A DNA stretch of 64,000 nucleotides from NCBI RefSeq assembly GCF_900220985.1, contig NZ_OCPC01000001.1, positions 1,032,836-1,096,835 on the forward strand, written 5' to 3'. The translations under genes were made by a program, and so were the position numbers. The stretch's first letter is position 1. Every line of letters starts with the position of its first letter. Source of the stretch: Parahoeflea halophila. Lineage in GTDB: Bacteria > Pseudomonadota > Alphaproteobacteria > Rhizobiales > Rhizobiaceae. This document shows, piece after piece, positions 1 to 64,000 of this stretch. The notes under the pieces are model-generated. The model saw only the letters and a list, made by a program, of their open reading frames with translations. It was not told the origin of the DNA and made no database searches.

Positions 1-196
1 TGACGCCGGCGGCGGCAAAATGCCGGGTGGCAAGCCCGGTTTCCATGGCGCGCACTGCCGGTGCGATCTCACCCCTTGTCGCACAGAAACCTTGCAGCCC
101 GGTTGACCGCTCAAAAACCCGCGGGGCTTGACCCTGAGGGCCCTTTCCCGCATAGCCAGCGGCAACTCCCCTTTCAGACACGAGACGAGCAAATCC
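1..196. other. No gene recognised; upstream region of ychF
   Basis: No coding region could be supported before the ychF start. The first three bases read TGA and could be the stop of a gene outside the window, but this cannot be judged from here. No clear terminator or promoter was recognised. Confidence 0.4.
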
Positions 197-1300
197 ATGG
201 GTTTCAAATGCGGTATCGTCGGGCTGCCCAATGTCGGCAAGTCCACCCTGTTCAACGCGCTGACACGCACCGCCGCCGCCCAGGCAGCGAACTACCCGTT
301 CTGCACCATCGAGCCCAACACCGGCGAGGTGGCGGTGCCCGATCCGCGGCTGAAGAAGCTTGCCGCAATCGCGAGCTCGAAGGAAATCATTCCGACCCGC
401 ATTTCCTTTGTCGACATCGCCGGCCTGGTCCGTGGCGCGTCCAAGGGCGAAGGTCTCGGCAACAAGTTCCTCGCCAACATCCGTGAAGTCGACGCCATCG
501 TGCATGTGCTGCGCTGCTTCGAGGATGATGACATCACCCATGTCGAAGGGCGGATTGATCCGGTCGGCGACGCGGAGACGATCGAAACCGAGCTGATGAT
601 CGCCGATCTCGAAAGCCTCGAGCGCCGCGCCGAGCAAGCCCGCAAGCGCGCCACCGCCAAGGACAAGGACTCCCTGACGGTGCTGCCGATGATGGAAGCC
701 TCGCTGAAGCTGCTGCAGGACGGCAAGCCGGTCCGCACCATGCTGAAGGATCTGGCCGACGAGGATCTGGCTATCCTCAGGGGGCTCAACCTTCTGACCT
801 CGCACCCGGTGCTTTACGTCTGCAACGTCTCGGAGGAAGACGCTGCCACCGGCAATGCCCACACCGAGGCGGTGGCGAAAATGGCTGCCGCACAGGGGGC
901 GGAAACAATCGTGGTTTCCGCCGCCATCGAATCCGAAGTCGCGCAATTGCCCGACGAGGAAGCGAAGGAGTTTCTCGGTGCCCTTGGCCTTGACGAAGCC
1001 GGTCTCGACCGGCTGATCCGCGCCGGCTACAGCCTGCTCGACCTGATCACCTATTTCACCGTCGGCCCGAAGGAAACCCGCGCCTGGACGATTGAGCGCG
1101 GCACCAAGGCACCCGGCGCCGCCGGTGTCATCCACACCGATTTCGAGCGCGGTTTCATCCGTGCCTTCACCATTGCCTATGACGACTACATCACGCTGGG
1201 CGGCGAGGTTCCGGCCAAGGAAGCCGGCAAGGCGCGCGATGAAGGCAAGGAATATGTCGTCCAGGACGGTGACGTCATCCATTTCCGCTTCAACACCTGA
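197..1300 (+). CDS. ychF: Redox-regulated ATPase/GTPase YchF (OLA1 family)
   Basis: Universally conserved Obg-family P-loop NTPase that binds ribosomes and prefers ATP in characterised homologues; the protein is cytosolic. The 367-residue product has the usual family length. A P-loop GLPNVGKST lies at about residues 8-16, the switch/G3 motif DIAGLVRGASKGEGLGN at about 66-82, and the C-terminal TGS-like domain ends in the typical QDGDVIHFRFN. The frame is open further upstream, but the ATG at 197 gives the canonical N-terminus MGFKCGIVGLPN and is chosen. In many alphaproteobacteria ychF follows pth, which would lie outside the window. Confidence 0.97.
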   Translation: MGFKCGIVGLPNVGKSTLFNALTRTAAAQAANYPFCTIEPNTGEVAVPDPRLKKLAAIASSKEIIPTRISFVDIAGLVRGASKGEGLGNKFLANIREVDAIVHVLRCFEDDDITHVEGRIDPVGDAETIETELMIADLESLERRAEQARKRATAKDKDSLTVLPMMEASLKLLQDGKPVRTMLKDLADEDLAILRGLNLLTSHPVLYVCNVSEEDAATGNAHTEAVAKMAAAQGAETIVVSAAIESEVAQLPDEEAKEFLGALGLDEAGLDRLIRAGYSLLDLITYFTVGPKETRAWTIERGTKAPGAAGVIHTDFERGFIRAFTIAYDDYITLGGEVPAKEAGKARDEGKEYVVQDGDVIHFRFNT

Positions 1301-1417
1301 GGTCTGGAGCAACCGGGCAGCCAGGCCAGCCCCCCGGGCTGCCGGTTCCAGAGATAGCGCCGCTCCAATCGCACATACGGCTTGCAAGGGCACGCGGCAG
1401 GATGCAGGTTTGCTGCG

Positions 1418-2065
1418 ATGAACACGCAGACCCATCTCCTGCTGGCATCGGCCCTGTTTGCCCGTCCGGGACCGCAGAACCGGCTGCGCAACACGGCCGT
1501 GATCAGCGGTGCGGTGCTGCCGGACGCGGCCATCTTCGCAATGTTCGGCTGGTCCAAGCTGGTGGGCGCACCGGAATCGGAAGTCTGGTCGAGCTGGTAC
1601 TTCAATCCGCCTTGGCTCACCGTCATCGACTGGATGAACTCGCTGCCGCTGTTCGGCGCGATCCTGCTGGTCGCACTTGTGTTGCCGCAACACCGGCCCG
1701 GTTTCAGGACTTTGTCATCCCTGCTGTTGCTGTTTGCACTGGCAGCGATCACGCACCTGCTTGCCGACCTGCCGCTTCATGTCGATGACGGGCATGCCCA
1801 TTTCGTGCCGCTGTCCGGGTGGCGCTTCGTCTCACCGGTCTCCTATTGGGATCCCCGACACCACGGCGACATTTTTTCGCTGCTTGAGTTGGCGCTGGGA
1901 CTGTTGCTGATCGTCATCCTCTGGCGCCGCTTCAGGACCCTGCCGGTCCGTGCGCTGCTTCTTCTTGCCGTTATCGCCTACGCCGTACCCTATGTCTGGT
2001 TCGTACTTCTCGCCGGGCACAGTGATCATATTGCAGCGCTGCTTATCGCTGCAGTGATTACCTGA
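1418..2065 (+). CDS. YdjM-like inner membrane protein (putative membrane-bound hydrolase)
   Basis: A 215-residue protein with several hydrophobic segments (about 70-85, 95-112, 155-170 and 178-213). The early N-terminal TQTHLLLA, the motif THLLADLPLH near residue 110 and a later DPRHHGD resemble the YdjM/DUF457 family, where conserved His and Asp residues are proposed to bind metal. No reaction is established for the family, so the hydrolase label is weak. The ATG at 1418 is preferred because it gives the usual MNTxTH start. It stands alone between ychF and an opposing DUF2892 gene. Confidence 0.7.
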   Translation: MNTQTHLLLASALFARPGPQNRLRNTAVISGAVLPDAAIFAMFGWSKLVGAPESEVWSSWYFNPPWLTVIDWMNSLPLFGAILLVALVLPQHRPGFRTLSSLLLLFALAAITHLLADLPLHVDDGHAHFVPLSGWRFVSPVSYWDPRHHGDIFSLLELALGLLLIVILWRRFRTLPVRALLLLAVIAYAVPYVWFVLLAGHSDHIAALLIAAVIT

Positions 2066-2104
2066 CCCGCGACCCTCTGCTTGGGCTGCCGCCAGTGCGA
2101 ACGA

Positions 2105-2311
2105 TCAGGCCTTCTTTGCCGGGCAGGTCGACAGACCCAACAGCGAGTAAAGCGGGCAGGTTCCAAACAATCCTGTGAGCAACGGGATCACGCCGATCAG
2201 CGCAAGATAGCGCCACGAGGCGTCCGCATAGGCGAAGAACAGCCCCAGCAAGATGAGGCCGGCCATCACCCGCATCGCGCGGTCGAGACCGCCAACATTG
2301 TTCTTGAGCAT
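2105..2311 (-). CDS. DUF2892 (YgaP-like membrane domain) protein
   Basis: A 68-residue protein with two hydrophobic segments matching the DUF2892 membrane domain: N-terminal NVGGLDRAMRV, a first helix with LILLGLFFAY, then GVIPLLTGLFGTCPLYSLLGLSTC. In other proteins this domain follows a rhodanese (YgaP); here it stands alone. The frame continues upstream, but AGGAGG lies seven bases before the ATG at 2311, while it is nearly adjacent to the ATG at 2317, so 2311 is chosen. The CPLY and TC cysteines are typical of the family. The role is unknown. Confidence 0.82.
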   Translation of the reverse strand: MLKNNVGGLDRAMRVMAGLILLGLFFAYADASWRYLALIGVIPLLTGLFGTCPLYSLLGLSTCPAKKA

Positions 2312-2533
2312 CTTCATACCTCCTGTTGTCACGACCGGCCCCGATGCCGGAAATACATTGCATTTACCATATGAATGAAGGGCTGCCTTGATCAGGATCA
2401 ATCCGGTCATCAGCCGGAGGCACCGTATCGGTTCCGTGGCGTAATTCGAGCTTCGGCCCACCGGCAAACCTTTCACACCTAAAAGAAATCAACTAGGCTC
2501 TGGGCGTTAGAGTTAGAGGAAGCGACCTTTTTC

Positions 2534-3007
2534 ATGCCAGATGATACTCTTCTCCATTTCGAAGACATGCCGCCCGGAACCGTGTTCCCGCTAGGGCCGA
2601 AACATGTCACCGCCGATGAAATCATCGCCTTTGCGATGGAATATGATGCACAGCCAATGCATCTCGATGCCGAAGCCGGGAAGCAGTCTATTCTGGGAGG
2701 GCTGGCGGCATCGGGATGGCACAGCTGTTCCATGATGATGCGAATGATGGCCAAGTCCTACCTGCTGCGCGCGGCCGCCGAAGGTGCCCCCGGCGTGGAC
2801 TTTGTCAAGTGGAAGAAGCCGGTCCTCGCGGGCGATGTCCTGTCAGGCGAAACCCGCGTTCTCGACGGCAGGGCATCCCAGTCCCGCCCCGGCATCGGCA
2901 TCCTGCATCTGCGCCACGAATTGCGCAATCAGGCAGGCGAGACGGTGCTGGAATCGGAGAACCCCGTGATGGTTCGCCTCAGAAACCCGGAAAGCGCAGA
3001 CATATGA
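2534..3007 (+). CDS. MaoC-family dehydratase (first of a tandem pair)
   Basis: Single hot-dog domain MaoC-type protein of 157 residues. The segment YDAQPMHLDAEAG at about 38-50 carries the Asp and His that form the catalytic pair of R-specific enoyl-CoA hydratases. Substrate is unknown; members hydrate enoyl-CoA or enoyl-acyl thioesters. The ATG at 2534 has AGAGGA upstream. Its stop overlaps the start of the next MaoC gene in ATGA, so the two are probably translationally coupled and may form a heterodimer. Confidence 0.88.
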   Translation: MPDDTLLHFEDMPPGTVFPLGPKHVTADEIIAFAMEYDAQPMHLDAEAGKQSILGGLAASGWHSCSMMMRMMAKSYLLRAAAEGAPGVDFVKWKKPVLAGDVLSGETRVLDGRASQSRPGIGILHLRHELRNQAGETVLESENPVMVRLRNPESADI

Positions 3008-3495
3008 ACCCCGACCTCTCGTTTGAACCCGGCGCCCGCCGCGAGCTGGGCACCTATGTTTTCACCGCGGAAAAGATCGTCGAGTTCGCTCGCCAGTTCG
3101 ATCCACAGCGCTTTCACGTCGATGCCGAAGCCGCAAAGAACAGCGTATTCGGCGGTCTGTGTGCTTCAGGCTGGCACACTGCATCCGTCTGGATGAAGCT
3201 CAACATCGCCGCAGGCAAGGAGGACATGCGCAAGGCTCTCGCAGAAGGCCGGGCAATACCGGAGTTCGGCCCCTCCCCGGGATTCCGCAATCTGCGCTGG
3301 TTCAAGCCGGTCTTTGCCGGTGACGAACTGGCTTATTCGCGCACCGTTCGCGGTACACGGGCGCTCAATTCACGCCCCGGCTGGTCAATCCTCGAATTGA
3401 CCTGCGAAGCCCGCAACAAGGACGATGAAGTGGTGATGAGTTTCGATTCCGCCGCATTGATCAAGTTCCCCGAGGGACATCCGGCAGCCCCCTGA
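3004..3495 (+). CDS. MaoC-family dehydratase (second of a tandem pair)
   Basis: A 163-residue MaoC/hot-dog protein. FDPQRFHVDAEAAK at about residues 34-47 aligns with the catalytic Asp and His of its neighbour, followed by a similar VFGGLCASGWHTAS. It starts at the ATG overlapping the stop of the first copy. The pair looks like a tandem duplication; in other bacteria paired MaoC subunits act as heteromers in lipid or carbon-source degradation. Nothing in the surroundings names a substrate. Confidence 0.88.
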   Translation: MNPDLSFEPGARRELGTYVFTAEKIVEFARQFDPQRFHVDAEAAKNSVFGGLCASGWHTASVWMKLNIAAGKEDMRKALAEGRAIPEFGPSPGFRNLRWFKPVFAGDELAYSRTVRGTRALNSRPGWSILELTCEARNKDDEVVMSFDSAALIKFPEGHPAAP

Positions 3496-3502
3496 ACTCG
3501 GC

Positions 3503-3534
3503 AAAGGGCTGCTCCGGCGGAGAGCAGCCTTCCC
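3503..3534. terminator. Hairpin between convergent MaoC and apt genes
   Basis: GGCTGCTC at 3507-3514 pairs perfectly with GAGCAGCC at 3522-3529 around a 7-base loop, with AAA before and TT after. It sits between convergent genes and could act in both directions. Confidence 0.55.
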
Positions 3535-3553
3535 TTCCATCCCAGACGCCCGA

Positions 3554-4096
3554 TCAGTGGCCTTCGTAGGACACCAGCGTACGCACCTGCACCCCGAGGT
3601 CCTCGAGCTTCTTTCGCCCGCCCAGATCCGGCAGATCGATGACGAAACAGGCCGCGACAATGTTGGCGCCCATCTGCCGCAGCAGTTTGACCGCACCCTC
3701 TGCCGTTCCCCCGGTGGCGATCAGGTCATCGACCAGGATGACGCTCTCACCTTCCCCCACCGCGTCGCGATGCATTTCCATCTCGTCGACGCCGTATTCG
3801 AGGCTGTAGGCCACCCGCACGGTTTCGTGCGGCAACTTGCCCTTCTTGCGGATCGGAACGAAACCGGCTGAAAGCTGGTGCGCCATGGCACCGCCGAGAA
3901 TGAAGCCGCGCGCCTCGATACCGGCAATCTTCGACACTCTCAGCCCGGCATAGGGATGCACCAGCTCGTCGACCGCTCGCCGGAATGCCCGCGGCTGCCC
4001 CAGCAGCGTGGTGATGTCGCGAAACAGGATACCCGGCTTGGGGTAGTCCTTGATGGTGCGGATCGATTCGCGGAGTTCGTTTTCAAGATCGGACAT
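3554..4096 (-). CDS. apt: Adenine phosphoribosyltransferase
   Basis: Cytosolic purine-salvage enzyme converting adenine and PRPP to AMP and pyrophosphate. The 180-residue product has the family length, starts with the typical [26 protein letters not shown] and carries the PRPP-binding motif [14 protein letters not shown] at about residues 121-134. It lies downstream of petC on the same strand, an arrangement seen in other rhizobia, but a strong terminator-like hairpin at 4207-4232 separates them. Confidence 0.97.
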
Positions 4097-4206
4097 GATG
4101 TCTCCCCGATGGATGTCTGAGTGTGGCCCGGCTTGAGGTCCTGCGCAAGCTGGATCCGTTGAGAACTCGGTCTGCCGGCCGGATCGGAATCCTTGTCCCG
4201 GACATG

Positions 4207-4232
4207 AAAACGCCGCCCGCAGGCGGCGCTTT
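4207..4232 (-). terminator. Rho-independent terminator after petC
   Basis: CGCCGCC (4211-4217) and GGCGGCG (4222-4228) form a perfect stem with a CGCA loop. On the minus strand the hairpin is followed by TTTTC. It would end the petABC transcript and limit read-through into apt. Confidence 0.75.
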
Positions 4233-4257
4233 CGAATTCGGTCCTGACAGGTGGCTG

Positions 4258-5088
4258 TCAGTGTTCCTTGCTGGCGAACACGGACTTCTTGGTCAGGAAC
4301 ATCAGCGAGGCGAAGATCGCCAGGAAGATGATGACCATGAAACCGGTTTGCTTGCGCTCTTCCATGTGCGGTTCAGCCGCCCACATCATGAACGCGGCAA
4401 CATCCTTGGCATACTGCTCCACCGTCTCGGGCGTTCCGTCGTCATAGGTGACCAGACCGTCGGACAGCGGCGGCGCCATAGCCAGGGCCGGGCCGGCGAT
4501 GAAATACGGGTTGTAGTAGGTTCCCTCCGGAACCTCCACGCCCGCAGGCGGCTCCTGGTAACCGGTCAGCAGCGAGTAGATGTAGTTCGGTCCGCTCTCG
4601 TTGTAGCCGGTGAAGATGTCAAAGACGAATTGCGGAAAACCGCGCTCGACATAGCGGGCCTTGGCCAGAAGCGAGAAGTCCGGCGGTGCGGCACCATTGT
4701 TGGCGTAAGCTGCCGCTTCCTGGTTCGGGAACGGTGAGGGGAAGTAGTCCGACAGCACCGCGGTCCTGGTGAACATTTCACCTTCGTCGTTGGGGCCGTC
4801 TTCGACTTCGTAGTTCGCGGCCAGCGTCTTGAGCTGACCCTCGGAATATCCGAGATCCTCAAGCGTGCGGAACGCGACCAGGTCCATCGAGTGGCAGGCC
4901 GAGCAGGCTTCCACGTAGATTTTCAGGCCGCGCTGCAACTGACCCTTGTCGTAGGTCCCGAACGGACCCGCGAATGACCAGTCGACCTCATGCGGCTTGT
5001 TGATCGGGTAACTTGCAGCAAATGCGTACCCCGCACCAATGACCAACGCCATGGCGGCCGGAACGATGCTTGCGAGAAGCTTATTCAT
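4258..5088 (-). CDS. petC: Cytochrome c1 of the bc1 complex
   Basis: Haem c subunit of ubiquinol-cytochrome c reductase, anchored in the inner membrane and facing the periplasm. The 276-residue product has a signal peptide (about 1-25, ending near YAFAAS), the haem motif CSACH at 62-66, a methionine-containing [11 protein letters not shown] that should supply the distal ligand, and a C-terminal anchor with [15 protein letters not shown]. The frame stays open upstream through petB, but the ATG at 5088 with AAAGGA before it gives a proper signal peptide, so cytochromes b and c1 are separate here and not an FbcH-type fusion. Confidence 0.96.
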
Positions 5089-5117
5089 GTCTTCGGTTCC
5101 TTTCCGTCGCGCGCCGC

Positions 5118-6416
5118 TCAGCCGCGGTTTTCCGATGATGCTGCAGCAGTTGCAGCCCCGCCACTGCCGCCTTTTTTGGCGAGCACGGCCTCGGTGATGG
5201 AGTTCGGCAGACGCTTGGGCGTTTCGATCAGCCCCAGTACCGGCAGGATGACCAGGAAGAAGCCGAAGTAATAAAGCGTCCCGATCTGGGCCATGATGGT
5301 GTAGGCGCCTTCCGCCGGCTTGGCACCGAGCCAGCCGAGGAAGATCGCGTTGGCCACGAAAATCCAGAAGAACAGCTTGTACCAGGGCCGGTAGACCGCC
5401 GAACGAACCTTCGATGTGTCGAGCCAGGGCAGCACGAACAGCACCGCAATGGAGCCGAACATGGCCAATACGCCACCAAGCTTGGAGTCGATCGGTCCGA
5501 TGTTGAAGGTGATGGCGCGCAGGATCGCGTAGAATGGCAGGAAGTACCATTCCGGGACGATGTGGGCCGGAGTCTTCAGCGGATCAGCCGGAATGTAGTT
5601 GTCTGCATGGCCGAGGAAGTTCGGCATGAAGAAGATGAAGTAGGCAAAAACCATCAGGAAGATGCTGATTGCCAGCGCGTCCTTGACGGTCGCATAGGGC
5701 GTGAACGGAACCGTGTCGGTCTTGGTCTTCACTTCAACACCGGTCGGATTGGTCTGCCCGGTTACGTGCAGCGCCCAGACGTGCAGGATCACGACACCGG
5801 CGATCATGAACGGCAGCAGGTAGTGCAGCGAGAAGAAGCGGTTTAGCGTCGGGTTGTCGACCGCGAAGCCGCCAAGCAGCAGCTGCTGGATCGGCTCACC
5901 GATGCCCGGGAACGCCGTGAAGAAGCCGGTGATCACCGTAGCCCCCCAGAACGACATCTGGCCCCATGGCAGCACGTAGCCCATGAACGCGGTGGCCATC
6001 ATCAGAAGCAGGATAACGACGCCGAGGATCCAAAGCACTTCGCGCGGAGCCTTGTAGGAGCCGTAATACATCCCGCGGGCGATGTGGAGATAGACGGCGA
6101 CGAAGAAGAACGAGGCGCCATTGGCATGCATGTACCGCAGCAGCCAGCCGGAGTTCACGTCGCGCATGATCTTTTCGACCGACTCGAAGGCGATCGCGGT
6201 GTCTGCGGCGTAGTGCATGGCCAGCACGATGCCGGTCAGGATCTGCACCACCAGCATCACCATCAGGATGCCCCCGAAGGTGTAGGCGTAGTTCAGGTTC
6301 CGGGGCACCGGGTAAGAGACGAAACTGTCATGCACCAGCCGCGGCAGCGGCAGGCGGGAATCGATCCATTTTCCGACACCGGAAGTTGGCTGGTAAGTCG
6401 AGTGATCACTGCTCAT
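5118..6416 (-). CDS. petB: Cytochrome b of the bc1 complex
   Basis: Integral membrane subunit carrying two b haems and both quinone sites. The 432-residue protein has the usual eight hydrophobic helices, haem-binding histidines in [10 protein letters not shown] and the fourth helix, and the Qo-site motif [14 protein letters not shown] at about 285-298. It sits between petA (14 bases upstream) and petC (29 bases downstream) in one operon. The last 20 residues are low-complexity [12 protein letters not shown], a dispensable tail. Confidence 0.97.
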
Positions 6417-6430
6417 GGTCTAAAGCCCCC

Positions 6431-7009
6431 TCAGCCGATTTTGATGACGCTGTCAGACACGAAAGTGAACGGCGGAACCGGAAGGTTCGTAGGCGCCGGA
6501 CCTTTGCGAATGCGGCCAGCCGTGTCGTAGTGCGAACCGTGGCACGGGCAGAACCAGCCACCGAATTCACCGGCCTGGCCAAGCGGCACGCAACCCAGAT
6601 GGGTGCAGGAGCCGATCATGACGATCCAGTTTTCCTTGCCCTCGCCTGCAGAACGCTCAAGGTCGGTGGCCAGCGCTGCATCAGCGTTATTGGCATTGCG
6701 TGCGATCGGGTCTTTGAGCTCTTCCAGTGCGACAGCGCGCGCTTCGGCGACTTCTTCTTCCGTGCGGTTACGGATGAACACGGGCTTGCCGCGCCATTTT
6801 ACCGTCAGCGACATGCCTGGCTCGAGGCTTTCGACATTGACCTCGATCGAGGCAAGCGCCAGCGTCGACGCGTCTGGGTTCATCTGGTCGATGAATGGCC
6901 AGGCGAAACTGGCCGCACCGACCACGCCCGCCATCCCGGTGGCGATGTAAAGAAAATCGCGACGGGTCGGTTCGCCCGTGCCTTCGCTTTGTGTCATTGG
7001 CTCACTCAC
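6431..7009 (-). CDS. petA: Rieske iron-sulfur protein of the bc1 complex
   Basis: Carries electrons from ubiquinol to cytochrome c1. The 192-residue product has a Tat-type N-terminus ([11 protein letters not shown] at 15-25, then a membrane helix) and the [2Fe-2S] ligand boxes CTHLGC (135-140) and CPCHGSHYD (154-162). A GTG at 7009 is chosen because AGAGGA lies about nine bases upstream; the ATG at 6997 is an alternative that removes only four residues. First gene of petA-petB-petC. Confidence 0.96.
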
Positions 7010-7078
7010 GGCTCAACGTCCTCTTCAAGCTGCGTCTGGACAACAATCCCGTCTCACTGCGTCGCACGGATCAATCCG

Positions 7079-7107
7079 CTATAGGCAGATTCGGCGATTG
7101 CCGACAA
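7079..7107 (-). promoter_or_regulatory. Candidate sigma-70-type promoter for petABC
   Basis: On the minus strand TTGTCG (7107-7102) and CTATAG (7084-7079) are separated by 17 bases, close to the rhizobial CTTGAC-N17-CTATAT pattern and about 70 bases before the petA start. Found by eye only. Confidence 0.4.
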
Positions 7108-7210
7108 TGCGGCGGAATTCTGTCAATCGCGCGGTTTCTATGCGGGATAGGTTAAGAAGTCCAGACCGGACAACGGCAGAAGGGCACTATGTCGCGGAAA
7201 ATTCGGGCGA

Positions 7211-9079
7211 CTATTCCGCCGCTTCCTCGACACCGATGAACCCGCCTGACTGCCGTGCCCACAATTCGGCATAAAGCCCGCCGCTCTTGATCAGTTCTCC
7301 ATGGGTTCCGGTTTCGATGATGCGGCCCTTGTCCATCACCACCAAACGATCCATCCGGGCAATGGTGGAGAGCCTGTGCGCAATGGCAATGACGGTCTTT
7401 CCGTCCATCAGTTCATCGAGATTTTCCTGGATCGCGGCTTCCACCTCGGAATCGAGCGCCGATGTCGCCTCGTCCAGCACCAGGATGGGCGCGTTCTTCA
7501 GCATCACACGGGCGATGGCGATTCTCTGCCGCTGGCCACCCGACAGCTTGACCCCGCGGTCGCCGACATGGGCATCGAGCCCCTTGCGGCCGCGCTGGTC
7601 GGAAAGCGTGGAGATGAAATCAAGCGCATGGGCCCGCCGCGCCGCTGCGAGGATTTCCGCGTCCTCCGCGTCGGGACGGCCAAAGACGATGTTTTCGCGA
7701 ATCGAGCGGTGCAGTAGCGAAGTGTCCTGCGTGACCATGCCGATCGCGTGCCGCAGCGATTCCTGCGTCACCCCGGCTATGTCCTGCCCGTCGATCTCGA
7801 TGCGGCCCGATTCCAGATCGTAAAATCTCAGCAGGAGATTGACGAATGTCGATTTGCCGGCGCCGGAACGGCCGACCAGACCCAGCTTCTCCCCGGGCTT
7901 GATGTCAAGCGTCAAACCATCGATGACCGGCTGGTCGCTGTTGTAGCCGAAGCTGGCGCGCTCGAAACGGATGCCCGCCTTGTCGACGACGAGCTCCCGG
8001 GCGTTCTCGGCATCCGCCAGCCCGATCGGCCGTGCCACCATCTCCGCCGAGTTCTGCAAGTTCCCCAGATTGCGCATCAGCCCGTTGAGCTGCGTCATCA
8101 TCCGGCCCAGCAGCATGTTGAGCCGGAGCACCAGCGACAGCGTGAACGCAACCGAGCCGACCGAGATGGCGCCGGCAAGCCACAGGTCGATTGAAAACCC
8201 TGCGATGACCGTGATCATCAGACCGGACAACGCCGCCAGTGAGGCACGAACCCCGGTCAGATGCCGGGTGAAAGGAATGATGGTTGCGATGAACTGGTCA
8301 AACCCTTCGCGGATGTAACGGTCATTGTCATCGTCACGCGCATAGAGCTTGAGCGTCTGGATGTTGGAATAGCTGTCGGTGATGCGGCCGTTGAGCATTG
8401 CCGAAGCCTCGGCACTGGCGCGGGCGTGACGCCGGATGCGCGGCACGAAGAACCGGGCCAGAAACCCGAAGACGACGACCCAGACCAGCACCAGCGCCGA
8501 CAGCCGCCAATCAAGCTGCGCCACCAGCGCCATGGTGGTCACGGTGTAGATCATGATGAACCACACCACCTGCAACAGCGAGATCATGAAGTCGCCGGTC
8601 GCCTGCCCTGCCGACCAGACCTTGTTGACGATGCGCCCGGCAAAATCATTCTGGAAGAAGCTGAGATTCTGCCGCGCCACATGCGAATAGGCCTGCCAGC
8701 GCACAAGGTTGTAGAACCCTGGCACCACGGTCTGCTCTTCCACCAGTGCGGCGATTGTCACCACGACAAAGCGTGCCAGCATCACGACAAACAGCATGAA
8801 GGCAAGCTCTGGCCCGTGCGCCGCAATCAACCCGTCCCAGCCGCCCGAGGGCTCGGAGGAATCCAGCACGTCAACCAGTTGGCCGACGAAATAGAACAGC
8901 GCCGCCTCGAGCAGCGCCACCAGCCCGCCCAGCGCAAGCATGGCCGCAAACGCGCCTTTGGCCTGCCCGACATAGTGCCACAGGAATTTGCGTGTCGACT
9001 GTGGAGGCCGGTAATTCGAGCGCCGGGAAAATGGATCGATCCAGCCTTCGAAAAGGTCGAGCAGGGGTCTGAAAATCAT
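7211..9079 (-). CDS. ABC exporter, fused membrane and ATPase domains (MsbA/multidrug type)
   Basis: Half-transporter of 622 residues expected to work as a homodimer, or as a heterodimer with the adjacent paralogue. The N-terminal half has six hydrophobic segments (about 45-345). The nucleotide-binding domain has Walker A GRSGAGKS near 400, signature LSGGQRQR near 510, Walker B ILVLDEATSALD near 530 and the H-loop AIAHRLST near 565. The export substrate cannot be deduced. It lies 48 bases downstream of the second exporter, probably in one operon. Confidence 0.93.
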   Translation of the reverse strand: MIFRPLLDLFEGWIDPFSRRSNYRPPQSTRKFLWHYVGQAKGAFAAMLALGGLVALLEAALFYFVGQLVDVLDSSEPSGGWDGLIAAHGPELAFMLFVVMLARFVVVTIAALVEEQTVVPGFYNLVRWQAYSHVARQNLSFFQNDFAGRIVNKVWSAGQATGDFMISLLQVVWFIMIYTVTTMALVAQLDWRLSALVLVWVVVFGFLARFFVPRIRRHARASAEASAMLNGRITDSYSNIQTLKLYARDDDNDRYIREGFDQFIATIIPFTRHLTGVRASLAALSGLMITVIAGFSIDLWLAGAISVGSVAFTLSLVLRLNMLLGRMMTQLNGLMRNLGNLQNSAEMVARPIGLADAENARELVVDKAGIRFERASFGYNSDQPVIDGLTLDIKPGEKLGLVGRSGAGKSTFVNLLLRFYDLESGRIEIDGQDIAGVTQESLRHAIGMVTQDTSLLHRSIRENIVFGRPDAEDAEILAAARRAHALDFISTLSDQRGRKGLDAHVGDRGVKLSGGQRQRIAIARVMLKNAPILVLDEATSALDSEVEAAIQENLDELMDGKTVIAIAHRLSTIARMDRLVVMDKGRIIETGTHGELIKSGGLYAELWARQSGGFIGVEEAAE

Positions 9080-9127
9080 GCCGGAGACAATAGAGCGGGC
9101 GGCGGGTTTGGCAATATTGGCATCGCT

Positions 9128-10978
9128 CTACTCCGCCGCCGTCGCATCTGCATCCACGTCGATAAAGCCGCCCGACTGGCGCGACCACAGATCGGCATAG
9201 ATGCCGCCTGCCTTGATCAGCTCGTCATGGGTCCCGGTTTCGACGATCTCGCCCTGGTCGAGCACCACCAGCCGGTCCATTTCCGCAATGGTCGACAACC
9301 GGTGCGCAATCGCGATCACCGTCTTGTTCTCCATCAGTGCAAACAGGTTTTCCTGGATTGCCGCCTCGACCTCGGAATCAAGTGCCGAGGTGGCTTCGTC
9401 CAGTACCAGGATGGGCGCGTCCTTCAGGAACACCCGTGCAATCGCGATGCGCTGGCGCTGACCGCCCGACAGCTTGACGCCGCGTTCGCCGACATGGGCA
9501 TCCAGCCCGGTACGGCCGGACTGATCCTCGAGTTCGCCGATGAATTCATGCGCATTGGCCTTCCGCACCGATTCGAGGATTTCCTCCTCGCTTGCATCCG
9601 GCCTGCCATAGGCAATGTTGTCGCGTACCGAGCGGTGCAGCAGGGACGTGTCCTGGCTGACCATGCCGATCTGGGCCCGCAAACTGTCCTGGCTCACCTG
9701 CGAGACATCCTGGCCGTCAATCAGCACCCGCCCGGATTCGAGATTGTAAAATCTCAAAAGCAGGTTGACGAGCGTCGTTTTGCCTGCGCCCGAGCGTCCG
9801 ACAAGGCCGATCTTCTCGCCCGGCTTGATCGTCAGTGACAGGTTCTCGATCACGCCGCTCTGCTTGCCATAGTGAAAGCGCACATTCTCGAACTTGATGC
9901 CGCCTTTCTTGGCGACAATCTCACCTGCATCGGGCTCGTCGACGACGTCATGCGGCTTGACCATCATGCCCATGCCGTCCTGGACCACACCGATATTCTC
10001 GAAGAAGCCCGAGACTTCCCACATGATCCACTGCGACATGCCGTTGATTCTCAGAGAGAGCCCGATGACGATGGCGATCGAGCCCACCGAGACAGTGCCT
10101 GTCAGCCAGAAGCCGATCGACATCGCCGAGACCGCGAACACCAGAACCGAGTTGTTGAAATAGATCAGCGACTGGAACAGCGTCACCTGGCGCATCTGCC
10201 GGTGCACGGTCTCGAGGAACATGTCCATGCTTTCCTGCGCATAGCTCTCCTCCCTGCCGGCATGCGAAAACAGCTTCACCGTCGAGATGTTGGTATAGCT
10301 GTCCACCACACGGCCCGTCATCGCCGAGCGGGCATCCGCCTGGTCGGTGGAAATCCGCTTCAGCTTGGGCACGAAATGCATGATCAACCCGACATAGGCC
10401 ACGAGCCAGACCAGCAGCGGCAGCACCAGCCGCCATTCGGCGCTGGCCACCATGCCGATCATGGCGATGAAATAGACCGACACATAGACGAACACGTCGA
10501 GCAGCTTCATCACCGCTTCCCGGATCGACAGCGACGTCTGCATCACCTTGGTCGCGACACGTCCGGCAAACTCGTCGGAAAAGAAGCTCAGGCTCTGGCG
10601 CAGCAGGTAGCGGTGCATCTGCCAGCGCGCGATCATCGGAAAATTGCCCAGAAGCGTCTGGTGGATGATCAGCGAATCCAGCAGCACCGCCAGCGGCAGT
10701 CCGATCAGCACGACGCCGCCCATCAGCATCAGCCGGCCCCACTCACGCTCGATAAAGCCTTGCGGATCCGACGTTGCCAGCCAGTCGACGATTGAACCCA
10801 GGAACCCGAACAGCATCACTTCGCCGATGGAAATCAGCGCGGTCAGCAGGCTCATGGCGATCAGCCACGGTGCCGCATCACGCGAATAGTGCCAGCAGAA
10901 CGCCACCAGCCCTTCGGGTGGCGCGGTGGGAGGCGTCTGGGGATACGGATTTAACCGACGTTCGAACCATCCAAACAT
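9128..10978 (-). CDS. ABC exporter, fused membrane and ATPase domains (paralogue of the next gene)
   Basis: A 616-residue half-transporter clearly paralogous to the gene at 7211-9079: the ATPase domains are nearly the same in motif order (GRSGAGKT, LSGGQRQR, ILVLDEATSALD, AIAHRLST) and both end in a SGGxYAxLWxRQSGGFI-like tail. Both copies keep the Walker B glutamate seen in DEATSALD, so neither ATP site looks degenerate. The pair could be a heterodimeric exporter. A GAG-rich sequence (AAGGAGACCTCC) precedes the start. A short upstream ORF at 11128-11175 may control it. Confidence 0.93.
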   Translation of the reverse strand: MFGWFERRLNPYPQTPPTAPPEGLVAFCWHYSRDAAPWLIAMSLLTALISIGEVMLFGFLGSIVDWLATSDPQGFIEREWGRLMLMGGVVLIGLPLAVLLDSLIIHQTLLGNFPMIARWQMHRYLLRQSLSFFSDEFAGRVATKVMQTSLSIREAVMKLLDVFVYVSVYFIAMIGMVASAEWRLVLPLLVWLVAYVGLIMHFVPKLKRISTDQADARSAMTGRVVDSYTNISTVKLFSHAGREESYAQESMDMFLETVHRQMRQVTLFQSLIYFNNSVLVFAVSAMSIGFWLTGTVSVGSIAIVIGLSLRINGMSQWIMWEVSGFFENIGVVQDGMGMMVKPHDVVDEPDAGEIVAKKGGIKFENVRFHYGKQSGVIENLSLTIKPGEKIGLVGRSGAGKTTLVNLLLRFYNLESGRVLIDGQDVSQVSQDSLRAQIGMVSQDTSLLHRSVRDNIAYGRPDASEEEILESVRKANAHEFIGELEDQSGRTGLDAHVGERGVKLSGGQRQRIAIARVFLKDAPILVLDEATSALDSEVEAAIQENLFALMENKTVIAIAHRLSTIAEMDRLVVLDQGEIVETGTHDELIKAGGIYADLWSRQSGGFIDVDADATAAE

Positions 10979-11127
10979 GGAGGTCTCCTTGACGAAAATT
11001 CATGCCGTAATCGTGCAAAGCACCGGCAAAGCGACGTTTGGGGGCGGAGTCACGCGACGGCGAAGATAGCCGGCCCAAAGGGCGAAAAGTTAGCAATGAA
11101 ACTTGAAACCGCGAAAAACCTGTCTAG

Positions 11128-11175
11128 TCAGCGACCGATGGTCGCCGGAAGAAAGCTGATCGTGATGATATGCAT
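11128..11175 (-). CDS. 15-residue candidate leader peptide or small protein upstream of the ABC exporters
   Basis: The minus strand encodes MHIITISFLPATIGR followed by TGA. AAGGAGG (11187-11181 on the minus strand) lies five bases before the ATG, one of the strongest ribosome binding sites in the window, and a CTATAA-like -10 lies just upstream (11201-11196). The ORF is 149 bases before the ABC exporter start on the same strand. This layout fits a translated leader controlling an exporter, as in antibiotic-responsive attenuation, but no family is recognised and chance cannot be excluded. Confidence 0.45.
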   Translation of the reverse strand: MHIITISFLPATIGR

Positions 11176-11317
11176 GCCAGCCTCCTTCAGGTTCGCGTTA
11201 TAGATGAGGCCTTGTAGCCCAGATTCGGCCGACCCGCCAGATTTCAGCGACCGGTTTGGCCTCCCTACGGGCGCCCGCGCTTGATATTGTGATAATTTCA
11301 CCACAGAAACGCATCCC

Positions 11318-11785
11318 ATGACCAAACCCCTGATCGCACTTTACCAGCCCGACATTCCCGGAAACACCGGTTCCATCCTGCGTCTGGGTGCCTGCCTCGG
11401 CCTCGGCATCCACATTATCGGGCCCGCCGGATTCGACATGACCGACCGGGCGCTCAAACGCGCCGGCATGGACTATATCGAGATGGCCAACCTGACCCGC
11501 CACGACGGCTGGGAGGAGTTCGAGATCTGGCGCCGAGCCGAAAACCGGCGTCTGGTGCTGATGACGACCCAATCGGCAACGCCCTACACCCATGGCGGCG
11601 ACCAGACCATCACCGGCCAGGACGTGGTGCTGTTCGGCCGCGAAAGCGCTGGCGTACCGCCAAGGGTCCACGACGCTGCCGATGCCCGCCTGACCATCCC
11701 GATGGTCGAAGGCCGGCGCAGCCTGAACCTCGCCATGAGCGTTGCCATCATCGCCGGCGAGATAAACCGGCGGTTCGGGCTGTAG
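11318..11785 (+). CDS. trmL: tRNA (cytidine(34)-2'-O)-methyltransferase TrmL
   Basis: SPOUT-class enzyme that methylates the ribose of wobble C34/U34 in leucine tRNAs using S-adenosylmethionine. The 155-residue length is typical. Conserved motifs are YQPDIPGNTGSILRL (about 9-23), LFGRESAGVP near 108-117 and IPMVEGRRSLNLAMSVAI near 127-144, which form the trefoil-knot cofactor site. It is a single gene facing the VOC gene. Confidence 0.94.
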   Translation: MTKPLIALYQPDIPGNTGSILRLGACLGLGIHIIGPAGFDMTDRALKRAGMDYIEMANLTRHDGWEEFEIWRRAENRRLVLMTTQSATPYTHGGDQTITGQDVVLFGRESAGVPPRVHDAADARLTIPMVEGRRSLNLAMSVAIIAGEINRRFGL

Positions 11786-11797
11786 TAAAAGGCGGCG

Positions 11798-12181
11798 TCA
11801 GCCATAGCTGACCACCTCGAACTCGATGCCGTTCTCATCATCGAAATAGAAGCGGCGGCCGGGCTCGTAATCGGCGTGGTTATAGGGCTCATAGCCCAGT
11901 TCCTTGATCTGGGCTTCCACCGCATCGAGATCGTCAACCACCACACCAACATGGTTGAGGCTGCCGACCCGGTACTTCTCGACCACCCCGCGCGCGCGCA
12001 TGTCCTTGGGTGTGTAGATCGCCAGATAGGCATCCTCGGTTCCGACATGGATTGTATGACCACCATTTAGCGCCGGCCCTTGCCAGCGTATCGTCCAGCC
12101 GAAAACGTCACACAGCCATCTGGCTGTGGAATCTGCGTCCGCCACGGTGAAATTGACATGTTCGAGCTGCGACTGGGCCAC
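11798..12181 (-). CDS. VOC (glyoxalase/bleomycin-resistance fold) protein, probable SoxR target
   Basis: A 127-residue single VOC-domain protein with paired beta-alpha-beta-beta-beta modules. HVNFTV (8-13), LNHVGVVV near 75-82 and GIEFEVVSYG at the end carry the histidine and glutamate positions used for metal binding in this superfamily. Members can be glyoxalases, dioxygenases or drug-binding proteins, so the reaction is open. Translation begins at GTG with AGGAG six bases upstream. The gene is divergent from soxR, and the promoter facing it contains a SoxR box, so it is likely induced by redox-cycling compounds. Confidence 0.85.
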   Translation of the reverse strand: MAQSQLEHVNFTVADADSTARWLCDVFGWTIRWQGPALNGGHTIHVGTEDAYLAIYTPKDMRARGVVEKYRVGSLNHVGVVVDDLDAVEAQIKELGYEPYNHADYEPGRRFYFDDENGIEFEVVSYG

Positions 12182-12224
12182 GGTATACTCCTGTTTTTAT
12201 TGCGTCTTGCCTGTGATGAAAACC

Positions 12225-12255
12225 ATGCTACTTTCTCAAGTTAACTTGAGGTCAA
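12225..12255 (-). promoter_or_regulatory. SoxR box within a 19-bp-spaced promoter of the VOC gene
   Basis: On the minus strand TTGACC (12255-12250) and TAGCAT (12230-12225) are exactly 19 bases apart, the over-long spacing of MerR-family activated promoters. The spacer holds the perfect palindrome CTCAAGTTAACTTGAG (12235-12250), the core of the enterobacterial soxS operator. The SoxR dimer would bind here and twist the promoter on oxidation. The site also lies upstream of soxR itself, allowing autoregulation. Confidence 0.88.
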
Positions 12256-12269
12256 GAGGTTTTTTCATC

Positions 12270-12743
12270 ATGCCGTCACCCAGCGCGCAGGGGCTTTTGT
12301 CTATAGGCGAGGTTGCCAGCCGCACCGGGCTGGCGGTTTCGGCAATCCGCTATTACGACGATGAGGGATTGGTCGCCGCGCGGCGCACGCCGGGCGGCAA
12401 ACGCATATTTCCGCGCTCCGACATAAGGCGGCTGTCCTTCATCCTGATTGCCCAGCAGCTGGGGTTTTCACTCGATGAGATCAGAAGCCAGCTCAGGCAA
12501 CTGCCGCTGGAGCGCACACCCACCAAGCGTGACTGGGAAAAGATCAGCCGCGGCTTCCGCGCTCATCTGGACGCGCGCATCGGCATGCTGGAGCGGCTGC
12601 GCGACCGGCTCGACGGCTGCATCGGCTGCGGCTGCCTGTCGCTCGAGACCTGCAAGCTCTACAACGCCGGGGATCGCGCCGCCCAGACCGGATCCGGCCC
12701 GCGGCTGGTAATACAGAAATCAATCGGCGAAACGCCGGCGTGA
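12270..12743 (+). CDS. soxR: Redox-sensing transcriptional activator SoxR
   Basis: MerR-family [2Fe-2S] regulator activated by redox-active compounds. The 157-residue product has the helix-turn-helix start SIGEVASRTGLAVSAIRYYDDEGL (11-34 region), a dimerisation helix, and the cysteine cluster C117, C120, C122, C128 (CIGCGCLSLETC) that binds the iron-sulfur cluster. The ATG at 12270 gives the standard length; the frame is open further upstream across the operator. It is divergent from the VOC gene. No soxS is present, as is usual outside enterics, where SoxR acts directly on targets. Confidence 0.96.
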   Translation: MPSPSAQGLLSIGEVASRTGLAVSAIRYYDDEGLVAARRTPGGKRIFPRSDIRRLSFILIAQQLGFSLDEIRSQLRQLPLERTPTKRDWEKISRGFRAHLDARIGMLERLRDRLDGCIGCGCLSLETCKLYNAGDRAAQTGSGPRLVIQKSIGETPA

Positions 12744-12758
12744 CGGCAAACCGGCAGA

Positions 12759-13028
12759 TCAGTCCGCCGTGGGCAGCCGTCGCATGGTGAATTCGATCCT
12801 GTCGCCCTCGCCCGGCAACGGCCGCCAGCTCTCGACTTCCGTCCAGTAGGCGGCCTTGGGCCAGGTCGAGAACCATTCCCGCGCCTTGTCGCGCGCCTGG
12901 CCGCGGCTCAGCCGGTAGGTCTCGCGCACGAAACCGCTGGTCGATTTGCTTTCGGATTTTTCCTGCCGCGCACGGGCAATCTCGCGGCGCAGCCCCTCAA
13001 GCGGCGGGCGTTGCTGGTAGCGTCTCAT
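12759..13028 (-). CDS. Small conserved-looking hypothetical protein
   Basis: An 89-residue basic, soluble-looking protein rich in Arg and Glu in its N-terminal half ([14 protein letters not shown]) and with a tryptophan-rich second half ([23 protein letters not shown]). No signal peptide, membrane segment or known motif was seen. Codon use matches its neighbours and it fills the gap between convergent soxR and divergent hemF, so it is probably real. Function unknown. Confidence 0.65.
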
Positions 13029-13183
13029 GCTGCTTCCTCGGCCTTCATGGCTGCGGCGATTTTAGACCAATTCCTCGAGCACTGCGAGTCTTGTTGAAAC
13101 TGCGGCAATCGGGCCGCAAAGCGATGGTTACAACAAGCCTCCGCTGCTGCTATGACTGCGCCAAATCCACCATGAGGCTCGAA

Positions 13184-14095
13184 ATGAAACGCCCAACCCT
13201 GCCGGTCGGCCTTCCCGACGACATCGAGGACAAGAAGATCAAGGCACGCGAGTGGTTTGAGAAGCTGCGCGACCAGATCTGCCAGGGCTTCGAAGCGCTT
13301 GAGGACGAAATCGACAACCCGCAGGCGACCGGGGAACCGGGCCGTTTCGAGCGCACGCCATGGCTGCGTGACGAAGGTGCGGGCGGCGGCGGCACCATGT
13401 CGATCATGAAGGGGCGGCTGTTCGAGAAGGTCGGCATCCACACCTCTACCGTTTATGGCGAGTTCTCACCGGAATTCCGCGCCCAGATTCCGGGCGCGGA
13501 AGAAGACCCGCGGTTCTGGGCTTCCGGCATCTCGCTGATCGCCCATCCCACCAATCCGCATGTACCGACCGTGCACATGAACACCCGCATGGTGGTCACC
13601 ACCAGCCACTGGTTCGGCGGTGGCGCCGACCTTACCCCCGTGCTCGACAACCGGCGCAGCCAGACCGATGCGGACACCATGCTGTTCCACCGCGCCATGG
13701 AGATTGCCTCCACCCGCCACGCTGTCGCCGACTACCCGAAGTTCAAGGCCTGGTGCGACGAGTATTTCTACCTGCCGCACCGCAACGAGGCCCGCGGCAC
13801 CGGCGGCATCTTCTATGACTGGCAACACAGCGATGCCGAGAAAGGGGGCTGGGAGGCCGATTTCGCCTTCACCCAGGATGTCGGCCGCGCCTTCAACGTG
13901 GTCTATCCGAAGATCGTGCGCGCCAATTTCAACACCCCCTGGACACCCGAGGAGCGCACCGAACAGCTGATCCGCCGCGGCCGTTATGTCGAGTTCAACC
14001 TGCTCTATGACCGCGGAACCATCTTCGGCCTCAAGACCGGCGGCAATGTCGCCTCGATCCTGTCCTCGCTGCCGCCTGTGGTCATGTATCCGTAG
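13184..14095 (+). CDS. hemF: Oxygen-dependent coproporphyrinogen-III oxidase
   Basis: Haem-pathway enzyme that uses O2 to decarboxylate two propionates of coproporphyrinogen III. The 303-residue protein has the usual length and motifs: VHMNTR near 128, [11 protein letters not shown] near 140-150, the His-Arg-rich [18 protein letters not shown] near 196-213 and the C-terminal [22 protein letters not shown]. The ATG at 13184 is chosen over an in-frame start 31 codons upstream because GAGG lies six bases before it and the N-terminus then fits the family. Confidence 0.96.
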
Positions 14096-14133
14096 GGCAA
14101 TGACGCAGGCGCGGCGAAGCGCCAGTGTCTCTC

Positions 14134-14601
14134 TCAGACCCGGCGCAGCGCTTCGTCGACCATCTGGTTGGCGATCTTCATCCGGGTGGTGGCCGCCTGC
14201 CGCCACTCCAGCGGCGCCCGGTCCGGGTGATTGATCCGCGCGAAACGCCGCCGTTTCGATTTCAGCACGGCTGCACTGTCGGACGCCTGAAGGTCGATGT
14301 CCTCAGCCACCTCCTTGGCGCTCAGCCGTTGGAAATGCGACGTGTCGATGGCCGGTTCCGGTCTCGGCGCAGGCGTCGATGGCCCTGGCGCCGGCGATGG
14401 CTCTTCGGACGCTATGACCGAAGGCGCTGCCACCCGCTGGTCCCCAGCGGGCCAGGGCTGAGCTCCGAGGCCTGTCGCCACGAAGCTCGAATTCCAGCCG
14501 CGCATCGCCGCCCAAGCTCCTGATCCGTGCGATCGGGCCTCTGCCCGCTCGCTGGTCACGCGATCGAGAACGGCGTCAAACGAGTCCATCCCCCCGACCA
14601 T
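14134..14601 (-). CDS. Protein with a C-terminal J-domain-like HPD segment
   Basis: A 155-residue protein. Residues 1-55 are unassigned, 56-85 are a proline/alanine-rich linker, and 95-153 resemble the second half of a J domain: a basic helix KSKRRRFARI directly followed by NHPDR (HPD at 125-127) and a further helix. HPD is the motif by which DnaJ proteins stimulate Hsp70 ATPase. No zinc-finger or substrate domain follows. GGAGGAAGG lies about seven bases before the ATG at 14601. A co-chaperone role is inference. Confidence 0.68.
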   Translation of the reverse strand: MVGGMDSFDAVLDRVTSERAEARSHGSGAWAAMRGWNSSFVATGLGAQPWPAGDQRVAAPSVIASEEPSPAPGPSTPAPRPEPAIDTSHFQRLSAKEVAEDIDLQASDSAAVLKSKRRRFARINHPDRAPLEWRQAATTRMKIANQMVDEALRRV

Positions 14602-14718
14602 TCCGCAACCTTCCTCCCTGAGGCGACATCCAGATCAACAGTGGTAATGAAACAGGGTTAACGAATTCCGACGATGGGAGGCATCAATCCATAGCCAGAC
14701 TAAAGACCTTCGACGAGA

Positions 14719-15501
14719 CTAGAAACTGGCTTCGGCGATTTCCTTGATCTCGGCGAAGATGTTGGGTCCGCCGCAGATCACCACCGTTCCATGATCGAGG
14801 CTGGTCTCCGGATCGGGCTTGACGATGATGCCGCCGGCTTCCTCGATCATCAGCATGCCGGCGACGCAATCCCAGGAATTCATGAACTCTTCAAGATAGC
14901 CGATCAGACGGCCCGCCGCGACATAGGCCAGCATCAACGCGCCCGAAGCATTGCGGAAGAACACCCCGCCGCGCTCCACCACCTGGGTCAGCGCGGTCAC
15001 CGCCTTCATCCCCGGCAAGCGGCCGGAAAAACCGATTCCAACAGAACCCTGCCCCATCTCGCCGGTCTGCGCTGTCCGCATCGGCTTGCCGTTGACAAAG
15101 GCGCCGCCACCCCTTGCCGCCGTGAACATCTCGCCCGAGGACGGTTCGAAAATCACCCCGACCACGGCCTCGCCATCCTTGGCGCAGGCAATTGCCACGC
15201 ACCATTGCGGCAAGCCGCGGACGAAATTGGCGGTGCCGTCGATCGGGTCGATGACCCAGTCGAAACCGCTGGTCCCGGTCTTGCGGCCATGTTCCTCGCC
15301 GACAATGCCGTCATCGGGCCAGTGCTCTTCGAGGGCGTCGCGGATGAGCGTCTCGGTGTCCTTGTCGGCATTGGAGACCAGGTCCTGGTGCCCTTTGCTC
15401 TCGATGACGAGTGTGTCGATGGCTTCAAAATGTGTTTTGGCAAATGCGCCGGCCCGCCGCGCGAGATCGACGGCGAAGTCCAGTCTGTCTTGGTACTGCA
15501 A
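14719..15501 (-). CDS. Inositol-monophosphatase-family phosphatase
   Basis: Mg-dependent sugar/inositol phosphate phosphatase of 260 residues. Metal-binding motifs are visible: GEEHG near 72, DWVIDPIDGTANF near 83-95 and NSWDCVAGMLMIEEAGG near 206-222. The family includes SuhB, CysQ and HisN and this protein cannot be assigned among them; the ANFVRGLPQWCVAIA segment lacks the KxF pattern of CysQ/HisN. No ATG fits the family N-terminus, so a TTG at 15501 (product beginning MQYQDRLDF) is chosen. An ATG at 15636 would add 45 unrelated residues. Confidence 0.82.
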   Translation of the reverse strand: MQYQDRLDFAVDLARRAGAFAKTHFEAIDTLVIESKGHQDLVSNADKDTETLIRDALEEHWPDDGIVGEEHGRKTGTSGFDWVIDPIDGTANFVRGLPQWCVAIACAKDGEAVVGVIFEPSSGEMFTAARGGGAFVNGKPMRTAQTGEMGQGSVGIGFSGRLPGMKAVTALTQVVERGGVFFRNASGALMLAYVAAGRLIGYLEEFMNSWDCVAGMLMIEEAGGIIVKPDPETSLDHGTVVICGGPNIFAEIKEIAEASF

Positions 15502-15695
15502 GGGAAATCCATTTCTGAGAGATTCGAAGGCTCCGAACCTACGCCGGACGATGAAGAGTTGCCAGCCTTCGCGAACCGTGGCTGCCGCTGCGAAGCTGCA
15601 AATGCCGGCAATTCGTGCTATGCTTCCTCTCTGCAAGGCCGACAGGAAAGGATTTGCAGGTTTATGCTCTGAAGCATCGAAATGAGGAGACAGCC

Positions 15696-15881
15696 ATGAA
15701 GACCTTCCATTGTGGATCCCTCGTCCCCGGTTGCGAATGGCACACGCGTGCCGACAGCGAGGCGGAAATCGTATCGCGGGCCATCGATCACCTGCGCCAC
15801 ACCCACGGCGAAACCATCATTCGCCCCTCGATCGTCGAGCAGATCAAGGAGCGCACGCTCGAGGAAACCGACGCCGCCTGA
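15696..15881 (+). CDS. DUF1059 small protein
   Basis: A 61-residue protein matching the DUF1059 pattern: MKTFHCGSLVPGCEW at the start with two cysteines, then a helix with SRAIDHLRHTHG in which His residues follow. The Cys-x6-Cys and His arrangement suggests metal binding, but no function is established. GAGGAGA lies about seven bases before the ATG. The frame is open upstream but this start fits the family. Confidence 0.85.
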   Translation: MKTFHCGSLVPGCEWHTRADSEAEIVSRAIDHLRHTHGETIIRPSIVEQIKERTLEETDAA

Positions 15882-15903
15882 GACGCGTCACGTCGCCTTG
15901 CGC

Positions 15904-17154
15904 TCAGTCGGCAGTGTCGAGCAATGCCGCCTTGTCGAGCTTGAAATTGCTCTCGACCCAGCGCTCTTCGAGCGCTGCCAGTTGCGCGCCCAACTCAGGG
16001 CCGGGCTTGATCCCCTTGGCGATCAGGTCCGCCCCGGTAACGGGAAACACCGGCCGTTCCCAAGACATTGTGCGGGCGAGATGGCGGCTGTGGCCAGCCG
16101 CATCGGTCAGTGCGGCGGGATCGCTTTCCGTGCGGCTGCGTGCCGAGACCAGCGACAGCCGGACGCGGTCACTCAGCGGCTCGGCGCCGAAATTGTAAAG
16201 CAGCCGGTCCAGTGCCGTGATCGCCAGCGTCGGCTTGACCACCGGCGCCTCCGCCCATTTTACCAGACGGTCCGTCTCGGCCCGCGACATTTTCAGCCGC
16301 TGTGCCAGCTCGCGAATGCGCGCAGGATCCGGCGGTATCATCGCCATCAGTCGCAGCATAGGATCGGGCTCCCAGTCGAGCGCTGTCTCGGTCGCAATCA
16401 GCGGGCCGATGGAATCGATGCCCCATTTCTCGCTCTCGGGCAGCACCGCGCCCAGCACGCCCGATTGCCGCATCCACAGCAGCGCCCGTCCGGGATCGCG
16501 CGCCTTGAGCAGGGCCTTGAGCTCCTTCCAGACCCGTTCCGAAGACAGTTTTCCGAGGCTTCCGCGCGCCCGGGCGCAGGCTTTCAGTGCGTTCGCATCG
16601 GGCCGGCCCGTGCCGTAATGGGCAAAGAAGCGGAAATAGCGCAGCACCCGCAGATAGTCCTCTGCAATGCGGGCGTCGGCATCGCCGATGAACCGAACCG
16701 TGCGCGTATCAATGTCGCCCAGTCCGCCGACGAGATCGATCACGGCCCCGTCGCTGTCCGCATAAAGCGCGTTGATGGTGAAATCCCGCCTTTCGGCATC
16801 CACCTGCCAGTCGCGTCCGAAATTCACCCTGGCCCGCCTGCCGTCTGTTTCCGCGTCCTGCCGCAGTGTGGTGACCTCGAAACCGCGCCCGTCGATCACC
16901 AGCGTCACCGTGCCGTGCTCGATACCCGTCGGCACCGCGCGAATGCCCGCGGCTTCCGCCCGCGCCACCACCTGTTCCGGCTCCCATGTGGTCGCCAGAT
17001 CGGTATCGGTCACCGCCTCGCCCATCAGCGAATTGCGCACCGCGCCGCCGACAACCCGGACCTCTTCGCCTTCATCATTGAGCAGCGCAAAGATACGGCC
17101 AAGGGCCGGGTCCTTGAACCAGTCCTTGCCGGCTACACTCGCTTCAGTGCTCAT
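15904..17154 (-). CDS. cca: CCA tRNA nucleotidyltransferase (class II, poly(A) polymerase-like)
   Basis: Adds or repairs the 3' CCA of tRNAs using CTP and ATP. The 416-residue product has the class II head domain: VRVVGGAVRNSLMG near 32-45, the catalytic DTDLATTWEP near 50-59 (DxD), and RDFTINALYAD near 127-137. The remainder is the helical neck/body that recognises tRNA. A separate poly(A) polymerase cannot be fully excluded by eye, but CCA is the usual alphaproteobacterial assignment. Its start overlaps the Nudix gene by four bases, forming DUF1285-Nudix-cca. Confidence 0.92.
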   Translation of the reverse strand: MSTEASVAGKDWFKDPALGRIFALLNDEGEEVRVVGGAVRNSLMGEAVTDTDLATTWEPEQVVARAEAAGIRAVPTGIEHGTVTLVIDGRGFEVTTLRQDAETDGRRARVNFGRDWQVDAERRDFTINALYADSDGAVIDLVGGLGDIDTRTVRFIGDADARIAEDYLRVLRYFRFFAHYGTGRPDANALKACARARGSLGKLSSERVWKELKALLKARDPGRALLWMRQSGVLGAVLPESEKWGIDSIGPLIATETALDWEPDPMLRLMAMIPPDPARIRELAQRLKMSRAETDRLVKWAEAPVVKPTLAITALDRLLYNFGAEPLSDRVRLSLVSARSRTESDPAALTDAAGHSRHLARTMSWERPVFPVTGADLIAKGIKPGPELGAQLAALEERWVESNFKLDKAALLDTAD

Positions 17155-17810
17155 GCATAGAGCCTTTCATACATGGTACGGATGATCCCGGCGGTCACAC
17201 CCCAGATGTAATGTTCGCCATAGGGCATGACATAGTAATGCCGTTCGATGCCTTCCCAGACCCGGCTTTCGCGTCGGTGGTTGGCTTGCGTCATCAGAAA
17301 AGAGAGCGGGGTCTCGAATACCGCATCCACCTCGTCCGGATTGACAGTCAGCGTGAAGCCCGGATGCACCACCGCCAGCACCGGCGTAATTCGGAACCCG
17401 GTGGTGGTCATGTAGACCGGCAGCCGCCCCACAGGCTCGACGAAGCGGCGGTCGAGCCCGATCTCTTCCTCCGCCTCGCGCATCGCAGCAGTTTCCACGC
17501 TGTCGTCTTCCGGATCGACCGCTCCACCCGGAAACGCCACCTGGCCGGAATGCTTGCGCATGGCGGTGGCGCGGCGTGTCAGGATCACATGCGCCTCGGC
17601 CCCGGCATCGATCACCGGAACCAGCACCGCCGCCTCGCGCAGTCTCACACCAACCAGACCGGACACCAGATCCGGATTGAGCACATGATCGCCATGCCCC
17701 AGATGCGCCGGCTCGGCGCCGAAGGCATGCTCGGGATCGTGCTGTTGCGCCCGCGCCCGGAAATCGCTGGCGTCAAATACTTGCGGCAGTGCAGAGGCCG
17801 TATCTGTCAA
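17151..17810 (-). CDS. Nudix hydrolase, CoA pyrophosphatase type
   Basis: A 219-residue Nudix protein. The Nudix box GxxxxxETAMREAEEEIG is visible near 111-133 after VAFPGGAVDPEDDSVETA; LTRRATAMRKHSGQVAFPGG just before it is the UPF0035 signature of CoA diphosphatases, which cut CoA and its derivatives. A TTG at 17810 appears to be the start, with GGAGG upstream and a four-base overlap with the DUF1285 gene; no other start gives the conserved N-terminal region. It is the middle gene of a three-gene operon. Confidence 0.88.
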   Translation of the reverse strand: MTDTASALPQVFDASDFRARAQQHDPEHAFGAEPAHLGHGDHVLNPDLVSGLVGVRLREAAVLVPVIDAGAEAHVILTRRATAMRKHSGQVAFPGGAVDPEDDSVETAAMREAEEEIGLDRRFVEPVGRLPVYMTTTGFRITPVLAVVHPGFTLTVNPDEVDAVFETPLSFLMTQANHRRESRVWEGIERHYYVMPYGEHYIWGVTAGIIRTMYERLYA

Positions 17811-18427
17811 GCCTCCGCCTCCAGCCTGGCCATGGGCATGATCGGAAACACCGAACCGGCAGAGCGAACCGCATACATTGCCTCGCCGTCGATTTCGACC
17901 TCTTCGCCCAGCGCCAGCAGATCATAGGTTACCGCCCGGTTGACCAGCGCTTCCAGCCGACCGCGTACCAGAATGTAGGGCTTGAGCTGATCGGTCTCGC
18001 CGGTAACGACGAATCGCAGCGGATTGTCCGGCCCGGCGCGCACCACGTCGCCGACATTGGTACGGAACGTCAGCACCTGTTCGCCAGCTTCCTCGCTCAC
18101 ACTCATCTCGACAGCCAGGAAGGGCGCATCGGCCACACGAATTCCGATCTTTTCCACAGGTGTGACGAGATAGGTCCTGTCATCCTCGTCCCGGCGCAAC
18201 ACCGTGGAAAATAGCCGTACCAGGGCGGGACGGCCGATCGGTGTTCCCATGTAGAACCAGGTGCCGTCGGCCCGGATTTCCATGTCGATATCGCCACAAT
18301 AGTCCGGATTCCAGCGGTCAACCGGCGGCAATCCGTCCTTGCCGGCATTCCGGTCGGCCTGGGCGCGCGAAATCATCGCGGCAAGATCTGCCGGATCTGA
18401 TTTCATCTCGGTCCTTGTTTTTGCCAT
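17807..18427 (-). CDS. DUF1285 protein
   Basis: A 206-residue protein matching DUF1285: an early PPVDRWNPDYCGDIDMEIRADGTWFYMGTPIGR followed by LVRLFSTVLRRDEDDRTYLVTPVEK. It is predicted soluble. The family is widespread in alphaproteobacteria and commonly precedes the Nudix-cca pair, as here, but its role is unknown. First gene of the DUF1285-Nudix-cca operon, divergent from the MoxR operon. Confidence 0.88.
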   Translation of the reverse strand: MAKTRTEMKSDPADLAAMISRAQADRNAGKDGLPPVDRWNPDYCGDIDMEIRADGTWFYMGTPIGRPALVRLFSTVLRRDEDDRTYLVTPVEKIGIRVADAPFLAVEMSVSEEAGEQVLTFRTNVGDVVRAGPDNPLRFVVTGETDQLKPYILVRGRLEALVNRAVTYDLLALGEEVEIDGEAMYAVRSAGSVFPIMPMARLEAEA

Positions 18428-18543
18428 TGTCCTGTCCAGCTATGGTTACACATGACCAGATAGTCATCTCGACGGCTCTTGTCAGCCTTTCAGCACAGAA
18501 TAAGCTGATCGAGAGAGACGAACCAGAACGCGCGGAGACACTC

Positions 18544-19557
18544 ATGGGACGCATCGACGCTGGCGCCAAGCCGATTGACGAAAAGGCAGTGATCGCTGCA
18601 GCCGAAGAGGCGCTGGCCGATATCTCCGCCGTCAAGACAGCCGTGTCCGAGGTCATTTTCGGGCAGGAAAGCGTCGTCGAGCAAACCCTGCTGGCGGTTC
18701 TGTCGGGTGGTCACGCGCTGCTGGTGGGTGTTCCTGGCCTTGCCAAGACCAAGCTTGTCACCACGCTCGGCACGGTTCTCGGACTGACCGCCAACCGCAT
18801 CCAGTTTACCCCCGACCTGATGCCCTCGGACATTCTCGGCTCCGAGGTCATGGACCAGGACGAGCGCGGACGCCGCTCCTTCCGGTTCGTTTCCGGCCCG
18901 GTGTTCACCCAGTTGCTGATGGCCGACGAGATCAACCGCGCCTCGCCGCGCACCCAGTCGGCGCTGCTGCAGGCGATGCAGGAGTACCACGTCACCGTCG
19001 CCGGCGCGCCGCATGACCTGCCCCGGCCCTTCCACGTTCTGGCCACTCAGAACCCGCTCGAGCAGGAAGGCACTTACCCGTTGCCCGAAGCCCAGCTCGA
19101 CCGCTTCCTGATGCAGGTCGACGTGCCCTATCCCGAAATGGCCGCCGAACGGCGGATTCTGCTGGAAACCACCAGCGGGCAGGAAGCCGTCGCCCGGCCG
19201 GCCATCACCATGGAACGTCTGGTCGCGATCCAGGCGCTGATCCGGCAGATGCCGGTGCCCGAATCCGTGGTCGACGCCATTCTCGAGCTTGTCCGGGCCG
19301 CCCGCCCCGGCCATGGCAACGCGAAAGTGGATGAAACCGTCTCCTGGGGGCCGGGTCCCCGCGCCGGCCAGGCCATGATGCTTTGCGCCCGCGCCCGCGC
19401 TCTGTATGACGGCAGGCTCGCCCCCTCCATCGATGATGTCCGCGCCCTGGCCGAACCGATCCTGCAGCACCGCATGGCGCTGACATTCAGCGCCCGCGCT
19501 GAAGGCATCGGCATTCGTGACGTGATTGCCGGCCTCGTCACCCCGAAAGCCGGTTGA
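18544..19557 (+). CDS. MoxR-family AAA ATPase
   Basis: Chaperone-like AAA+ ATPase of 337 residues; MoxR proteins work with von Willebrand-type partners to mature or insert cofactors. Walker A GVPGLAKTK at about 63-71, Walker B LMADEINRASPRTQ near 126-139, sensor motif ATQNPLEQEGTYPLPEAQLDRF near 165-186. The start at 18544 has GGAGA five bases upstream; an earlier in-frame ATG at 18442 lies in the divergent promoter region. First gene of a four-gene operon with DUF58, DUF4159 and a large membrane protein. Confidence 0.94.
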   Translation: MGRIDAGAKPIDEKAVIAAAEEALADISAVKTAVSEVIFGQESVVEQTLLAVLSGGHALLVGVPGLAKTKLVTTLGTVLGLTANRIQFTPDLMPSDILGSEVMDQDERGRRSFRFVSGPVFTQLLMADEINRASPRTQSALLQAMQEYHVTVAGAPHDLPRPFHVLATQNPLEQEGTYPLPEAQLDRFLMQVDVPYPEMAAERRILLETTSGQEAVARPAITMERLVAIQALIRQMPVPESVVDAILELVRAARPGHGNAKVDETVSWGPGPRAGQAMMLCARARALYDGRLAPSIDDVRALAEPILQHRMALTFSARAEGIGIRDVIAGLVTPKAG

Positions 19558-19561
19558 GCCG

Positions 19562-20479
19562 ATGGCGCCGATCGGCCAGCTGACCCAGCCAACAAAGCGG
19601 CTTGACGCGCTAGCCCGCGCCCGCCAGCGCGCGGCCCTGCTGCCCGATTGCCTGGCCGAGGCGCGGCGCGTTGCAAACACCGTGATTGCCGGCTGGCACG
19701 GACGCCGCAAGCGCGGCATCGGCGAGACCTTCTGGCAGTTCCGGCCCTATGTCGAGGGCGAATCGCTCTCGCGCATCGACTGGCGCCGCTCGGCCCGCGA
19801 CGACCATCTCTATGTCCGCGACCGGGAGTGGGAAGCCGCCCACACGATCTGGCTCTGGGCTGACCAGTCGCCCTCCATGCTCTACAAGTCCGGTCTCGCG
19901 CCGGTCAGCAAGGAAAGCCGCGGCCTTGTGCTGATGCTGGCGCTGGCCGAGATCTTGGCGCGCTCGGGAGAACGTGTAGGTTGTCCCGGGGTGATGGAGC
20001 CGGTCTCCTCGCGAAACGCCGCTGAGCGGCTGGCGCTGGCCCTGGCCCATGCTCCGCTGCAAACCGCGTTCCCCGATCTCGGACGCATCGGCCGGATGAG
20101 CGATGTCGTGCTGATCGGCGATTTTCTTGACGCCGACGAAACCCTTGAGAACTGCATCGGCCCAGCCGCAAGGCGCGGCATCCACGGCCACATCATCGAG
20201 ATCTCCGACCCCTCCGAGGAAAGCTTCCCCTATACGGGGCGCACCGAATTCCGCGATCCGGAAACCGGTCGGAAACTGGTCGCAGGCCGCGCCGAAACGG
20301 TGGCCGCGGATTACCGTCAGGCCTGGCTCGCCCGCCGCGATGCGCTGGCTGAGGGTGTGCGCCGCAGAGGCTGGAGCTTCCTGACCCACCGCACCGACCG
20401 GCTGGCCTCGGAAGCCCTTGCCGCAGCCCACGGCCACCTGTCGGGCATTCCCGCGGCCCGTAAGGCAGAGCAATCATGA
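19562..20479 (+). CDS. DUF58 protein (MoxR partner)
   Basis: A 305-residue soluble protein with the DUF58 signature GRRKRGIGETFWQFRPYVEGESLSRIDWRRSARDDHLYVRDREWE near 47-92, the von Willebrand-like partner that accompanies MoxR. LWADQSPSM near 99-107 has a DxSxS-like metal-site start (MIDAS-like, DQSPS). It starts four bases after moxR and overlaps the next gene by four bases. The operon probably builds or stabilises an envelope complex; this is inferred from families. Confidence 0.9.
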   Translation: MAPIGQLTQPTKRLDALARARQRAALLPDCLAEARRVANTVIAGWHGRRKRGIGETFWQFRPYVEGESLSRIDWRRSARDDHLYVRDREWEAAHTIWLWADQSPSMLYKSGLAPVSKESRGLVLMLALAEILARSGERVGCPGVMEPVSSRNAAERLALALAHAPLQTAFPDLGRIGRMSDVVLIGDFLDADETLENCIGPAARRGIHGHIIEISDPSEESFPYTGRTEFRDPETGRKLVAGRAETVAADYRQAWLARRDALAEGVRRRGWSFLTHRTDRLASEALAAAHGHLSGIPAARKAEQS

Positions 20480-23286
20480 TCGCTGGCCTGCCTTTTGCCT
20501 TCGGCGCCCCGGCAATCCTGTTCGGACTGCTGGCCCTGCCGGTGATCTGGTGGCTGCTGCGGCTGACCCCGCCGCGCCCGCAGGCCGAACCCTTTGCCCC
20601 GCTGGCCATTCTCGCCCGTGTTCTCAAGGCCGAGGAAACCCCGTCGCGCAGCCCCTGGTGGCTCACCGCCCTGCGCCTGCTCATCGCTGCGCTGGTGATC
20701 CTCGCCCTGGCCGAGCCGGTGCTCAATCCGCGTGACCGGGCATTGTCGTCGAACGGCCCGCTGGCGCTGATCATCGACAATGGCTGGGCCACGTCTCCCG
20801 ACTGGCAAACCCGAACCGAAGCTGCCGAAGCCCTGATCGGTGAGGCCGAGGATCTCGATATCCCGGTGTCGATCGTCTTTACCGCCAACCGCCGCCACGA
20901 TGCCACGCCGACGAGTTTCGAGCGCGCCCGCGAGCAGTTGCGCGCCGCCAGGCCGCAGCCGCTCCGCCCCGAGCGCGACGCCTCGGTGACGGCACTGGTC
21001 GCAGCCCTTGGCCAGACCCGGCCGGGAACCATCGCCTATATCACCGATGGCATCGACACCGCCGACGCCGCCGAGGCTTTCAGCCGCCTGTCAGCGCTCG
21101 AGCCCGGCGCCATCCGCATCATCGGCGCCGAAGATGCTCAGGCGCTGGCCCTGACCGGTGCCGACAATGGCGCCGAAGCTCTCTCGGTCACCGTGAACCG
21201 CCTGTCCGCCGATGGCAGCGAGCGCTACGAGCTGACCGCAAGCGACAGCAAGGGCCGAAACATCGCCGCAGGCGAAATCCGTTTCGAAGCCGGCGCGGCA
21301 GAGGCCACCGGCACCATCCTGGCCCCCTTTGAAATCCGCAACGACATCGCCCGGCTCGATGTCCGCGGCATCGAAACCGCCGGCTCGGCGCGCCTGCTCG
21401 ACGACAGTTTCCGCCGCCGCCGGGTGGCGCTGGTTTCGGGCGAAGCCGCCGACATCGCCCAGCCGCTGCTCTCGCCGCTCTACTACATCAACCGCGCGCT
21501 CTCGCCCTATGCCGACCTGATCCAGGCCGATACGGAGCAATTGTCCGTCGCTGTCCCAAGGCTGCTCGAGCAGTTGCCTGCGGTGGTGGTGCTGTCCGAC
21601 ATCGGCACCCTGCCCGAGGATGTCAGCACCAGCCTGAATGATTGGGTCGAGCGTGGCGGCACGCTGGTCCGCTTTGCCGGTCCGCGCCTGGCCGCCGCGC
21701 CTGCCGATGACAGGCTGTTGCCGGTACTGTTGCGCAAGGGCGAGCGCGAACTGGGCGGTGCCCTGTCCTGGATCGAGCCGCAACCGCTGGCGGACTACCC
21801 GGCCAGCGGGCCATTCGCCGGCCTGCCGACCCCGCGGGACATCACCGTGCGGCGCCAGGTTCTGGCCGAGCCGTCTTCGGATCTGGCGTCGCGCACCTGG
21901 GCCAGTCTCGCCGATGGCACACCGCTTGTCACCGCCGCTGAACGCGGTGCCGGCCGGGTGGTGCTGTTTCATGTCACCGCCGAAGCAAGCTGGTCGAACC
22001 TGCCGATTTCGGGCCATTTCGTCGATATGCTGCGCCGGGTAGTGCAATTGTCGCGTGCGGTCTCGGGCGGCGGCGAGGCCGGATCCGGCATCCTGCCGCC
22101 TTGGCGTCTGCTCGATGCCAATGCCGCACTGGTACCCGCGAGCGGCGACGCCAGGCCGCTCGATCTGACCACAGGCACTGCGATACAGGCCGGCCGGGAC
22201 AATCCTCCCGGGCTTTACGGCAGCGAGGACGGTTTCGTCGCCCTCAACCTTTTCGGTCCCGGCGATCAGCTCGCCCCCATCACCATTCCGGAGTTCGAAG
22301 TGCCCGTCACCCGCTCCACCCTGACAACTGACAGCGCCGTCGATTTCCGGCCCTGGCTGTTCGGCGCAGCTCTCATCGCGCTGCTTGCCGATACGCTGAT
22401 CGTGCTCGTGCTCAGTGGCGCGTTCCGCCGCCGCAGCCTGAAACCGGCCTCTGCAGCGGCAACCCTGGTATTCGCCGCGGGCCTGATGCTGTTTATGTTA
22501 GCAGCCCCCGGCGCGCCACGTGCTCAGGACAGCCAGCCCGGCGATGCCGAGCTGCTCGAAAGCCTGGACCGGACCCGTCTGGCCTATGTCATCACCGGCG
22601 ACGAGGAGACCGACAATATTTCCAGGCTCGGGCTCGACAGCCTGTCGCGCTACCTCTTCAGCAGAACCGCGCTGGAGCCCGGCACGGCGGTGGGGGTCGA
22701 CATCGAGACCGCGCCGCTGGCGCTCTATCCGTTGATCTACTGGCCGATGAGCGAGGATGCCGACATTCCCTCACCTGGCGCCATCAGCCGGATCGATGCC
22801 TACATGAAAAGCGGCGGCACGGTGCTGTTTGACACGAGGGACCGGATCGTCGATCTCGGCAGCGGCTCCAGCACCCTGACCGTGCGGCTTCAGCAGATCC
22901 TTGCCAGCCTCGATATCCCGCCGCTCGAGCCGGTTCCCGCCGATCACGTGCTGACCAAATCCTTCTTCCTGCTCGACACCTTCCCGGGCCGCTATTCCGA
23001 CGGCCCGCTCTGGGTGGAAGCAATCCCCCAGTCGGACAATCCCGCCGAACGCCCGGCCCGTGCCGGCGACGGCGTCTCCTCGATCCTGATCACCGGCAAC
23101 GACATGGCCGCGGCTTGGGCCATGGACGAGCAGGGCTTTCCGTTGTTTTCCACGGTCCCGGCAGATCCCTGGCAGCGCGAATACGCCTTCCGCGCCGGCG
23201 TCAACATCGTCATGTACATGCTGACCGGCAACTACAAGGCCGACCAGGTCCACATCCCCGCGCTTCTCGAACGATTGGGGCAATGA
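20476..23286 (+). CDS. Large membrane protein with BatA-like N-terminus and DUF4159 C-terminus
   Basis: A 936-residue protein. Residues 1-85 form two membrane helices with the aerotolerance (BatA) pattern RLTPPRPQAEPFAPLAILARV between them. A long periplasmic or cytosolic region follows, then helices near 635-655 and 660-680 and an AQDSQ cleavage-like site. Residues about 705-930 match DUF4159, a ThuA/amidotransferase-like fold (YPLIYWPMSE, GGTVLFDTRD). In the MoxR operon it probably anchors the complex. No enzymatic residue can be named with confidence. Confidence 0.88.
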   Translation: MIAGLPFAFGAPAILFGLLALPVIWWLLRLTPPRPQAEPFAPLAILARVLKAEETPSRSPWWLTALRLLIAALVILALAEPVLNPRDRALSSNGPLALIIDNGWATSPDWQTRTEAAEALIGEAEDLDIPVSIVFTANRRHDATPTSFERAREQLRAARPQPLRPERDASVTALVAALGQTRPGTIAYITDGIDTADAAEAFSRLSALEPGAIRIIGAEDAQALALTGADNGAEALSVTVNRLSADGSERYELTASDSKGRNIAAGEIRFEAGAAEATGTILAPFEIRNDIARLDVRGIETAGSARLLDDSFRRRRVALVSGEAADIAQPLLSPLYYINRALSPYADLIQADTEQLSVAVPRLLEQLPAVVVLSDIGTLPEDVSTSLNDWVERGGTLVRFAGPRLAAAPADDRLLPVLLRKGERELGGALSWIEPQPLADYPASGPFAGLPTPRDITVRRQVLAEPSSDLASRTWASLADGTPLVTAAERGAGRVVLFHVTAEASWSNLPISGHFVDMLRRVVQLSRAVSGGGEAGSGILPPWRLLDANAALVPASGDARPLDLTTGTAIQAGRDNPPGLYGSEDGFVALNLFGPGDQLAPITIPEFEVPVTRSTLTTDSAVDFRPWLFGAALIALLADTLIVLVLSGAFRRRSLKPASAAATLVFAAGLMLFMLAAPGAPRAQDSQPGDAELLESLDRTRLAYVITGDEETDNISRLGLDSLSRYLFSRTALEPGTAVGVDIETAPLALYPLIYWPMSEDADIPSPGAISRIDAYMKSGGTVLFDTRDRIVDLGSGSSTLTVRLQQILASLDIPPLEPVPADHVLTKSFFLLDTFPGRYSDGPLWVEAIPQSDNPAERPARAGDGVSSILITGNDMAAAWAMDEQGFPLFSTVPADPWQREYAFRAGVNIVMYMLTGNYKADQVHIPALLERLGQ

Positions 23287-23287
23287 G

Positions 23288-25351
23288 ATGAGCCTCGCCT
23301 TCGATCCTTTCCTGCCGCTGCCGGTGCTTCTGGTGATTGCCCTTGTCGCCCTGCTGCTGGTCGGCTGGGCCATTGCCAAACGCATGCGAGGTGCTGCCCT
23401 TCGGGCGCTGGCGCTATCAGCCCTGGTGCTGGCGCTGGCCAACCCGGTCGCCAATTTCGAGGACCGCGAACCCCTCACCAGCATCGTCGCCATCGTTGTC
23501 GACCGCAGCCCCAGCCAGATGAGTGCGGACCGGGTGGCGCGCACCGATGCCGCACTGAAGGCCTTGACCGAACGCATCGCCCGCTATCCCGCCTTTGAAA
23601 CCCGCATCATCGAATCCGTAGCCGATCCGGATGCGCAATCGCCTTCCACCCGCCTGTTCGAGGCGCTGTCCTCCGGCATCCGCGATGTCCCGAGCTCGCG
23701 GCTTGCCGGTGCGGTGATGATCACCGACGGCCAGATCCACGACCTTCCGGCTTCGCTCTCGGCATCGGGTCTCGACGCGCCCCTGCACGGACTGATTGTC
23801 GGCGACGAGGACGAGATCGACCGCCGCGTCGATGTGGTTCGCAGCCCGCGTTTCGGCATCGTCGGCGAAGATCAGGAGATCGTCTACAGGGTCAGCGAGG
23901 ACGGTGCGGCTTCAGCGGGCAACCCGGTCGATGTCACGGTCCGGATTAACGGCGAGGAGCTCTCCGTTGAGACCGTGCCTGTGGGCGAGGAAAACTCGTT
24001 CTATCTCAATCTCCCGCGCGCCGGCGAGAACATCGTCGAATTCTCGGTCGATGAACTTGATGGCGAAGTCACCACCGCCAACAACCACACCGTCACGCTG
24101 ATTGAAGGTATTCGCGAAAACCTGCGCGTGCTTCTGGTCTCCGGCGCGCCGCACTCGGGCGAACGCGCCTGGCGCAATCTCTTGAAATCCGATGCTTCCG
24201 TTGATCTGGTGCACTTCACCATTCTGCGCCCGCCGGAAAAGCAGGACGGAACGCCGATCTCCGAACTTTCGCTTATCGCCTTTCCGACCCGCGAGCTGTT
24301 TGTCGAAAAGGTCGACGAGTTCGACCTCATCATCTTCGACCGCTACCAGAACCGCGGCGTCCTGCCGGTGCTCTATTACGATTACATCGCCCGCTATGTC
24401 GAAGATGGCGGCGCGATGCTGGTCGCCGCCGGGCCGGAATTCTCAGGCATCGAATCCATTGCCGACACCCCGCTGGCGCCGGCCCTTCCCGCGGTGCCCA
24501 CCGGTTCTGTGACGGATGCCGGCTACTATCCGCGCCTGTCCGAAAATGGCAAACGCCATCCGGTGACCCGGTCACTGCCCGGTGGCGCCAACGAGCCGCC
24601 CGGCTGGGGCCGCTGGTTCCGCACCGTCGGCGTCGGCGACACCATCGGCGACGTGGTGATGAACGGCGCCGACAACCAGCCGCTCCTGGTGCTCAACCGC
24701 TACGGCGAAGGCCGGGTGGCGATGCTGCTGTCCGACCACGGCTGGCTCTGGGCGCGGGGCTTTGAAGGCGGCGGCCCGCATGTCGCACTCTACCGCCGCA
24801 TTGCCCACTGGTTGATGAAGGAACCCTCGCTGGAAGAAGAGGCCCTGCGTGCAACCGCCAACGGACGCACCCTCGTCATCGAGCGCCAGACCATGGCCGA
24901 CACGACGGACCCGGCCACAGTCACCTTGCCGTCGGGAGAAACCCGCGAGATCATCCTGGCGCCTGCCGGCGAAGGCCTGTTCCGTACCGAACTGGTGCTG
25001 GATCAACCGGGCCTCGTCGAGGTTACCTCAGGTGACTTGCGCGCGCTGGCTCATGTCGGCGCGGTCAATGCGCCGGAATTCCGCGCCACCGTGTCAACCA
25101 CCAGCCTGATCAAGCCCCTCTCCGAAGAAAGCGGCGGCCTGACGACGCGCGTTAATGCAACGGCAAGCGACTTGCCGCAGATACTGCCGACCCGCTCCGC
25201 CCGCATTGACGCCGGAGACCGTATGGGATTGCGCGCCAGCAGCGAAAGCGTGCTCAAGGGCGTGCGTTCCATCCCGCTGTTCGGCGGCTTCCTCGGCCTC
25301 GCCCTGATGATCCTGGCGCTCGGCGCCACCTGGTTCCGCGAGGGGCGCTGA
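23288..25351 (+). CDS. Large membrane protein of the MoxR operon with a glutamine-amidotransferase-like domain
   Basis: A 687-residue protein with N-terminal helices (about 9-26 and 35-55), a von Willebrand-like stretch (IVAIVVDRSPSQMSADR near 63-79; DRSPS resembles a MIDAS motif), a class I amidotransferase-like fold (YDYIARYVEDGGAMLVAAGPEF near 362-383) and a final helix at about 665-682. It starts one base after DUF4159 stops. In related operons it is the last component; the partner and function are unknown. Confidence 0.85.
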   Translation: MSLAFDPFLPLPVLLVIALVALLLVGWAIAKRMRGAALRALALSALVLALANPVANFEDREPLTSIVAIVVDRSPSQMSADRVARTDAALKALTERIARYPAFETRIIESVADPDAQSPSTRLFEALSSGIRDVPSSRLAGAVMITDGQIHDLPASLSASGLDAPLHGLIVGDEDEIDRRVDVVRSPRFGIVGEDQEIVYRVSEDGAASAGNPVDVTVRINGEELSVETVPVGEENSFYLNLPRAGENIVEFSVDELDGEVTTANNHTVTLIEGIRENLRVLLVSGAPHSGERAWRNLLKSDASVDLVHFTILRPPEKQDGTPISELSLIAFPTRELFVEKVDEFDLIIFDRYQNRGVLPVLYYDYIARYVEDGGAMLVAAGPEFSGIESIADTPLAPALPAVPTGSVTDAGYYPRLSENGKRHPVTRSLPGGANEPPGWGRWFRTVGVGDTIGDVVMNGADNQPLLVLNRYGEGRVAMLLSDHGWLWARGFEGGGPHVALYRRIAHWLMKEPSLEEEALRATANGRTLVIERQTMADTTDPATVTLPSGETREIILAPAGEGLFRTELVLDQPGLVEVTSGDLRALAHVGAVNAPEFRATVSTTSLIKPLSEESGGLTTRVNATASDLPQILPTRSARIDAGDRMGLRASSESVLKGVRSIPLFGGFLGLALMILALGATWFREGR

Positions 25352-25354
25352 CAA

Positions 25355-25400
25355 ATGTCGCGTTCAATTGAAGTCCTTTGAACGGTACCGTGCGTATGTC
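25355..25400. repeat. Imperfect palindrome of the ATGTCGCGTTCAA type
   Basis: ATGTCG is followed by CGTTCAA (25361-25367) and its complement TTGAACG (25378-25384). The same opening, ATGTCGCGTTCAA, occurs in the larger palindrome at 44096-44148. Both are intergenic, which suggests a dispersed rhizobial palindromic element; the copy here is more degenerate. Confidence 0.5.
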
Positions 25401-25432
25401 AATTCAAAGGTCGCTTTCACCGCCGCGCAACG

Positions 25433-25462
25433 AAAACGGCGGCCACCCTGTGGTGACCGCCG
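25433..25462 (-). terminator. Terminator after ggpS
   Basis: CGGCGG (25437-25442) and CCGCCG (25457-25462) enclose a further CACC/GGTG pairing with a CTGT loop and one mismatch. On the minus strand the hairpin is followed by TTTT, so it fits the end of the gpsA-phosphatase-ggpS transcript. Confidence 0.7.
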
Positions 25463-25492
25463 CACACTTCGCAGAGCCATGAAAGCTGACGT

Positions 25493-26986
25493 TCAGCTGG
25501 CCTTGGACAGCGTCTCTCCGTCACCGAAATAGCTCATCTGGTCCTCGGCCCATGCCTTGATGCCGTATTTTTCGACGGTCTTGCGCATCATTGCCATGCG
25601 CTCCCGGCGCTCCTGCTCGGGCATGGCCAGCGCCTGTTCGATAGCCATATCCATCGACCGGTGCGAGAACGGGTTGGTGATGACGGCTGATGACAGCTCA
25701 ACCGCGGCCCCGGCGAATTCCGACAGCACCAGTACGCCGTCGCCATCGGTGCGCGCGGCCGCATATTCCTTGCACACGAGGTTCATGCCGTCGGCCAGCG
25801 GCGTGATCCAGCACACATCGGCAAGCTGGTAATAAGCGATCAGGTCCTTGAACGGGATCGCCGTGGAAATCAGCGCCACCGGCTGCCATTCGAAGGATCC
25901 GAACGTGCCGTTGATCCGGCCCGCCAGCTGTTCGATCTCACCTTGGATTTCCTCATAGGCCGCCATGTTGCGGTTGGCGCCGACCGAGACATGCATCAGC
26001 CGCACCTTGCCGTGCAGCTCGGGATTTGCCTGCAGCAGCCGTTCATAGCTTTCGAGCTGCTGAACACCGCCTTTCGTGTAATCGGTGCGACCTACAGAGA
26101 GGATCAGTTTGCAATCCCCGAGTTCGGCGCGGATCGCTTTGGCGTTCTCGCGCGTATCTTCAGTCGCCGCCTGTTCCTGGATGAAGTCCCAGTCGATCCC
26201 CACCGGCGCACTCGAGATCCGGATCGTCCGGCCCTGATATTGCACCGATTCCGGGATCCGCCGGTCCGTCAGCGCCGTGCCTTCCCAGATGAAGTCCGGA
26301 TTGACGTCCTTGCGCACTACATTGCCGACTTCCAGCAAACTCTGCGCCACATGCACGAAGTTCACGGCGTAACGCGGAATGTGGAACCCGACCACATCGC
26401 AGGCAAGCAGGCTGTCGACGATTTCGCGCCGCCAGGGCAGCACGTTGAACATGTCGGCAGCCGGAAACGGCGTGTGATGGAAGAATGAGATCTTCACGTC
26501 GGGACGAAGCTTGCGCAGATAGCCGGGAACCAGCCACAAATTGTAGTCGTGCACCCAGACCACGGCCCCTGGTGCAGCTTCGGCAGCCGCGGCCTCGGCA
26601 AAGGCCCAGTTCACCTCGCGGAATGTCGGCCAGTCGACGGGGTCGTAATTGTAGCGTTCCTTGAACGAGTGCAGAATCGGCCAGAACGCCTCCTTCGAGG
26701 TGATGTGGTAGAAGCTCGAGACCTGATCCGGCGTCAGCGGCAGCCGCGTGACCGAGTATTTGCCGTAGCTGTCCTCGATCTCGATGACCCGTTCGAAGTC
26801 CGGGTTGGCGGCATCATCCGCCAGTTTCCAGGCAACCCAGGCCCCCTTGTCGACACGGCCGAAAAAGCCTTTCAGCGTCGGCACGATCCCGTTCGGGCTC
26901 TTGTTTTCCTTGAAAACGATCTTCCCGTTTTCTTCGACTTCCTCATAGGGTTGACGGTGATAAACGATGACAAGATCGCTGGCCAT
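25493..26986 (-). CDS. ggpS: Glucosylglycerol-phosphate synthase (GT20 family)
   Basis: Predicted to transfer glucose from ADP-glucose to glycerol 3-phosphate, the first committed step to the compatible solute glucosylglycerol. The 497-residue length matches cyanobacterial GgpS. Features that I recognise from GgpS rather than OtsA are SPNGIVPTL at 30-38 (in place of the GGL loop), FYHITSKEAFWPILHSF at 92-108, HDYNLWLVP at 146-154 and FFHHTPFP at 168-175. The ATG at 26986 gives the conserved MASDLVIVYHRQPY start. It lies four bases after the phosphatase gene and downstream of gpsA. An automatic label of trehalose-phosphate synthase would be expected; substrate use is inferred. Confidence 0.85.
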   Translation of the reverse strand: MASDLVIVYHRQPYEEVEENGKIVFKENKSPNGIVPTLKGFFGRVDKGAWVAWKLADDAANPDFERVIEIEDSYGKYSVTRLPLTPDQVSSFYHITSKEAFWPILHSFKERYNYDPVDWPTFREVNWAFAEAAAAEAAPGAVVWVHDYNLWLVPGYLRKLRPDVKISFFHHTPFPAADMFNVLPWRREIVDSLLACDVVGFHIPRYAVNFVHVAQSLLEVGNVVRKDVNPDFIWEGTALTDRRIPESVQYQGRTIRISSAPVGIDWDFIQEQAATEDTRENAKAIRAELGDCKLILSVGRTDYTKGGVQQLESYERLLQANPELHGKVRLMHVSVGANRNMAAYEEIQGEIEQLAGRINGTFGSFEWQPVALISTAIPFKDLIAYYQLADVCWITPLADGMNLVCKEYAAARTDGDGVLVLSEFAGAAVELSSAVITNPFSHRSMDMAIEQALAMPEQERRERMAMMRKTVEKYGIKAWAEDQMSYFGDGETLSKAS

Positions 26987-26990
26987 GTAA

Positions 26991-27770
26991 TCAGTATCCT
27001 TTCGGTAGCTCGTGCATGTCAAAAGCACGAATAGCCTCCAATATGCCCGCCGCGCCATGCGCTTGCGCCATATGAAGGTGCTCCAGATGGAGAACGCGCT
27101 CGACCAGAGAAGGTTCCGAATTTCCCACCGCGACCGCCGGCAGTCCGCATTCGAGCATGGAAAGATCATTGAGCGTGTCGCCTGCACACAGCACGCGATG
27201 CGGCTCGATCGCGAGATGCTCCACCAGCCGGCGCAGCGACGGGCCCTTGCTCACGCCCTCGGGCAGCACGTCGAAATAGCGGTTGTCGGAGATCAGCCAC
27301 TGGTGCCCCATCTCCTCGACAATGCCGCAGGCCGAGCGATCGAAAGCATCGGGGTCGAGATCGTAACTCACCCGGTAACGGAAATCAGTGGGTTGTAGCG
27401 TCAGGCCCGGATGGCCCTCGAGCCGAGCCTTGACCTTGTCGCCCGCATTGGCCCAGCGTGCGGCGATTTCCTCTTCAAGATGGGCGATCGGCGCAACGCC
27501 GGTCTCGGAGGAGACCGTGGCAATGGTGGTGCCGACATCACCGACCGCATAGTCCGGCCAGGGCACGCCACGCTCGCGGCAAAGCTCGCCGATAAATTCG
27601 GGATCGCGTCCGGTCACGAAGATCAGGCCGACTGTGTCGCGATTGTCCTCGATCCAGCCATAAAGCCGCCGCCGGTCTTCCTCGCTGCCACCCAGAAAGG
27701 TGCCGTCGAGATCGGTGGCAAGCACGAACCTCCGCGTGTTGAGTGGATTGTTGATAGGTGTCGAATTCAT
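26991..27770 (-). CDS. HAD-IIB phosphatase, probable glucosylglycerol-phosphate phosphatase
   Basis: A 259-residue HAD hydrolase related to sucrose-phosphate phosphatases. The nucleophile motif DLDGT is at 20-24, the second motif VTGRD near 46-50, and the last motif GDTLNDLSMLE near 208-218. It overlaps gpsA by four bases (ATGA) and is followed after four bases by ggpS, so it would dephosphorylate the product of GgpS. The phosphatase-then-synthase order equals the domain order of fused GgpPS proteins known from some gammaproteobacteria. Assignment rests on family plus context. Confidence 0.8.
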   Translation of the reverse strand: MNSTPINNPLNTRRFVLATDLDGTFLGGSEEDRRRLYGWIEDNRDTVGLIFVTGRDPEFIGELCRERGVPWPDYAVGDVGTTIATVSSETGVAPIAHLEEEIAARWANAGDKVKARLEGHPGLTLQPTDFRYRVSYDLDPDAFDRSACGIVEEMGHQWLISDNRYFDVLPEGVSKGPSLRRLVEHLAIEPHRVLCAGDTLNDLSMLECGLPAVAVGNSEPSLVERVLHLEHLHMAQAHGAAGILEAIRAFDMHELPKGY

Positions 27771-28894
27771 TCGGCTGCCTCCGCTGCCATGGCAATGGGA
27801 TGATCGAGACTGATGGAAAGTCCGCGGCGTTCGCTCTCGATCGGACGGGACCAGAGCTCGGCAAAGGTTTCCCGCACGTCCGCACCCTGGTGCAGGATCC
27901 GGTACACGCTTTCGCAGATCGGCATGCGGATGTTCATCCGCCGCGCAAGATCCATCACCGAAACCGAATTGACCTCGCCCTCGACCACCACGGCCTTGCC
28001 GTCGAAACATTTCTCCCGCGCAATGCCCTTGCCGAGCTGAACCCCCAGCGACATGTTGCGCGATGTCTGTGACGAGCAGGTCAGCGTCAGGTCACCCGCA
28101 CCGGCAAGCCCCGTCACGGTTTCACGGCGGCCGCCAAACACGTCGGCCAGCGTCTTCATCTCGTCCATTCCCCGCGCGATAAGTGCTGCGCGGGTGTTTT
28201 CGGCATAGCCCGCGCCCGTCATCATGCCGCAGGCGATGGCAATGACGTTCTTAACCGCACCGCTGACCTCGACCCCGACGAGATCGTCGGAAATATAGGG
28301 CCGGAAGAACTCCGACCCCATCGACAAGGCCAGCCGCGCCGCCGGGCTCGACGCGGTATCGAGCCGGTCGGCATAGGAAAACTGGAAAGCAATGGTGGCA
28401 GCGGTCAGATGGCCAAGTGCGGTTTCGGTGGCAAAGGTCGGACCGGACAGGGCGCCGATTCGGTGACCGGGCAGCATTTCCGATGCCACCTCGCTCAGCA
28501 AATAGCCGGAACCTGCCTCGATACCCTTGGCACAGAGCGCGATCGGCACGCCCTGAGCCAGATGCGGCCGCATCTGTGTGCAGATCGCGCGCAGGGTCCG
28601 CGACGGCGTGACCAGCAGCACCGCCTCCGCCCCTTCAAGCGCCTTCGCCATGCTGGTGATTGCGGCAATGCCATCCGGCAAAGAAATACCGGGAAGGTAT
28701 TTCGGATTTTCATTGCGGCTGTTGATTGCTTCGACTGTAACCTGATCTCTTCCCCACAGTGCCGTTTCACGGCCGGCGCGTCGCGCCACGGAGGCCAGCG
28801 CGGTCCCCCAGGCCCCGGCACCGATAACGCAGATTTTCGCGTAGGCCCGTGCAGGGGAAGACAGGTCGTCGGCTTGTTCGCCTTGATGAGTCAT
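27767..28894 (-). CDS. gpsA: NAD(P)-dependent glycerol-3-phosphate dehydrogenase
   Basis: Reduces dihydroxyacetone phosphate to glycerol 3-phosphate. The 375-residue product shows the nucleotide site VIGAGAWGTALAS at 23-35, the catalytic-lysine segment SGAVKNVIAIACGM near 213-226 and the GLAGAGDLTLTC motif near 264-275. The ATG at 28894 is used; one at 28915 would add seven residues, and no start closer to the Rossmann motif exists, so the N-terminus is about 20 residues longer than usual. Coupled to the phosphatase and ggpS, it would supply the acceptor for glucosylglycerol; it could also serve lipid synthesis. Confidence 0.93.
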   Translation of the reverse strand: MTHQGEQADDLSSPARAYAKICVIGAGAWGTALASVARRAGRETALWGRDQVTVEAINSRNENPKYLPGISLPDGIAAITSMAKALEGAEAVLLVTPSRTLRAICTQMRPHLAQGVPIALCAKGIEAGSGYLLSEVASEMLPGHRIGALSGPTFATETALGHLTAATIAFQFSYADRLDTASSPAARLALSMGSEFFRPYISDDLVGVEVSGAVKNVIAIACGMMTGAGYAENTRAALIARGMDEMKTLADVFGGRRETVTGLAGAGDLTLTCSSQTSRNMSLGVQLGKGIAREKCFDGKAVVVEGEVNSVSVMDLARRMNIRMPICESVYRILHQGADVRETFAELWSRPIESERRGLSISLDHPIAMAAEAAE

Positions 28895-29001
28895 GCCGCT
28901 GTATTTAGAGCCCATTGTGCTGCAGCGCAACCGCAAGGGTGCTGCGATGCACCCAACTCCGGTCAGAACCGGCAGATGAGGCAGGCCGAACCACCTGAAA
29001 C

Positions 29002-29508
29002 CTAACTACGATCGCGGTGCCGGATTTCGCCCTCCAGCCCCATCGCATCGGTCTCGCCATGGCAGACGGCAAGCAGCCGGTGCTTGTCAAACGGTCCCGG
29101 CATGCTGAGCGCACCGGGCCGCGTCGGCATGAATCCGAGCGGCGCGTAATAGGGCGGATCCCCGACCAGCAACACCGCATGGCTGCCGGCCTTTTTGGCG
29201 GCTGCGAGGGCGATGCGCACCAGCTCCCGGCCGATGCCGAGATTCTTGTGCGACGGCCGCACGGCCAACGGTCCCAGCAGATAGCCGGCCACGGTGCCGG
29301 CGAGGATCGGCGTCATCCGCACCGAGGCGATGATCTCCCCGCGATCGCCGGCGACAAACGACAGATGCCGGTCATGCGGCCCCTGTTCACGCACCCGCTC
29401 TGCGGCGCGCACGAACCGGCCGGGACCGAAAGCTTCTTCATTGATGAGCTCAATGGCCGCGTCATGAGACGCGTCTTCGGTGAGAAAGACAATATCCTGA
29501 AAGGGCAT
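29002..29508 (-). CDS. GNAT-family N-acetyltransferase
   Basis: A 168-residue acetyl-CoA-dependent acetyltransferase. The acetyl-CoA loop is LAVRPSHKNLGIGRELVRIAL near 85-105, and DPPYYAPLGFMP near 121-132 is the YhbS-like C-terminal motif. Start at 29508 chosen for the typical length; the frame is open upstream. The acceptor is unknown. It sits just upstream of gpsA on the same strand and 107 bases separate them. Confidence 0.87.
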   Translation of the reverse strand: MPFQDIVFLTEDASHDAAIELINEEAFGPGRFVRAAERVREQGPHDRHLSFVAGDRGEIIASVRMTPILAGTVAGYLLGPLAVRPSHKNLGIGRELVRIALAAAKKAGSHAVLLVGDPPYYAPLGFMPTRPGALSMPGPFDKHRLLAVCHGETDAMGLEGEIRHRDRS

Positions 29509-29740
29509 GATGGGAATTCCGGAAACAGGCGGCAAACGTGACGAAACACCCGCGGAACCCGCGGGGAATGATCTTGTCAGCGTCGTCGCAAAGCCTTGAC
29601 TGGCATCCGGTTTTTTCCTCGTTGCCGTTTGGCCATAGCAAAGCAAAGCCTTGGCGTCCAATGCAAAACGCACTGTTCACACCTCCGGCCTTCGCTTTTT
29701 CTCCCCCCGGGACCTATCTCTGTGGAAAAGGAGATTGATT

Positions 29741-30730
29741 ATGGGAATGCTGGTTGATGGCGTCTGGAAGGACGTCTGGTATGACACGAAATCCACGGGT
29801 GGCCATTTCAAGCGCAAGGACGCCTCCTTCCGCAACTGGGTGACCGCCGATGGCGAACCGGGTCCGTCGGGCGAAGGCGGCTTTGCCGCAGAGCCCGGCC
29901 GGTACCATCTCTATGTCTCGCTTGCCTGCCCCTGGGCACACAGGACTCTGATCTTCCGCAAACTCAAGGGTCTGGAAGACGCCATTTCTGTTTCGATCGT
30001 CGCCCCCCATATGGGCGAGAACGGCTGGGAGTTTCATGACCGCGACGGCGGTACTGCCGACCATATCGGCGGCAAGGATTACCTCTGGCAGGTCTATGTC
30101 GCGGCAAAATCCGATTACACCGGCCGCGTCACCGTGCCGGTGCTGTGGGACAGGAAGACCAACACTATCGTCTCCAATGAATCCGCCGAAATCATCCGCA
30201 TGTTCAATTCCGCCTTCGATGCGATTGCCCGGCCCGCACCGGATTACTACCCGGCCGAGCTCAGGTCCGAAATCGACGAGATCAACGAGATCGTCTACCA
30301 CAAGGTAAACAACGGTGTGTACAAGGCTGGCTTTGCCACCACGCAGGAAGCCTATGAGGAGAACGTCACCGCACTGTTCGATACGCTCGACATGCTCGAC
30401 AGGCGGCTTCAGGATAACCGCTACCTGGCCGGCGATGACCTGACTGAAGCGGACTGGCGGCTTTTTACCACCCTGGTGCGCTTTGATCCGGTCTATGTCG
30501 GCCACTTCAAGTGCAACATCCGCCGCATCGCCGATTATCCGGCCCTGTCAGGCTATCTCCGCGAGCTATACCAGATGCCGGGCATTGCCGGGACCGTGAA
30601 CATGGATCACATCGAGAACCATTATTACGGCAGCCACGAGAGCATCAATCCTACTCGTATCGTGCCGGTTGGCCCGGAACTCGACCTGATGCAGCCGCAC
30701 GGGCGGGACGAACTGCCGAAGGCCGCCTGA
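29741..30730 (+). CDS. Glutathionyl-hydroquinone reductase (omega/Xi-type glutathione transferase)
   Basis: A 329-residue cytosolic protein of the YqjG/PcpF family, which reduces glutathionyl-hydroquinones with glutathione. The catalytic cysteine is C63 in LACPWAHRTL, followed by APHMGENGWEF, VPVLWDRKTNTIVSNESAEI and the C-terminal helical domain (VYKAGFATTQEAYEE, AGDDLTEADWRLF). Start at 29741 has AAAAGGAG eight bases upstream. A single gene with its own upstream region. Confidence 0.93.
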   Translation: MGMLVDGVWKDVWYDTKSTGGHFKRKDASFRNWVTADGEPGPSGEGGFAAEPGRYHLYVSLACPWAHRTLIFRKLKGLEDAISVSIVAPHMGENGWEFHDRDGGTADHIGGKDYLWQVYVAAKSDYTGRVTVPVLWDRKTNTIVSNESAEIIRMFNSAFDAIARPAPDYYPAELRSEIDEINEIVYHKVNNGVYKAGFATTQEAYEENVTALFDTLDMLDRRLQDNRYLAGDDLTEADWRLFTTLVRFDPVYVGHFKCNIRRIADYPALSGYLRELYQMPGIAGTVNMDHIENHYYGSHESINPTRIVPVGPELDLMQPHGRDELPKAA

Positions 30731-30830
30731 ACCGCTTCACGGGTCCGTCCGTCCGGGTGCCACTTGAAATGTCATATATGAATTATGATATGTTTAAGTG
30801 AACCCGACGGCGAACCCTTGGAGAACCAGG

Positions 30831-31220
30831 ATGGCCTACACAATCGACAGAACATTTGATCACGCCTCGTTCGAGGACATCGACCAGCGCACCCGCAAGG
30901 CGCTCGCCGATCACGGTTTTGGCGTGCTTACGGAAATCGACGTGGCCGCAACCATGAAGAAGAAGCTGGACGCCGACATGCCGCCCTATCTCATTCTCGG
31001 GGCCTGCAATCCGAAAATGGCGCATCAGGCCATCGGCATCGAGCCGCGCATCGGCGCCATGTTGCCCTGCAACGTCATCATCCGCAACACTGGCAATGGC
31101 GCAGTCACCGTCAGTGCGGTTGATCCGGTCGCCTCGATGCAGGCCGTCGGCAACCAGCAGCTGACCGAGGTCGCGGGGCAAGTTCGCGCGATGCTCGAAA
31201 GCGCGGTGCACGACATCTGA
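30831..31220 (+). CDS. DUF302 protein
   Basis: A 129-residue DUF302-domain protein: FDHASFEDIDQRTRKALADHGFGVLTEIDVAATMKKKL fits the family start, and LGACNPKMAHQAI near 57-69 includes the conserved cysteine, followed by GAMLPCNVIIR. The fold is ferredoxin-like and the function unknown. Start at 30831, with GGAGAACC upstream, is preferred over an in-frame ATG at 30798. Confidence 0.9.
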   Translation: MAYTIDRTFDHASFEDIDQRTRKALADHGFGVLTEIDVAATMKKKLDADMPPYLILGACNPKMAHQAIGIEPRIGAMLPCNVIIRNTGNGAVTVSAVDPVASMQAVGNQQLTEVAGQVRAMLESAVHDI

Positions 31221-31247
31221 TCCGCCGCAAGGCGGACCAGTTCCATC

Positions 31248-32012
31248 TCACGACTTGATCTTGTAACCGGTCTTGTAGGTCCAGCCGATCAGGCCGAGGC
31301 AGAGCAGCATGAACACTGTGATCATCGTCAGGCTGAGTCCGATATTGACGTCGGCAGTGCCGAAGAAGGCCCACCGAAAGCCCGAGATCAGATAGACCAC
31401 CGGATTGAACATCGTTACCGTCTGCCAGAACGGCGGCAGCATCGATACCGAGTAGAAGCTGCCGCCCAGGAACACCAGCGGCGTGATCACCAGCAGCGGT
31501 ACCATCTGCAGCTGCTCGAAGTTCTTCGACCAGATGCCGATGATGAAGCCGAACAGGCTGAAGGTGACGCTGGTCAGCAGCAGGAATGCCAGCATCGCCA
31601 CCGGATGCAGAATGGTGAAATCGACGAAGAATGTCGCCGTCCCGAGAATCACCAGCCCGATCAGCGCCGATTTGCTCGCCGCCGCGCCGACATAGCCGAG
31701 AACGATCTCGACATAGGACACCGGCGCGGTGTGCAGCTCGTAGATGGAGCCGATGAATTTCGGAAAATAGATCCCGAACGAGGCGTTGGAGATGCTTTGC
31801 GTCAGCAGCGACAGCATGATCAGCCCGGGGATGATGAAGGCGCCGTAGCTGACGCCGTCAACCTCCTCGATGCGGGAGCCGATCGCCGCGCCGAAGACGA
31901 TGAAATACAGCGATGTCGACAGCACCGGCGAGATCAGGCTCTGCGCCAGCGTGCGGAAGAACCGGGCCATTTCGAAGGAATAGATCGACTTGATTGCGTA
32001 GAAATTCATCAC
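31248..32012 (-). CDS. ABC-2 type transporter permease
   Basis: A 254-residue integral membrane protein with six hydrophobic segments; [28 protein letters not shown] near 83-110 is the ABC-2 signature region. It forms an exporter with the ATPase encoded immediately upstream (four-base ATGA overlap). NodJ/YadH-type permeases of this length export polysaccharides, lipids or drugs, so the substrate is open. Confidence 0.92.
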
Positions 32013-32932
32013 TTGTCCTCCACCAGCCCGACAAAGATGTCTTCTAGCGAGCTCTGTCTGGTCTCGACATCGCGCAGGATCAGCCCGGCCTTGCCCAGAT
32101 CCGAAAACAGCGCCGTAATCCCGGTGCGTTCGCCATTGGCCTCGTAGGAATAGGTCAGCGACTGGTCTTCCTCGCTGTATTCGAGATTGTAGCTTGCGAG
32201 CGCGTCAGGGATCCGGTCGATGGGTTGCATCAGCTCGATGCGGATCTGCCGCTGGCCCATGCGCCGCATCAACAGGTCCTTGTCTTCCACCAGCAGCAAC
32301 TCACCGCTGCGAATGACGCCGATCCGGTCGGCGATGGCCTCGGCTTCCTCGATGTAATGCGTCGTCAGGATGATGGTTACGCCATCGGCCTTGAGCTGGC
32401 GCACCACCTCCCACATCTCCTTGCGCAGCTCCACGTCGACGCCCGCGGTCGGTTCGTCGAGAAACAGCACCCGCGGCTCGTGGCACAGCGCCTTGGCGAT
32501 CAGCACCCGGCGCTTCATGCCGCCCGACAGCTCCACCACCTTGCTGTCGCGCTTGTCCCACAGCGACAGCTTCTTGAGAATGTCCTCGATCAGCGCCGGG
32601 TCCCTGCCCTTGCCGAACAGACCGCGCGAGAAGTGCAAGGCGTTTGTGACGGTCTGGAACGGTTCCAGCGAGATTTCCTGTGGCACCAGCCCGATCAGCG
32701 AGCGTGCCTTGCGGAATTCATCGACCACGTCAAAGCCGCCGACCGTCGCCGTGCCGGATGTGGCATTGACGAGCCCGCAGATGATCGAGATCAGCGTCGT
32801 TTTGCCGGCCCCGTTGGGCCCGAGCAGCGCCAGGATCTCGCCTTCCTCGATCTCGAGATTGACATTTTTCAGCGCCTGAAAGCCGCTGTCATATTGTTTC
32901 GAAAGGTTCTGGATCGAAAGAATGGCTGCCAT
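32009..32932 (-). CDS. ABC transporter ATP-binding protein (partner of the ABC-2 permease)
   Basis: A 307-residue ATPase. Walker [10 protein letters not shown] near 37-45, signature LSGGMKRR near 137-144, Walker [13 protein letters not shown] near 156-167 and H-loop TTHYIEEAE near 190-198. The C-terminal 80 residues form an accessory domain as in NodI/CcmA-like exporters. Start at 32932 chosen by family N-terminus; ribosome binding site is weak. Its stop overlaps the permease start. Confidence 0.93.
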
Positions 32933-33146
32933 GATGGTCTTTTCAAAAAACGAAATAAACAAATCGGCGACCGCGAGATGTGCTGGCCGCCGGACCCGAT
33001 CGACAAAAGCCGTAGTTGTCGTCACGTAAGCGCTAATGGCCTGCCTTCAAGAGCGTAAAGCCTGGGTCCTGTCAAGTTCTGTCAGCAGGCTGCCGCGATC
33101 GGCCTCTGGCAGACAGCCGCAAACCAGCCCGGCTGCAGGCCCCGCC

Positions 33147-33698
33147 CTACCACACGTCGCTGACCGCAACCTCCGCTGAAAGCTCCGCAAGCCGCCGCCG
33201 CGTTGCCGCCGTAACCCCGTCCGGCAGTGCATCGAGCGCGAAGAACCCGCTCTCGACGATTTCGCGGTCGGGATGTTTCGGCGCAGTCTGCGAAACGGTG
33301 CAACGGTAAAAGGCAACATGGTCGCGCCGGCTGGTGCGCGCGTTGAAATAGACCGCGAACAGCTCCGGCTCGGCGCTGATCTCGAGATTGCCCTCTTCCC
33401 GCAACTCCTTAATGAGCGCGTCCTTCAGCGTCTCGCCGCGTTCGACGCCACCGCCGGGCATGTGCCAGCCGGGGACGTAGGAATGGCGCACCAGAAACAC
33501 GCGGCCTTCGCCATCGAATGCGGCTGCGCGCACCCCAAGCGTCATGCCGCGGGCGATGGCGAACCAGGCATGGATCACGCGGGTCACCAGCCGCGCCCGC
33601 CAGCTGCGCATCTCCGGCGGCGTGTGAACTTCGCCGGCCACGGCTTGCGGCTTCCCGGCAGGATCGCTATTGCTCACATCATGTTCCGGCTTGCTCAT
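33147..33698 (-). CDS. Nudix hydrolase
   Basis: Nudix-fold hydrolase of about 183 residues. The box GGGVERGETLKDALIKELREEGN is at about 83-105 after SYVPGWHMP. Substrates of this group are nucleoside diphosphate derivatives, unspecified. The start is uncertain: the ATG at 33698 overlaps the first 18 bases of the divergent metallophosphoesterase, while the ATG at 33611 gives a 154-residue form beginning MRSWRARL. The core is certain either way. Confidence 0.8.
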   Translation of the reverse strand: MSKPEHDVSNSDPAGKPQAVAGEVHTPPEMRSWRARLVTRVIHAWFAIARGMTLGVRAAAFDGEGRVFLVRHSYVPGWHMPGGGVERGETLKDALIKELREEGNLEISAEPELFAVYFNARTSRRDHVAFYRCTVSQTAPKHPDREIVESGFFALDALPDGVTAATRRRLAELSAEVAVSDVW

Positions 33699-34592
33699 AT
33701 TTCCGATATCCACCTTGGCCCCATGCCGCGCCTGTCCGCCGCGCAGCTCGCGTCCAAGCGGATTACCGGCTATGTGAACTGGCATCGCAACCGCCGCAAG
33801 CATCTTTTCGGCAACACGCTGGAGAATGTCATTGCCGGCATGCGGCTGGCGTCACCAGATCACGTGGCTATCACCGGCGATCTGGTCAATCTCGCCACGC
33901 GCACCGAAATCGAGGCTGCCCGGCTGTGGCTGGAAACCCATTTCGACCCGGCAAACGCCACCGTCGTCCCCGGCAACCACGACGCCTATGTGCCCGGTGC
34001 CTTTGCCAGAGCCACCGCTGCCTGGCGGCCCTGGTTCGAGTCCGATTCGCCCGCGCCGGGCAACGCGCTGTTTCCGGGCTTCCGCCGCCGTGGACCGGTT
34101 GCCCTGATCGGCTGTTCCACCGCCAATGCCACCCTGCCGTTCATGGCCACCGGCGAGTTTGGCCGCAAGCAGGCCCGCGCCGCCGGCCGCCTGCTCGAGC
34201 AGGCCAAGCAGGACGGCCTGTACCGGGTGGTCATGATCCATCATCCGCCGGTGCGTGGTGCAGCCCCCTGGCACAAGCGCATGCGCGGCATCAGCCGTTT
34301 CGCCAGAATGCTTGGGAAACACGGCGCCGAACTGGTGCTGCACGGCCATACCCATCTCGATACGCTGCACCATATCAAGGGCGCGGACGGGCCCGTGCCG
34401 GTAGTGGGCATTGCCTCGGCAAGCCAGGGCCCCGGTGGCCGCAAGCCGCTCGCCGGCTTCAACCTGTTCGAGATCGACGGCGAACCGGGCAACTGGAAAA
34501 CCACGCATCTGCGCATGCAACTGGGCCCTGAAGGCCCCGGCATGGTGGAAAACCCCGCCGGTGTGATCGCTCTTGAAGAAACGCTCGGCTGA
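33681..34592 (+). CDS. Calcineurin-like metallophosphoesterase
   Basis: A 303-residue phosphoesterase with all metal motifs: HISDIHLG at 6-13, GDLVNL near 69, PGNHDAY near 99-105, IHHPP near 187-191 and GHTHLD near 224-229. Members hydrolyse phosphomonoesters or diesters, including cyclic nucleotides; the substrate is unknown. The start at 33681 gives the family N-terminus MFRLAHISD and overlaps the 5' end of the divergent Nudix gene. Confidence 0.92.
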   Translation: MFRLAHISDIHLGPMPRLSAAQLASKRITGYVNWHRNRRKHLFGNTLENVIAGMRLASPDHVAITGDLVNLATRTEIEAARLWLETHFDPANATVVPGNHDAYVPGAFARATAAWRPWFESDSPAPGNALFPGFRRRGPVALIGCSTANATLPFMATGEFGRKQARAAGRLLEQAKQDGLYRVVMIHHPPVRGAAPWHKRMRGISRFARMLGKHGAELVLHGHTHLDTLHHIKGADGPVPVVGIASASQGPGGRKPLAGFNLFEIDGEPGNWKTTHLRMQLGPEGPGMVENPAGVIALEETLG

Positions 34593-34626
34593 TCAGCCGC
34601 AATCGGACATCAGCCGCAATCGGACT

Positions 34627-35349
34627 TCAGCCGATCATCGCCGACAGCCGGTCCCAGAAGGCCAGCACCAGCGCTGCCGCGCCTGCGACACAGCCGAGCA
34701 TGAACCAGGACGCACCGAGCACCAGCCCGGCACCGCCCGAACGCTCTCGCGGGCGCGGCTGCGCGGGCGCTGCCGTCGAGGCCGCTGCAGAGGCCTGCGG
34801 CGAAGCTTCGGCTGTTCGCGCAGCCGGCGCGGTTTCCGCCGGCGCCACGCTCTGGCTTCCCGTACGCGGCGCGGACGCAGCTTCTTCACCGGTTTCCCCA
34901 GCGGCCTTGCCGGCCATGCCGTTCTTCACCGCTTCGAAATCACCGGCCAGGATGCGCTCGCGCTCGATCACCCGTTCGGCGATGTAGCGGCTGACCGCAT
35001 CCGCCGTCGCTGCCATGTCGCTGGTGTCCGACAGGATCACCCTGCCAAGCCGCGTGTCGCGGACAAAGCGGAACACCCGCCGGTCATGTCCCATGTGCAC
35101 ATGCGCCACCGCATCGATCCACAGCCGCGGCTGCAAGCCGGTGGAGACGCCGAAATCGAAACGGTCATCGGCAGGGTCGATATCATTGAGCACCGGCCGG
35201 ATCTCTTCGGCCAGCATTTCCAGCCGCGCGCGGTCCGCATCCCGCATGTCGACCACCACATCGGTGCGGTCGGCGGTGGCGATTTTCACGTCGCGCACGA
35301 TATCCGCGAGACGGCGGTCATTGGCAGGGATCTTGGGTCGGTCGGTCAT
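34627..35349 (-). CDS. Hypothetical protein with a C-terminal membrane anchor
   Basis: A 240-residue protein of unknown family. Residues 1-145 look globular with a charged start (MTDRPKIPANDRRLADIVRDVKI), 146-205 are an Ala/Pro/Ser-rich linker, and 208-232 form one hydrophobic helix (ASWFMLGCVAGAAALVLAFW). This is a tail-anchored cytosolic layout. It is convergent with the metallophosphoesterase. Codon use is ordinary, so it is probably a lineage-conserved gene. Confidence 0.72.
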   Translation of the reverse strand: MTDRPKIPANDRRLADIVRDVKIATADRTDVVVDMRDADRARLEMLAEEIRPVLNDIDPADDRFDFGVSTGLQPRLWIDAVAHVHMGHDRRVFRFVRDTRLGRVILSDTSDMAATADAVSRYIAERVIERERILAGDFEAVKNGMAGKAAGETGEEAASAPRTGSQSVAPAETAPAARTAEASPQASAAASTAAPAQPRPRERSGGAGLVLGASWFMLGCVAGAAALVLAFWDRLSAMIG

Positions 35350-35519
35350 GGCGTGGGTCCATCGGCAACGGGGCCGCAATAAGATTGGTTAACAACCTCT
35401 TACCACAGACCGTTCTTGATGGCGACAATGCGGCAGCCGCCGATTGCACACGTGGTAAAGCGCCGCAGGCACCGGAATCACTGAGGTCCGGACAGAAACA
35501 GCGAGCGGCCAGACGGGTC

Positions 35520-36305
35520 TCAGCTCTCGCTGGTCAGCGCCTGCCCCAGCACCCGGATGATCGCATCGGGTGATTCTTCGGGCAGCATGTGGCCAAGGTT
35601 GGGCAGCACGCTGAAGGCAAACGACGCCGGCAGCGCGGAGGGATTGGGGCACGGCAACACCGTATCCGCCGTGCCCCAGATCACGAACACCGGCATGGGC
35701 AGACCTGCCAGCGCATCAGCCGGCAACACGCCCTGCCCTTCCTCAGCGCCGTTCGGGAACATCGCCTGGTAGGTCTCTTCAAGCGCTTCGGCCTGGCCCG
35801 GACGGGCCCGCGCCGCAACGAAATGATCGATCACCTCCTGCGAGGTAACAAAGCCGGGCGCCGACATCTCCTCGAGACAGCCCCGGATCTCGGCCTCGCT
35901 GCTGGCCTTTGCATAGCGCGCCAGCAGTCCGGCATTGATCTCCTTTGCCATGCCGCCGGGCGCCACCAGCGTCAGCGTCTTCACCCGCTCCGGTGCCCGC
36001 ATGGCGATCAGCGCCGCCACCGCGCCGCCCATCGAGTGGCCCGCCAGATGAAAACTTGCGACACCTGCCGTATCCAGCCCGGCGAGAATGGCCTTGGCCA
36101 TCCTTCCCGCGCCGCCGCGCCCGTCGGCATCGAGCGACCTGCTATGGCCGGGCAGATCGACCGCCATCACCCGGATGGTGTCCGGCAGTCCCGCCTTGAC
36201 CGCTTCCCAGGCCGAACCGTCCCCGCCGAAACCGTGCAAGAGCACCAGCGGAATGCCGTCTTCAGGGCCCGAAAATTCGATGTGAAGTCCGCTCATGGCA
36301 CTCAT
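35520..36305 (-). CDS. Alpha/beta hydrolase
   Basis: A 261-residue hydrolase with oxyanion motif LLHGFGGD near 22-29, nucleophile elbow HLAGHSMGGA near 91-100 (Ser in GHSMG), an acidic residue in VIWGTADTV near 205-213 and a catalytic histidine in NLGHMLPEESP near 238-248. It resembles the hydrolase part of AcoC-type proteins, but no acyltransferase domain is present. ATGs at 36305 and 36296 are both possible starts. Confidence 0.88.
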   Translation of the reverse strand: MSAMSGLHIEFSGPEDGIPLVLLHGFGGDGSAWEAVKAGLPDTIRVMAVDLPGHSRSLDADGRGGAGRMAKAILAGLDTAGVASFHLAGHSMGGAVAALIAMRAPERVKTLTLVAPGGMAKEINAGLLARYAKASSEAEIRGCLEEMSAPGFVTSQEVIDHFVAARARPGQAEALEETYQAMFPNGAEEGQGVLPADALAGLPMPVFVIWGTADTVLPCPNPSALPASFAFSVLPNLGHMLPEESPDAIIRVLGQALTSES

Positions 36306-36324
36306 TTCCCTCTACGCAATGCAA

Positions 36325-36354
36325 GACCGCCGCGCTTTTTCAGGCGCGGCGGTC
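36325..36354 (-). terminator. Strong hairpin between leuA and the alpha/beta hydrolase gene
   Basis: GACCGCCGCGC (36325-36335) and GCGCGGCGGTC (36344-36354) pair over 11 bases around an 8-base loop. There is no long U tract on the minus strand. It probably ends the leuA transcript or stabilises its 3' end. Confidence 0.6.
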
Positions 36355-36365
36355 GGTGTGTCATC

Positions 36366-38075
36366 TCAGTCCTTTTGCGCCGCCAGCACCCGGTTGGCCG
36401 CCGACACCACCGCTTCCAGCGACGCCGCCACGATGTTGGTGTTGACGCCCGCACCATGGATCATGCCGACCGGCGTTTCCATCTGCATGTAGCAGATCGC
36501 GGCTGCGTTGGACCCGTGCTGCATCGAGTGCTCGGAATAATTCGCCACCGTCAGCTCAACACCGAGATAGCTCGACAGCGCGTTGACAAAGCCGTCGATC
36601 GGACCGGTGCCGCGGCCCTCGATATGCTTGGTCTCGCCATTATCGGTTATCTCCGCCGAGACCACCCGTACCCCCTTGTTGGCGGGGTCCGTATGAGTGT
36701 GGTGATCGACAAAACCGAGCCGCGCGCCGGACTGGTTGACATAAAGCTCCATGAAGCTCTCGTAGATCCGCTTCGGCGGCAGTTCCACGCCTTCCTCGTC
36801 GGTGATCCGCTGCACTTCCTCGCGGAACTCCACCTGCAATGCGCGCGGCAAATCCAGCCCGTAATCTTCCTTCAGGATATAGGCGATGCCGCCCTTGCCC
36901 GACTGCGAATTGATCCGGATGATGGCCTCGTAGGAGCGGCCGACATCCTGCGGGTCGATCGGCAGGTAGGGCACTTCCCAGTCCGGCTTGTTGGCCTGGC
37001 GGATCGCCTTCATGCCCTTGTTGATCGCATCCTGGTGCGAGCCGGAAAACGCCGTGTAGACCAGCTCGCCCACATAAGGGTGCCGCTCCGGGATCTTCAT
37101 CTCGTTGGAATATTCATACACCGCCTTGATCCGCTCGATGTCCGAGCAGTCGAGCTGAGGGTCCACCCCTTGGGTGAACATGTTCAGCGCCAGCGCCACG
37201 ACATCGACATTGCCGGTGCGCTCGCCATTGCCGAACAGCGTGCCCTCGACCCGGTCCGCACCCGCCATCAGCCCCAGCTCGGTGGCGGCAATGCCGGTGC
37301 CGCGGTCATTGTGCGGATGCAGCGACACCAGCACATTCTCGCGGTTGTCGATATTGCGGCACATCCACTCGATCTGGTCGGCATAGATGTTCGGCGTTGC
37401 CATCTCCACGGTCGACGGCAGGTTGAGGATCAGCTTGTTGTCGGGCGTCGGCTGGATGATCTCGATCACCGCGTTGGAGATTTCCAGCGCCACGTCCAGC
37501 TCGGTGCCGGTGAAGCTTTCCGGCGAATACTCGAACCGGAACCCGCCGCCGGCCTTCTCCGCCATCTCCTTGACCATCTTCGCCGCATCGACGGCAATCT
37601 GCTTGATCCCGGCCACATCCTTGCCGAACACCACCCGGCGCTGCAATTCCGAGGTCGAATTGTAAAAATGCACGATCGGCCGGTGCGCGCCTTCAAGCGC
37701 CTCGAAAGTGCGGGTGATCAGCTCGGGCCGGCACTGCACCAGCACCTGCAGCGACACGTCCTCGGGCACCCCGCCCTCTTCCACGCACCAGCGGGCAAAG
37801 TCGAAATCGGTCTGCGAGGCCGACGGAAACCCGATCTCGATTTCCTTGAAGCCCATGTCCAAAAGCAGCTGGAACATCCGCGCCTTGCGGTCATGTCCCA
37901 TCGGGTTGATCAGCGACTGGTTGCCATCGCGCAGATCCACCGAGCACCAGATCGGCGCCTTTTCGATCCGCCTGGACGGCCAGGTCCGGTCATTGAGATC
38001 GATCAACGGGTAAGCGTGGTACTTCTCGGCAGCCTTCGGCATGCCCTTCGGTCCGGATGAAGTCTGTGCGGTCAT
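36366..38075 (-). CDS. leuA: 2-isopropylmalate synthase (long form)
   Basis: First enzyme of leucine synthesis, joining acetyl-CoA and 2-oxoisovalerate. The 569-residue protein is the long (actinobacterial/fungal-like) form. Catalytic motifs are CSVDLRDGNQSLINPMG near 46-62 (metal-binding Asp), LHPHNDRGTGIAATELGLMAGADRVEGTLFGNGERTGN near 261-299 (HxH), with the C-terminal regulatory domain (about 430-569) mediating leucine feedback. The ATG at 38075 is chosen; the frame runs 18 codons further. A leucine-rich leader ORF and an alternative-hairpin region lie upstream. Confidence 0.96.
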   Translation of the reverse strand: MTAQTSSGPKGMPKAAEKYHAYPLIDLNDRTWPSRRIEKAPIWCSVDLRDGNQSLINPMGHDRKARMFQLLLDMGFKEIEIGFPSASQTDFDFARWCVEEGGVPEDVSLQVLVQCRPELITRTFEALEGAHRPIVHFYNSTSELQRRVVFGKDVAGIKQIAVDAAKMVKEMAEKAGGGFRFEYSPESFTGTELDVALEISNAVIEIIQPTPDNKLILNLPSTVEMATPNIYADQIEWMCRNIDNRENVLVSLHPHNDRGTGIAATELGLMAGADRVEGTLFGNGERTGNVDVVALALNMFTQGVDPQLDCSDIERIKAVYEYSNEMKIPERHPYVGELVYTAFSGSHQDAINKGMKAIRQANKPDWEVPYLPIDPQDVGRSYEAIIRINSQSGKGGIAYILKEDYGLDLPRALQVEFREEVQRITDEEGVELPPKRIYESFMELYVNQSGARLGFVDHHTHTDPANKGVRVVSAEITDNGETKHIEGRGTGPIDGFVNALSSYLGVELTVANYSEHSMQHGSNAAAICYMQMETPVGMIHGAGVNTNIVAASLEAVVSAANRVLAAQKD

Positions 38076-38159
38076 GAGTGTCTCTCGTTTCCTGGCCCAA
38101 ATCCCGGGAGCCGCACATGGCGACATCAACCGGCCTCAAGCCGTCATGTTGTATTCAGG

Positions 38160-38230
38160 GAAAAATGTAAAGTCGCGAGAGAGGAGCGGAGCACGCGTCT
38201 GCGGCGGTCTCGACCGCCGGACGCTCCTCA
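38160..38230 (-). promoter_or_regulatory. Candidate leucine attenuator upstream of leuA
   Basis: Mutually exclusive pairings can be drawn: CGGCGGTC (38202-38209) with GACCGCCG (38212-38219) as a local hairpin inside GAGGAGCG (38181-38188)/CGCTCCTC (38222-38229), or GCGGCGGTCTCG (38201-38212) with the exact 12-base complement CGAGACCGCCGC (38288-38299) inside the leader ORF. A T-rich stretch follows on the minus strand near 38160-38170. This is the logic of ribosome-mediated attenuation; the fold was judged by eye. Confidence 0.55.
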
Positions 38231-38350
38231 ACGAGCCCGGCGATCGCCGCTAAGCGCGAGAAGGAGTAGCGAACCGGAAAGCGCACGCGAGACCGCCGCC
38301 GCGGCGAAGCGGGCTGGAGACGCTGAATCTGGGCGCGTGGTCGGGTTCAT
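38228..38350 (-). CDS. leuL: Candidate leu leader peptide with four consecutive leucine codons
   Basis: The 40-codon ORF runs from the ATG at 38350 to a TGA at 38228-38230. Residues 28-31 are LLLL, encoded CTA CTC CTT CTC, followed by ALSG and a basic end. The ATG comes only seven bases after a CTATCT -10 element, so the message would be nearly leaderless, as for trpL in this window. Stalling at the Leu codons would uncover alternative pairings that continue into leuA. The peptide has no expected function beyond stalling. Confidence 0.58.
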   Translation of the reverse strand: MNPTTRPDSASPARFAAAAVSRALSGSLLLLALSGDRRAR

Positions 38351-38357
38351 GGGGAAA

Positions 38358-38385
38358 AGATAGCGAGAGCTGGGGGGGATGGCAA
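38358..38385 (-). promoter_or_regulatory. Candidate leuA promoter
   Basis: On the minus strand TTGCCA (38385-38380) and CTATCT (38363-38358) are 16 bases apart. The predicted start of transcription falls at or next to the leader ATG at 38350. Confidence 0.5.
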
Positions 38386-38413
38386 GGGGGATGAGGCTGT
38401 GGGGCAGTTCTCT

Positions 38414-40090
38414 TCACTCAGCGAGAAGATCACCGAGAGCTTTCGCCTTTCCTCTTGCTACGTCCTTTTGGAAACTTCTCAAAAGCTTGGCCCGCAAATC
38501 TTTAATTTTGCTAGGGCTCTTCAAATCGCCTTTGTAATCAAAGCCGTCACCGAGGTCCGCAACTTCAAAGTTCAAATCTACAATAATAGCACCGAGTATT
38601 TCATCGATTGCGCCGGAAAAATTATCAATTTTCCCTTCATCAAACAATTTCTTCGGGTCTTTATTGTATTCCCGCCCTATGGCATCGCCAGCAATTAGCT
38701 CACTCAAAACTGACAACAAGAAAAATCGTGTCAAACCATACTTTGAAAGCGGCTTGTATTCTATAGATGGCATCGCATTCTGTATTCTCTGCATAATAAT
38801 ATTTAACAATATCACCCTCCAAGCCGTGACGGCTGGACGAGCAAATATCTCCGCATACTTATCATCAAAAAGCTTATATACTTGATGACAAGATTCCGGC
38901 TCCATCAAATCGAACGCAAGCAGAAGGCGACCGGCCTCTTCATTGGTTATTATTTCAGCACCATTTCTTGCCTCCTGACCACGTTTGATTTCTAAATCGT
39001 ATTCGCCATTTAAAACGCTTTCGAATTCTTTACGAAGCCTTATCTGGACTTCATTTGTTGACTTCAAATCTCGAGGCTTAATCGCATTTTGATTGTTGCT
39101 GTTTATTGTAATACGCCTACTCAAACTGGCATCACTTAACTGCACCACTTTCGCTATAACACGAAGATCTGGCGATAGCTTTGAGACAGACTTCTTGAAG
39201 GTTGAAATACTTTGAGCGCCATTTACAACCACGTAATTCTCAATCTCTAGAACCCCATCACCCAACGTGGCTCTTTCACACAAAATATTGACCCCGTTGT
39301 GATACAATGGAAAATTCTGATGCTCAGTCGAATCGGCAACACTTTGGCTAAGCGACTTATTTACTTTAGTATTTCCTAGGGATTGTCTCACATTTTGCGA
39401 AAACAGAGTCCCATCCTCTATTCCCTCCATATTAACAAGCTCCACAGCTTGGACCGGCAATATATATGCGGTGGCCTTCGATCCTGATTGTATCACCATA
39501 GGATCTACATACGTAGTATCAAATTTGAAAACACCACTCACACCGCCAGCGCTCTCTACATCAATATACTCATTACTTATTCTTTCTCGATCATAAACAC
39601 GCATGGAGTCATGCTGATCAAGAAACTCCCGCCCATTAGCATCGAGAGTTTGGTTGCAAATAAACACGCCTACAACTTTATATCCCTTTTCCACCAAATC
39701 TTTAATATTATTTCTTTTAAGAACGAGTTTAAGCTCAGCGTTACCGCCACCATCAATCAAAGACTGGACCGATTCAGGCGACGCGAGCTGGGTAATAGCA
39801 CCAGCCAATTCACGCAGAGAATTATCTCCTATAGTTGTTTCTTTTTGTTTTATTTTACCCTGCAAGACAAGTATCTCTTCCTGAGTGTGATCCTCTTAAA
39901 TACCATCTATACCTCGATCATTAGGTTTATCACAAATAGCATCATCTGCATCGACACCTTCTAAACGGAATATATTTTCGAGAAACCAATTTAGGAAAGA
40001 TATAGCTTCGCCCCGTCCTTTTTCTTCATAAACAGCCAGCGAATTCTTGAGACTTGAATAAGTAAGGTCTTCTGGTTTCATTTTCAGCAC
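38414..40090 (-). pseudogene. AIPR (abortive infection phage resistance) protein gene interrupted by a stop codon
   Basis: The frame from 40090 to 38414 is one AIPR-family gene of about 558 residues broken only by TAA at codon 65 (39898-39896). Codons 1-64 end in NDRGIDGI; after the stop the same frame continues EDHTQEEILVLQGK and then 480 more AIPR residues (VVVNGAQSISTFKK, INSNNQNAIKPRDL). The Asp of GIDG and the QGK lysine form the D/(E/Q)xK core of the N-terminal nuclease-like domain, and the stop lies between them. Restart at the TTG at 39865 would lose the Asp. The whole gene is AT-rich beside GC-rich neighbours, indicating transfer. Sequencing error or readthrough remain possible. Confidence 0.85.
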
Positions 40091-40178
40091 GACTCAATCT
40101 GTGGACGAGATTATCTACCAATAATCCCCGTAGTCCATTTTGCAAGCTCCTATTGCGGAGCATTCAGCGCGCGTCTTT

Positions 40179-40202
40179 AACGCCAATTTGAACGCCAATT
40201 TG
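40179..40202. repeat. Tandem 12-bp repeat
   Basis: AACGCCAATTTG occurs twice without spacing at 40179-40190 and 40191-40202. It lies at the junction between the AT-rich AIPR gene and the GC-rich repeat region, and could mark the edge of the transferred segment. Confidence 0.6.
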
Positions 40203-40273
40203 CGTTGGGGTGGCAAGCTCACGCGATGGAGAACACAGCCGGCGGAAACCCTTTTGGTCAGATAGTGCACGCG

Positions 40274-40405
40274 CCCTCCCCAATCTCCCCCCTTGCGGGG
40301 GAGATGTCGCCGTAGGTGACAGAGGGGGGTGACGCCGCAAACACGGAAGCTGGATCAATACCCCTCTCTGCCTGTCGGGCATCTCCCCCGCAAGGGGGGA
40401 GATCG
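40274..40405. repeat. Inverted pair of rhizobial-type palindromic repeats
   Basis: ATCTCCCCCCTTGCGGGGG (40283-40301 region) and its mirror CCCCCGCAAGGGGGGAGAT (40385-40403 region) are inverted copies of one element, each with its own short C-run/G-run hairpin and each ending in GAGGGG-like sequence facing the other. Such G/C-run palindromes recur in Hyphomicrobiales intergenic DNA; copy number in this genome cannot be seen here. Confidence 0.6.
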
Positions 40406-40420
40406 GACGTTGCGCCCGCA

Positions 40421-40580
40421 GCACCCCACCTCCCCCTTGAGGGGAGGTCGGAGAGACAAGCGTGAGCGCAGGCGATCCGGGTGGGGGTATTTTGGCAGGG
40501 CGATAAGCCGCCATCGACATCAATGCCGAGGCCTACCCCCACCCCTGACCCCTCCCCTCAAGGGGGAGGGGAAAAGCGGC
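40421..40580. repeat. Second inverted pair of G/C-run palindromes
   Basis: CCTCCCCCTTGAGGGGAGG at 40429-40447 and CCCTCCCCTCAAGGGGGAGG at about 40551-40570 are related hairpins in opposite orientation, with ACCCCAC/GTGGGGGT-like flanks. They directly follow the first pair, making a repeat mosaic of about 300 bases. Confidence 0.55.
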
Positions 40581-41190
40581 CCATTCCAATCAAAACAACC
40601 CCTTATCCAAAACCCACGCCATTTTCATCCCCACCTTCCGCCCCCATGCCATACTTCGTCCGCTCCCGCTGCCGGATGGATCGCGAACGTGGTCGACCAG
40701 GCGGGAGGAAGGCCTTTTGCGGATCTGGCGTAACGTGCGGCAGGGCGCTTGAGGAGGCGGAGGCCATCGGGGTTCCGCTGGCGGGCGGGTCTCACGGAGA
40801 CACGTGCAAAGCCAGCCACCGGGCCGGCAGCCGTTTTCGCAAACGCCATCGCGGCGGAAGACGGCAGCTCCGGTCCGGGCCTGTGGCGGACATGACGTGC
40901 TCAACCAGGCACGTCAGGGTCCGTGCCGGAACCTCGAGAACCACTCCCGCGGTCAGTCCAGACCGCGGCCGGAGCAATCCGGACGGGGATACCACCCCGG
41001 GAGTGCGAGGTACTGCCTGTCGGATGCGGACATCATCCGGCGACAATCGGGCCGCGCGCGAGCCGCGCCACCGCTTCTTATCCATTCCGTAAGGCAAAGC
41101 CCGCGTGCGGCCCTCCGGACCTGAATGGATCAAACCCGCCGGCGAGTTTTCGCGCGCGGGGGATCTGGCGTGGGGATGGACCGAAAAGAA
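40581..41190. other. Gene-free GC-rich stretch with several perfect stem-loops
   Basis: Open frames exist on both strands but none has a ribosome binding site, a recognisable family or normal composition. Within 40895-41130 four stems stand out: TGACGTGC/GCACGTCA (40895-40902 with 40911-40918), CCGCGGTC/GACCGCGG (40947-40954 with 40961-40968), CGGATG/CATCCG (41021-41026 with 41034-41039) and ATCCATTC/GAATGGAT (41080-41087 with 41123-41130). It could be a structured RNA, a decayed mobile element or a repeat. Confidence 0.45.
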
Positions 41191-41192
41191 GG

Positions 41193-41240
41193 CCCCTCCC
41201 CAACCTTGCCGTGGCTCGCCCCGGCAAGGTTGGGGAGGGG
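41193..41240. repeat. Perfect 19-bp inverted repeat
   Basis: The 19-base arm at 41193-41211 (CCCCTCCCCAACCTTGCCG) is exactly complementary to 41222-41240, with a 10-base loop and TTCTTT after the second arm. It may be a terminator or a palindromic element of the same C-run type as those at 40.3-40.6 kb. Confidence 0.7.
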
Positions 41241-41405
41241 TTCTTTGACCAACCACCATCCCCCTTTTTCACCCCAATTCCGCATCAGCCCTTGCCTATG
41301 ACAGCCGATTTCCCTAATTCCCCCTGACGCATGATCCCCGGCAGAGCCGGACGCGCGCCCGAACCCACCGCCTGCGCCACACCGCCCCTCCCCCTTATGA
41401 CCAGG

Positions 41406-42515
41406 ATGGATGAGACCGTGATCCAGACCCCCTATTATCTGATCGACAAGTCCAAGCTTCAGATCAACATGGAGAAGATCGCGCGCCTACGCGAACTCTC
41501 CGGCGCCAGGGCGCTGTTGGCGCTGAAATGCTTTGCCACCTGGGGCGTGTTCGATTTCATGGCCGATTACATGGACGGCACCACCTCGTCCTCGCTCAAC
41601 GAGGTGCGGCTCGGCCGCGAGCGCTTCGGCAAGGAAACCCACGCCTATTCGGTCGCCTATGCCGATCACGAGATCGACGAGGTCGTCTCCCATGCCGACA
41701 AGATCATCTTCAATTCCATAAGTCAGCTCAATCGCTTTTCGGATCAGTCCAAGGGCATCATCCGCGGCTTGCGGCTCAATCCCGGCGTCTCGTCCTCGAC
41801 CTTCGATCTCGCCGATCCGGCGCGGCCGTTCTCGCGGCTCGGCGAATGGGACATCGAGAAGGTCGAGCCGGTGATGGAGATGATCTCCGGCTTCATGATC
41901 CACAACAACTGCGAAAACGGCAACTTTGCCCTGTTCGACCGCATGCTCGGCGACATCGAGCAAAAATTCGGCCCGCTCTTGAAGAAGGCCGAATGGGTCA
42001 GCCTCGGTGGCGGCATCCATTTCACCGGTGCCGATTATCCACTGGAACAGTTCGCCGAACGGCTCAAGCGCTTTGCCGGCGAATTCGATGTGCAGGTCTA
42101 TCTCGAGCCCGGCGAAGCCTCGATCACCAGGTCGACGACGCTGGAAGTCACGGTGCTCGACACACTGTTCAACGGCAAGAACCTGGCCATCGTCGACAGC
42201 TCCATCGAGGCTCACATGCTGGATCTCCTGATCTATCGCGAATCCGCCAAGATCGAGCCCAACCAGGGCGATCACCGCTACATGATCTGCGGCAAGTCCT
42301 GCCTTGCCGGCGATATCTTCGGCGAGTTCGATTTCCCGTCCGAACTGAAGATCGGCGACCGGATTTCGGTTCAGGACGCTGCCGGTTACACTATGGTCAA
42401 GAAGAACTGGTTTAACGGCGTGAGAATGCCGTCAATCGCCATCCGCGAGCTGGATGGCAGCATCAGAACGGTCCGTGAGTTTGATTACGCGGATTTCGAA
42501 CAAAGCCTCTCGTAA
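41406..42515 (+). CDS. nspC: Carboxynorspermidine/carboxyspermidine decarboxylase
   Basis: PLP enzyme of the alanine-racemase fold that removes the carboxyl group of carboxy(nor)spermidine, giving spermidine or norspermidine. The roughly 369-residue length and the motifs TPYYLID near 9-15, ALLALKCFATWGVFDFMADYMDGTTSSSLNE (PLP lysine in LKCFA), SLGGGIHFTG near 198-207 and YMICGKSCLAGDIFG near 291-305 are those of NspC rather than LysA or SpeC. Starts at 41397, 41406 or GTG 41418 are all possible. The next gene encodes the partner dehydrogenase. Confidence 0.92.
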   Translation: MDETVIQTPYYLIDKSKLQINMEKIARLRELSGARALLALKCFATWGVFDFMADYMDGTTSSSLNEVRLGRERFGKETHAYSVAYADHEIDEVVSHADKIIFNSISQLNRFSDQSKGIIRGLRLNPGVSSSTFDLADPARPFSRLGEWDIEKVEPVMEMISGFMIHNNCENGNFALFDRMLGDIEQKFGPLLKKAEWVSLGGGIHFTGADYPLEQFAERLKRFAGEFDVQVYLEPGEASITRSTTLEVTVLDTLFNGKNLAIVDSSIEAHMLDLLIYRESAKIEPNQGDHRYMICGKSCLAGDIFGEFDFPSELKIGDRISVQDAAGYTMVKKNWFNGVRMPSIAIRELDGSIRTVREFDYADFEQSLS

Positions 42516-42553
42516 GGCATCTGACGATTGGACGTAAGGAGTTAGTCCCCATC

Positions 42554-43795
42554 ATGAAGAAGAATGTCCTCATCATCGGCGCCGGCGGCGTCGCACAGGT
42601 CGTCGCCCACAAATGCGCCCAGAACAATGACGTACTCGGCGACATCAACATCGCCTCGCGCACAAAGGAAAAATGCGACGCCATCATCGCCTCGATCGGC
42701 GAAAAGAACGCCATGAAGACCGACGGCGTGCTTGCCGGTCATGCGCTCGATGCGATGGACATCGAGGCCACCAAGGCGCTTATCAAGCAGACCAACTCCG
42801 AGATCGTCATCAATGTCGGCACCGCCTTTCTCAACATGTCGGTGATGCGCGCCTGTCTCGACACCGGCGCTGCCTATATCGATACCGCCATCCACGAAGA
42901 GCCGGGCAAGATCTGCGAGACCCCGCCCTGGTACGGAAACTACGAATGGAAGCGCGCCGACGAGGCCGCCGAAAAGGGTGTCACCGTCATCCTCGGAGCC
43001 GGTTTCGATCCGGGCGTCGTCAACGCCTATGCGGCGCTGGCCAAGAACGACTATTTCGACAAGGTCACCGATGTCGACATCGTCGACATCAATGCCGGCA
43101 GCCACGGCAAGTATTTCGCCACCAATTTCGACCCGGAGATCAACTTCCGCGAATTCACCGGCGTGGTCTATTCATGGCAGAACGGCCAGTGGCAGACCAA
43201 CAAGATGTTCGAGATCGGCAAGACCTATGACCTGCCGGTCGTTGGCCCCTCGACAGCCTATCTCTGCGGTCATGACGAGGTCCACTCGCTGGCCAAGAAC
43301 ATGGACGGCGCCGATGTGCGCTTCTGGATGGGCTTTGGCGATCACTACATCAATGTCTTCACCGTGCTGAAGTCGATCGGGCTTCTGTCCGAGCAACCAG
43401 TCAAGCTCGCCGACGGCTCCGAAGTCGTGCCGCTGAAAGTGGTCAAGGCCTGCCTGCCCGACCCGGCTTCGCTGGCGCCCGAATACACCGGCAAGACCTG
43501 CATCGGCGATTTCGTCAAGGGCTTGAAGGACGGCAAGGAGCGCGAAGTCTTCATCTACAACGTCGCCGACCACAAGGACGCCTACAACGAAGTCGGTTCC
43601 CAGGGCATTTCCTACACCGCCGGCGTCCCCCCGGTTGCCGCCGCCATGCTGATCGCCAGCGGTGAATGGGACGTCAAGCGGATGGCCAATGTCGAGGAAC
43701 TCGACCCCAAGCCGTTCCTCAACATCCTCAACAATATCGGCCTGCCGACCCGCATCAAGGACGAGAACGGCGACCGCGCGCTGGATTTCTCGTAA
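42554..43795 (+). CDS. Carboxynorspermidine synthase (saccharopine-dehydrogenase family)
   Basis: A 413-residue NAD(P)H enzyme that condenses a diamine with aspartate semialdehyde. The Rossmann motif VLIIGAGGVAQVVAHKCAQNN starts at residue 4, and GAGFDPGVVNAYAALA near 148-163 and INAGSHGKYFATNFDPEINFREF near 178-200 are typical of CANSDH/LYS9-like proteins. It follows the decarboxylase by 38 bases with AAGGAG before the ATG. Together they form the S-adenosylmethionine-independent polyamine route; with putrescine the product would be spermidine. Confidence 0.92.
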   Translation: MKKNVLIIGAGGVAQVVAHKCAQNNDVLGDINIASRTKEKCDAIIASIGEKNAMKTDGVLAGHALDAMDIEATKALIKQTNSEIVINVGTAFLNMSVMRACLDTGAAYIDTAIHEEPGKICETPPWYGNYEWKRADEAAEKGVTVILGAGFDPGVVNAYAALAKNDYFDKVTDVDIVDINAGSHGKYFATNFDPEINFREFTGVVYSWQNGQWQTNKMFEIGKTYDLPVVGPSTAYLCGHDEVHSLAKNMDGADVRFWMGFGDHYINVFTVLKSIGLLSEQPVKLADGSEVVPLKVVKACLPDPASLAPEYTGKTCIGDFVKGLKDGKEREVFIYNVADHKDAYNEVGSQGISYTAGVPPVAAAMLIASGEWDVKRMANVEELDPKPFLNILNNIGLPTRIKDENGDRALDFS

Positions 43796-43844
43796 ACCCC
43801 GGCATAAGCGGCCTCAGGCCGCGCAATAACGGACCACCATCAAA

Positions 43845-43874
43845 CCCCCGCTGCTCAGCCCGCGGGGGCTTTTT
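43845..43874 (+). terminator. Terminator after the polyamine operon
   Basis: CCCCCGC (43845-43851) pairs with GCGGGGG (43862-43868), followed by CTTTTT. It ends the nspC-dehydrogenase transcript. Confidence 0.85.
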
Positions 43875-44095
43875 CATGGCTGTGTCAACGCATGTGCCGG
43901 TAGACCGCAACCTCGGGCCGGCAGTCAGGAGCGGCCATAGTGCGACATCGTGGCGGAACATTCCCAGGCTTCCGCCCGGCAAGCCTCCGGTCTCAAGCGG
44001 CGCCATCAAGGGCGTGCCTCACCATGTCTGAAAAATCCGAGCGGACACAGAAACGTTTTCCGCCCCGTGCCATGGAATGTTAGACTTTAAGACGC
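43875..44095. other. Intergenic region, nothing recognised
   Basis: No gene, terminator or clear promoter seen between the polyamine-operon terminator and the palindrome at 44096. Short open frames lack ribosome binding sites. Confidence 0.4.
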
Positions 44096-44148
44096 TAATG
44101 CATGTCGCGTTCAAATGGATTCATTTGAACGATAACGTACATGCATTA
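44096..44148. repeat. Nested palindrome upstream of rsgA
   Basis: Outer arms TAATGCATGT (44096-44105) and ACATGCATTA (44139-44148) and inner arms CGTTCAAATG (44108-44117) and CATTTGAACG (44122-44131) are all exact. The inner part shares ATGTCGCGTTCAA with the sequence at 25355. A further exact hairpin GCGCATCC/GGATGCGC follows at 44173-44192. It resembles the GCATGTCG-type intergenic palindromes known from rhizobial genomes. Confidence 0.7.
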
Positions 44149-44292
44149 TCTAAGTGTCCTGCAGCGAGTTTTGCGCATCCGGTTGGATGCGCGGCGCTGT
44201 AGGTAACACAGCAGGGAAGCAAGCGAAGCTTGTTCCGCAAAACACCGGCCTGGATGCAGCTTTTGGAACCCTGGACATGAAAGCCATAATAG

Positions 44293-45366
44293 ATGAAGCC
44301 TGAAGTGCCGGTGCTCCCGCACACGCCCGGCACGGGTCAGGTCAGCACCCCGGTCTCCCGCCTTACCAGCCTCGGCTGGCAGCCCTTCTTCGCAAGCCAG
44401 ATCAGCATTGATGAGCTGACCGAAACACCGCCGGTCCGGGTCACCGAGGTTCACCGCAGCGGGCTTCGCGTGCTCGGATACGATGTCGACATGATGGTGC
44501 CTCCCCGCGCCGAGGCCACGGTCGGCGACTGGCTGCTGCTTGATCGCGCGCTTCCCAGTGCAAGCCGGCTGCTTGAACGCAAGAGCCTGATCAAGCGCCG
44601 CGCCGCCGGCCACGACCGGTCAGTCCAGCTCATTGCCGCCAATATCGACACCGCCTTCATCGTCACCTCCTGCAATCTGGACTTCAACGTCGCAAGGCTC
44701 GAGCGCTATGTGGCGCTTGCCTTTGATGCTGGCGTCACCCCGGTGATCCTGCTGACCAAGCCGGACCTGTGCGATGACCCTGCCCCCTTTGTCGTTGATG
44801 CCAAGGCCATTTCCGCCGATGTCGCGGTGCTGACGCTCAACGCCAAGAGCGACGAACCACGGTCGAAACTCGCACCCTGGTGCAAGCCCGGCCAGACCAT
44901 CGCCTTTCTCGGCTCTTCCGGTGTTGGGAAGTCGACTCTCACCAATTCACTGTCCGTCGGCGAAGTCGCCGCCACGCAAGCCATCCGCGAAGACGACGCC
45001 AAGGGCCGCCACACCACCTCGCACCGCCAGCTCCACATCCTGCCCAATGGCTGTGCCGTGCTCGACACGCCGGGCGTGCGCGAACTGCAGCTGACCGATG
45101 CCGAAGAAGGCGTGGCGGAGGTTTTCTCCGACCTTGACGAACTCTCACTCGAATGCCGTTTCAACGATTGCAAGCACATCAGCGAGCCCGGATGCGCGGT
45201 GCTGGCAGCACTCGAACGCGGCGACATCGACGCAGCACGGCTGGCGCGCTGGCGCAAGCTGGTGGCCGAAGACCAGCACAACACCGCAAGCCTTGCCCAG
45301 CGCCGTTCCAAAGACAAGGCGTTCGGCAAGATGGTCAGGCAGGCCAAGAAGCACAAATCGAGATAA
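44293..45366 (+). CDS. rsgA: Ribosome small-subunit-dependent GTPase RsgA
   Basis: Circularly permuted GTPase that acts late in 30S maturation. The 357-residue protein has the permuted order G4 (LLTKPDL near 153-159), G1 (GSSGVGKSTLTNSL near 213-226), G3 (DTPGVRELQLTD near 258-269) and a C-terminal zinc motif (CRFNDCKHISEPGCAV near 287-302). An OB fold precedes the GTPase. Single gene, convergent with clpP. Confidence 0.95.
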   Translation: MKPEVPVLPHTPGTGQVSTPVSRLTSLGWQPFFASQISIDELTETPPVRVTEVHRSGLRVLGYDVDMMVPPRAEATVGDWLLLDRALPSASRLLERKSLIKRRAAGHDRSVQLIAANIDTAFIVTSCNLDFNVARLERYVALAFDAGVTPVILLTKPDLCDDPAPFVVDAKAISADVAVLTLNAKSDEPRSKLAPWCKPGQTIAFLGSSGVGKSTLTNSLSVGEVAATQAIREDDAKGRHTTSHRQLHILPNGCAVLDTPGVRELQLTDAEEGVAEVFSDLDELSLECRFNDCKHISEPGCAVLAALERGDIDAARLARWRKLVAEDQHNTASLAQRRSKDKAFGKMVRQAKKHKSR

Positions 45367-45373
45367 TCAGACG

Positions 45374-45402
45374 AAAAACCCCGCCGGCTCGCACCGGCGG
45401 GG
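45374..45402. terminator. Bidirectional terminator between rsgA and clpP
   Basis: CCCCGCCGG (45379-45387) pairs with CCGGCGGGG (45394-45402) around a 6-base loop. On the minus strand TTTTT follows, giving a strong end for clpP; the plus side has only CTT. Confidence 0.8.
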
Positions 45403-45428
45403 CTTGAAAAGTCAGTCAGTGGACTCAG

Positions 45429-46007
45429 TCAGATCTCGGACTGGTTGGTGATGATCCGGCCCACCAGCCCGTACTCCTTGGCGTCCTCCGCAGGCAGCCA
45501 GTAGTCGCGGTCGATGTCCTTGGCGATCTTGTCTTCGCTCTGGCCGGTGGCCTTGGCGAAGATCTTGATCAGCCGCTTGTTCATCTTGATGATTTCGGCG
45601 GCCTGAATCTCGATGTCCGAAACCATGCCGCGGGTGCCGCCCGATGGCTGATGCAGCAGGAAGCGGGTGTTGGGCAGGCACAGACGCTGCTCCTTGGGCA
45701 CCGACACATAGATCAGCGCGCCGGCGGAGGCGACCCAGCCGGTACCGATGATCCAGACCTTGGGCTTGATGAAGCCGATCATGTCATGGATCGAATCGCC
45801 CGATTCGACATGGCCGCCCGGCGAATTGACGAAGATGCGGATATCGTCGTCGCTGGCTGCGGCAAGGGCCGCAAGCTGCGCGCAGACCTTGTGCGCCAGT
45901 TCCTGGGTGATCCCGCCATAGATGAAGATCGAGCGCGATTTGAACAGGTTTGCTTCGGCTTCCTTGCCCAGCGGCAGTTCAGTCGTCTTGTCTTCTTCGT
46001 CGCTCAT
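45429..46007 (-). CDS. clpP: ATP-dependent Clp protease proteolytic subunit (divergent paralogue)
   Basis: A 192-residue serine peptidase subunit that would assemble in a tetradecamer with a Clp ATPase. The triad is present: Ser in [11 protein letters not shown] near 90, His in LLHQPSGG near 115 and Asp in DIDRDYWL near 164. The sequence around the serine departs from the usual GQAASMGA, as does the N-terminus, so it is a divergent ClpP and not the main copy next to clpX. Start at 46007 gives the MSDEEDK N-terminus. Confidence 0.88.
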
Positions 46008-46190
46008 GAAGCAGTCTCCGTGTGTTTGCATGTCTCGCAGATAGTACGAACCGGCGTGCGAAACAATGGCTGTAGGGCCAATCGGTTTCCAACATGCAAA
46101 CGGCGCCACAGAAAACTGCAGCGCCGTCTGGTTGTCGATTGGTGTTTGCAGGCCCGTAATCAGGTCTACAGCCGATCGGGCGAACGCCCG

Positions 46191-47657
46191 TCAGCCGCGG
46201 GCAACGGCCCTGTCGCCACCCTGCTCGGGCCGCGGGCGGCGGTCGCCGCTGCGCTTGCGGCGGCGCGGCTTGGCGGCTGCGGGCTGGTCGCCATTCTGGT
46301 TGGCGGCCGCTGCCGGCTGGTGCCGGTTGGAGCCGGGCCTCCCTGGCTGCTGGCCATGGCCGGGCTTGCGCCCCTGGCCGCCGGACTTGTTGGCCGACTG
46401 GCCCTGGCGCTGGCCTGGATTGCGGCCCTGGCCTTGCGGCTTGGCGCCCTGTGGCCGCGCCCCCTGGCGCGGACGTGCAGTGCGGTTGAGCGGAGCGAAG
46501 TCGCCATCGGGATCGGCCAATGCATCGACATAGGTGCCTTCCGGCGCCTTCTCGACCGGGATCTCGCTCTTGAGCATCTTTTCGATGTCGCGCAGCAGCG
46601 AGCGCTCGTCCGGCGCGCAGAATGTCACGGCCGTGCCTTCGGCGCCGGCGCGGGCGGTCCGGCCGATGCGGTGAACATAGACTTCCGGCACATTCGGCAG
46701 CTCGTAATTGACCACCAGGGTCACGCCCGGCACATCGATGCCGCGGGCGGCAATATCGGTGGCGATCAGCACCGGTACGGTGCCAGCGCGGAAACCGGCC
46801 AATGCCCGCTCGCGCTGACCCTGGGACTTGTTGCCATGGATGGCTGCTGCGGCAATGCCGTCAGCGTCAAGCCGCTTGACCGCCTTGTCGGCACCGCGCT
46901 TGGTGCGGGTGAACACGATCACGCGCTCGCCCTTGCGCTCTCGGATCAGGCCGGCAAGCGCACCCATCTTGTGCGCCGCCTGCATGTGCATGACCGAATG
47001 CTCGACGCGGTCGGCGGTCTTCTTGGCCGGGATCACCGACACTTCGACCGGGTCCTTCAGGTGGCGATCGGAAAGCTGGCGGATTTCCTTTGGCATCGTG
47101 GCCGAAAACAGCAGCGTCTGGCGCGTGTTCGGGGTCATCGCCAGCAGCCGCTTGATCACCGGCATGAAGCCGATATCCATCATCTGGTCGGCCTCGTCGA
47201 GCACCACAACCTCGATCTCGTTGAGCGAGACAGCGCGCTGTTCGATCAGGTCCATCAACCGGCCCGGCGTAGCGACGAGGATATCGACGCCGGAGGCCAG
47301 CGCCTTGATCTGCGGACGGATCGACACACCACCGACAACGATGGTGGATGTCAGATGCAGCCGGCGGCCGTAATCGCGGACGCTCTTGGCGATCTGGGCG
47401 GAGAGTTCGCGCGTCGGCGACAGGATCAGCGCCCGCACCTTCTTCGGCGCGGCCTTCTTGCCGGGTGCCAGGCGGTGCAGGATCGGCAGCGAAAAGGCTG
47501 CGGTCTTGCCGGTACCGGTCTGGGCCAGGCCGATGACGTCGCGGCCTTCGATCACCGGCGGGATCGCCTGAACCTGGATCGGTGTCGGCGTCGTCAGGTG
47601 CAGACCGTCAAGCGTGTCGAGCAGGGCCTTTGAGAGGCCGAGTTGGGAAAACAACAT
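46191..47657 (-). CDS. rhlE: DEAD-box RNA helicase (RhlE type)
   Basis: ATP-dependent RNA helicase of 488 residues. The Q motif and TPIQVQAIP lie at about 22-34, Walker A AQTGTGKTAAF near 45-55, DEAD at VVLDEADQMMD near 150-160, SAT at LLFSATMP near 184-191 and the C-terminal HRIGRTARAGAEG near 331-343. The last 110 residues are a basic, Gly/Pro/Gln/Arg-rich tail for RNA binding. Start at 47657 fits the family. Role probably in RNA decay or ribosome assembly at low temperature. Confidence 0.94.
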   Translation of the reverse strand: MLFSQLGLSKALLDTLDGLHLTTPTPIQVQAIPPVIEGRDVIGLAQTGTGKTAAFSLPILHRLAPGKKAAPKKVRALILSPTRELSAQIAKSVRDYGRRLHLTSTIVVGGVSIRPQIKALASGVDILVATPGRLMDLIEQRAVSLNEIEVVVLDEADQMMDIGFMPVIKRLLAMTPNTRQTLLFSATMPKEIRQLSDRHLKDPVEVSVIPAKKTADRVEHSVMHMQAAHKMGALAGLIRERKGERVIVFTRTKRGADKAVKRLDADGIAAAAIHGNKSQGQRERALAGFRAGTVPVLIATDIAARGIDVPGVTLVVNYELPNVPEVYVHRIGRTARAGAEGTAVTFCAPDERSLLRDIEKMLKSEIPVEKAPEGTYVDALADPDGDFAPLNRTARPRQGARPQGAKPQGQGRNPGQRQGQSANKSGGQGRKPGHGQQPGRPGSNRHQPAAAANQNGDQPAAAKPRRRKRSGDRRPRPEQGGDRAVARG

Positions 47658-47898
47658 GGAATAACTTTCAAGATTCTGGGCATACATCGGGGCGCACGCT
47701 GTGCGTCGCCAGTCGCGGACCATGCCCTGTCACAAAGGATCCTCCGGCTACGGCAACGCCGCAAACGGTGGAGTTCGGGTTGGGCGCATCGCCGCTGGCC
47801 GATGCGAAAATTTCGAGGTGGATCTCAGGGGAAGTCAGAACACACTCATCACGAGGGAGGCGTGCAGCGGCCGATTGGGCCCCTATCCAGTTGCGCCC

Positions 47899-47927
47899 CT
47901 TAGGCCTGACAAATGCGGCCATGTCAA
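47899..47927 (-). promoter_or_regulatory. Candidate rhlE promoter with a long 5' leader
   Basis: On the minus strand TTGACA (47927-47922) and CCTAAG (47904-47899) are 17 bases apart. The transcript would carry about 235 untranslated bases before rhlE, as expected of cold-regulated helicase genes. The remaining intergenic sequence 47658-47898 holds no recognised gene. Confidence 0.4.
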
Positions 47928-47967
47928 GGCGTGCGGGCCGCATTCCGCCGCCGCGCAGCAGACAGGC

Positions 47968-48906
47968 TTAACGGCTGACGCCCTTTTCACCCTCCAGCGC
48001 CACATTGGCAGCAACACTGCGAATTGACCTGCCCGGCGTCAGCGCAATGGCGGAAACAACGATCGCGCAGGCGACCCATTGAGTCAGGCCAACCGGTTCG
48101 GCAAAGGCAAACCAGCCCACCAGGAACATCGTCGGCAGCTCGAAACTGCCGGCAATCGCCGTTCGCGCGGTGCCGATCACGGGGGCTGCCACCGTAAAGA
48201 GCAATTGCGGCACCAGGGCCGAGCCGAAAGCAATGCCCATCACCAGCCACCAGCCTGAAGCGGTGAATGGAACCAGTCCCGCGAGAGGCGTCGCCGCCAT
48301 CAGCGGCAGCAGCCCGATCACCGAACCCAGGCTGGCACTGGCAATCCGCAGCACCGGGCTTAGCACCGAAAGCTTGTGAACCAGCACATTGATGCCAAAA
48401 GCGAAACCCAATGGCGCCGCCAGCGACAGCACCAGTGCAGGCACTTGCTGGGCAGAAATCACGTCCGGGGACGTTGCCAGAAGCGCCGCGACGACAACCA
48501 TCAGCGAAGCCAGGATGGCGCGCCGCTGCGGGACGTCGCCGAACATCAGCCAGGCGATCACCAGGGTGAAGACCGGATAGGTCATGTAGAGCACGCCAGC
48601 CGTGGAGACCGGGGCGACTTCCACCGCTCGCACATATCCGACCCAGCCGAGCCCCATGGCCATGCCGGCGGCCAAGCCCCACAGAAGAGGGTTCCGTTGG
48701 TTCCGCCCCCGCCAGACGAACGGCAACAACACGATGGCCGCGAAAGCGTAGCGGTAAAAGGCTATCGCGTGTGGCGCCATGCCCTCCGCCGTCAATGACC
48801 GGGCAAAATAGGGCACCAGACCGAAACCCACTGAAGCGGCCACCACCGCAAGTGTCGCAAGACCGGTCCCGAACAGTTGTGGGTGATTGGAATGTTCGAT
48901 GTTCAT
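47968..48906 (-). CDS. EamA/DMT-superfamily transporter
   Basis: A 312-residue membrane protein with about ten hydrophobic helices in two EamA repeats (roughly 13-145 and 160-295); MTYPVFTLVIAW near 108-119 and VLVHKLSVLSPVLRIASASLG in the middle are typical. DMT exporters carry amino acids, metabolites or drugs; substrate unknown. It is divergent from the cobalamin riboswitch. Confidence 0.9.
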   Translation of the reverse strand: MNIEHSNHPQLFGTGLATLAVVAASVGFGLVPYFARSLTAEGMAPHAIAFYRYAFAAIVLLPFVWRGRNQRNPLLWGLAAGMAMGLGWVGYVRAVEVAPVSTAGVLYMTYPVFTLVIAWLMFGDVPQRRAILASLMVVVAALLATSPDVISAQQVPALVLSLAAPLGFAFGINVLVHKLSVLSPVLRIASASLGSVIGLLPLMAATPLAGLVPFTASGWWLVMGIAFGSALVPQLLFTVAAPVIGTARTAIAGSFELPTMFLVGWFAFAEPVGLTQWVACAIVVSAIALTPGRSIRSVAANVALEGEKGVSR

Positions 48907-49040
48907 GCCGGGTCAGTAACAGCGGGTACCGGCACGAGCAATCCGTGGTGTCCAGGCAGGGTGCGCAAAATTCTGCAGCGGCGCGCGTGCGCCAGACCCC
49001 ATTTCAGATTGCCATCAGAGCGGCGCCGAAATACGCTTGA

Positions 49041-49225
49041 GTCGTTCGGGTTCCATGAAGGCCAAGCCTTCGGGATGAAAAGGGAACACGGTAGGGACGA
49101 CCCAAAAACGGGCCCGATCCGTGGCTGCCCTCGCAACTGTGAGCGTGAGCCGCATCCGAAATGCCACTGGGAGACCCCGGGAAGGCGGATGACGGCAACA
49201 AAGCGCGAGCCAGGAGACCTGCCCG
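49041..49225 (+). promoter_or_regulatory. Cobalamin (AdoCbl) riboswitch
   Basis: Recognised by the ordered conserved blocks: GGTTCC (49049-49054), GATGAAAAGGGAACACGGT (49074-49092), GCTGCCCTCGCAACTGTGAGC (around 49124-49144), GCCACTGGGAGACC (49163-49176) with GGGAAGGC after it, and the B12 box GAGCCAGGAGACCTGCC (49207-49223). Binding adenosylcobalamin would shut off the CbiM-like gene at 49296, probably at translation since no terminator lies between. Exact ends are approximate. Confidence 0.95.
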
Positions 49226-49295
49226 GACTTCGGGGAAGCCAAAATCAGCTTCCGAATTCAATCTGTCGCACGAAGGGTGCGGGAAGGATTACAAC

Positions 49296-49979
49296 ATGCA
49301 TATCGAACCTGGCGTCGTTGACGGCGCAAAACTTGTCCTGAGCTACGCGACCGCAGCCGCTGCCGGTGGTCTGCTTCTGAAAATGTCCTGGGACACGATC
49401 CGCAAGGATGGCGGCGTTGCAGCGCTCGGCATCCGCTCGGTGATCACCACGTTGCTCGTGTTCTCGTTCTTCGAAATCCTGCCGCACCATCCGGTTGGCG
49501 TCTCCGAAGTCCATTTCATTCTCGGCTCGACGCTCTATCTGCTGTTCGGCGGCGGTGCGGCGGCCATCGGGCTGGCGCTGGGGCTCTTGGCGCAGGGCGT
49601 TCTCTTCGCCCCCTTCGACCTGCCGCAATACGGCATGAACGTCACCACGCTGCTGGTTCCGCTCTACGCCATGTCGCTGATTGCCAGGCGCCTCATCCCG
49701 GAAGGCACCGCCTACAAGGACGTCTCCTACAAGCAGGCGCTGGCGCTTTCGACCAGCTACCAGGGCGGCATCGTCATGTGGGTGGGCTTCTGGGCGCTTT
49801 ACGGCCACGGCTTCGGGGCAGAAAATCTCTCGCAGATCGCAGCCTTTGGTGCGGCTTACATGCTGGTCATCATCATCGAACCGATCGCCGACCTGGGTGT
49901 TCTGGCACTGGCCAAGTCCATTTCCGGCCTCAAGGACAACCCGGTTGTGACCGGACGGCTGCACGGCCACGCGGCCTGA
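49296..49979 (+). CDS. CbiM-like cobalt/energy-coupling transporter substrate subunit
   Basis: A 227-residue protein with about six or seven hydrophobic segments. It begins MHIEPG, like the MHI start of CbiM whose N-terminal histidine coordinates Co2+, and carries LGSTLYLLFGGGAAAIGLALGLLAQGVLF, matching the CbiM/NikM family. The start at 49296 has GGAAGGA upstream and lies 70 bases after the B12 box. No CbiN, CbiQ or CbiO genes follow in the window, so it may act alone or with components elsewhere. Cobalt uptake is inferred from family and riboswitch. Confidence 0.85.
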   Translation: MHIEPGVVDGAKLVLSYATAAAAGGLLLKMSWDTIRKDGGVAALGIRSVITTLLVFSFFEILPHHPVGVSEVHFILGSTLYLLFGGGAAAIGLALGLLAQGVLFAPFDLPQYGMNVTTLLVPLYAMSLIARRLIPEGTAYKDVSYKQALALSTSYQGGIVMWVGFWALYGHGFGAENLSQIAAFGAAYMLVIIIEPIADLGVLALAKSISGLKDNPVVTGRLHGHAA

Positions 49980-50001
49980 TCAGCCCCAATCGCTTCGACG
50001 A

Positions 50002-50029
50002 GCCGCGCGGACACCCGCGCGGCTTTTTT
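50002..50029 (+). terminator. Rho-independent terminator after the CbiM-like gene
   Basis: GCCGCGCGG (50002-50010) and CCGCGCGGC (50015-50023) form a perfect 9-base stem with an ACAC loop, followed directly by TTTTTT. It ends the transcript 23 bases after the stop, so the CbiM-like gene is monocistronic. Confidence 0.93.
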
Positions 50030-50129
50030 GTGCCGCCGGCAGGGTTTCCAAATCAGATGCAAATCGATCTGGAGAATCACGCTGTTTGCGCCTAGCCTGC
50101 CGGGCAGGAACTCAGACAGGAACCAATCC

Positions 50130-51104
50130 ATGAACATCGACATGATCCGCGCGGCACAGGAGCGGCTGGATGGCCATGCCCGGCGCACACCGCTGCTCAA
50201 CTCGCCGTTTCTCGACGAGATCGCCGGGCGGCGGCTCTGGATCAAGCCCGAGTGCCTGCAGCATACCGGCAGCTTCAAGTTCCGCGGCGGCTGGTCGGCA
50301 CTCTCGGCCATGGAACCGGAGGCACGCGAGCGCGGTGTCATCGCCTTCTCCAGCGGCAACCACGGGCAGGGCGTGGCGCTGGCGGCTGCCCGGCACGGTG
50401 CGCCGGTGGTCATCGTCATGCCCTCAGATGCCCCGAAACTGAAAATCGACAACACTCGTGCACTGGGCGCGGAAGTGGTGCTCTACGACCGTGCGAACGA
50501 GGACCGTGACGCAATCGCCGCACAACTCTCGGCCGAGCGCGGCCTGACGCTGATCAAGCCCTTTGACGAGCCCCAGGTCATTGCCGGCCAGGGCACCTGC
50601 GGACTGGAAATCGCCGAACAGGCCAAGGCCGAAGGCATCGATAAAGCCGATGTGCTGGTCTGTTGCGGCGGCGGCGGCTTTGCATCCGGCATGGCACTGG
50701 CGCTGGAAGCCGATGCCCCGGGCCTGCGGGTGCGCCCGGTGGAGCCAGAGGGCTTTGACGACATGGCCCGCAGCCTGGCCTCCGGCGTGATCGAAAGCAA
50801 CAGCCGCCGCGCCGGTTCGCTCTGCGACGCCATCATCACCCCGCAGCCGGGAGACCTGACCTTCCCGATCCTGTATCAGCTTGCCGGCCCGGGAATTGTC
50901 GTCACCGAGGACGAGGCGCTTCGCGCCATGGCGCTTGCCTTTTCCAGGCTAAAGCTTGTCGCGGAACCCGGCGGCGCCGTAGCCTTGGCCGCCGCACTGT
51001 TTCATGGCAGCGACATCGAAGGCGAGGATGTGATCGCCACCATCTCCGGCGGCAATGTCGATGCGGAGGTGTTCCGCATGGCACTGGAACGCTTCGGCGC
51101 ATAA
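50130..51104 (+). CDS. Threonine/serine dehydratase-like PLP enzyme
   Basis: A 324-residue fold-type II PLP enzyme. The Schiff-base lysine is in HTGSFKFRGG near 46-55, the substrate loop SSGNHGQG near 74-81 and the phosphate-binding VCCGGGGFASGMALA near 173-187. There is no C-terminal ACT domain, so it is the short, catabolic or serine-racemase-like type. It could deaminate threonine/serine or act on hydroxyaspartate. The ATG at 50130 gives the usual start; AGGAAcc precedes it. Confidence 0.9.
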   Translation: MNIDMIRAAQERLDGHARRTPLLNSPFLDEIAGRRLWIKPECLQHTGSFKFRGGWSALSAMEPEARERGVIAFSSGNHGQGVALAAARHGAPVVIVMPSDAPKLKIDNTRALGAEVVLYDRANEDRDAIAAQLSAERGLTLIKPFDEPQVIAGQGTCGLEIAEQAKAEGIDKADVLVCCGGGGFASGMALALEADAPGLRVRPVEPEGFDDMARSLASGVIESNSRRAGSLCDAIITPQPGDLTFPILYQLAGPGIVVTEDEALRAMALAFSRLKLVAEPGGAVALAAALFHGSDIEGEDVIATISGGNVDAEVFRMALERFGA

Positions 51105-51107
51105 GCT

Positions 51108-52007
51108 TCAGCTGAGCACCACCCCCTCGTCCTTGGCCTTGTGGCCGGGCTCGACATGAATGATCACCTGCACCCCCGCCACGGCCTGTTTCAGCGCCGA
51201 TTCGAGCCGGTCGCAGATGTCGTGCGATTGTTCCACCGTCATGCTGCCATCGACGACCAGATGAAACTCGACGAAGGACACACGGCCCGCCATCCGGGTG
51301 CGGATATCATGCGCCTCGATGGCGCCGTCCGCCTCAGCCTTGATGATGTCGTGAATGCGTTGTTCATCGCCCGGATCGATGGCCCGGTCCATCAATCCGC
51401 CAATGGATGATGAAATCACCTTCGAGCCTTGCCACAGCACATTGCACGCGACAATCAGCGCCAGCAGCGGATCGAGCCGCGGCTGATCGAGTGCCAGCGC
51501 CAGGCCGAGCCCGGCAATCACCCCGACCGAGGTGACCACATCCGACAGGATGTGATGGCCGTCGGCCTGCAACGCCGGCGACCGGTGCCGGCGGCCAAAG
51601 CGCAGCAACACCGCAGCCCAGACGCCGTTGAGCACGGCGGCTGCGGCGTTGACAGCAAGACCGAGACCGGGCGCCTCGATCCGTTTGGGCGCCAGCAACC
51701 CGCCAATGGCCTCGTTGACGATCAGCAATGCGGCGACGACGATCAGCACGCCCTCAAGCACGGCCGAGAAATACTCGGCCTTGTGGTGCCCATAGGGATG
51801 GCCGAGATCAGCCGGTTTCTGCGCATAGCCGATGGCGACAAAGGCCGCCAGCGCGGCAATCACGTTGACGATGGATTCAAGCGCATCCGAGTAGAGCGCG
51901 ATCGAGCCGGTTACGTACCAGGCGACAAATTTCAGCCCCATCACCCCGAACGCCAGCGGGATCGACCAGAAGGCCAGCCGGCGGATGGTCCTTGAGGCAT
52001 GAGGCAT
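51108..52007 (-). CDS. Cation diffusion facilitator (CDF) metal exporter
   Basis: A 299-residue inner membrane antiporter for divalent cations. Six helices are visible; helix 2 has YSDALESIVNV (site-A Asp) and helix 5 HHILSDVVTS (HxxxD), preceded by the cytosolic GHPYGHHKAEYFSAVLEG. The C-terminal 90 residues form the cytosolic dimerisation domain (HDIRTRMAGRVSFVEFHLVVDG). Zn, Fe, Mn or Co are possible substrates. Last gene of a run with the cytochrome and trpE(G). Confidence 0.93.
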   Translation of the reverse strand: MPHASRTIRRLAFWSIPLAFGVMGLKFVAWYVTGSIALYSDALESIVNVIAALAAFVAIGYAQKPADLGHPYGHHKAEYFSAVLEGVLIVVAALLIVNEAIGGLLAPKRIEAPGLGLAVNAAAAVLNGVWAAVLLRFGRRHRSPALQADGHHILSDVVTSVGVIAGLGLALALDQPRLDPLLALIVACNVLWQGSKVISSSIGGLMDRAIDPGDEQRIHDIIKAEADGAIEAHDIRTRMAGRVSFVEFHLVVDGSMTVEQSHDICDRLESALKQAVAGVQVIIHVEPGHKAKDEGVVLS

Positions 52008-52012
52008 GACGG

Positions 52013-52369
52013 CTAACCCTGAAGGGACGCGATATAGGCGATGATGGCATCAGCCTGGTCCGGTGTGGCGATGAATTCCGGCATCTCGGGATGACCGCTG
52101 TAGATCCGGCCATCGGAGAATGCCTCTTCCAGCGCATCCATGGGAAAGCGCTCCGACAGCCTGCGAAACGCCGGCGCTGCCTGATGCGGACTGGCATCGG
52201 CCGGCCCCACCGCGTGGCAGTTGCCGCAATTGATCTCGACCAGTTCCTGCCCCGCCCTGAGTTCATCGACAGGTTGCGCCAGTGCCGAACCGGCGGCGAC
52301 CAATTGCGTGAGGACCGCAAGCATGAAAGCTGCAGCAACGCCTGCGCTCCTCACATGGCGTCGCATCAC
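52013..52369 (-). CDS. Small secreted c-type cytochrome
   Basis: A 118-residue protein with a signal peptide (about 1-31, ending SALAQ), one haem motif CGNCH near 52-56 and a Met-ligand candidate in HPEMPEF near 95-101. It is a periplasmic electron carrier of the class I type with unknown partner. It overlaps the end of trpE(G) by four bases on the same strand, an unexpected coupling with tryptophan synthesis. Confidence 0.9.
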
Positions 52370-54555
52370 GCCGCCTCCACCTTGCTGCGGCGCGCCAGAT
52401 GCGCGACCACGTTCTCGATCATTCGCATGCCGGCATCCTGACCCAGGGTCATGATCGATTCGGGGTGGAACTGCACCGCGGCGATCGGCAGGCTTTCATG
52501 TTCGATCGCCATCACCACCCCGTCATCGCTTTCGGCCGTCACCCGAAACTCCTTCGGCAGGCTGGCGTAATCGGCAAAGATCGAATGGTAACGCCCGACC
52601 GTCACTTCCCTCCCCAGCCCGGAGAAGATGACGCCATTCGACGACACCCGGATCCGCGACGGCTTGCCGTGCACCGGCACTGCGAGTTCGCGCAGGGCAC
52701 CGCCAAAGCTCTCGGCCAGTGCCTGCAACCCGAGGCAGACGCCGAACACCGGAAGTTCACGCGCCCGGATCTGCTTGATGGTGGACGCGCAGTCGAAATC
52801 CTTCGGGCTTCCGGGCCCGGGCGACAGCACCACCAGATCCGGCGAAACCCGGTCGAAGACATCATCAGCCACCGGCCCGCGCACCGTGGTCACCTTGGCC
52901 CCGGTCTGGCGGAAGTAATTGGCCAGCGTGTGAACGAAGGAATCCTCGTGATCGACCAGCAGGATCGAGATCCCCTCGCCCACTTTGGCGGTTTCGCGGG
53001 CAGATGAACCGGCATTGCCCAGCCGCGCATCGCGGATCGCCGACAACATCGCCGAAGCCTTCAATTCGGTCTCGGCTTCCTCTTCCTCGGGATCGGAATC
53101 AAACAGCAGCGTCGCCCCGGCCCGCACTTCGGCAATGCCGTCCTTGATCCGGATCGTTCTGAGTGTCAGCCCTGTGTTCATGTCGCCATTGAAGCTGACC
53201 ATGCCGACGGCGCCGCCATACCAGGCCCGCGGGCTCTTCTCGTTCTTCTCCAGAAAACGCATCGCCCAGAGCTTGGGCGCACCGGTTACCGTCACCGCCC
53301 AGGCGTGGCTGAGAAACCCGTCAAAGGCATCCATGCCGTCACGCAGCCGGCCCTCGATATGGTCGACCGTATGGATCAGCCGCGAATACATCTCGATCTG
53401 ACGCCGCCCGATCACCTTGACCGATCCCGGCTCGCAGACGCGGCTCTTGTCGTTGCGGTCGACATCCGAGCACATGGTAAGCTCGGATTCATCCTTCTTC
53501 GAATTGAGCAGCTTGAGGATCTGCTCCGAATCCGAGATCGCATCCTCGCCGCGCTTGATGGTGCCGGAAATCGGGCAGGTCTCGATCCGCCGTCCGTTGA
53601 CCCGGACGAACATCTCCGGCGAGGCGCCAACGAGATATTCCTGGTTGCCCAGATTGATGAAGAAGGAATAGGGCGATGGGTTGATGGCCTTGAGCCGCCG
53701 GCTGATCTCCGATGGCCGCGCTTCGCAACGCTCCAGAAAGGTCTGGCCCGGCACCACCTCGAACAGGTCGCCACGCTTGAAACTCTCCTTGGCACGTTTG
53801 ACCAGCTCCGCATATTCGCCCGGCGTATGGTCGCCGCGTGCCGGGATGCTGCCGGCATGCTTGAACGGCTCCGGCGCTATCGTCGCGTCGCGGCCTTCCG
53901 TGGTCACGCCGTCGAGCGCGAAATCATAGCGGTCGATCCAGGCCTTGGCGGCGTGGTGATCGACCACCAGTATTTCATCGGGCAGGAACAGCAGCAGGTC
54001 ACGCTGGTCGTCGGGACGTTTGAGCGACTGCGGCACCGGGTCGAACTGGAACGCCAGATCGTAGCCGAAGGCGCCGTAAAACCCGATATTGCCGTCTTCC
54101 GCCGAATGGAACTGATCGACAATCACCCGCAGCACGGAGAACACGGTCGGCGCGCGCGACCGTTCCTCTTCCGAGAAAACCCGGTCGGGCTCGGCGATGT
54201 CGATATGGATGAATTTCGGCTCCCGGCTCGAGACCGCGAATTCCGCATGCCCGTCAAGCCGGACTGCCAGAATGTCGAGCAGCGCTTCGCCGCGCCCGTT
54301 ATAGGCTTCGACCTTGAGCTTCCGCCCTTGCGAGGAAATCCCCAGCGGCGGATCGACGATTGCGGTGTCCCAGCGGGTGTAGCGGCCCGGATACTCGTAG
54401 TTTGACGAAAACACCGCCCCGCGCCGGCTGTCGAGCGCGTCGATATAACTCGAGATCGCATCCGCGTAGGGCGTTTCGCGCCGCCGCCGCGTCACTGTCA
54501 CACCGCCGCGCGTCGTATACTGTGCCGCGTTGTCTGAAACTACCGTCGTGCCCAT
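52366..54555 (-). CDS. trpE: Fused anthranilate synthase TrpE(G)
   Basis: Makes anthranilate from chorismate and glutamine, first step of tryptophan synthesis. The 729-residue length equals the rhizobial TrpE-TrpG fusion. The TrpE part (about 1-510) has [11 protein letters not shown] near 335-345, and [21 protein letters not shown]. The TrpG part (about 530-729) has [11 protein letters not shown] near 592-602, the catalytic cysteine in [13 protein letters not shown] near 618-630 and [10 protein letters not shown] near 704-713. The ATG at 54555 is the family start. Expression is controlled by the trpL attenuator upstream. Confidence 0.97.
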
Positions 54556-54605
54556 TTCAAAACTCCGTTTGAACCGGTCCAGCAACCTGATCCGGCGGGG
54601 CAAAC

Positions 54606-54640
54606 AAAAAGCCGCCGGACCTTGGGGTCCCGGGCGGCTT
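54606..54640 (-). terminator. trp attenuator terminator
   Basis: On the minus strand AAGCCGCC-x2-GGACC and GGTCC-GGCGGCTT (54609-54640) form a long stem with a CCAA loop followed by TTTTTG (54610-54605). It lies between trpL and trpE(G) and would release a short leader RNA when tryptophan is plentiful. Confidence 0.88.
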
Positions 54641-54675
54641 GTTGATCTTAAACGCGCATGCGTGGTCAGGGCCGC

Positions 54676-54723
54676 CTAGAAGCGAACCCACCACCAATTG
54701 TTCTGTGCCACGTGCATCGTCAT
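54676..54723 (-). CDS. trpL: trp leader peptide
   Basis: A 15-residue peptide, MTMHVAQNNWWWVRF, with three consecutive tryptophan codons (TGG TGG TGG) followed by TAG. It lies upstream of the attenuator hairpin and trpE(G). In Sinorhizobium meliloti the equivalent leader RNA rnTrpL and peptide peTrpL also act in trans on other mRNAs (established there, untested here). The ATG lies eight bases after the -10 element, so the message is probably leaderless as in S. meliloti. Confidence 0.92.
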   Translation of the reverse strand: MTMHVAQNNWWWVRF

Positions 54724-54731
54724 GCCCAAGC

Positions 54732-54759
54732 TCTTAGCGCAGGCGGCGCAAAGCATCAA
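54732..54759 (-). promoter_or_regulatory. Candidate trp promoter
   Basis: On the minus strand TTGATG (54759-54754) and CTAAGA (54737-54732) are 16 bases apart. The expected transcription start coincides with the A or preceding base of the trpL ATG at 54723. Confidence 0.6.
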
Positions 54760-54773
54760 GTGCGATAACGGTT

Positions 54774-55586
54774 TCAGGCGTTTTCGACGTTGATGCGCCG
54801 CCAGATCGCTTCGGCGAAGGAATAGACCGAAAACAGGAAGAACCCCGCCCCGGTTGCAGCCAGCAGCCAGACGCCGAAAGGCAGGCCGGCGATGAAGTCG
54901 AGCGCATCACCAAGTCCCGCACCAGCGCCGTCGCCTTGCAAGCCGTACCGCAGCAGCAGGAAGGCGATGATCAGGAAGATCACGCCGCGGGCACACAATC
55001 CGCCGATGGCCGCAACATCGATCCATTTGGCTACCTTTGGCGAAGCCTCGATATGATCGCGATACTTGCGGCTGATAGCCTTCCAGATATGCGCCCCTCC
55101 GACGATGGCGAAAATGGCGCTCAGAGTGAGCGAGACCGGACCTGCGCCAATGAAACGGGCTGCTGTCTCGGCAAAGCCGCCTCCGGAACCTCCTCCAGAG
55201 GAAAAACTTCCGCCCCACCACAGCGAGAAGGCATAGGCCATCAGAAAGCCGTAGGAGGCCGCCGACCCGATCAGACCGGCGCGCACCGCCAGGCCGAACG
55301 GTTTTACCCCATGATCATCGGTGTCGAACACCGCCTGCACGAGACGCCACAGGCAATAGCCTGCCAGACTGACGATCAGCAGCGGCGCCAGGATGGCGCT
55401 TGCCGTAGATTGGGTGATGAAGCGCACTGCATCCTTGGAATCGCCGCCACTGCCCGTCGTCAAGGCCGCACTGACAATGAAAAATGCCAGCACCAGATAG
55501 ACCAGCCCGCGTGCACCGTAGCCCAGCCGCGCGAATGGCTTGAACCAGTCGTGCCAAGTCGTGTCGTCAGCCATTGAAACCGCCAT
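54774..55586 (-). CDS. DUF1206 membrane protein
   Basis: A 270-residue protein with six hydrophobic helices arranged as three DUF1206 repeats of paired helices; each begins with an ARLGYGARGLVYLVLAFF-like or GGLCARGVIFLIIAFLL-like segment. Function unknown; the family is found in envelope contexts. The ATG at 55586 is chosen because GGAAGGA lies seven bases upstream and it overlaps the PAP2 stop in TGATG. Confidence 0.88.
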   Translation of the reverse strand: MAVSMADDTTWHDWFKPFARLGYGARGLVYLVLAFFIVSAALTTGSGGDSKDAVRFITQSTASAILAPLLIVSLAGYCLWRLVQAVFDTDDHGVKPFGLAVRAGLIGSAASYGFLMAYAFSLWWGGSFSSGGGSGGGFAETAARFIGAGPVSLTLSAIFAIVGGAHIWKAISRKYRDHIEASPKVAKWIDVAAIGGLCARGVIFLIIAFLLLRYGLQGDGAGAGLGDALDFIAGLPFGVWLLAATGAGFFLFSVYSFAEAIWRRINVENA

Positions 55587-56317
55587 CACACAGTCCTTCC
55601 GCTTCGTCGTTGTATCATGTGGAAAACAAGCCAGGAAAAGCTGGCCCATGCAGCACCCAGCGCCCAGCCGGCTGCCACGTCGCTTGGCCAGTGAACACCC
55701 AGATAGACACGGCTGACGCCGACTATCACCGCAACCAACATGGCGACACCCAGGACGTAGGCCCTCGCCCGCCGGTTGTCGAGGAAACCGATCACGATGG
55801 CGGCCAGCGTCAGATAGGCCACGGTCGTCACCAGCGCATGACCGCTGGGAAAACTGGCGGTATGAACCGTATCGAGGTGGTCGACCAGGTCAGGCCGCGG
55901 CCGGGAATAGTATTGCTTGAGACTGTAGCTGATAAGAGCGCCACAGCCGACAGATATCACGGCGTAAAGCGCTGCGCCGTAATGCTTGGTCACGACGAAG
56001 AAGCCCGACACCGCAGCAAGCGTGAGCACGATCAACGGATATCCCCCGACCGCAGTCACCTCGACTGCCGTCTCCTGCAGCCACCCCGGCCCCAGCATGC
56101 GGGACGGGTCACCGGCGGCCCGGAACATCAGAAACAGCGTTTTATCGAACGTGCGGATTTCACCTTCAGCCACTTCATCGGCGATCTCGATAAAGCCGTA
56201 AACGCCCATCGTCACGATGCCGAGCAAGAACACCGGGAGACGGTTGGCGTTGCCGGTTTTGAGCCCGCGCACCAGCCAGTCTCTCAGTGTTCCCGAAATT
56301 TTATTGTCAGCCATCAA
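55586..56317 (-). CDS. PAP2-family membrane phosphatase
   Basis: A 243-residue membrane phosphatase, probably acting on phosphatidic acid or undecaprenyl pyrophosphate at the periplasmic face. The three motifs are KQYYSRPRP near 128-136, SFPSGHA near 149-155 and SRVYLGVHWPSDV near 199-211, with the catalytic histidines in PSGH and VHWPSD. Several helices surround them. Coupled with the downstream DUF1206 gene by a one-base TGATG overlap. Confidence 0.93.
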   Translation of the reverse strand: MMADNKISGTLRDWLVRGLKTGNANRLPVFLLGIVTMGVYGFIEIADEVAEGEIRTFDKTLFLMFRAAGDPSRMLGPGWLQETAVEVTAVGGYPLIVLTLAAVSGFFVVTKHYGAALYAVISVGCGALISYSLKQYYSRPRPDLVDHLDTVHTASFPSGHALVTTVAYLTLAAIVIGFLDNRRARAYVLGVAMLVAVIVGVSRVYLGVHWPSDVAAGWALGAAWASFSWLVFHMIQRRSGRTV

Positions 56318-56498
56318 GTTTGCCAGCCCGTTGTCTCGTCACTAACATGAACACGCTAGCCGCGTCTTCGTTCCAAAATTTGCGGATCACGCGCGCCGCG
56401 CATTACTGTTTCGTAATCTGGCGGCCACCGAACGGAAAGGTGGCGTCTTTCACCCTGTAACCGTCCAGACAGTTGGGAACTATAAAGGAGGAGATATC

Positions 56499-57275
56499 AT
56501 GGACGGTTCAGCACCCCGTCCTGTAACTGCGGGCCTCGTCATTGCCGGCATCGCTGCAAGCGCCACCGCTGCCGATGCCGCATCAGGATCGGTGTCCATC
56601 ACCAAGAGCCGCGGCCAGATCTGCATGGTTTCAAATGGCCTGCCCGACCACGCAACCGGCAAGTTTCCGAACGCCGGCAACCCGCACCGGATCAGGGCGC
56701 AGCACATCGAGGTTTGTGTTCCGGAAAACCCGAAAAAGACCGGCCGTGCCACCATGCTTCGCGGTTCCACCGGCTTTGCCCTGAATGGCGTGATGCTGCG
56801 TCCCGGCACTGCCGACTATTATGACCCGTCCTCCCGCAGGGGCTTCAGCCGCAACCGCGCATCCGGCTGGTTGCTCGATGGCAAGGGGGCTGCCGAATTG
56901 CTGGGCCTCGACAGGAACAATGCCCATGTCGACCAGCGCGGCCTCTACCACTACCATGCCAAGCCGACGGGCATGCTCAAACGTGCCAAGTCGAGCCATG
57001 TCGGTTTTGCCGCAGACGGTTTCGAAATCCACTACGTCGGATCAAGGGCGAAGTCCGGCTACACGCTCAAGCTGGGAAATCGCAAGGGCGGGCCCGGCGG
57101 CAGGCATGACGGCACCTATGTGCAGGACTGGCAGTACACCGGCGGATCGGGCAAGCTCGACAAATGCAACGGTGGCACGCTGAACAGCAAGTTCGTCTAT
57201 TTCATCACCGACAGCTATCCCTATCTGCCGCATTGTGTCTGGGGCAGGGTGAGCCGCGGCTTCAACAGGCTCTGA
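56499..57275 (+). CDS. Secreted YHYH-domain protein
   Basis: A 258-residue protein with an Ala-rich signal peptide (about 1-28, ending ADAAS). LYHYHAKPTGM near 149-159 gives the YHYH motif of this family, and the domain is flanked by MLRPGTADYY and VGFAADGFEIHY. Cysteines in QICMV, EVCVPE, DKCNGG and LPHCVW could form disulfides. The family is extracytoplasmic with no established activity. AAGGAGGAG lies just before the ATG. Single gene. Confidence 0.87.
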   Translation: MDGSAPRPVTAGLVIAGIAASATAADAASGSVSITKSRGQICMVSNGLPDHATGKFPNAGNPHRIRAQHIEVCVPENPKKTGRATMLRGSTGFALNGVMLRPGTADYYDPSSRRGFSRNRASGWLLDGKGAAELLGLDRNNAHVDQRGLYHYHAKPTGMLKRAKSSHVGFAADGFEIHYVGSRAKSGYTLKLGNRKGGPGGRHDGTYVQDWQYTGGSGKLDKCNGGTLNSKFVYFITDSYPYLPHCVWGRVSRGFNRL

Positions 57276-57555
57276 CCAGGTCAATGGCGGTCCGGGCCCG
57301 TTAGCGGTCCGGACCCGGCCGGCAACGAACGGGGGTGTAAGGACCACCGGATCAGGAGCTGGATTGCAGCGCCACAGCCGGTTTCAAGCGACGCGCCTGC
57401 CGCATCATCAACGCAGCGGTAAGCCGTGCGCCAGACAGCTGCACCAGCAGAAAATACCGCTTCCGATAAGCCGCAATGCATCTTTTTGGCTTGTCGCGCG
57501 TTTCCCCTTCGTGATGCACAGACGGGATGCATTGTGGAACGGGGAAGAGGTTTCG

Positions 57556-58533
57556 ATGGACACCATCCAGATCATGCTCGCCATCGCAGCTGCTACCTTT
57601 GCGGCTGTTGTGACGTTCGGCAAGGCCCAGGCCGCGGCGATGGACCCGGCCGCCATCAACGCTGCAACCTTCACCGGAGAGCAATTGCCGGACGGGCAGA
57701 GCCCGCTGGCCGTCCGTCTGCAAATCCTGCTCGACCGTGCCGGAGCCTCCCCCGGCGTGATCGACGGCTATTCCGGTGAAAATGTCGAGAAGGCAATCCG
57801 CGGGTTCGAGCAGGTAAACGGCATCGAGGCCGACGGCCTGATGGATCCGCTGGTCTGGGACACGCTGCAGGCGATGGGGGACGATGTCATCGTCTCCTAC
57901 ACCATCACCGCAGAAGACACCTCGGGACTCTCCGCAGAGCTGCCGGAGGACTATTCCGAGCTCGCCAAGCTCGAATGGCTGGGCTTTACCAGCGTCCGGG
58001 AGAAACTGGCCGAGCGCTTCCACATGGACGAGGACTTTCTCTCCGATCTCAATCCCGGTGCGCAGTTCACCGCAGGAGAAAGCATTTTTGTGGCCGACCC
58101 CGGCGCCAATCAAAAAGCCGAAGTCGCAAGCCTCGTTGCCGACAAAAGCCAGGCGCGGCTGCTGGCCTATGATGCCTCCAAGACCCTGATCGGTATCTAC
58201 CCGGTGACCATCGGCAGTTCGAGCACGCCATCCCCCTCCGGCACCCACACAGTCGAAGCTGTCGCCATGGACCCCACTTACAGCTATGATCCCGAAACCA
58301 ATTTCGTTCAGGGTGACAACACCCAACCACTGACCCTGCCGCCTGGGCCGAACGGGCCGGTCGGCAATGTCTGGATTGATCTGTCGGAGCCGACCTACGG
58401 CATCCATGGAACACCGCATCCCTCCAAGATCGACAAGACCAGCAGTCACGGCTGCGTGCGCATGACCAACTGGGATGCGCAAGAACTGGCCCACATGGTC
58501 AGCCAAGGCGTGACCGTGGAATTCAGGGATTGA
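57556..58533 (+). CDS. L,D-transpeptidase with peptidoglycan-binding domain
   Basis: A 325-residue periplasmic enzyme. Signal peptide at about 1-30, a peptidoglycan_binding_1 domain at 45-95 (LQILLDRAGASPGVIDGYSGENVEKAI), a LysM-like segment near 150-175, and a YkuD domain at 195-325 with YGIHGTPHPSKI and the catalytic SHGCVRM (Cys near 302). It makes 3-3 crosslinks or attaches outer membrane proteins. The in-frame upstream ATG at 57364 would hide the signal peptide, so 57556 is used. Four bases before the extensin-like gene. Confidence 0.93.
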   Translation: MDTIQIMLAIAAATFAAVVTFGKAQAAAMDPAAINAATFTGEQLPDGQSPLAVRLQILLDRAGASPGVIDGYSGENVEKAIRGFEQVNGIEADGLMDPLVWDTLQAMGDDVIVSYTITAEDTSGLSAELPEDYSELAKLEWLGFTSVREKLAERFHMDEDFLSDLNPGAQFTAGESIFVADPGANQKAEVASLVADKSQARLLAYDASKTLIGIYPVTIGSSSTPSPSGTHTVEAVAMDPTYSYDPETNFVQGDNTQPLTLPPGPNGPVGNVWIDLSEPTYGIHGTPHPSKIDKTSSHGCVRMTNWDAQELAHMVSQGVTVEFRD

Positions 58534-58537
58534 GCCG

Positions 58538-59359
58538 ATGCGTCGTCTCATTGCCCTGCCCGTGCTCGCCGCTGTTGCTCTGGGGCTTACTCTGCCTGAC
58601 GAAGGCCCGGTCCCGTTAGAGAACCCGCGTGCGGAGTCGCCAGCCGGGGATACCGCTCCCGTTCTGGAAGCCCGGCCGGAAGACAAGGCGGGAGCAGCAA
58701 CATCGGACGAGACCGAAGCCGAAGACAAAGACATTGCGTCGAAACCCGCCAAGGTTATGAAAAAACCCGCGCCAGCACCGGCCATAACCGCACCCGAGCC
58801 AACCGAAGCCGCGCTTGCCCATTGCGAAGCCGAGCTTCGCAAGCTCGGTGCCGTTTTCGAGCGGCACGACCCCCTGCGCGGCAAGAACGGCTGCGGCATC
58901 GAGGCGCCTTACAGTCTCGAGCAGATCGTTCCCGGCGTGACCCTGGCCCCCGCCTCGCAAGTTCGCTGCGAGACCGCCCTCGCGCTAGCCCGCTGGACCG
59001 ACACCGTGGTCCTGCCGGCGACAGAGGCCCTGTCCGACGAGGCCACGCTGACCGCAATCAATCACGGCTCCACCTATGTCTGCCGCCGCCGCAACAATGC
59101 CGCGACCGGCAAGATGTCTGAACACGCCATCGGCAATGCAGTCGATGTCATGAGCTTCGAGTTCGAAGGCCATGACCCGATTCCGGTGTCACCAAAGGCA
59201 GGCGACGGCACCCTGGAGGAGGCTTTCCAGCGTGCCGTTCGCGGCGGTGCCTGCCTGCATTTCACCACCGTGCTCGGCCCCGGCTCGAATGCCAGCCATG
59301 CCGACCATCTGCATCTCGACATCATCGAGCGGAAGCGCGGCTACCGGCTTTGCGAGTAG
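58538..59359 (+). CDS. Extensin-like family protein
   Basis: A 273-residue secreted protein. Short signal sequence (about 1-22), an Ala/Pro/Glu-rich linker to about 88, then the Extensin-like_C domain with C91, GCGIEAPYSL near 114-123, VCRRRNNAATGKMSEHAIGNAVDV near 184-207 and the HxDHLHLD motif near 256-263. The SEHxxGxAxD and HADHLH signature resembles D-Ala-D-Ala metallopeptidases, so a peptidoglycan hydrolase role is plausible. It is paired with the L,D-transpeptidase in one operon. Confidence 0.88.
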   Translation: MRRLIALPVLAAVALGLTLPDEGPVPLENPRAESPAGDTAPVLEARPEDKAGAATSDETEAEDKDIASKPAKVMKKPAPAPAITAPEPTEAALAHCEAELRKLGAVFERHDPLRGKNGCGIEAPYSLEQIVPGVTLAPASQVRCETALALARWTDTVVLPATEALSDEATLTAINHGSTYVCRRRNNAATGKMSEHAIGNAVDVMSFEFEGHDPIPVSPKAGDGTLEEAFQRAVRGGACLHFTTVLGPGSNASHADHLHLDIIERKRGYRLCE

Positions 59360-59402
59360 GCGCAAGCCCTTACGCCGGATTTTCGCCAGAGTATCGGCCC
59401 GG

Positions 59403-61082
59403 TCAGAACAGGCCTTCGATCTGGCCCTGCTCGTTGAGAAAGATCTTCTCCGACGATGGCACCCTGGGCAGACCCGGCATGGTCATTATCTCGCCGGTGA
59501 TGACGACGATGAACCCTGCCCCTGCTGACAGCCGGACCTCGCGAATTGCGACGCTGTGGTCCGTCGGCGCGCCGCGCAGATTGGGGTCGGTCGAAAACGA
59601 GTACTGCGTCTTGGCCATGCAGACCGGAAGATTGCCATAGCCCTGCGCCTCCCATTGCCTGAGCTGCTCACGCACCGATTTGTCCGCTGTCACCTCGCCA
59701 GCGTGATAGATCGACTTGGCGATGGTCTCGATCTTCTCGAACAACGGCATGTCGTCGGCATAAAGCGGTGCGAACTGCGCCTGGCCGGATTCGGCAAGCT
59801 CGACCACCTTGTGCGCCAGATCCTCGATACCCGCCGAACCTTGCGCCCAATGCTTGCACAGGATCGCCTCGACCCCGAGGGTCGCGACATAGTCCTTGAC
59901 CGCCTGCACCTCGGCTTCGGTATCGGTGACGAAATGATTGATCGCCACCACCACCGGAACGCCGAATTTCTTCACGTTCTGCACATGCCGGCCGAGATTG
60001 GCGCAGCCCTTCTCGACCGCAGCGATATTCTCCGGCCCGAGATCTTCCTTCTTCACACCGCCATTCATCTTCATCGCCCGAACCGTGGCCACGATCACCG
60101 CCGCGTCGGGCTTGAGCCCGGCCTTGCGGCACTTGATGTCGAAGAATTTCTCAGCACCCAGATCGGCCCCGAAGCCGGCTTCCGTGACCACGTAATCAGC
60201 AAGCTTCAACGCCGTCGTGGTGGCCACAACCGAATTGCAGCCATGGGCAATGTTGGCAAACGGACCGCCATGCACGAAAGCCGGATTGTTTTCCAGCGTC
60301 TGCACCAGGTTGGGCTGCATCGCGTCCTTGAGCAGCACCGTCATCGCCCCGTCAGCCTTGATGTCGCGGCAATAGACCGGCGTCTTGTCGCGGCGGTAGG
60401 CCACGACGATCGCGCCCAACCGTTGCTGCAGGTCCTCGAGATCCCGCGCCAGGCAAAGGATCGCCATGACTTCGGAGGCGACGGTAATGTCGAACCCGGT
60501 CTGACGCGGAAAACCGTTGGCGACCCCGCCGAGATTGACCACGATATCTCTGAGCGCCCGGTCGTTCATGTCCATCACCCGGCGCCAGACCACCCGGCGC
60601 GCATCGATCTCCAGCGCGTTGCCCCAGTAGATGTGGTTGTCGATCATTGCCGAGAGCAGATTGTGGGCGCTGGTGATGGCGTGGAAATCGCCGGTGAAAT
60701 GCAGGTTCATCTCTTCCATCGGCACGACTTGCGCCATGCCGCCTCCCGCGGCCCCGCCCTTCATGCCGAAATTCGGTCCCAGCGAGGCTTCGCGTATGCA
60801 GATCATGGCATTCTTGCCGATGCGGTTGAGACCGTCACCCAGCCCGACTGTCGTGGTGGTCTTGCCTTCACCGGCCGGCGTCGGGTTGATCGCAGTCACG
60901 AGGATCAGCTTGCCGTCCGGCCTGTCCTTCTGCAGGGCGATGAAATCGGCTGAAACCTTGGCCTTGTCGTGGCCATAGGGAACCAGATCCAGCTCAGGAA
61001 TCCCGAGCTTGCCGCCGATCTCCATGATCGGTTTCTTGTTCGCCGCGCGGGCAATCTCGATATCGGATTTGTACTCAGCCAT
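59403..61082 (-). CDS. fhs: Formate-tetrahydrofolate ligase
   Basis: ATP-dependent synthesis of 10-formyltetrahydrofolate from formate. The 559-residue protein has the family length and the ATP motif [18 protein letters not shown] near 67-84, then [18 protein letters not shown] near 98-115 and [13 protein letters not shown] near 381-393. It is a single gene; the 5' region contains two adjacent hairpins (61188-61239). It serves one-carbon metabolism and formate assimilation. Confidence 0.97.
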
Positions 61083-61491
61083 GGTGTGGTTTCCTCTTCC
61101 CGTCGCAGCCGTGTCTCCCGCACGGCGTCAAGCAGTGAATAGAGACCGAAAGAAGGATCGATGCTTGCATGAAACGGGACGCCCAATGCGCCGTTTGCGA
61201 CACGATGAGGCGGCGCAACCTTCCAGGCAGCCTGGGTTGCCCGTTGGGGGAAAAAACCGAAAACGCAGGACAGGTTAAAGACCCCAGAGACCAGACAGTT
61301 TATTCTGTTCTCCCGATTCCCCGCGCGGGCCCTGTGAACAGCCGACCCCATACTGCCCAGCCACGACGCTGTGACCCGATCTGAAAACGATCAGCAAACG
61401 GTACGTCAAGCCAGCCCCGCATTGCTCATCAAACCATACTACCGGAAATCGATCTGACCGAGCCAAGGTCGTTTTCCCGAAAGGCATTGAA
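61083..61491. other. Divergent intergenic region of fhs and the histidine kinase gene
   Basis: No gene recognised. Two adjacent stems lie upstream of fhs: GCGCCG/CGGCGC (61188-61193 with 61211-61216) and CAACC-CAGG/CCTG-GGTTG (61216-61239). They might be a 5' UTR element of fhs, but no known riboswitch pattern was recognised. Confidence 0.4.
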
Positions 61492-62601
61492 ATGAAGGCA
61501 CCATTGCATCCCCGTCAGGACGAACGCTTGAAAGCCCTGCAGGCCTACGAGGTGCTCGACACCGATCCGGAGAAGGATTTCGACGACATCGTCCAGCTCG
61601 CCGCTTCGATTTGCGGGACTCCCATTTCCCTGGTCAGCCTGGTTGATTCCGAACGTCAATGGTTCAAGGCCTCGGTGGGCCTCGAGCTGCGCGAGACGCC
61701 GATCGAACAGGCGATTTGTTCGCACGCCATTCTGGAGGAGGAGTTCCTCGAAGTCGAGGACACCTTGCAGGATGAGCGGATGGTCGACAATCCGCTGTGC
61801 TGTTCCGAACCGGGTCTGCGGTTTTATGCAGGAGCGCTGCTCAAGACACCGGACGGGCTGCCGATCGGAACACTGTGCGTGCTGGACCGCGAACCGCGCA
61901 GACTCACGCCCTTGCAGCGCGACGCGATCAAGGTTCTGGCCCGCCAGGTGATGGCGCAGCTCGAGATGCGCAAGGCCCTTGGTTCAGCGTCGACGATGCG
62001 GCAGGAGGCCGATCACCGGGTCAAGAACTCGCTTCAGTCGCTCTCCGCATTCGTGCGCATCCAGGAACGCAGGCTGCAATCCGAGGAGGCGAAACTGGCG
62101 GTCTCGAAAATCACGACCCGCATCGATGCGGTGTCGAAGCTGCACGAATATCTTTACAAGACCGATGCCGGATCGAATGTCGATCTCGGCGTCTATGTCT
62201 CCAACATCGTCGACTACCTTACCGAAACAGCGCCACCGCACGTCACCATGGAGTACGCGCCGGTTTCTGTGGAGGTGGGCTCCCAGCAGGCGGTCTCGGT
62301 GGGAACACTGATAAATGAATTCGTCGCCAACTCCTTCAAGCACGCCTTTCCGGACCAGCGTGAAGGCGTGGTCAGGATCGAGCTGGCCGTGCCCTCCCCC
62401 GGCATCGTTTCCGTCTCCTGTTCCGACGATGGTGCCGGCATGACACCGGATGTCACCACTCAGTCTGGCGGTCTTGGCATGAAGATCGCCGAGATCGCCT
62501 GCATGGAACTCAGATGCGAGCTCGATCTGCGGATCGCGGCCAGAGGCGTCACAGCCTCGATCGAGTTCACCCCGGAACCACGCCCGCAATACCGTCGATA
62601 A
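61492..62601 (+). CDS. GAF-domain sensor histidine kinase (HisKA_2/HWE-like)
   Basis: A 369-residue soluble kinase. Residues 1-165 form a GAF sensor domain (LVSLVDSERQWFKASVGL, LPIGTLCVLDREPR). The HisKA_2 segment EADHRVKNSLQSLSAFVRIQERR near 173-195 carries the phospho-accepting histidine, followed by N box NEFVANSFKHAF near 273-284, G1 SDDGAGM near 308-314 and SGGLGMKIAE near 321-330. Kinases of this group often join general stress or light signalling. No response regulator is adjacent. Confidence 0.92.
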   Translation: MKAPLHPRQDERLKALQAYEVLDTDPEKDFDDIVQLAASICGTPISLVSLVDSERQWFKASVGLELRETPIEQAICSHAILEEEFLEVEDTLQDERMVDNPLCCSEPGLRFYAGALLKTPDGLPIGTLCVLDREPRRLTPLQRDAIKVLARQVMAQLEMRKALGSASTMRQEADHRVKNSLQSLSAFVRIQERRLQSEEAKLAVSKITTRIDAVSKLHEYLYKTDAGSNVDLGVYVSNIVDYLTETAPPHVTMEYAPVSVEVGSQQAVSVGTLINEFVANSFKHAFPDQREGVVRIELAVPSPGIVSVSCSDDGAGMTPDVTTQSGGLGMKIAEIACMELRCELDLRIAARGVTASIEFTPEPRPQYRR

Positions 62602-62652
62602 GGCTGTTGCCCGGCCCGGCTGCCACCATGCGGCTGCGCCGGGACTGCGGCC

Positions 62653-64000
62653 TTATCCGTCGCCCATGGCAATCAGCCTGGCATTGCCGCCCGCGGCCGC
62701 CGTGTTGACCGACACCGCCTGCTCGACCGCAAAGCGCATCAGGTAATGCGGGCCGCCGGCCTTGAAACCTGTGCCCGAAAGGCCCGAGCCGCCGAACGGC
62801 TGGGTGCCGACAACCGCGCCGATGATGTTGCGGTTGACGTAGACATTGCCGGTGTCGAGCCGGTCGATGACCTTGCGCACGGTGGCTTCGATCCGGGAAT
62901 GCACGCCGAGAGTGAGGCCGAATCCGGTCGCATCGATGGCGTCGAGCACGGCATCCAGTTTCTTCGCCTTGTAGCGCACCACGTGCAGCACCGGCCCGAA
63001 GATCTCCCGGTCAAGCGCGCTGGCCTCCTTCAGTTCGACGATATGCGGCGCGAAGAACAGCCCCTCACCGGGAGCCTCTCCGGCGTAGACGAGCTTCTGG
63101 GTCTTCGAGATCGCCGCGATGTGCCCGGCCAGCATTTCGCGCTGCGCCTCGTCGATCACCGGCCCGATATCGGTCGATGGTTTTGACGGATCGCCAAGCT
63201 TGAGCTCGCGCGCGGCCCCTTCGATCATTTCGAGCATGTGATCGGCAACATCGTCCTGTACGAACAGCAGCCTGAGCGCCGAGCAGCGTTGTCCTGCCGA
63301 GCGGAACGCCGACATCACCACGTCGTCGGCCACCTGTTCGGCCAGCGCCGTGGCGTCGACGATCATCGCATTCAGTCCGCCGGTCTCGGCAATGAACGGC
63401 ACGATCGGCCCGTCCTTGGCAGCCAGCGTCCGGTTGATGGCGCGCGCGGTCTCGGTCGATCCGGTAAAGGCCACGCCGCCGATCTTCGGATGTGAGGTCA
63501 GTGCAGCACCAACGTCGCCCTCGCCGGGAAGGCACAGCAGCACATCTTTCGGCACGCCCGCCTCGTGCAGCAGGCAAACCGCTTCATGCGCAACCAGCGA
63601 TGTCTGTTCCGCCGGTTTGGCGATGACCGCATTGCCTGCGGCCAGTGCGGCTGAAACCTGGCCGAGAAAGATCGCCAGCGGGAAGTTCCATGGCGAGATG
63701 CAGACGAAGACCCCGCGGCCGCGCCATCCCAGCCGGTTTTCCTCGCCGGTCGGGCCCGGCATCGGCTGCATCTGGCTGAACATCTCGCGTGACCGCGCCG
63801 CGTAGTAACGCAGGAAATCGACGGCTTCACGGATCTCGGCAATTCCGTCATCGAGCGTCTTGCCGGCTTCGTTTGACAGCAAGGCCATGAACCGGTCGCG
63901 GCGGTCCTCGATCAGGTCCGCGGCCCTCTCGAGTGCTGCCGCGCGCAATCCCGGATCGGTGCGCGACCAGCTCTTGAACCCCTGAAGCGCCGTGGAAACT
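62653..64000 (-). CDS. putA: Bifunctional PutA, C-terminal pyrroline-5-carboxylate dehydrogenase part (cut by window end)
   Basis: Proline catabolism: the visible C-terminal 449 residues are the NAD-dependent P5C dehydrogenase domain. CISPWNFPLAIFLGQ (oxyanion/NAD region), GGVAFTGSTETA, FIAETGGLNAMIVDATALAEQ and the catalytic cysteine in SAGQRCSALR are present, ending with NVYVNRNIIGAVVGTQPFGGSGLSGTGFKAGGPHYL, the PutA hallmark. The frame stays open to base 64000, so the proline dehydrogenase half lies outside. It is convergent with the histidine kinase gene. Confidence 0.95.
   Translation of the reverse strand, partial: VSTALQGFKSWSRTDPGLRAAALERAADLIEDRRDRFMALLSNEAGKTLDDGIAEIREAVDFLRYYAARSREMFSQMQPMPGPTGEENRLGWRGRGVFVCISPWNFPLAIFLGQVSAALAAGNAVIAKPAEQTSLVAHEAVCLLHEAGVPKDVLLCLPGEGDVGAALTSHPKIGGVAFTGSTETARAINRTLAAKDGPIVPFIAETGGLNAMIVDATALAEQVADDVVMSAFRSAGQRCSALRLLFVQDDVADHMLEMIEGAARELKLGDPSKPSTDIGPVIDEAQREMLAGHIAAISKTQKLVYAGEAPGEGLFFAPHIVELKEASALDREIFGPVLHVVRYKAKKLDAVLDAIDATGFGLTLGVHSRIEATVRKVIDRLDTGNVYVNRNIIGAVVGTQPFGGSGLSGTGFKAGGPHYLMRFAVEQAVSVNTAAAGGNARLIAMGDG

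Follow-up and report, generated by a model that had tools for sequence, protein, structure and literature searches.

Glucosylglycerol is a known salt-protecting sugar compound, and the question raised by three tightly packed genes of the window (the whole stretch of 64,000 nucleotides that was analysed) is whether they encode its synthesis, as an earlier note had proposed, or whether a trehalose-6-phosphate synthase simply lies near a phosphatase and a housekeeping gene. The gene set is very probably a glucosylglycerol biosynthesis operon with the predicted activities; the pathway itself is already known, and the operon is a well-supported but fairly ordinary example of it. It comprises the following features:

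27767..28894, minus strand: gpsA, predicted NAD(P)H-dependent glycerol-3-phosphate dehydrogenase, operon isozyme, 375 aa (NF000942, PF01210 + PF07479; operon clade 100/100)
26991..27770, minus strand: HAD-IIB phosphatase of the S6PP type, predicted glucosylglycerol-phosphate phosphatase, 259 aa (PF05116; invariant motif residues)
25493..26986, minus strand: ggpS, predicted GT20 glucosylglycerol-phosphate synthase, 497 aa (TIGR02398; GgpS side of a 100/99 branch)
25436..25463, minus strand: terminator-like hairpin after ggpS (pattern scan only)

The three open reading frames are all intact and lie within 25493-28894. Their coupling is borne out by the coordinates: the end of gpsA overlaps the beginning of the HAD gene by 4 bp, at 27767-27770, and 4 bp separate the HAD stop codon, which ends at 26991, from the GT20 start codon, which begins at 26986. 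The four motifs previously quoted for the GT20 protein are also all present in the translation. As to the single terminator placed at the end of the unit, a hairpin of 12 pairs, 9 of them G-C, followed by TTTCGTT, does lie at 25463-25436 of the minus strand, ~29 bp past ggpS, but the scan that detects it is statistically weak (5 terminator-like sites, where shuffles gave 2.7 +/- 1.7). The pattern scan for sigma-70-like sites returned one (1.1 expected), located inside the HAD gene, and none upstream of gpsA.

From family knowledge, GpsA would convert dihydroxyacetone phosphate into sn-glycerol 3-phosphate, GgpS would transfer glucose, most likely from ADP-glucose supplied through GlgC, onto this acceptor to give glucosylglycerol phosphate, and the S6PP-type HAD would remove the phosphate to release the osmolyte 2-O-alpha-glucosylglycerol, presumably under salt stress. 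With GpsA acting as a pathway-linked isozyme, acceptor supply would rise with demand. GlgC passes its model cut-off and adjoins glgB, so a route to ADP-glucose is present. Neither a breakdown enzyme for glucosylglycerol nor a transporter came to light; two GH13 enzymes pass one cut-off only, that of the beta-galactosidase BglA, among the best 25 of 36 matching families each. For this Hoeflea relative, a marine bacterium, the operon predicts a nitrogen-free osmolyte route in addition to trehalose; in the excerpt of a betaine/ectoine gene survey, Hoeflea phototrophica appears with a choline-dependent betaine route only (PMC7824335).

The unit is conserved. The HAD gene immediately precedes ggpS in 80/80 best relatives and is itself preceded by gpsA in 72 of them, so the gene order is not a matter of chance. 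Within the genus, ggpS occurs in 16 of 18 genomes (own genome counted), and one GgpS row (L009) nests within Hoeflea. Shadow ORFs in the GC-rich DNA confused the clustering of flanking open reading frames, from which nothing was drawn. An apparent read-through from HAD to GgpS in L019 and L056, visible as large negative gaps, was rejected as an artefact of a stop search that began beyond the HAD stop codon. The gpsA-HAD-ggpS unit is also found on Rhodobacterales plasmids, among them pDSHI02 of Dinoroseobacter shibae (DSHI_RS19325 to RS19335), where the same three genes stand in the same order and on one strand, the synthase gene under the RefSeq name ggpS; it differs in being plasmid-borne, and its GgpS is about 67-69% identical to that of the window. 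A passage of PMC9062515, citing Kleist 2017, gives alpha-glucosylglycerate and alpha-glucosylglycerol as compatible solutes of D. shibae, glucosylglycerate being preferred under nitrogen limitation.

The GpsA protein of this unit scores 361.3 bits against NCBIfam NF000942 (cut-off 257) and also matches PF01210 and PF07479. It could be an ordinary phospholipid-pathway gene that by chance lies beside a ggpS cassette, and this explanation, although unlikely, survives better than the others. It draws on Palleronia aestuarii (L028), whose genome has no PF07479 match besides the operon copy, and on the 8/80 best loci in which gpsA does not adjoin the HAD gene, one of which (L031) has only 697 bp before it. 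Set against this, the window genome has a second gpsA elsewhere, 38% identical to the operon copy, as do 8 of 9 further genomes that were searched and carry gpsA in the operon. In a tree of 29 operon rows and 24 other rows, selected like those of the GT20 tree from larger sets, the operon copies, which span Hoeflea and Rhodobacterales, all fall on one side of a 100/100 branch, separate from the GpsA found elsewhere in the same genomes; a separate GpsA count covered operon rows of at least 350 aa. On the second genomic gpsA and the separate operon clade, gpsA as a chance neighbour was rejected. Its proposed membership of the operon stands, as a second isozyme rather than the genome's only one; a link to the pathway is the probable reason for the second copy, to judge from its family. 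From the single match in P. aestuarii it follows that the operon isozyme can apparently serve lipid synthesis too.

The separate clade of operon GpsA copies is a new observation, and a co-inherited isozyme allows a direct test of precursor supply built into an osmolyte operon. Such built-in supply is relevant to glucosylglycerol production: of four glycerol-3-phosphate dehydrogenase genes introduced into an engineered cyanobacterium, three increased glucosylglycerol, by 26, 32 and 42%, and the strain with the fourth died under salt (PMC8168540). An extract on picocyanobacteria states that marine ggpS strains hold an FAD-dependent glycerol-3-phosphate dehydrogenase instead of gpsA (PMC9361551), and gpsA is therefore no general partner of ggpS. 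In the portions of the literature retrieved on glucosylglycerol, including Hoeflea, Rhodobacteraceae and gpsA, no description of this operon or of its GpsA isozyme was found, and a search for work joining glucosylglycerol phosphate synthase with alphaproteobacteria returned none. A broader proposal, held tentatively and rated a little short of evenly balanced, is that gpsA-HAD-ggpS forms a mobile osmolyte module in marine Alphaproteobacteria, borne by both chromosomes and plasmids and gained more than once by Rhizobiaceae. The GpsA of this module would be a specialised isozyme, perhaps freed of glycerol 3-phosphate feedback, that links the supply of acceptor to the demand for osmolyte and may replace a lost other copy for phospholipid synthesis, as in Palleronia aestuarii.

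The identity of the GT20 protein decides the product. Against the NCBI glucosylglycerol-phosphate synthase equivalog model TIGR02398 it scores 674.9 bits and passes the cut-off of 569, whereas against the OtsA model TIGR02400 it scores 421.2 bits and fails (cut-off 564.85). The latter failure is weak evidence alone, because the genome's own OtsA, at 496.0 bits, misses the same cut-off. The phylogeny suggested as a check in the earlier note was run, with 40 GgpS-like rows and 16 rows of OtsA or other GT20 proteins (long branches are flagged, and one row, L105, is of odd composition). A 100/99 branch separates the window protein, together with GgpS, from both E. coli OtsA and the otsBA of the same genome; joining it with 8 OtsA rows (two identical) is rejected, with p-AU 0.0005. 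The link from this tree to function is made by the curated model and the RefSeq names, none of the rows being known as a biochemically characterised GgpS. On model scores, tree and p-AU value, OtsA identity was ruled out, and assignment to GgpS by family, with the corresponding predicted function, is supported. The concern that an automatic otsA label would hide the pathway does not arise, since the protein already carries the name GgpS in NCBIfam and its plasmid orthologues bear the RefSeq label ggpS.

Residue 301 of E. coli OtsA (gene numbering), which is Arg300 of the structures and a glucose-6-phosphate contact, is an arginine in 7/7 OtsA rows and 8/8 other GT20 rows, and corresponds to N338 in the window protein; arginine is found one place further on in 81/94 GgpS rows. 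R11, Y93 and W102 are retained. At forty positions, at least 97% of the 99 rows of GgpS and fused proteins share a residue that the 7 OtsA rows lack. The position before the arginine aligned to E. coli R263, a donor contact, is glycine in 86/94 GgpS rows and glutamate in 5/5 fused rows, so the fused enzymes may have a different donor pocket. These counts cover GgpS rows above 600 bits and 450 aa, leave out L113, L119 and L120, and include two copies of the window protein.

This glycine/glutamate difference, together with a donor specificity that cannot be read from these sequences, gives some room for a related product (galactosylglycerol or another hexosylglycerol) or for UDP-glucose as donor instead of ADP-glucose. 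Such variants are improbable, given a curated model specific to glucosylglycerol-phosphate synthase, the presence of GlgC, and the reported use of glucosylglycerol by D. shibae with its orthologous operon. That the GT20 protein is instead OtsA, with an unrelated phosphatase and a housekeeping gpsA adjacent by chance, is scarcely credible: the proteins of solved structure that best match its sequence bear trehalose-phosphate synthase names (no GgpS name is among the 23 matches listed), it shares with OtsA three of four acceptor-site residues, and its OtsA score is not far under that of the genome's own OtsA, but it passes the GgpS model, is placed outside OtsA, carries asparagine in place of the arginine and differs from OtsA at the GgpS-fixed positions, in a genome that already has a separate otsBA pair, and beside a gpsA of no evident use for trehalose.

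For the glucosylglycerol operon, the phosphatase is of the sucrose-phosphatase-like type that had been anticipated: it matches PF05116 at 151.7 bits (cut-off 20.3) and has the HAD catalytic motifs, with D20, D22, T24, K175, D198 and D202 invariant in 103 separate rows (those scoring above 200 bits, which excludes L120 and counts a repeated locus each time) and 5 fused rows. Identity as a sucrose-phosphate phosphatase was excluded, the protein lying below all three sucrose-phosphatase cut-offs in its matches (TIGR01485, 80.2 against 183.65 bits; TIGR02471, 84.2 against 209.75; TIGR01482, 66.9 against 107.15). A profile model of cyanobacterial GgpP exists, and is absent from its match list at E up to 0.001.

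Compared with known systems, the operon resembles the OtsBA trehalose pathway in pairing a GT20 enzyme with a HAD phosphatase, but these belong to another GT20 branch and another phosphatase family. With the cyanobacterial GgpS/GgpP pathway, whose Synechocystis genes are given as sll1566 and slr0746 in an excerpt of PMC10873239, it shares the synthase family, by curated model, and the two-step logic; it differs in its S6PP-type phosphatase and in forming one unit with gpsA in front. A figure legend on cyanobacterial ggpS loci does name gpsA among the genes drawn (PMC6753628). Fused GgpPS proteins of heterotrophs are listed for Stenotrophomonas, Pseudomonas, Azotobacter and Marinobacter in the same excerpt (PMC10873239), and the phosphatase-then-synthase order was rightly likened to theirs: the phylum sample contains 11 further GgpS loci, and in 5 of these a single open frame encodes the HAD followed by the GT20 (in one, L115, a TGA falls inside the matched stretch). 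Here the two are separate genes behind gpsA, and the five fused proteins, to which the window HAD is 36-43% and the GT20 protein 45-48% identical, branch apart.

The three genes of the predicted glucosylglycerol operon lie on the minus strand, where their placement and tight coupling, first read from the sequence alone, are confirmed: gpsA and the HAD phosphatase gene overlap by 4 bp, and a 4-bp gap separates the latter from the GT20 gene. The features are:

27767-28894, minus strand, gpsA (375 aa)
26991-27770, minus strand, HAD phosphatase gene (259 aa)
25493-26986, minus strand, GT20 gene, ggpS (497 aa)
25463-25436, minus strand, terminator-like hairpin about 29 bp beyond the end of ggpS (pattern scan)

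As an operon terminator the hairpin is only suggestive, because the scan returned five such sites where 2.7 were expected. The scan for sigma-70-like sites gave one (1.1 expected), located within the HAD gene, and none upstream of gpsA.

The GT20 protein passes the NCBI model of glucosylglycerol-phosphate synthase (GgpS) with 674.9 bits (cut-off 569) and fails that of trehalose-6-phosphate synthase (OtsA) with 421.2 bits (cut-off 564.85). This failure is weak alone, because the OtsA of the genome's own otsBA pair, its second GT20 protein, is also under the cut-off (496.0 bits); the strong part of the model evidence is the GgpS pass. The phylogeny proposed in the earlier note agrees with its reading as GgpS. 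In a tree of 56 hand-chosen rows, which carries a long-branch warning and is built without a biochemically characterised GgpS, 40 GgpS-like proteins, including that of the window, are split at 100/99 from eight OtsA (two of them identical) and eight other GT20 proteins, and a constraint grouping the window protein with the eight OtsA rows is rejected (p-AU 0.0005). Family genomes also hold a further GT20 group (loci L096, L098-L101, L104, L107 and L108), distinct from GgpS and from E. coli-like OtsA, with 30-32% identity to the window protein and an otsB-like match nearby in all eight loci.

Acceptor-site residues were compared in 94 GgpS rows (>600 bits; counting the window protein, two copies of it and near-identical rows), five fused, seven OtsA and eight other GT20 rows. 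In E. coli gene numbering, R10, Y77 and W86 are conserved in every row, while position 301 is arginine in 7/7 OtsA rows and N338 in the window; in 81 of the 94 GgpS rows the next position is an arginine. We take these four positions to be the glucose-6-phosphate contacts Arg9, Tyr76, Trp85 and Arg300 of OtsA structures. Such a pattern would fit a different phosphorylated acceptor in GgpS.

The HAD protein matches PF05116 (151.7 bits), and its closest solved structure is the Synechocystis sucrose phosphatase (75.6 bits); as a sucrose phosphatase it is under the cut-offs of all three such models in the hit list. Its motif residues are invariant across 103 separate rows (>200 bits, repeats counted) and five fused rows. 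The suggestion that the phosphatase-synthase order mirrors fused GgpPS proteins holds, since the 398-genome phylum sample has 11 GgpS loci besides that of the window and five of them encode HAD and GT20 in a single open frame, HAD first, the HAD part being 36-43% identical to that of the window; passages of PMC10873239 describe this architecture.

In the proposed pathway, GpsA would yield glycerol 3-phosphate, GgpS would add glucose to it and the HAD enzyme would release glucosylglycerol, with GlgC as a possible provider of ADP-glucose, the donor of cyanobacterial GgpS according to passages of PMC6753628 and PMC10873239. The genome encodes GlgC (497.6 bits; cut-off 424.9), with glgB adjoining, and two of its GH13 enzymes (L173, L174) pass the NCBIfam beta-galactosidase BglA model, an odd name for GH13. 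The best outside support comes from Dinoroseobacter shibae, reported in passages of PMC9062515 to use alpha-glucosylglycerol, along with alpha-glucosylglycerate, as a compatible solute. Of four glycerol-3-phosphate dehydrogenase genes introduced into an engineered cyanobacterium, three increased its glucosylglycerol (by 26, 32 and 42%), and the yeast-gene strain died under salt (parts of PMC8168540); that gain offers a reason for pairing gpsA with ggpS.

A contig scan gave 471 relatives; among the best 80 of these, HAD immediately precedes ggpS in all 80 and gpsA precedes HAD in 72. The top ten are 91-95% identical, nine of them in records titled Hoeflea, which places the window in or very near that genus. 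Of the eight misses, locus L031 has only 697 bp ahead of HAD, and two Hoeflea loci (L014, L016) retain a GNAT gene, HAD and ggpS without gpsA between, which looks like loss of gpsA. Counting the window's own genome, ggpS is above the cut-off in 16/18 genus, 7/199 family and 12/398 phylum genomes.

As judged from sequence comparison, the operon gpsA is a ggpS-linked isozyme, because it differs in clade, length and fixed positions and a second copy stands elsewhere in nearly all of the searched genomes that carry it. The window's genome has another gpsA, 38% identical, on contig C3, where its surroundings (L109:2442-10268) include a UbiA-HAD protein, an FAD-binding protein, a nucleotidyltransferase/GlcNAc-2-epimerase fusion and a phosphomannomutase-like gene. 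The operon gpsA occurs in 9 of 16 further genomes searched (two of the 16, G058 and G592, match at identical coordinates and look like one genome), eight of the nine having a second gpsA; the ninth, Palleronia aestuarii (L028, genome G593), has no PF07479 match besides it, which looks as though the operon gene had taken the place of the other one. The seven remaining genomes have one gpsA each, elsewhere, and among 40 other family genomes 37 have one and three a second, weaker match. A tree built from 53 selected rows places 29 operon and 24 non-operon copies on opposite sides of a 100/100 branch. Operon proteins are longer (median 375 versus 326 aa; 83 operon rows, 36 others), and 27 positions are fixed in at least 95% of the former and at most 5% of the latter. 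Operon GpsA may be tuned for acceptor supply. Speaking against the pairing as a general rule, in marine picocyanobacteria with ggpS an FAD-dependent enzyme is reported to replace gpsA (passages of PMC9361551).

The concern that an automatic otsA label would hide the pathway proved unfounded, because RefSeq labels the orthologue ggpS on four of five matched plasmid records (the fifth is unannotated there) and a Rhodobacteraceae genome paper names the enzyme in its list (part of PMC7002103). A figure legend on cyanobacterial ggpS loci includes gpsA (PMC6753628, in part). The kind of pathway is already known, and the part for which no description was found, in listings and passages of the glucosylglycerol and ggpS literature, is the co-inherited, ggpS-linked GpsA clade.

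A single clade for the GgpS of the window's family is rejected with 13 rows (same-family rows, the tree's Hoeflea loci, L009 and L024; p-AU 2.5e-65) and with nine (Hoeflea, L009 and genome G101; p-AU 3.4e-6), and G101 groups with Rhodovulum in the trees of GgpS and GpsA alike. All three genes are on a plasmid of D. shibae and on one of Falsirhodobacter algicola, there adjoining a replication initiation gene. The simplest reading is that they moved between orders as one unit. One record bearing the name of the actinobacterium Enemella evansiae (L084, JAFKDC010000001.1; L128) encodes a GgpS with 71% identity to the window protein. The sole PF07479 GpsA of this record clusters with Rhodobacterales GpsA, so that a wrong label or contamination is probable.
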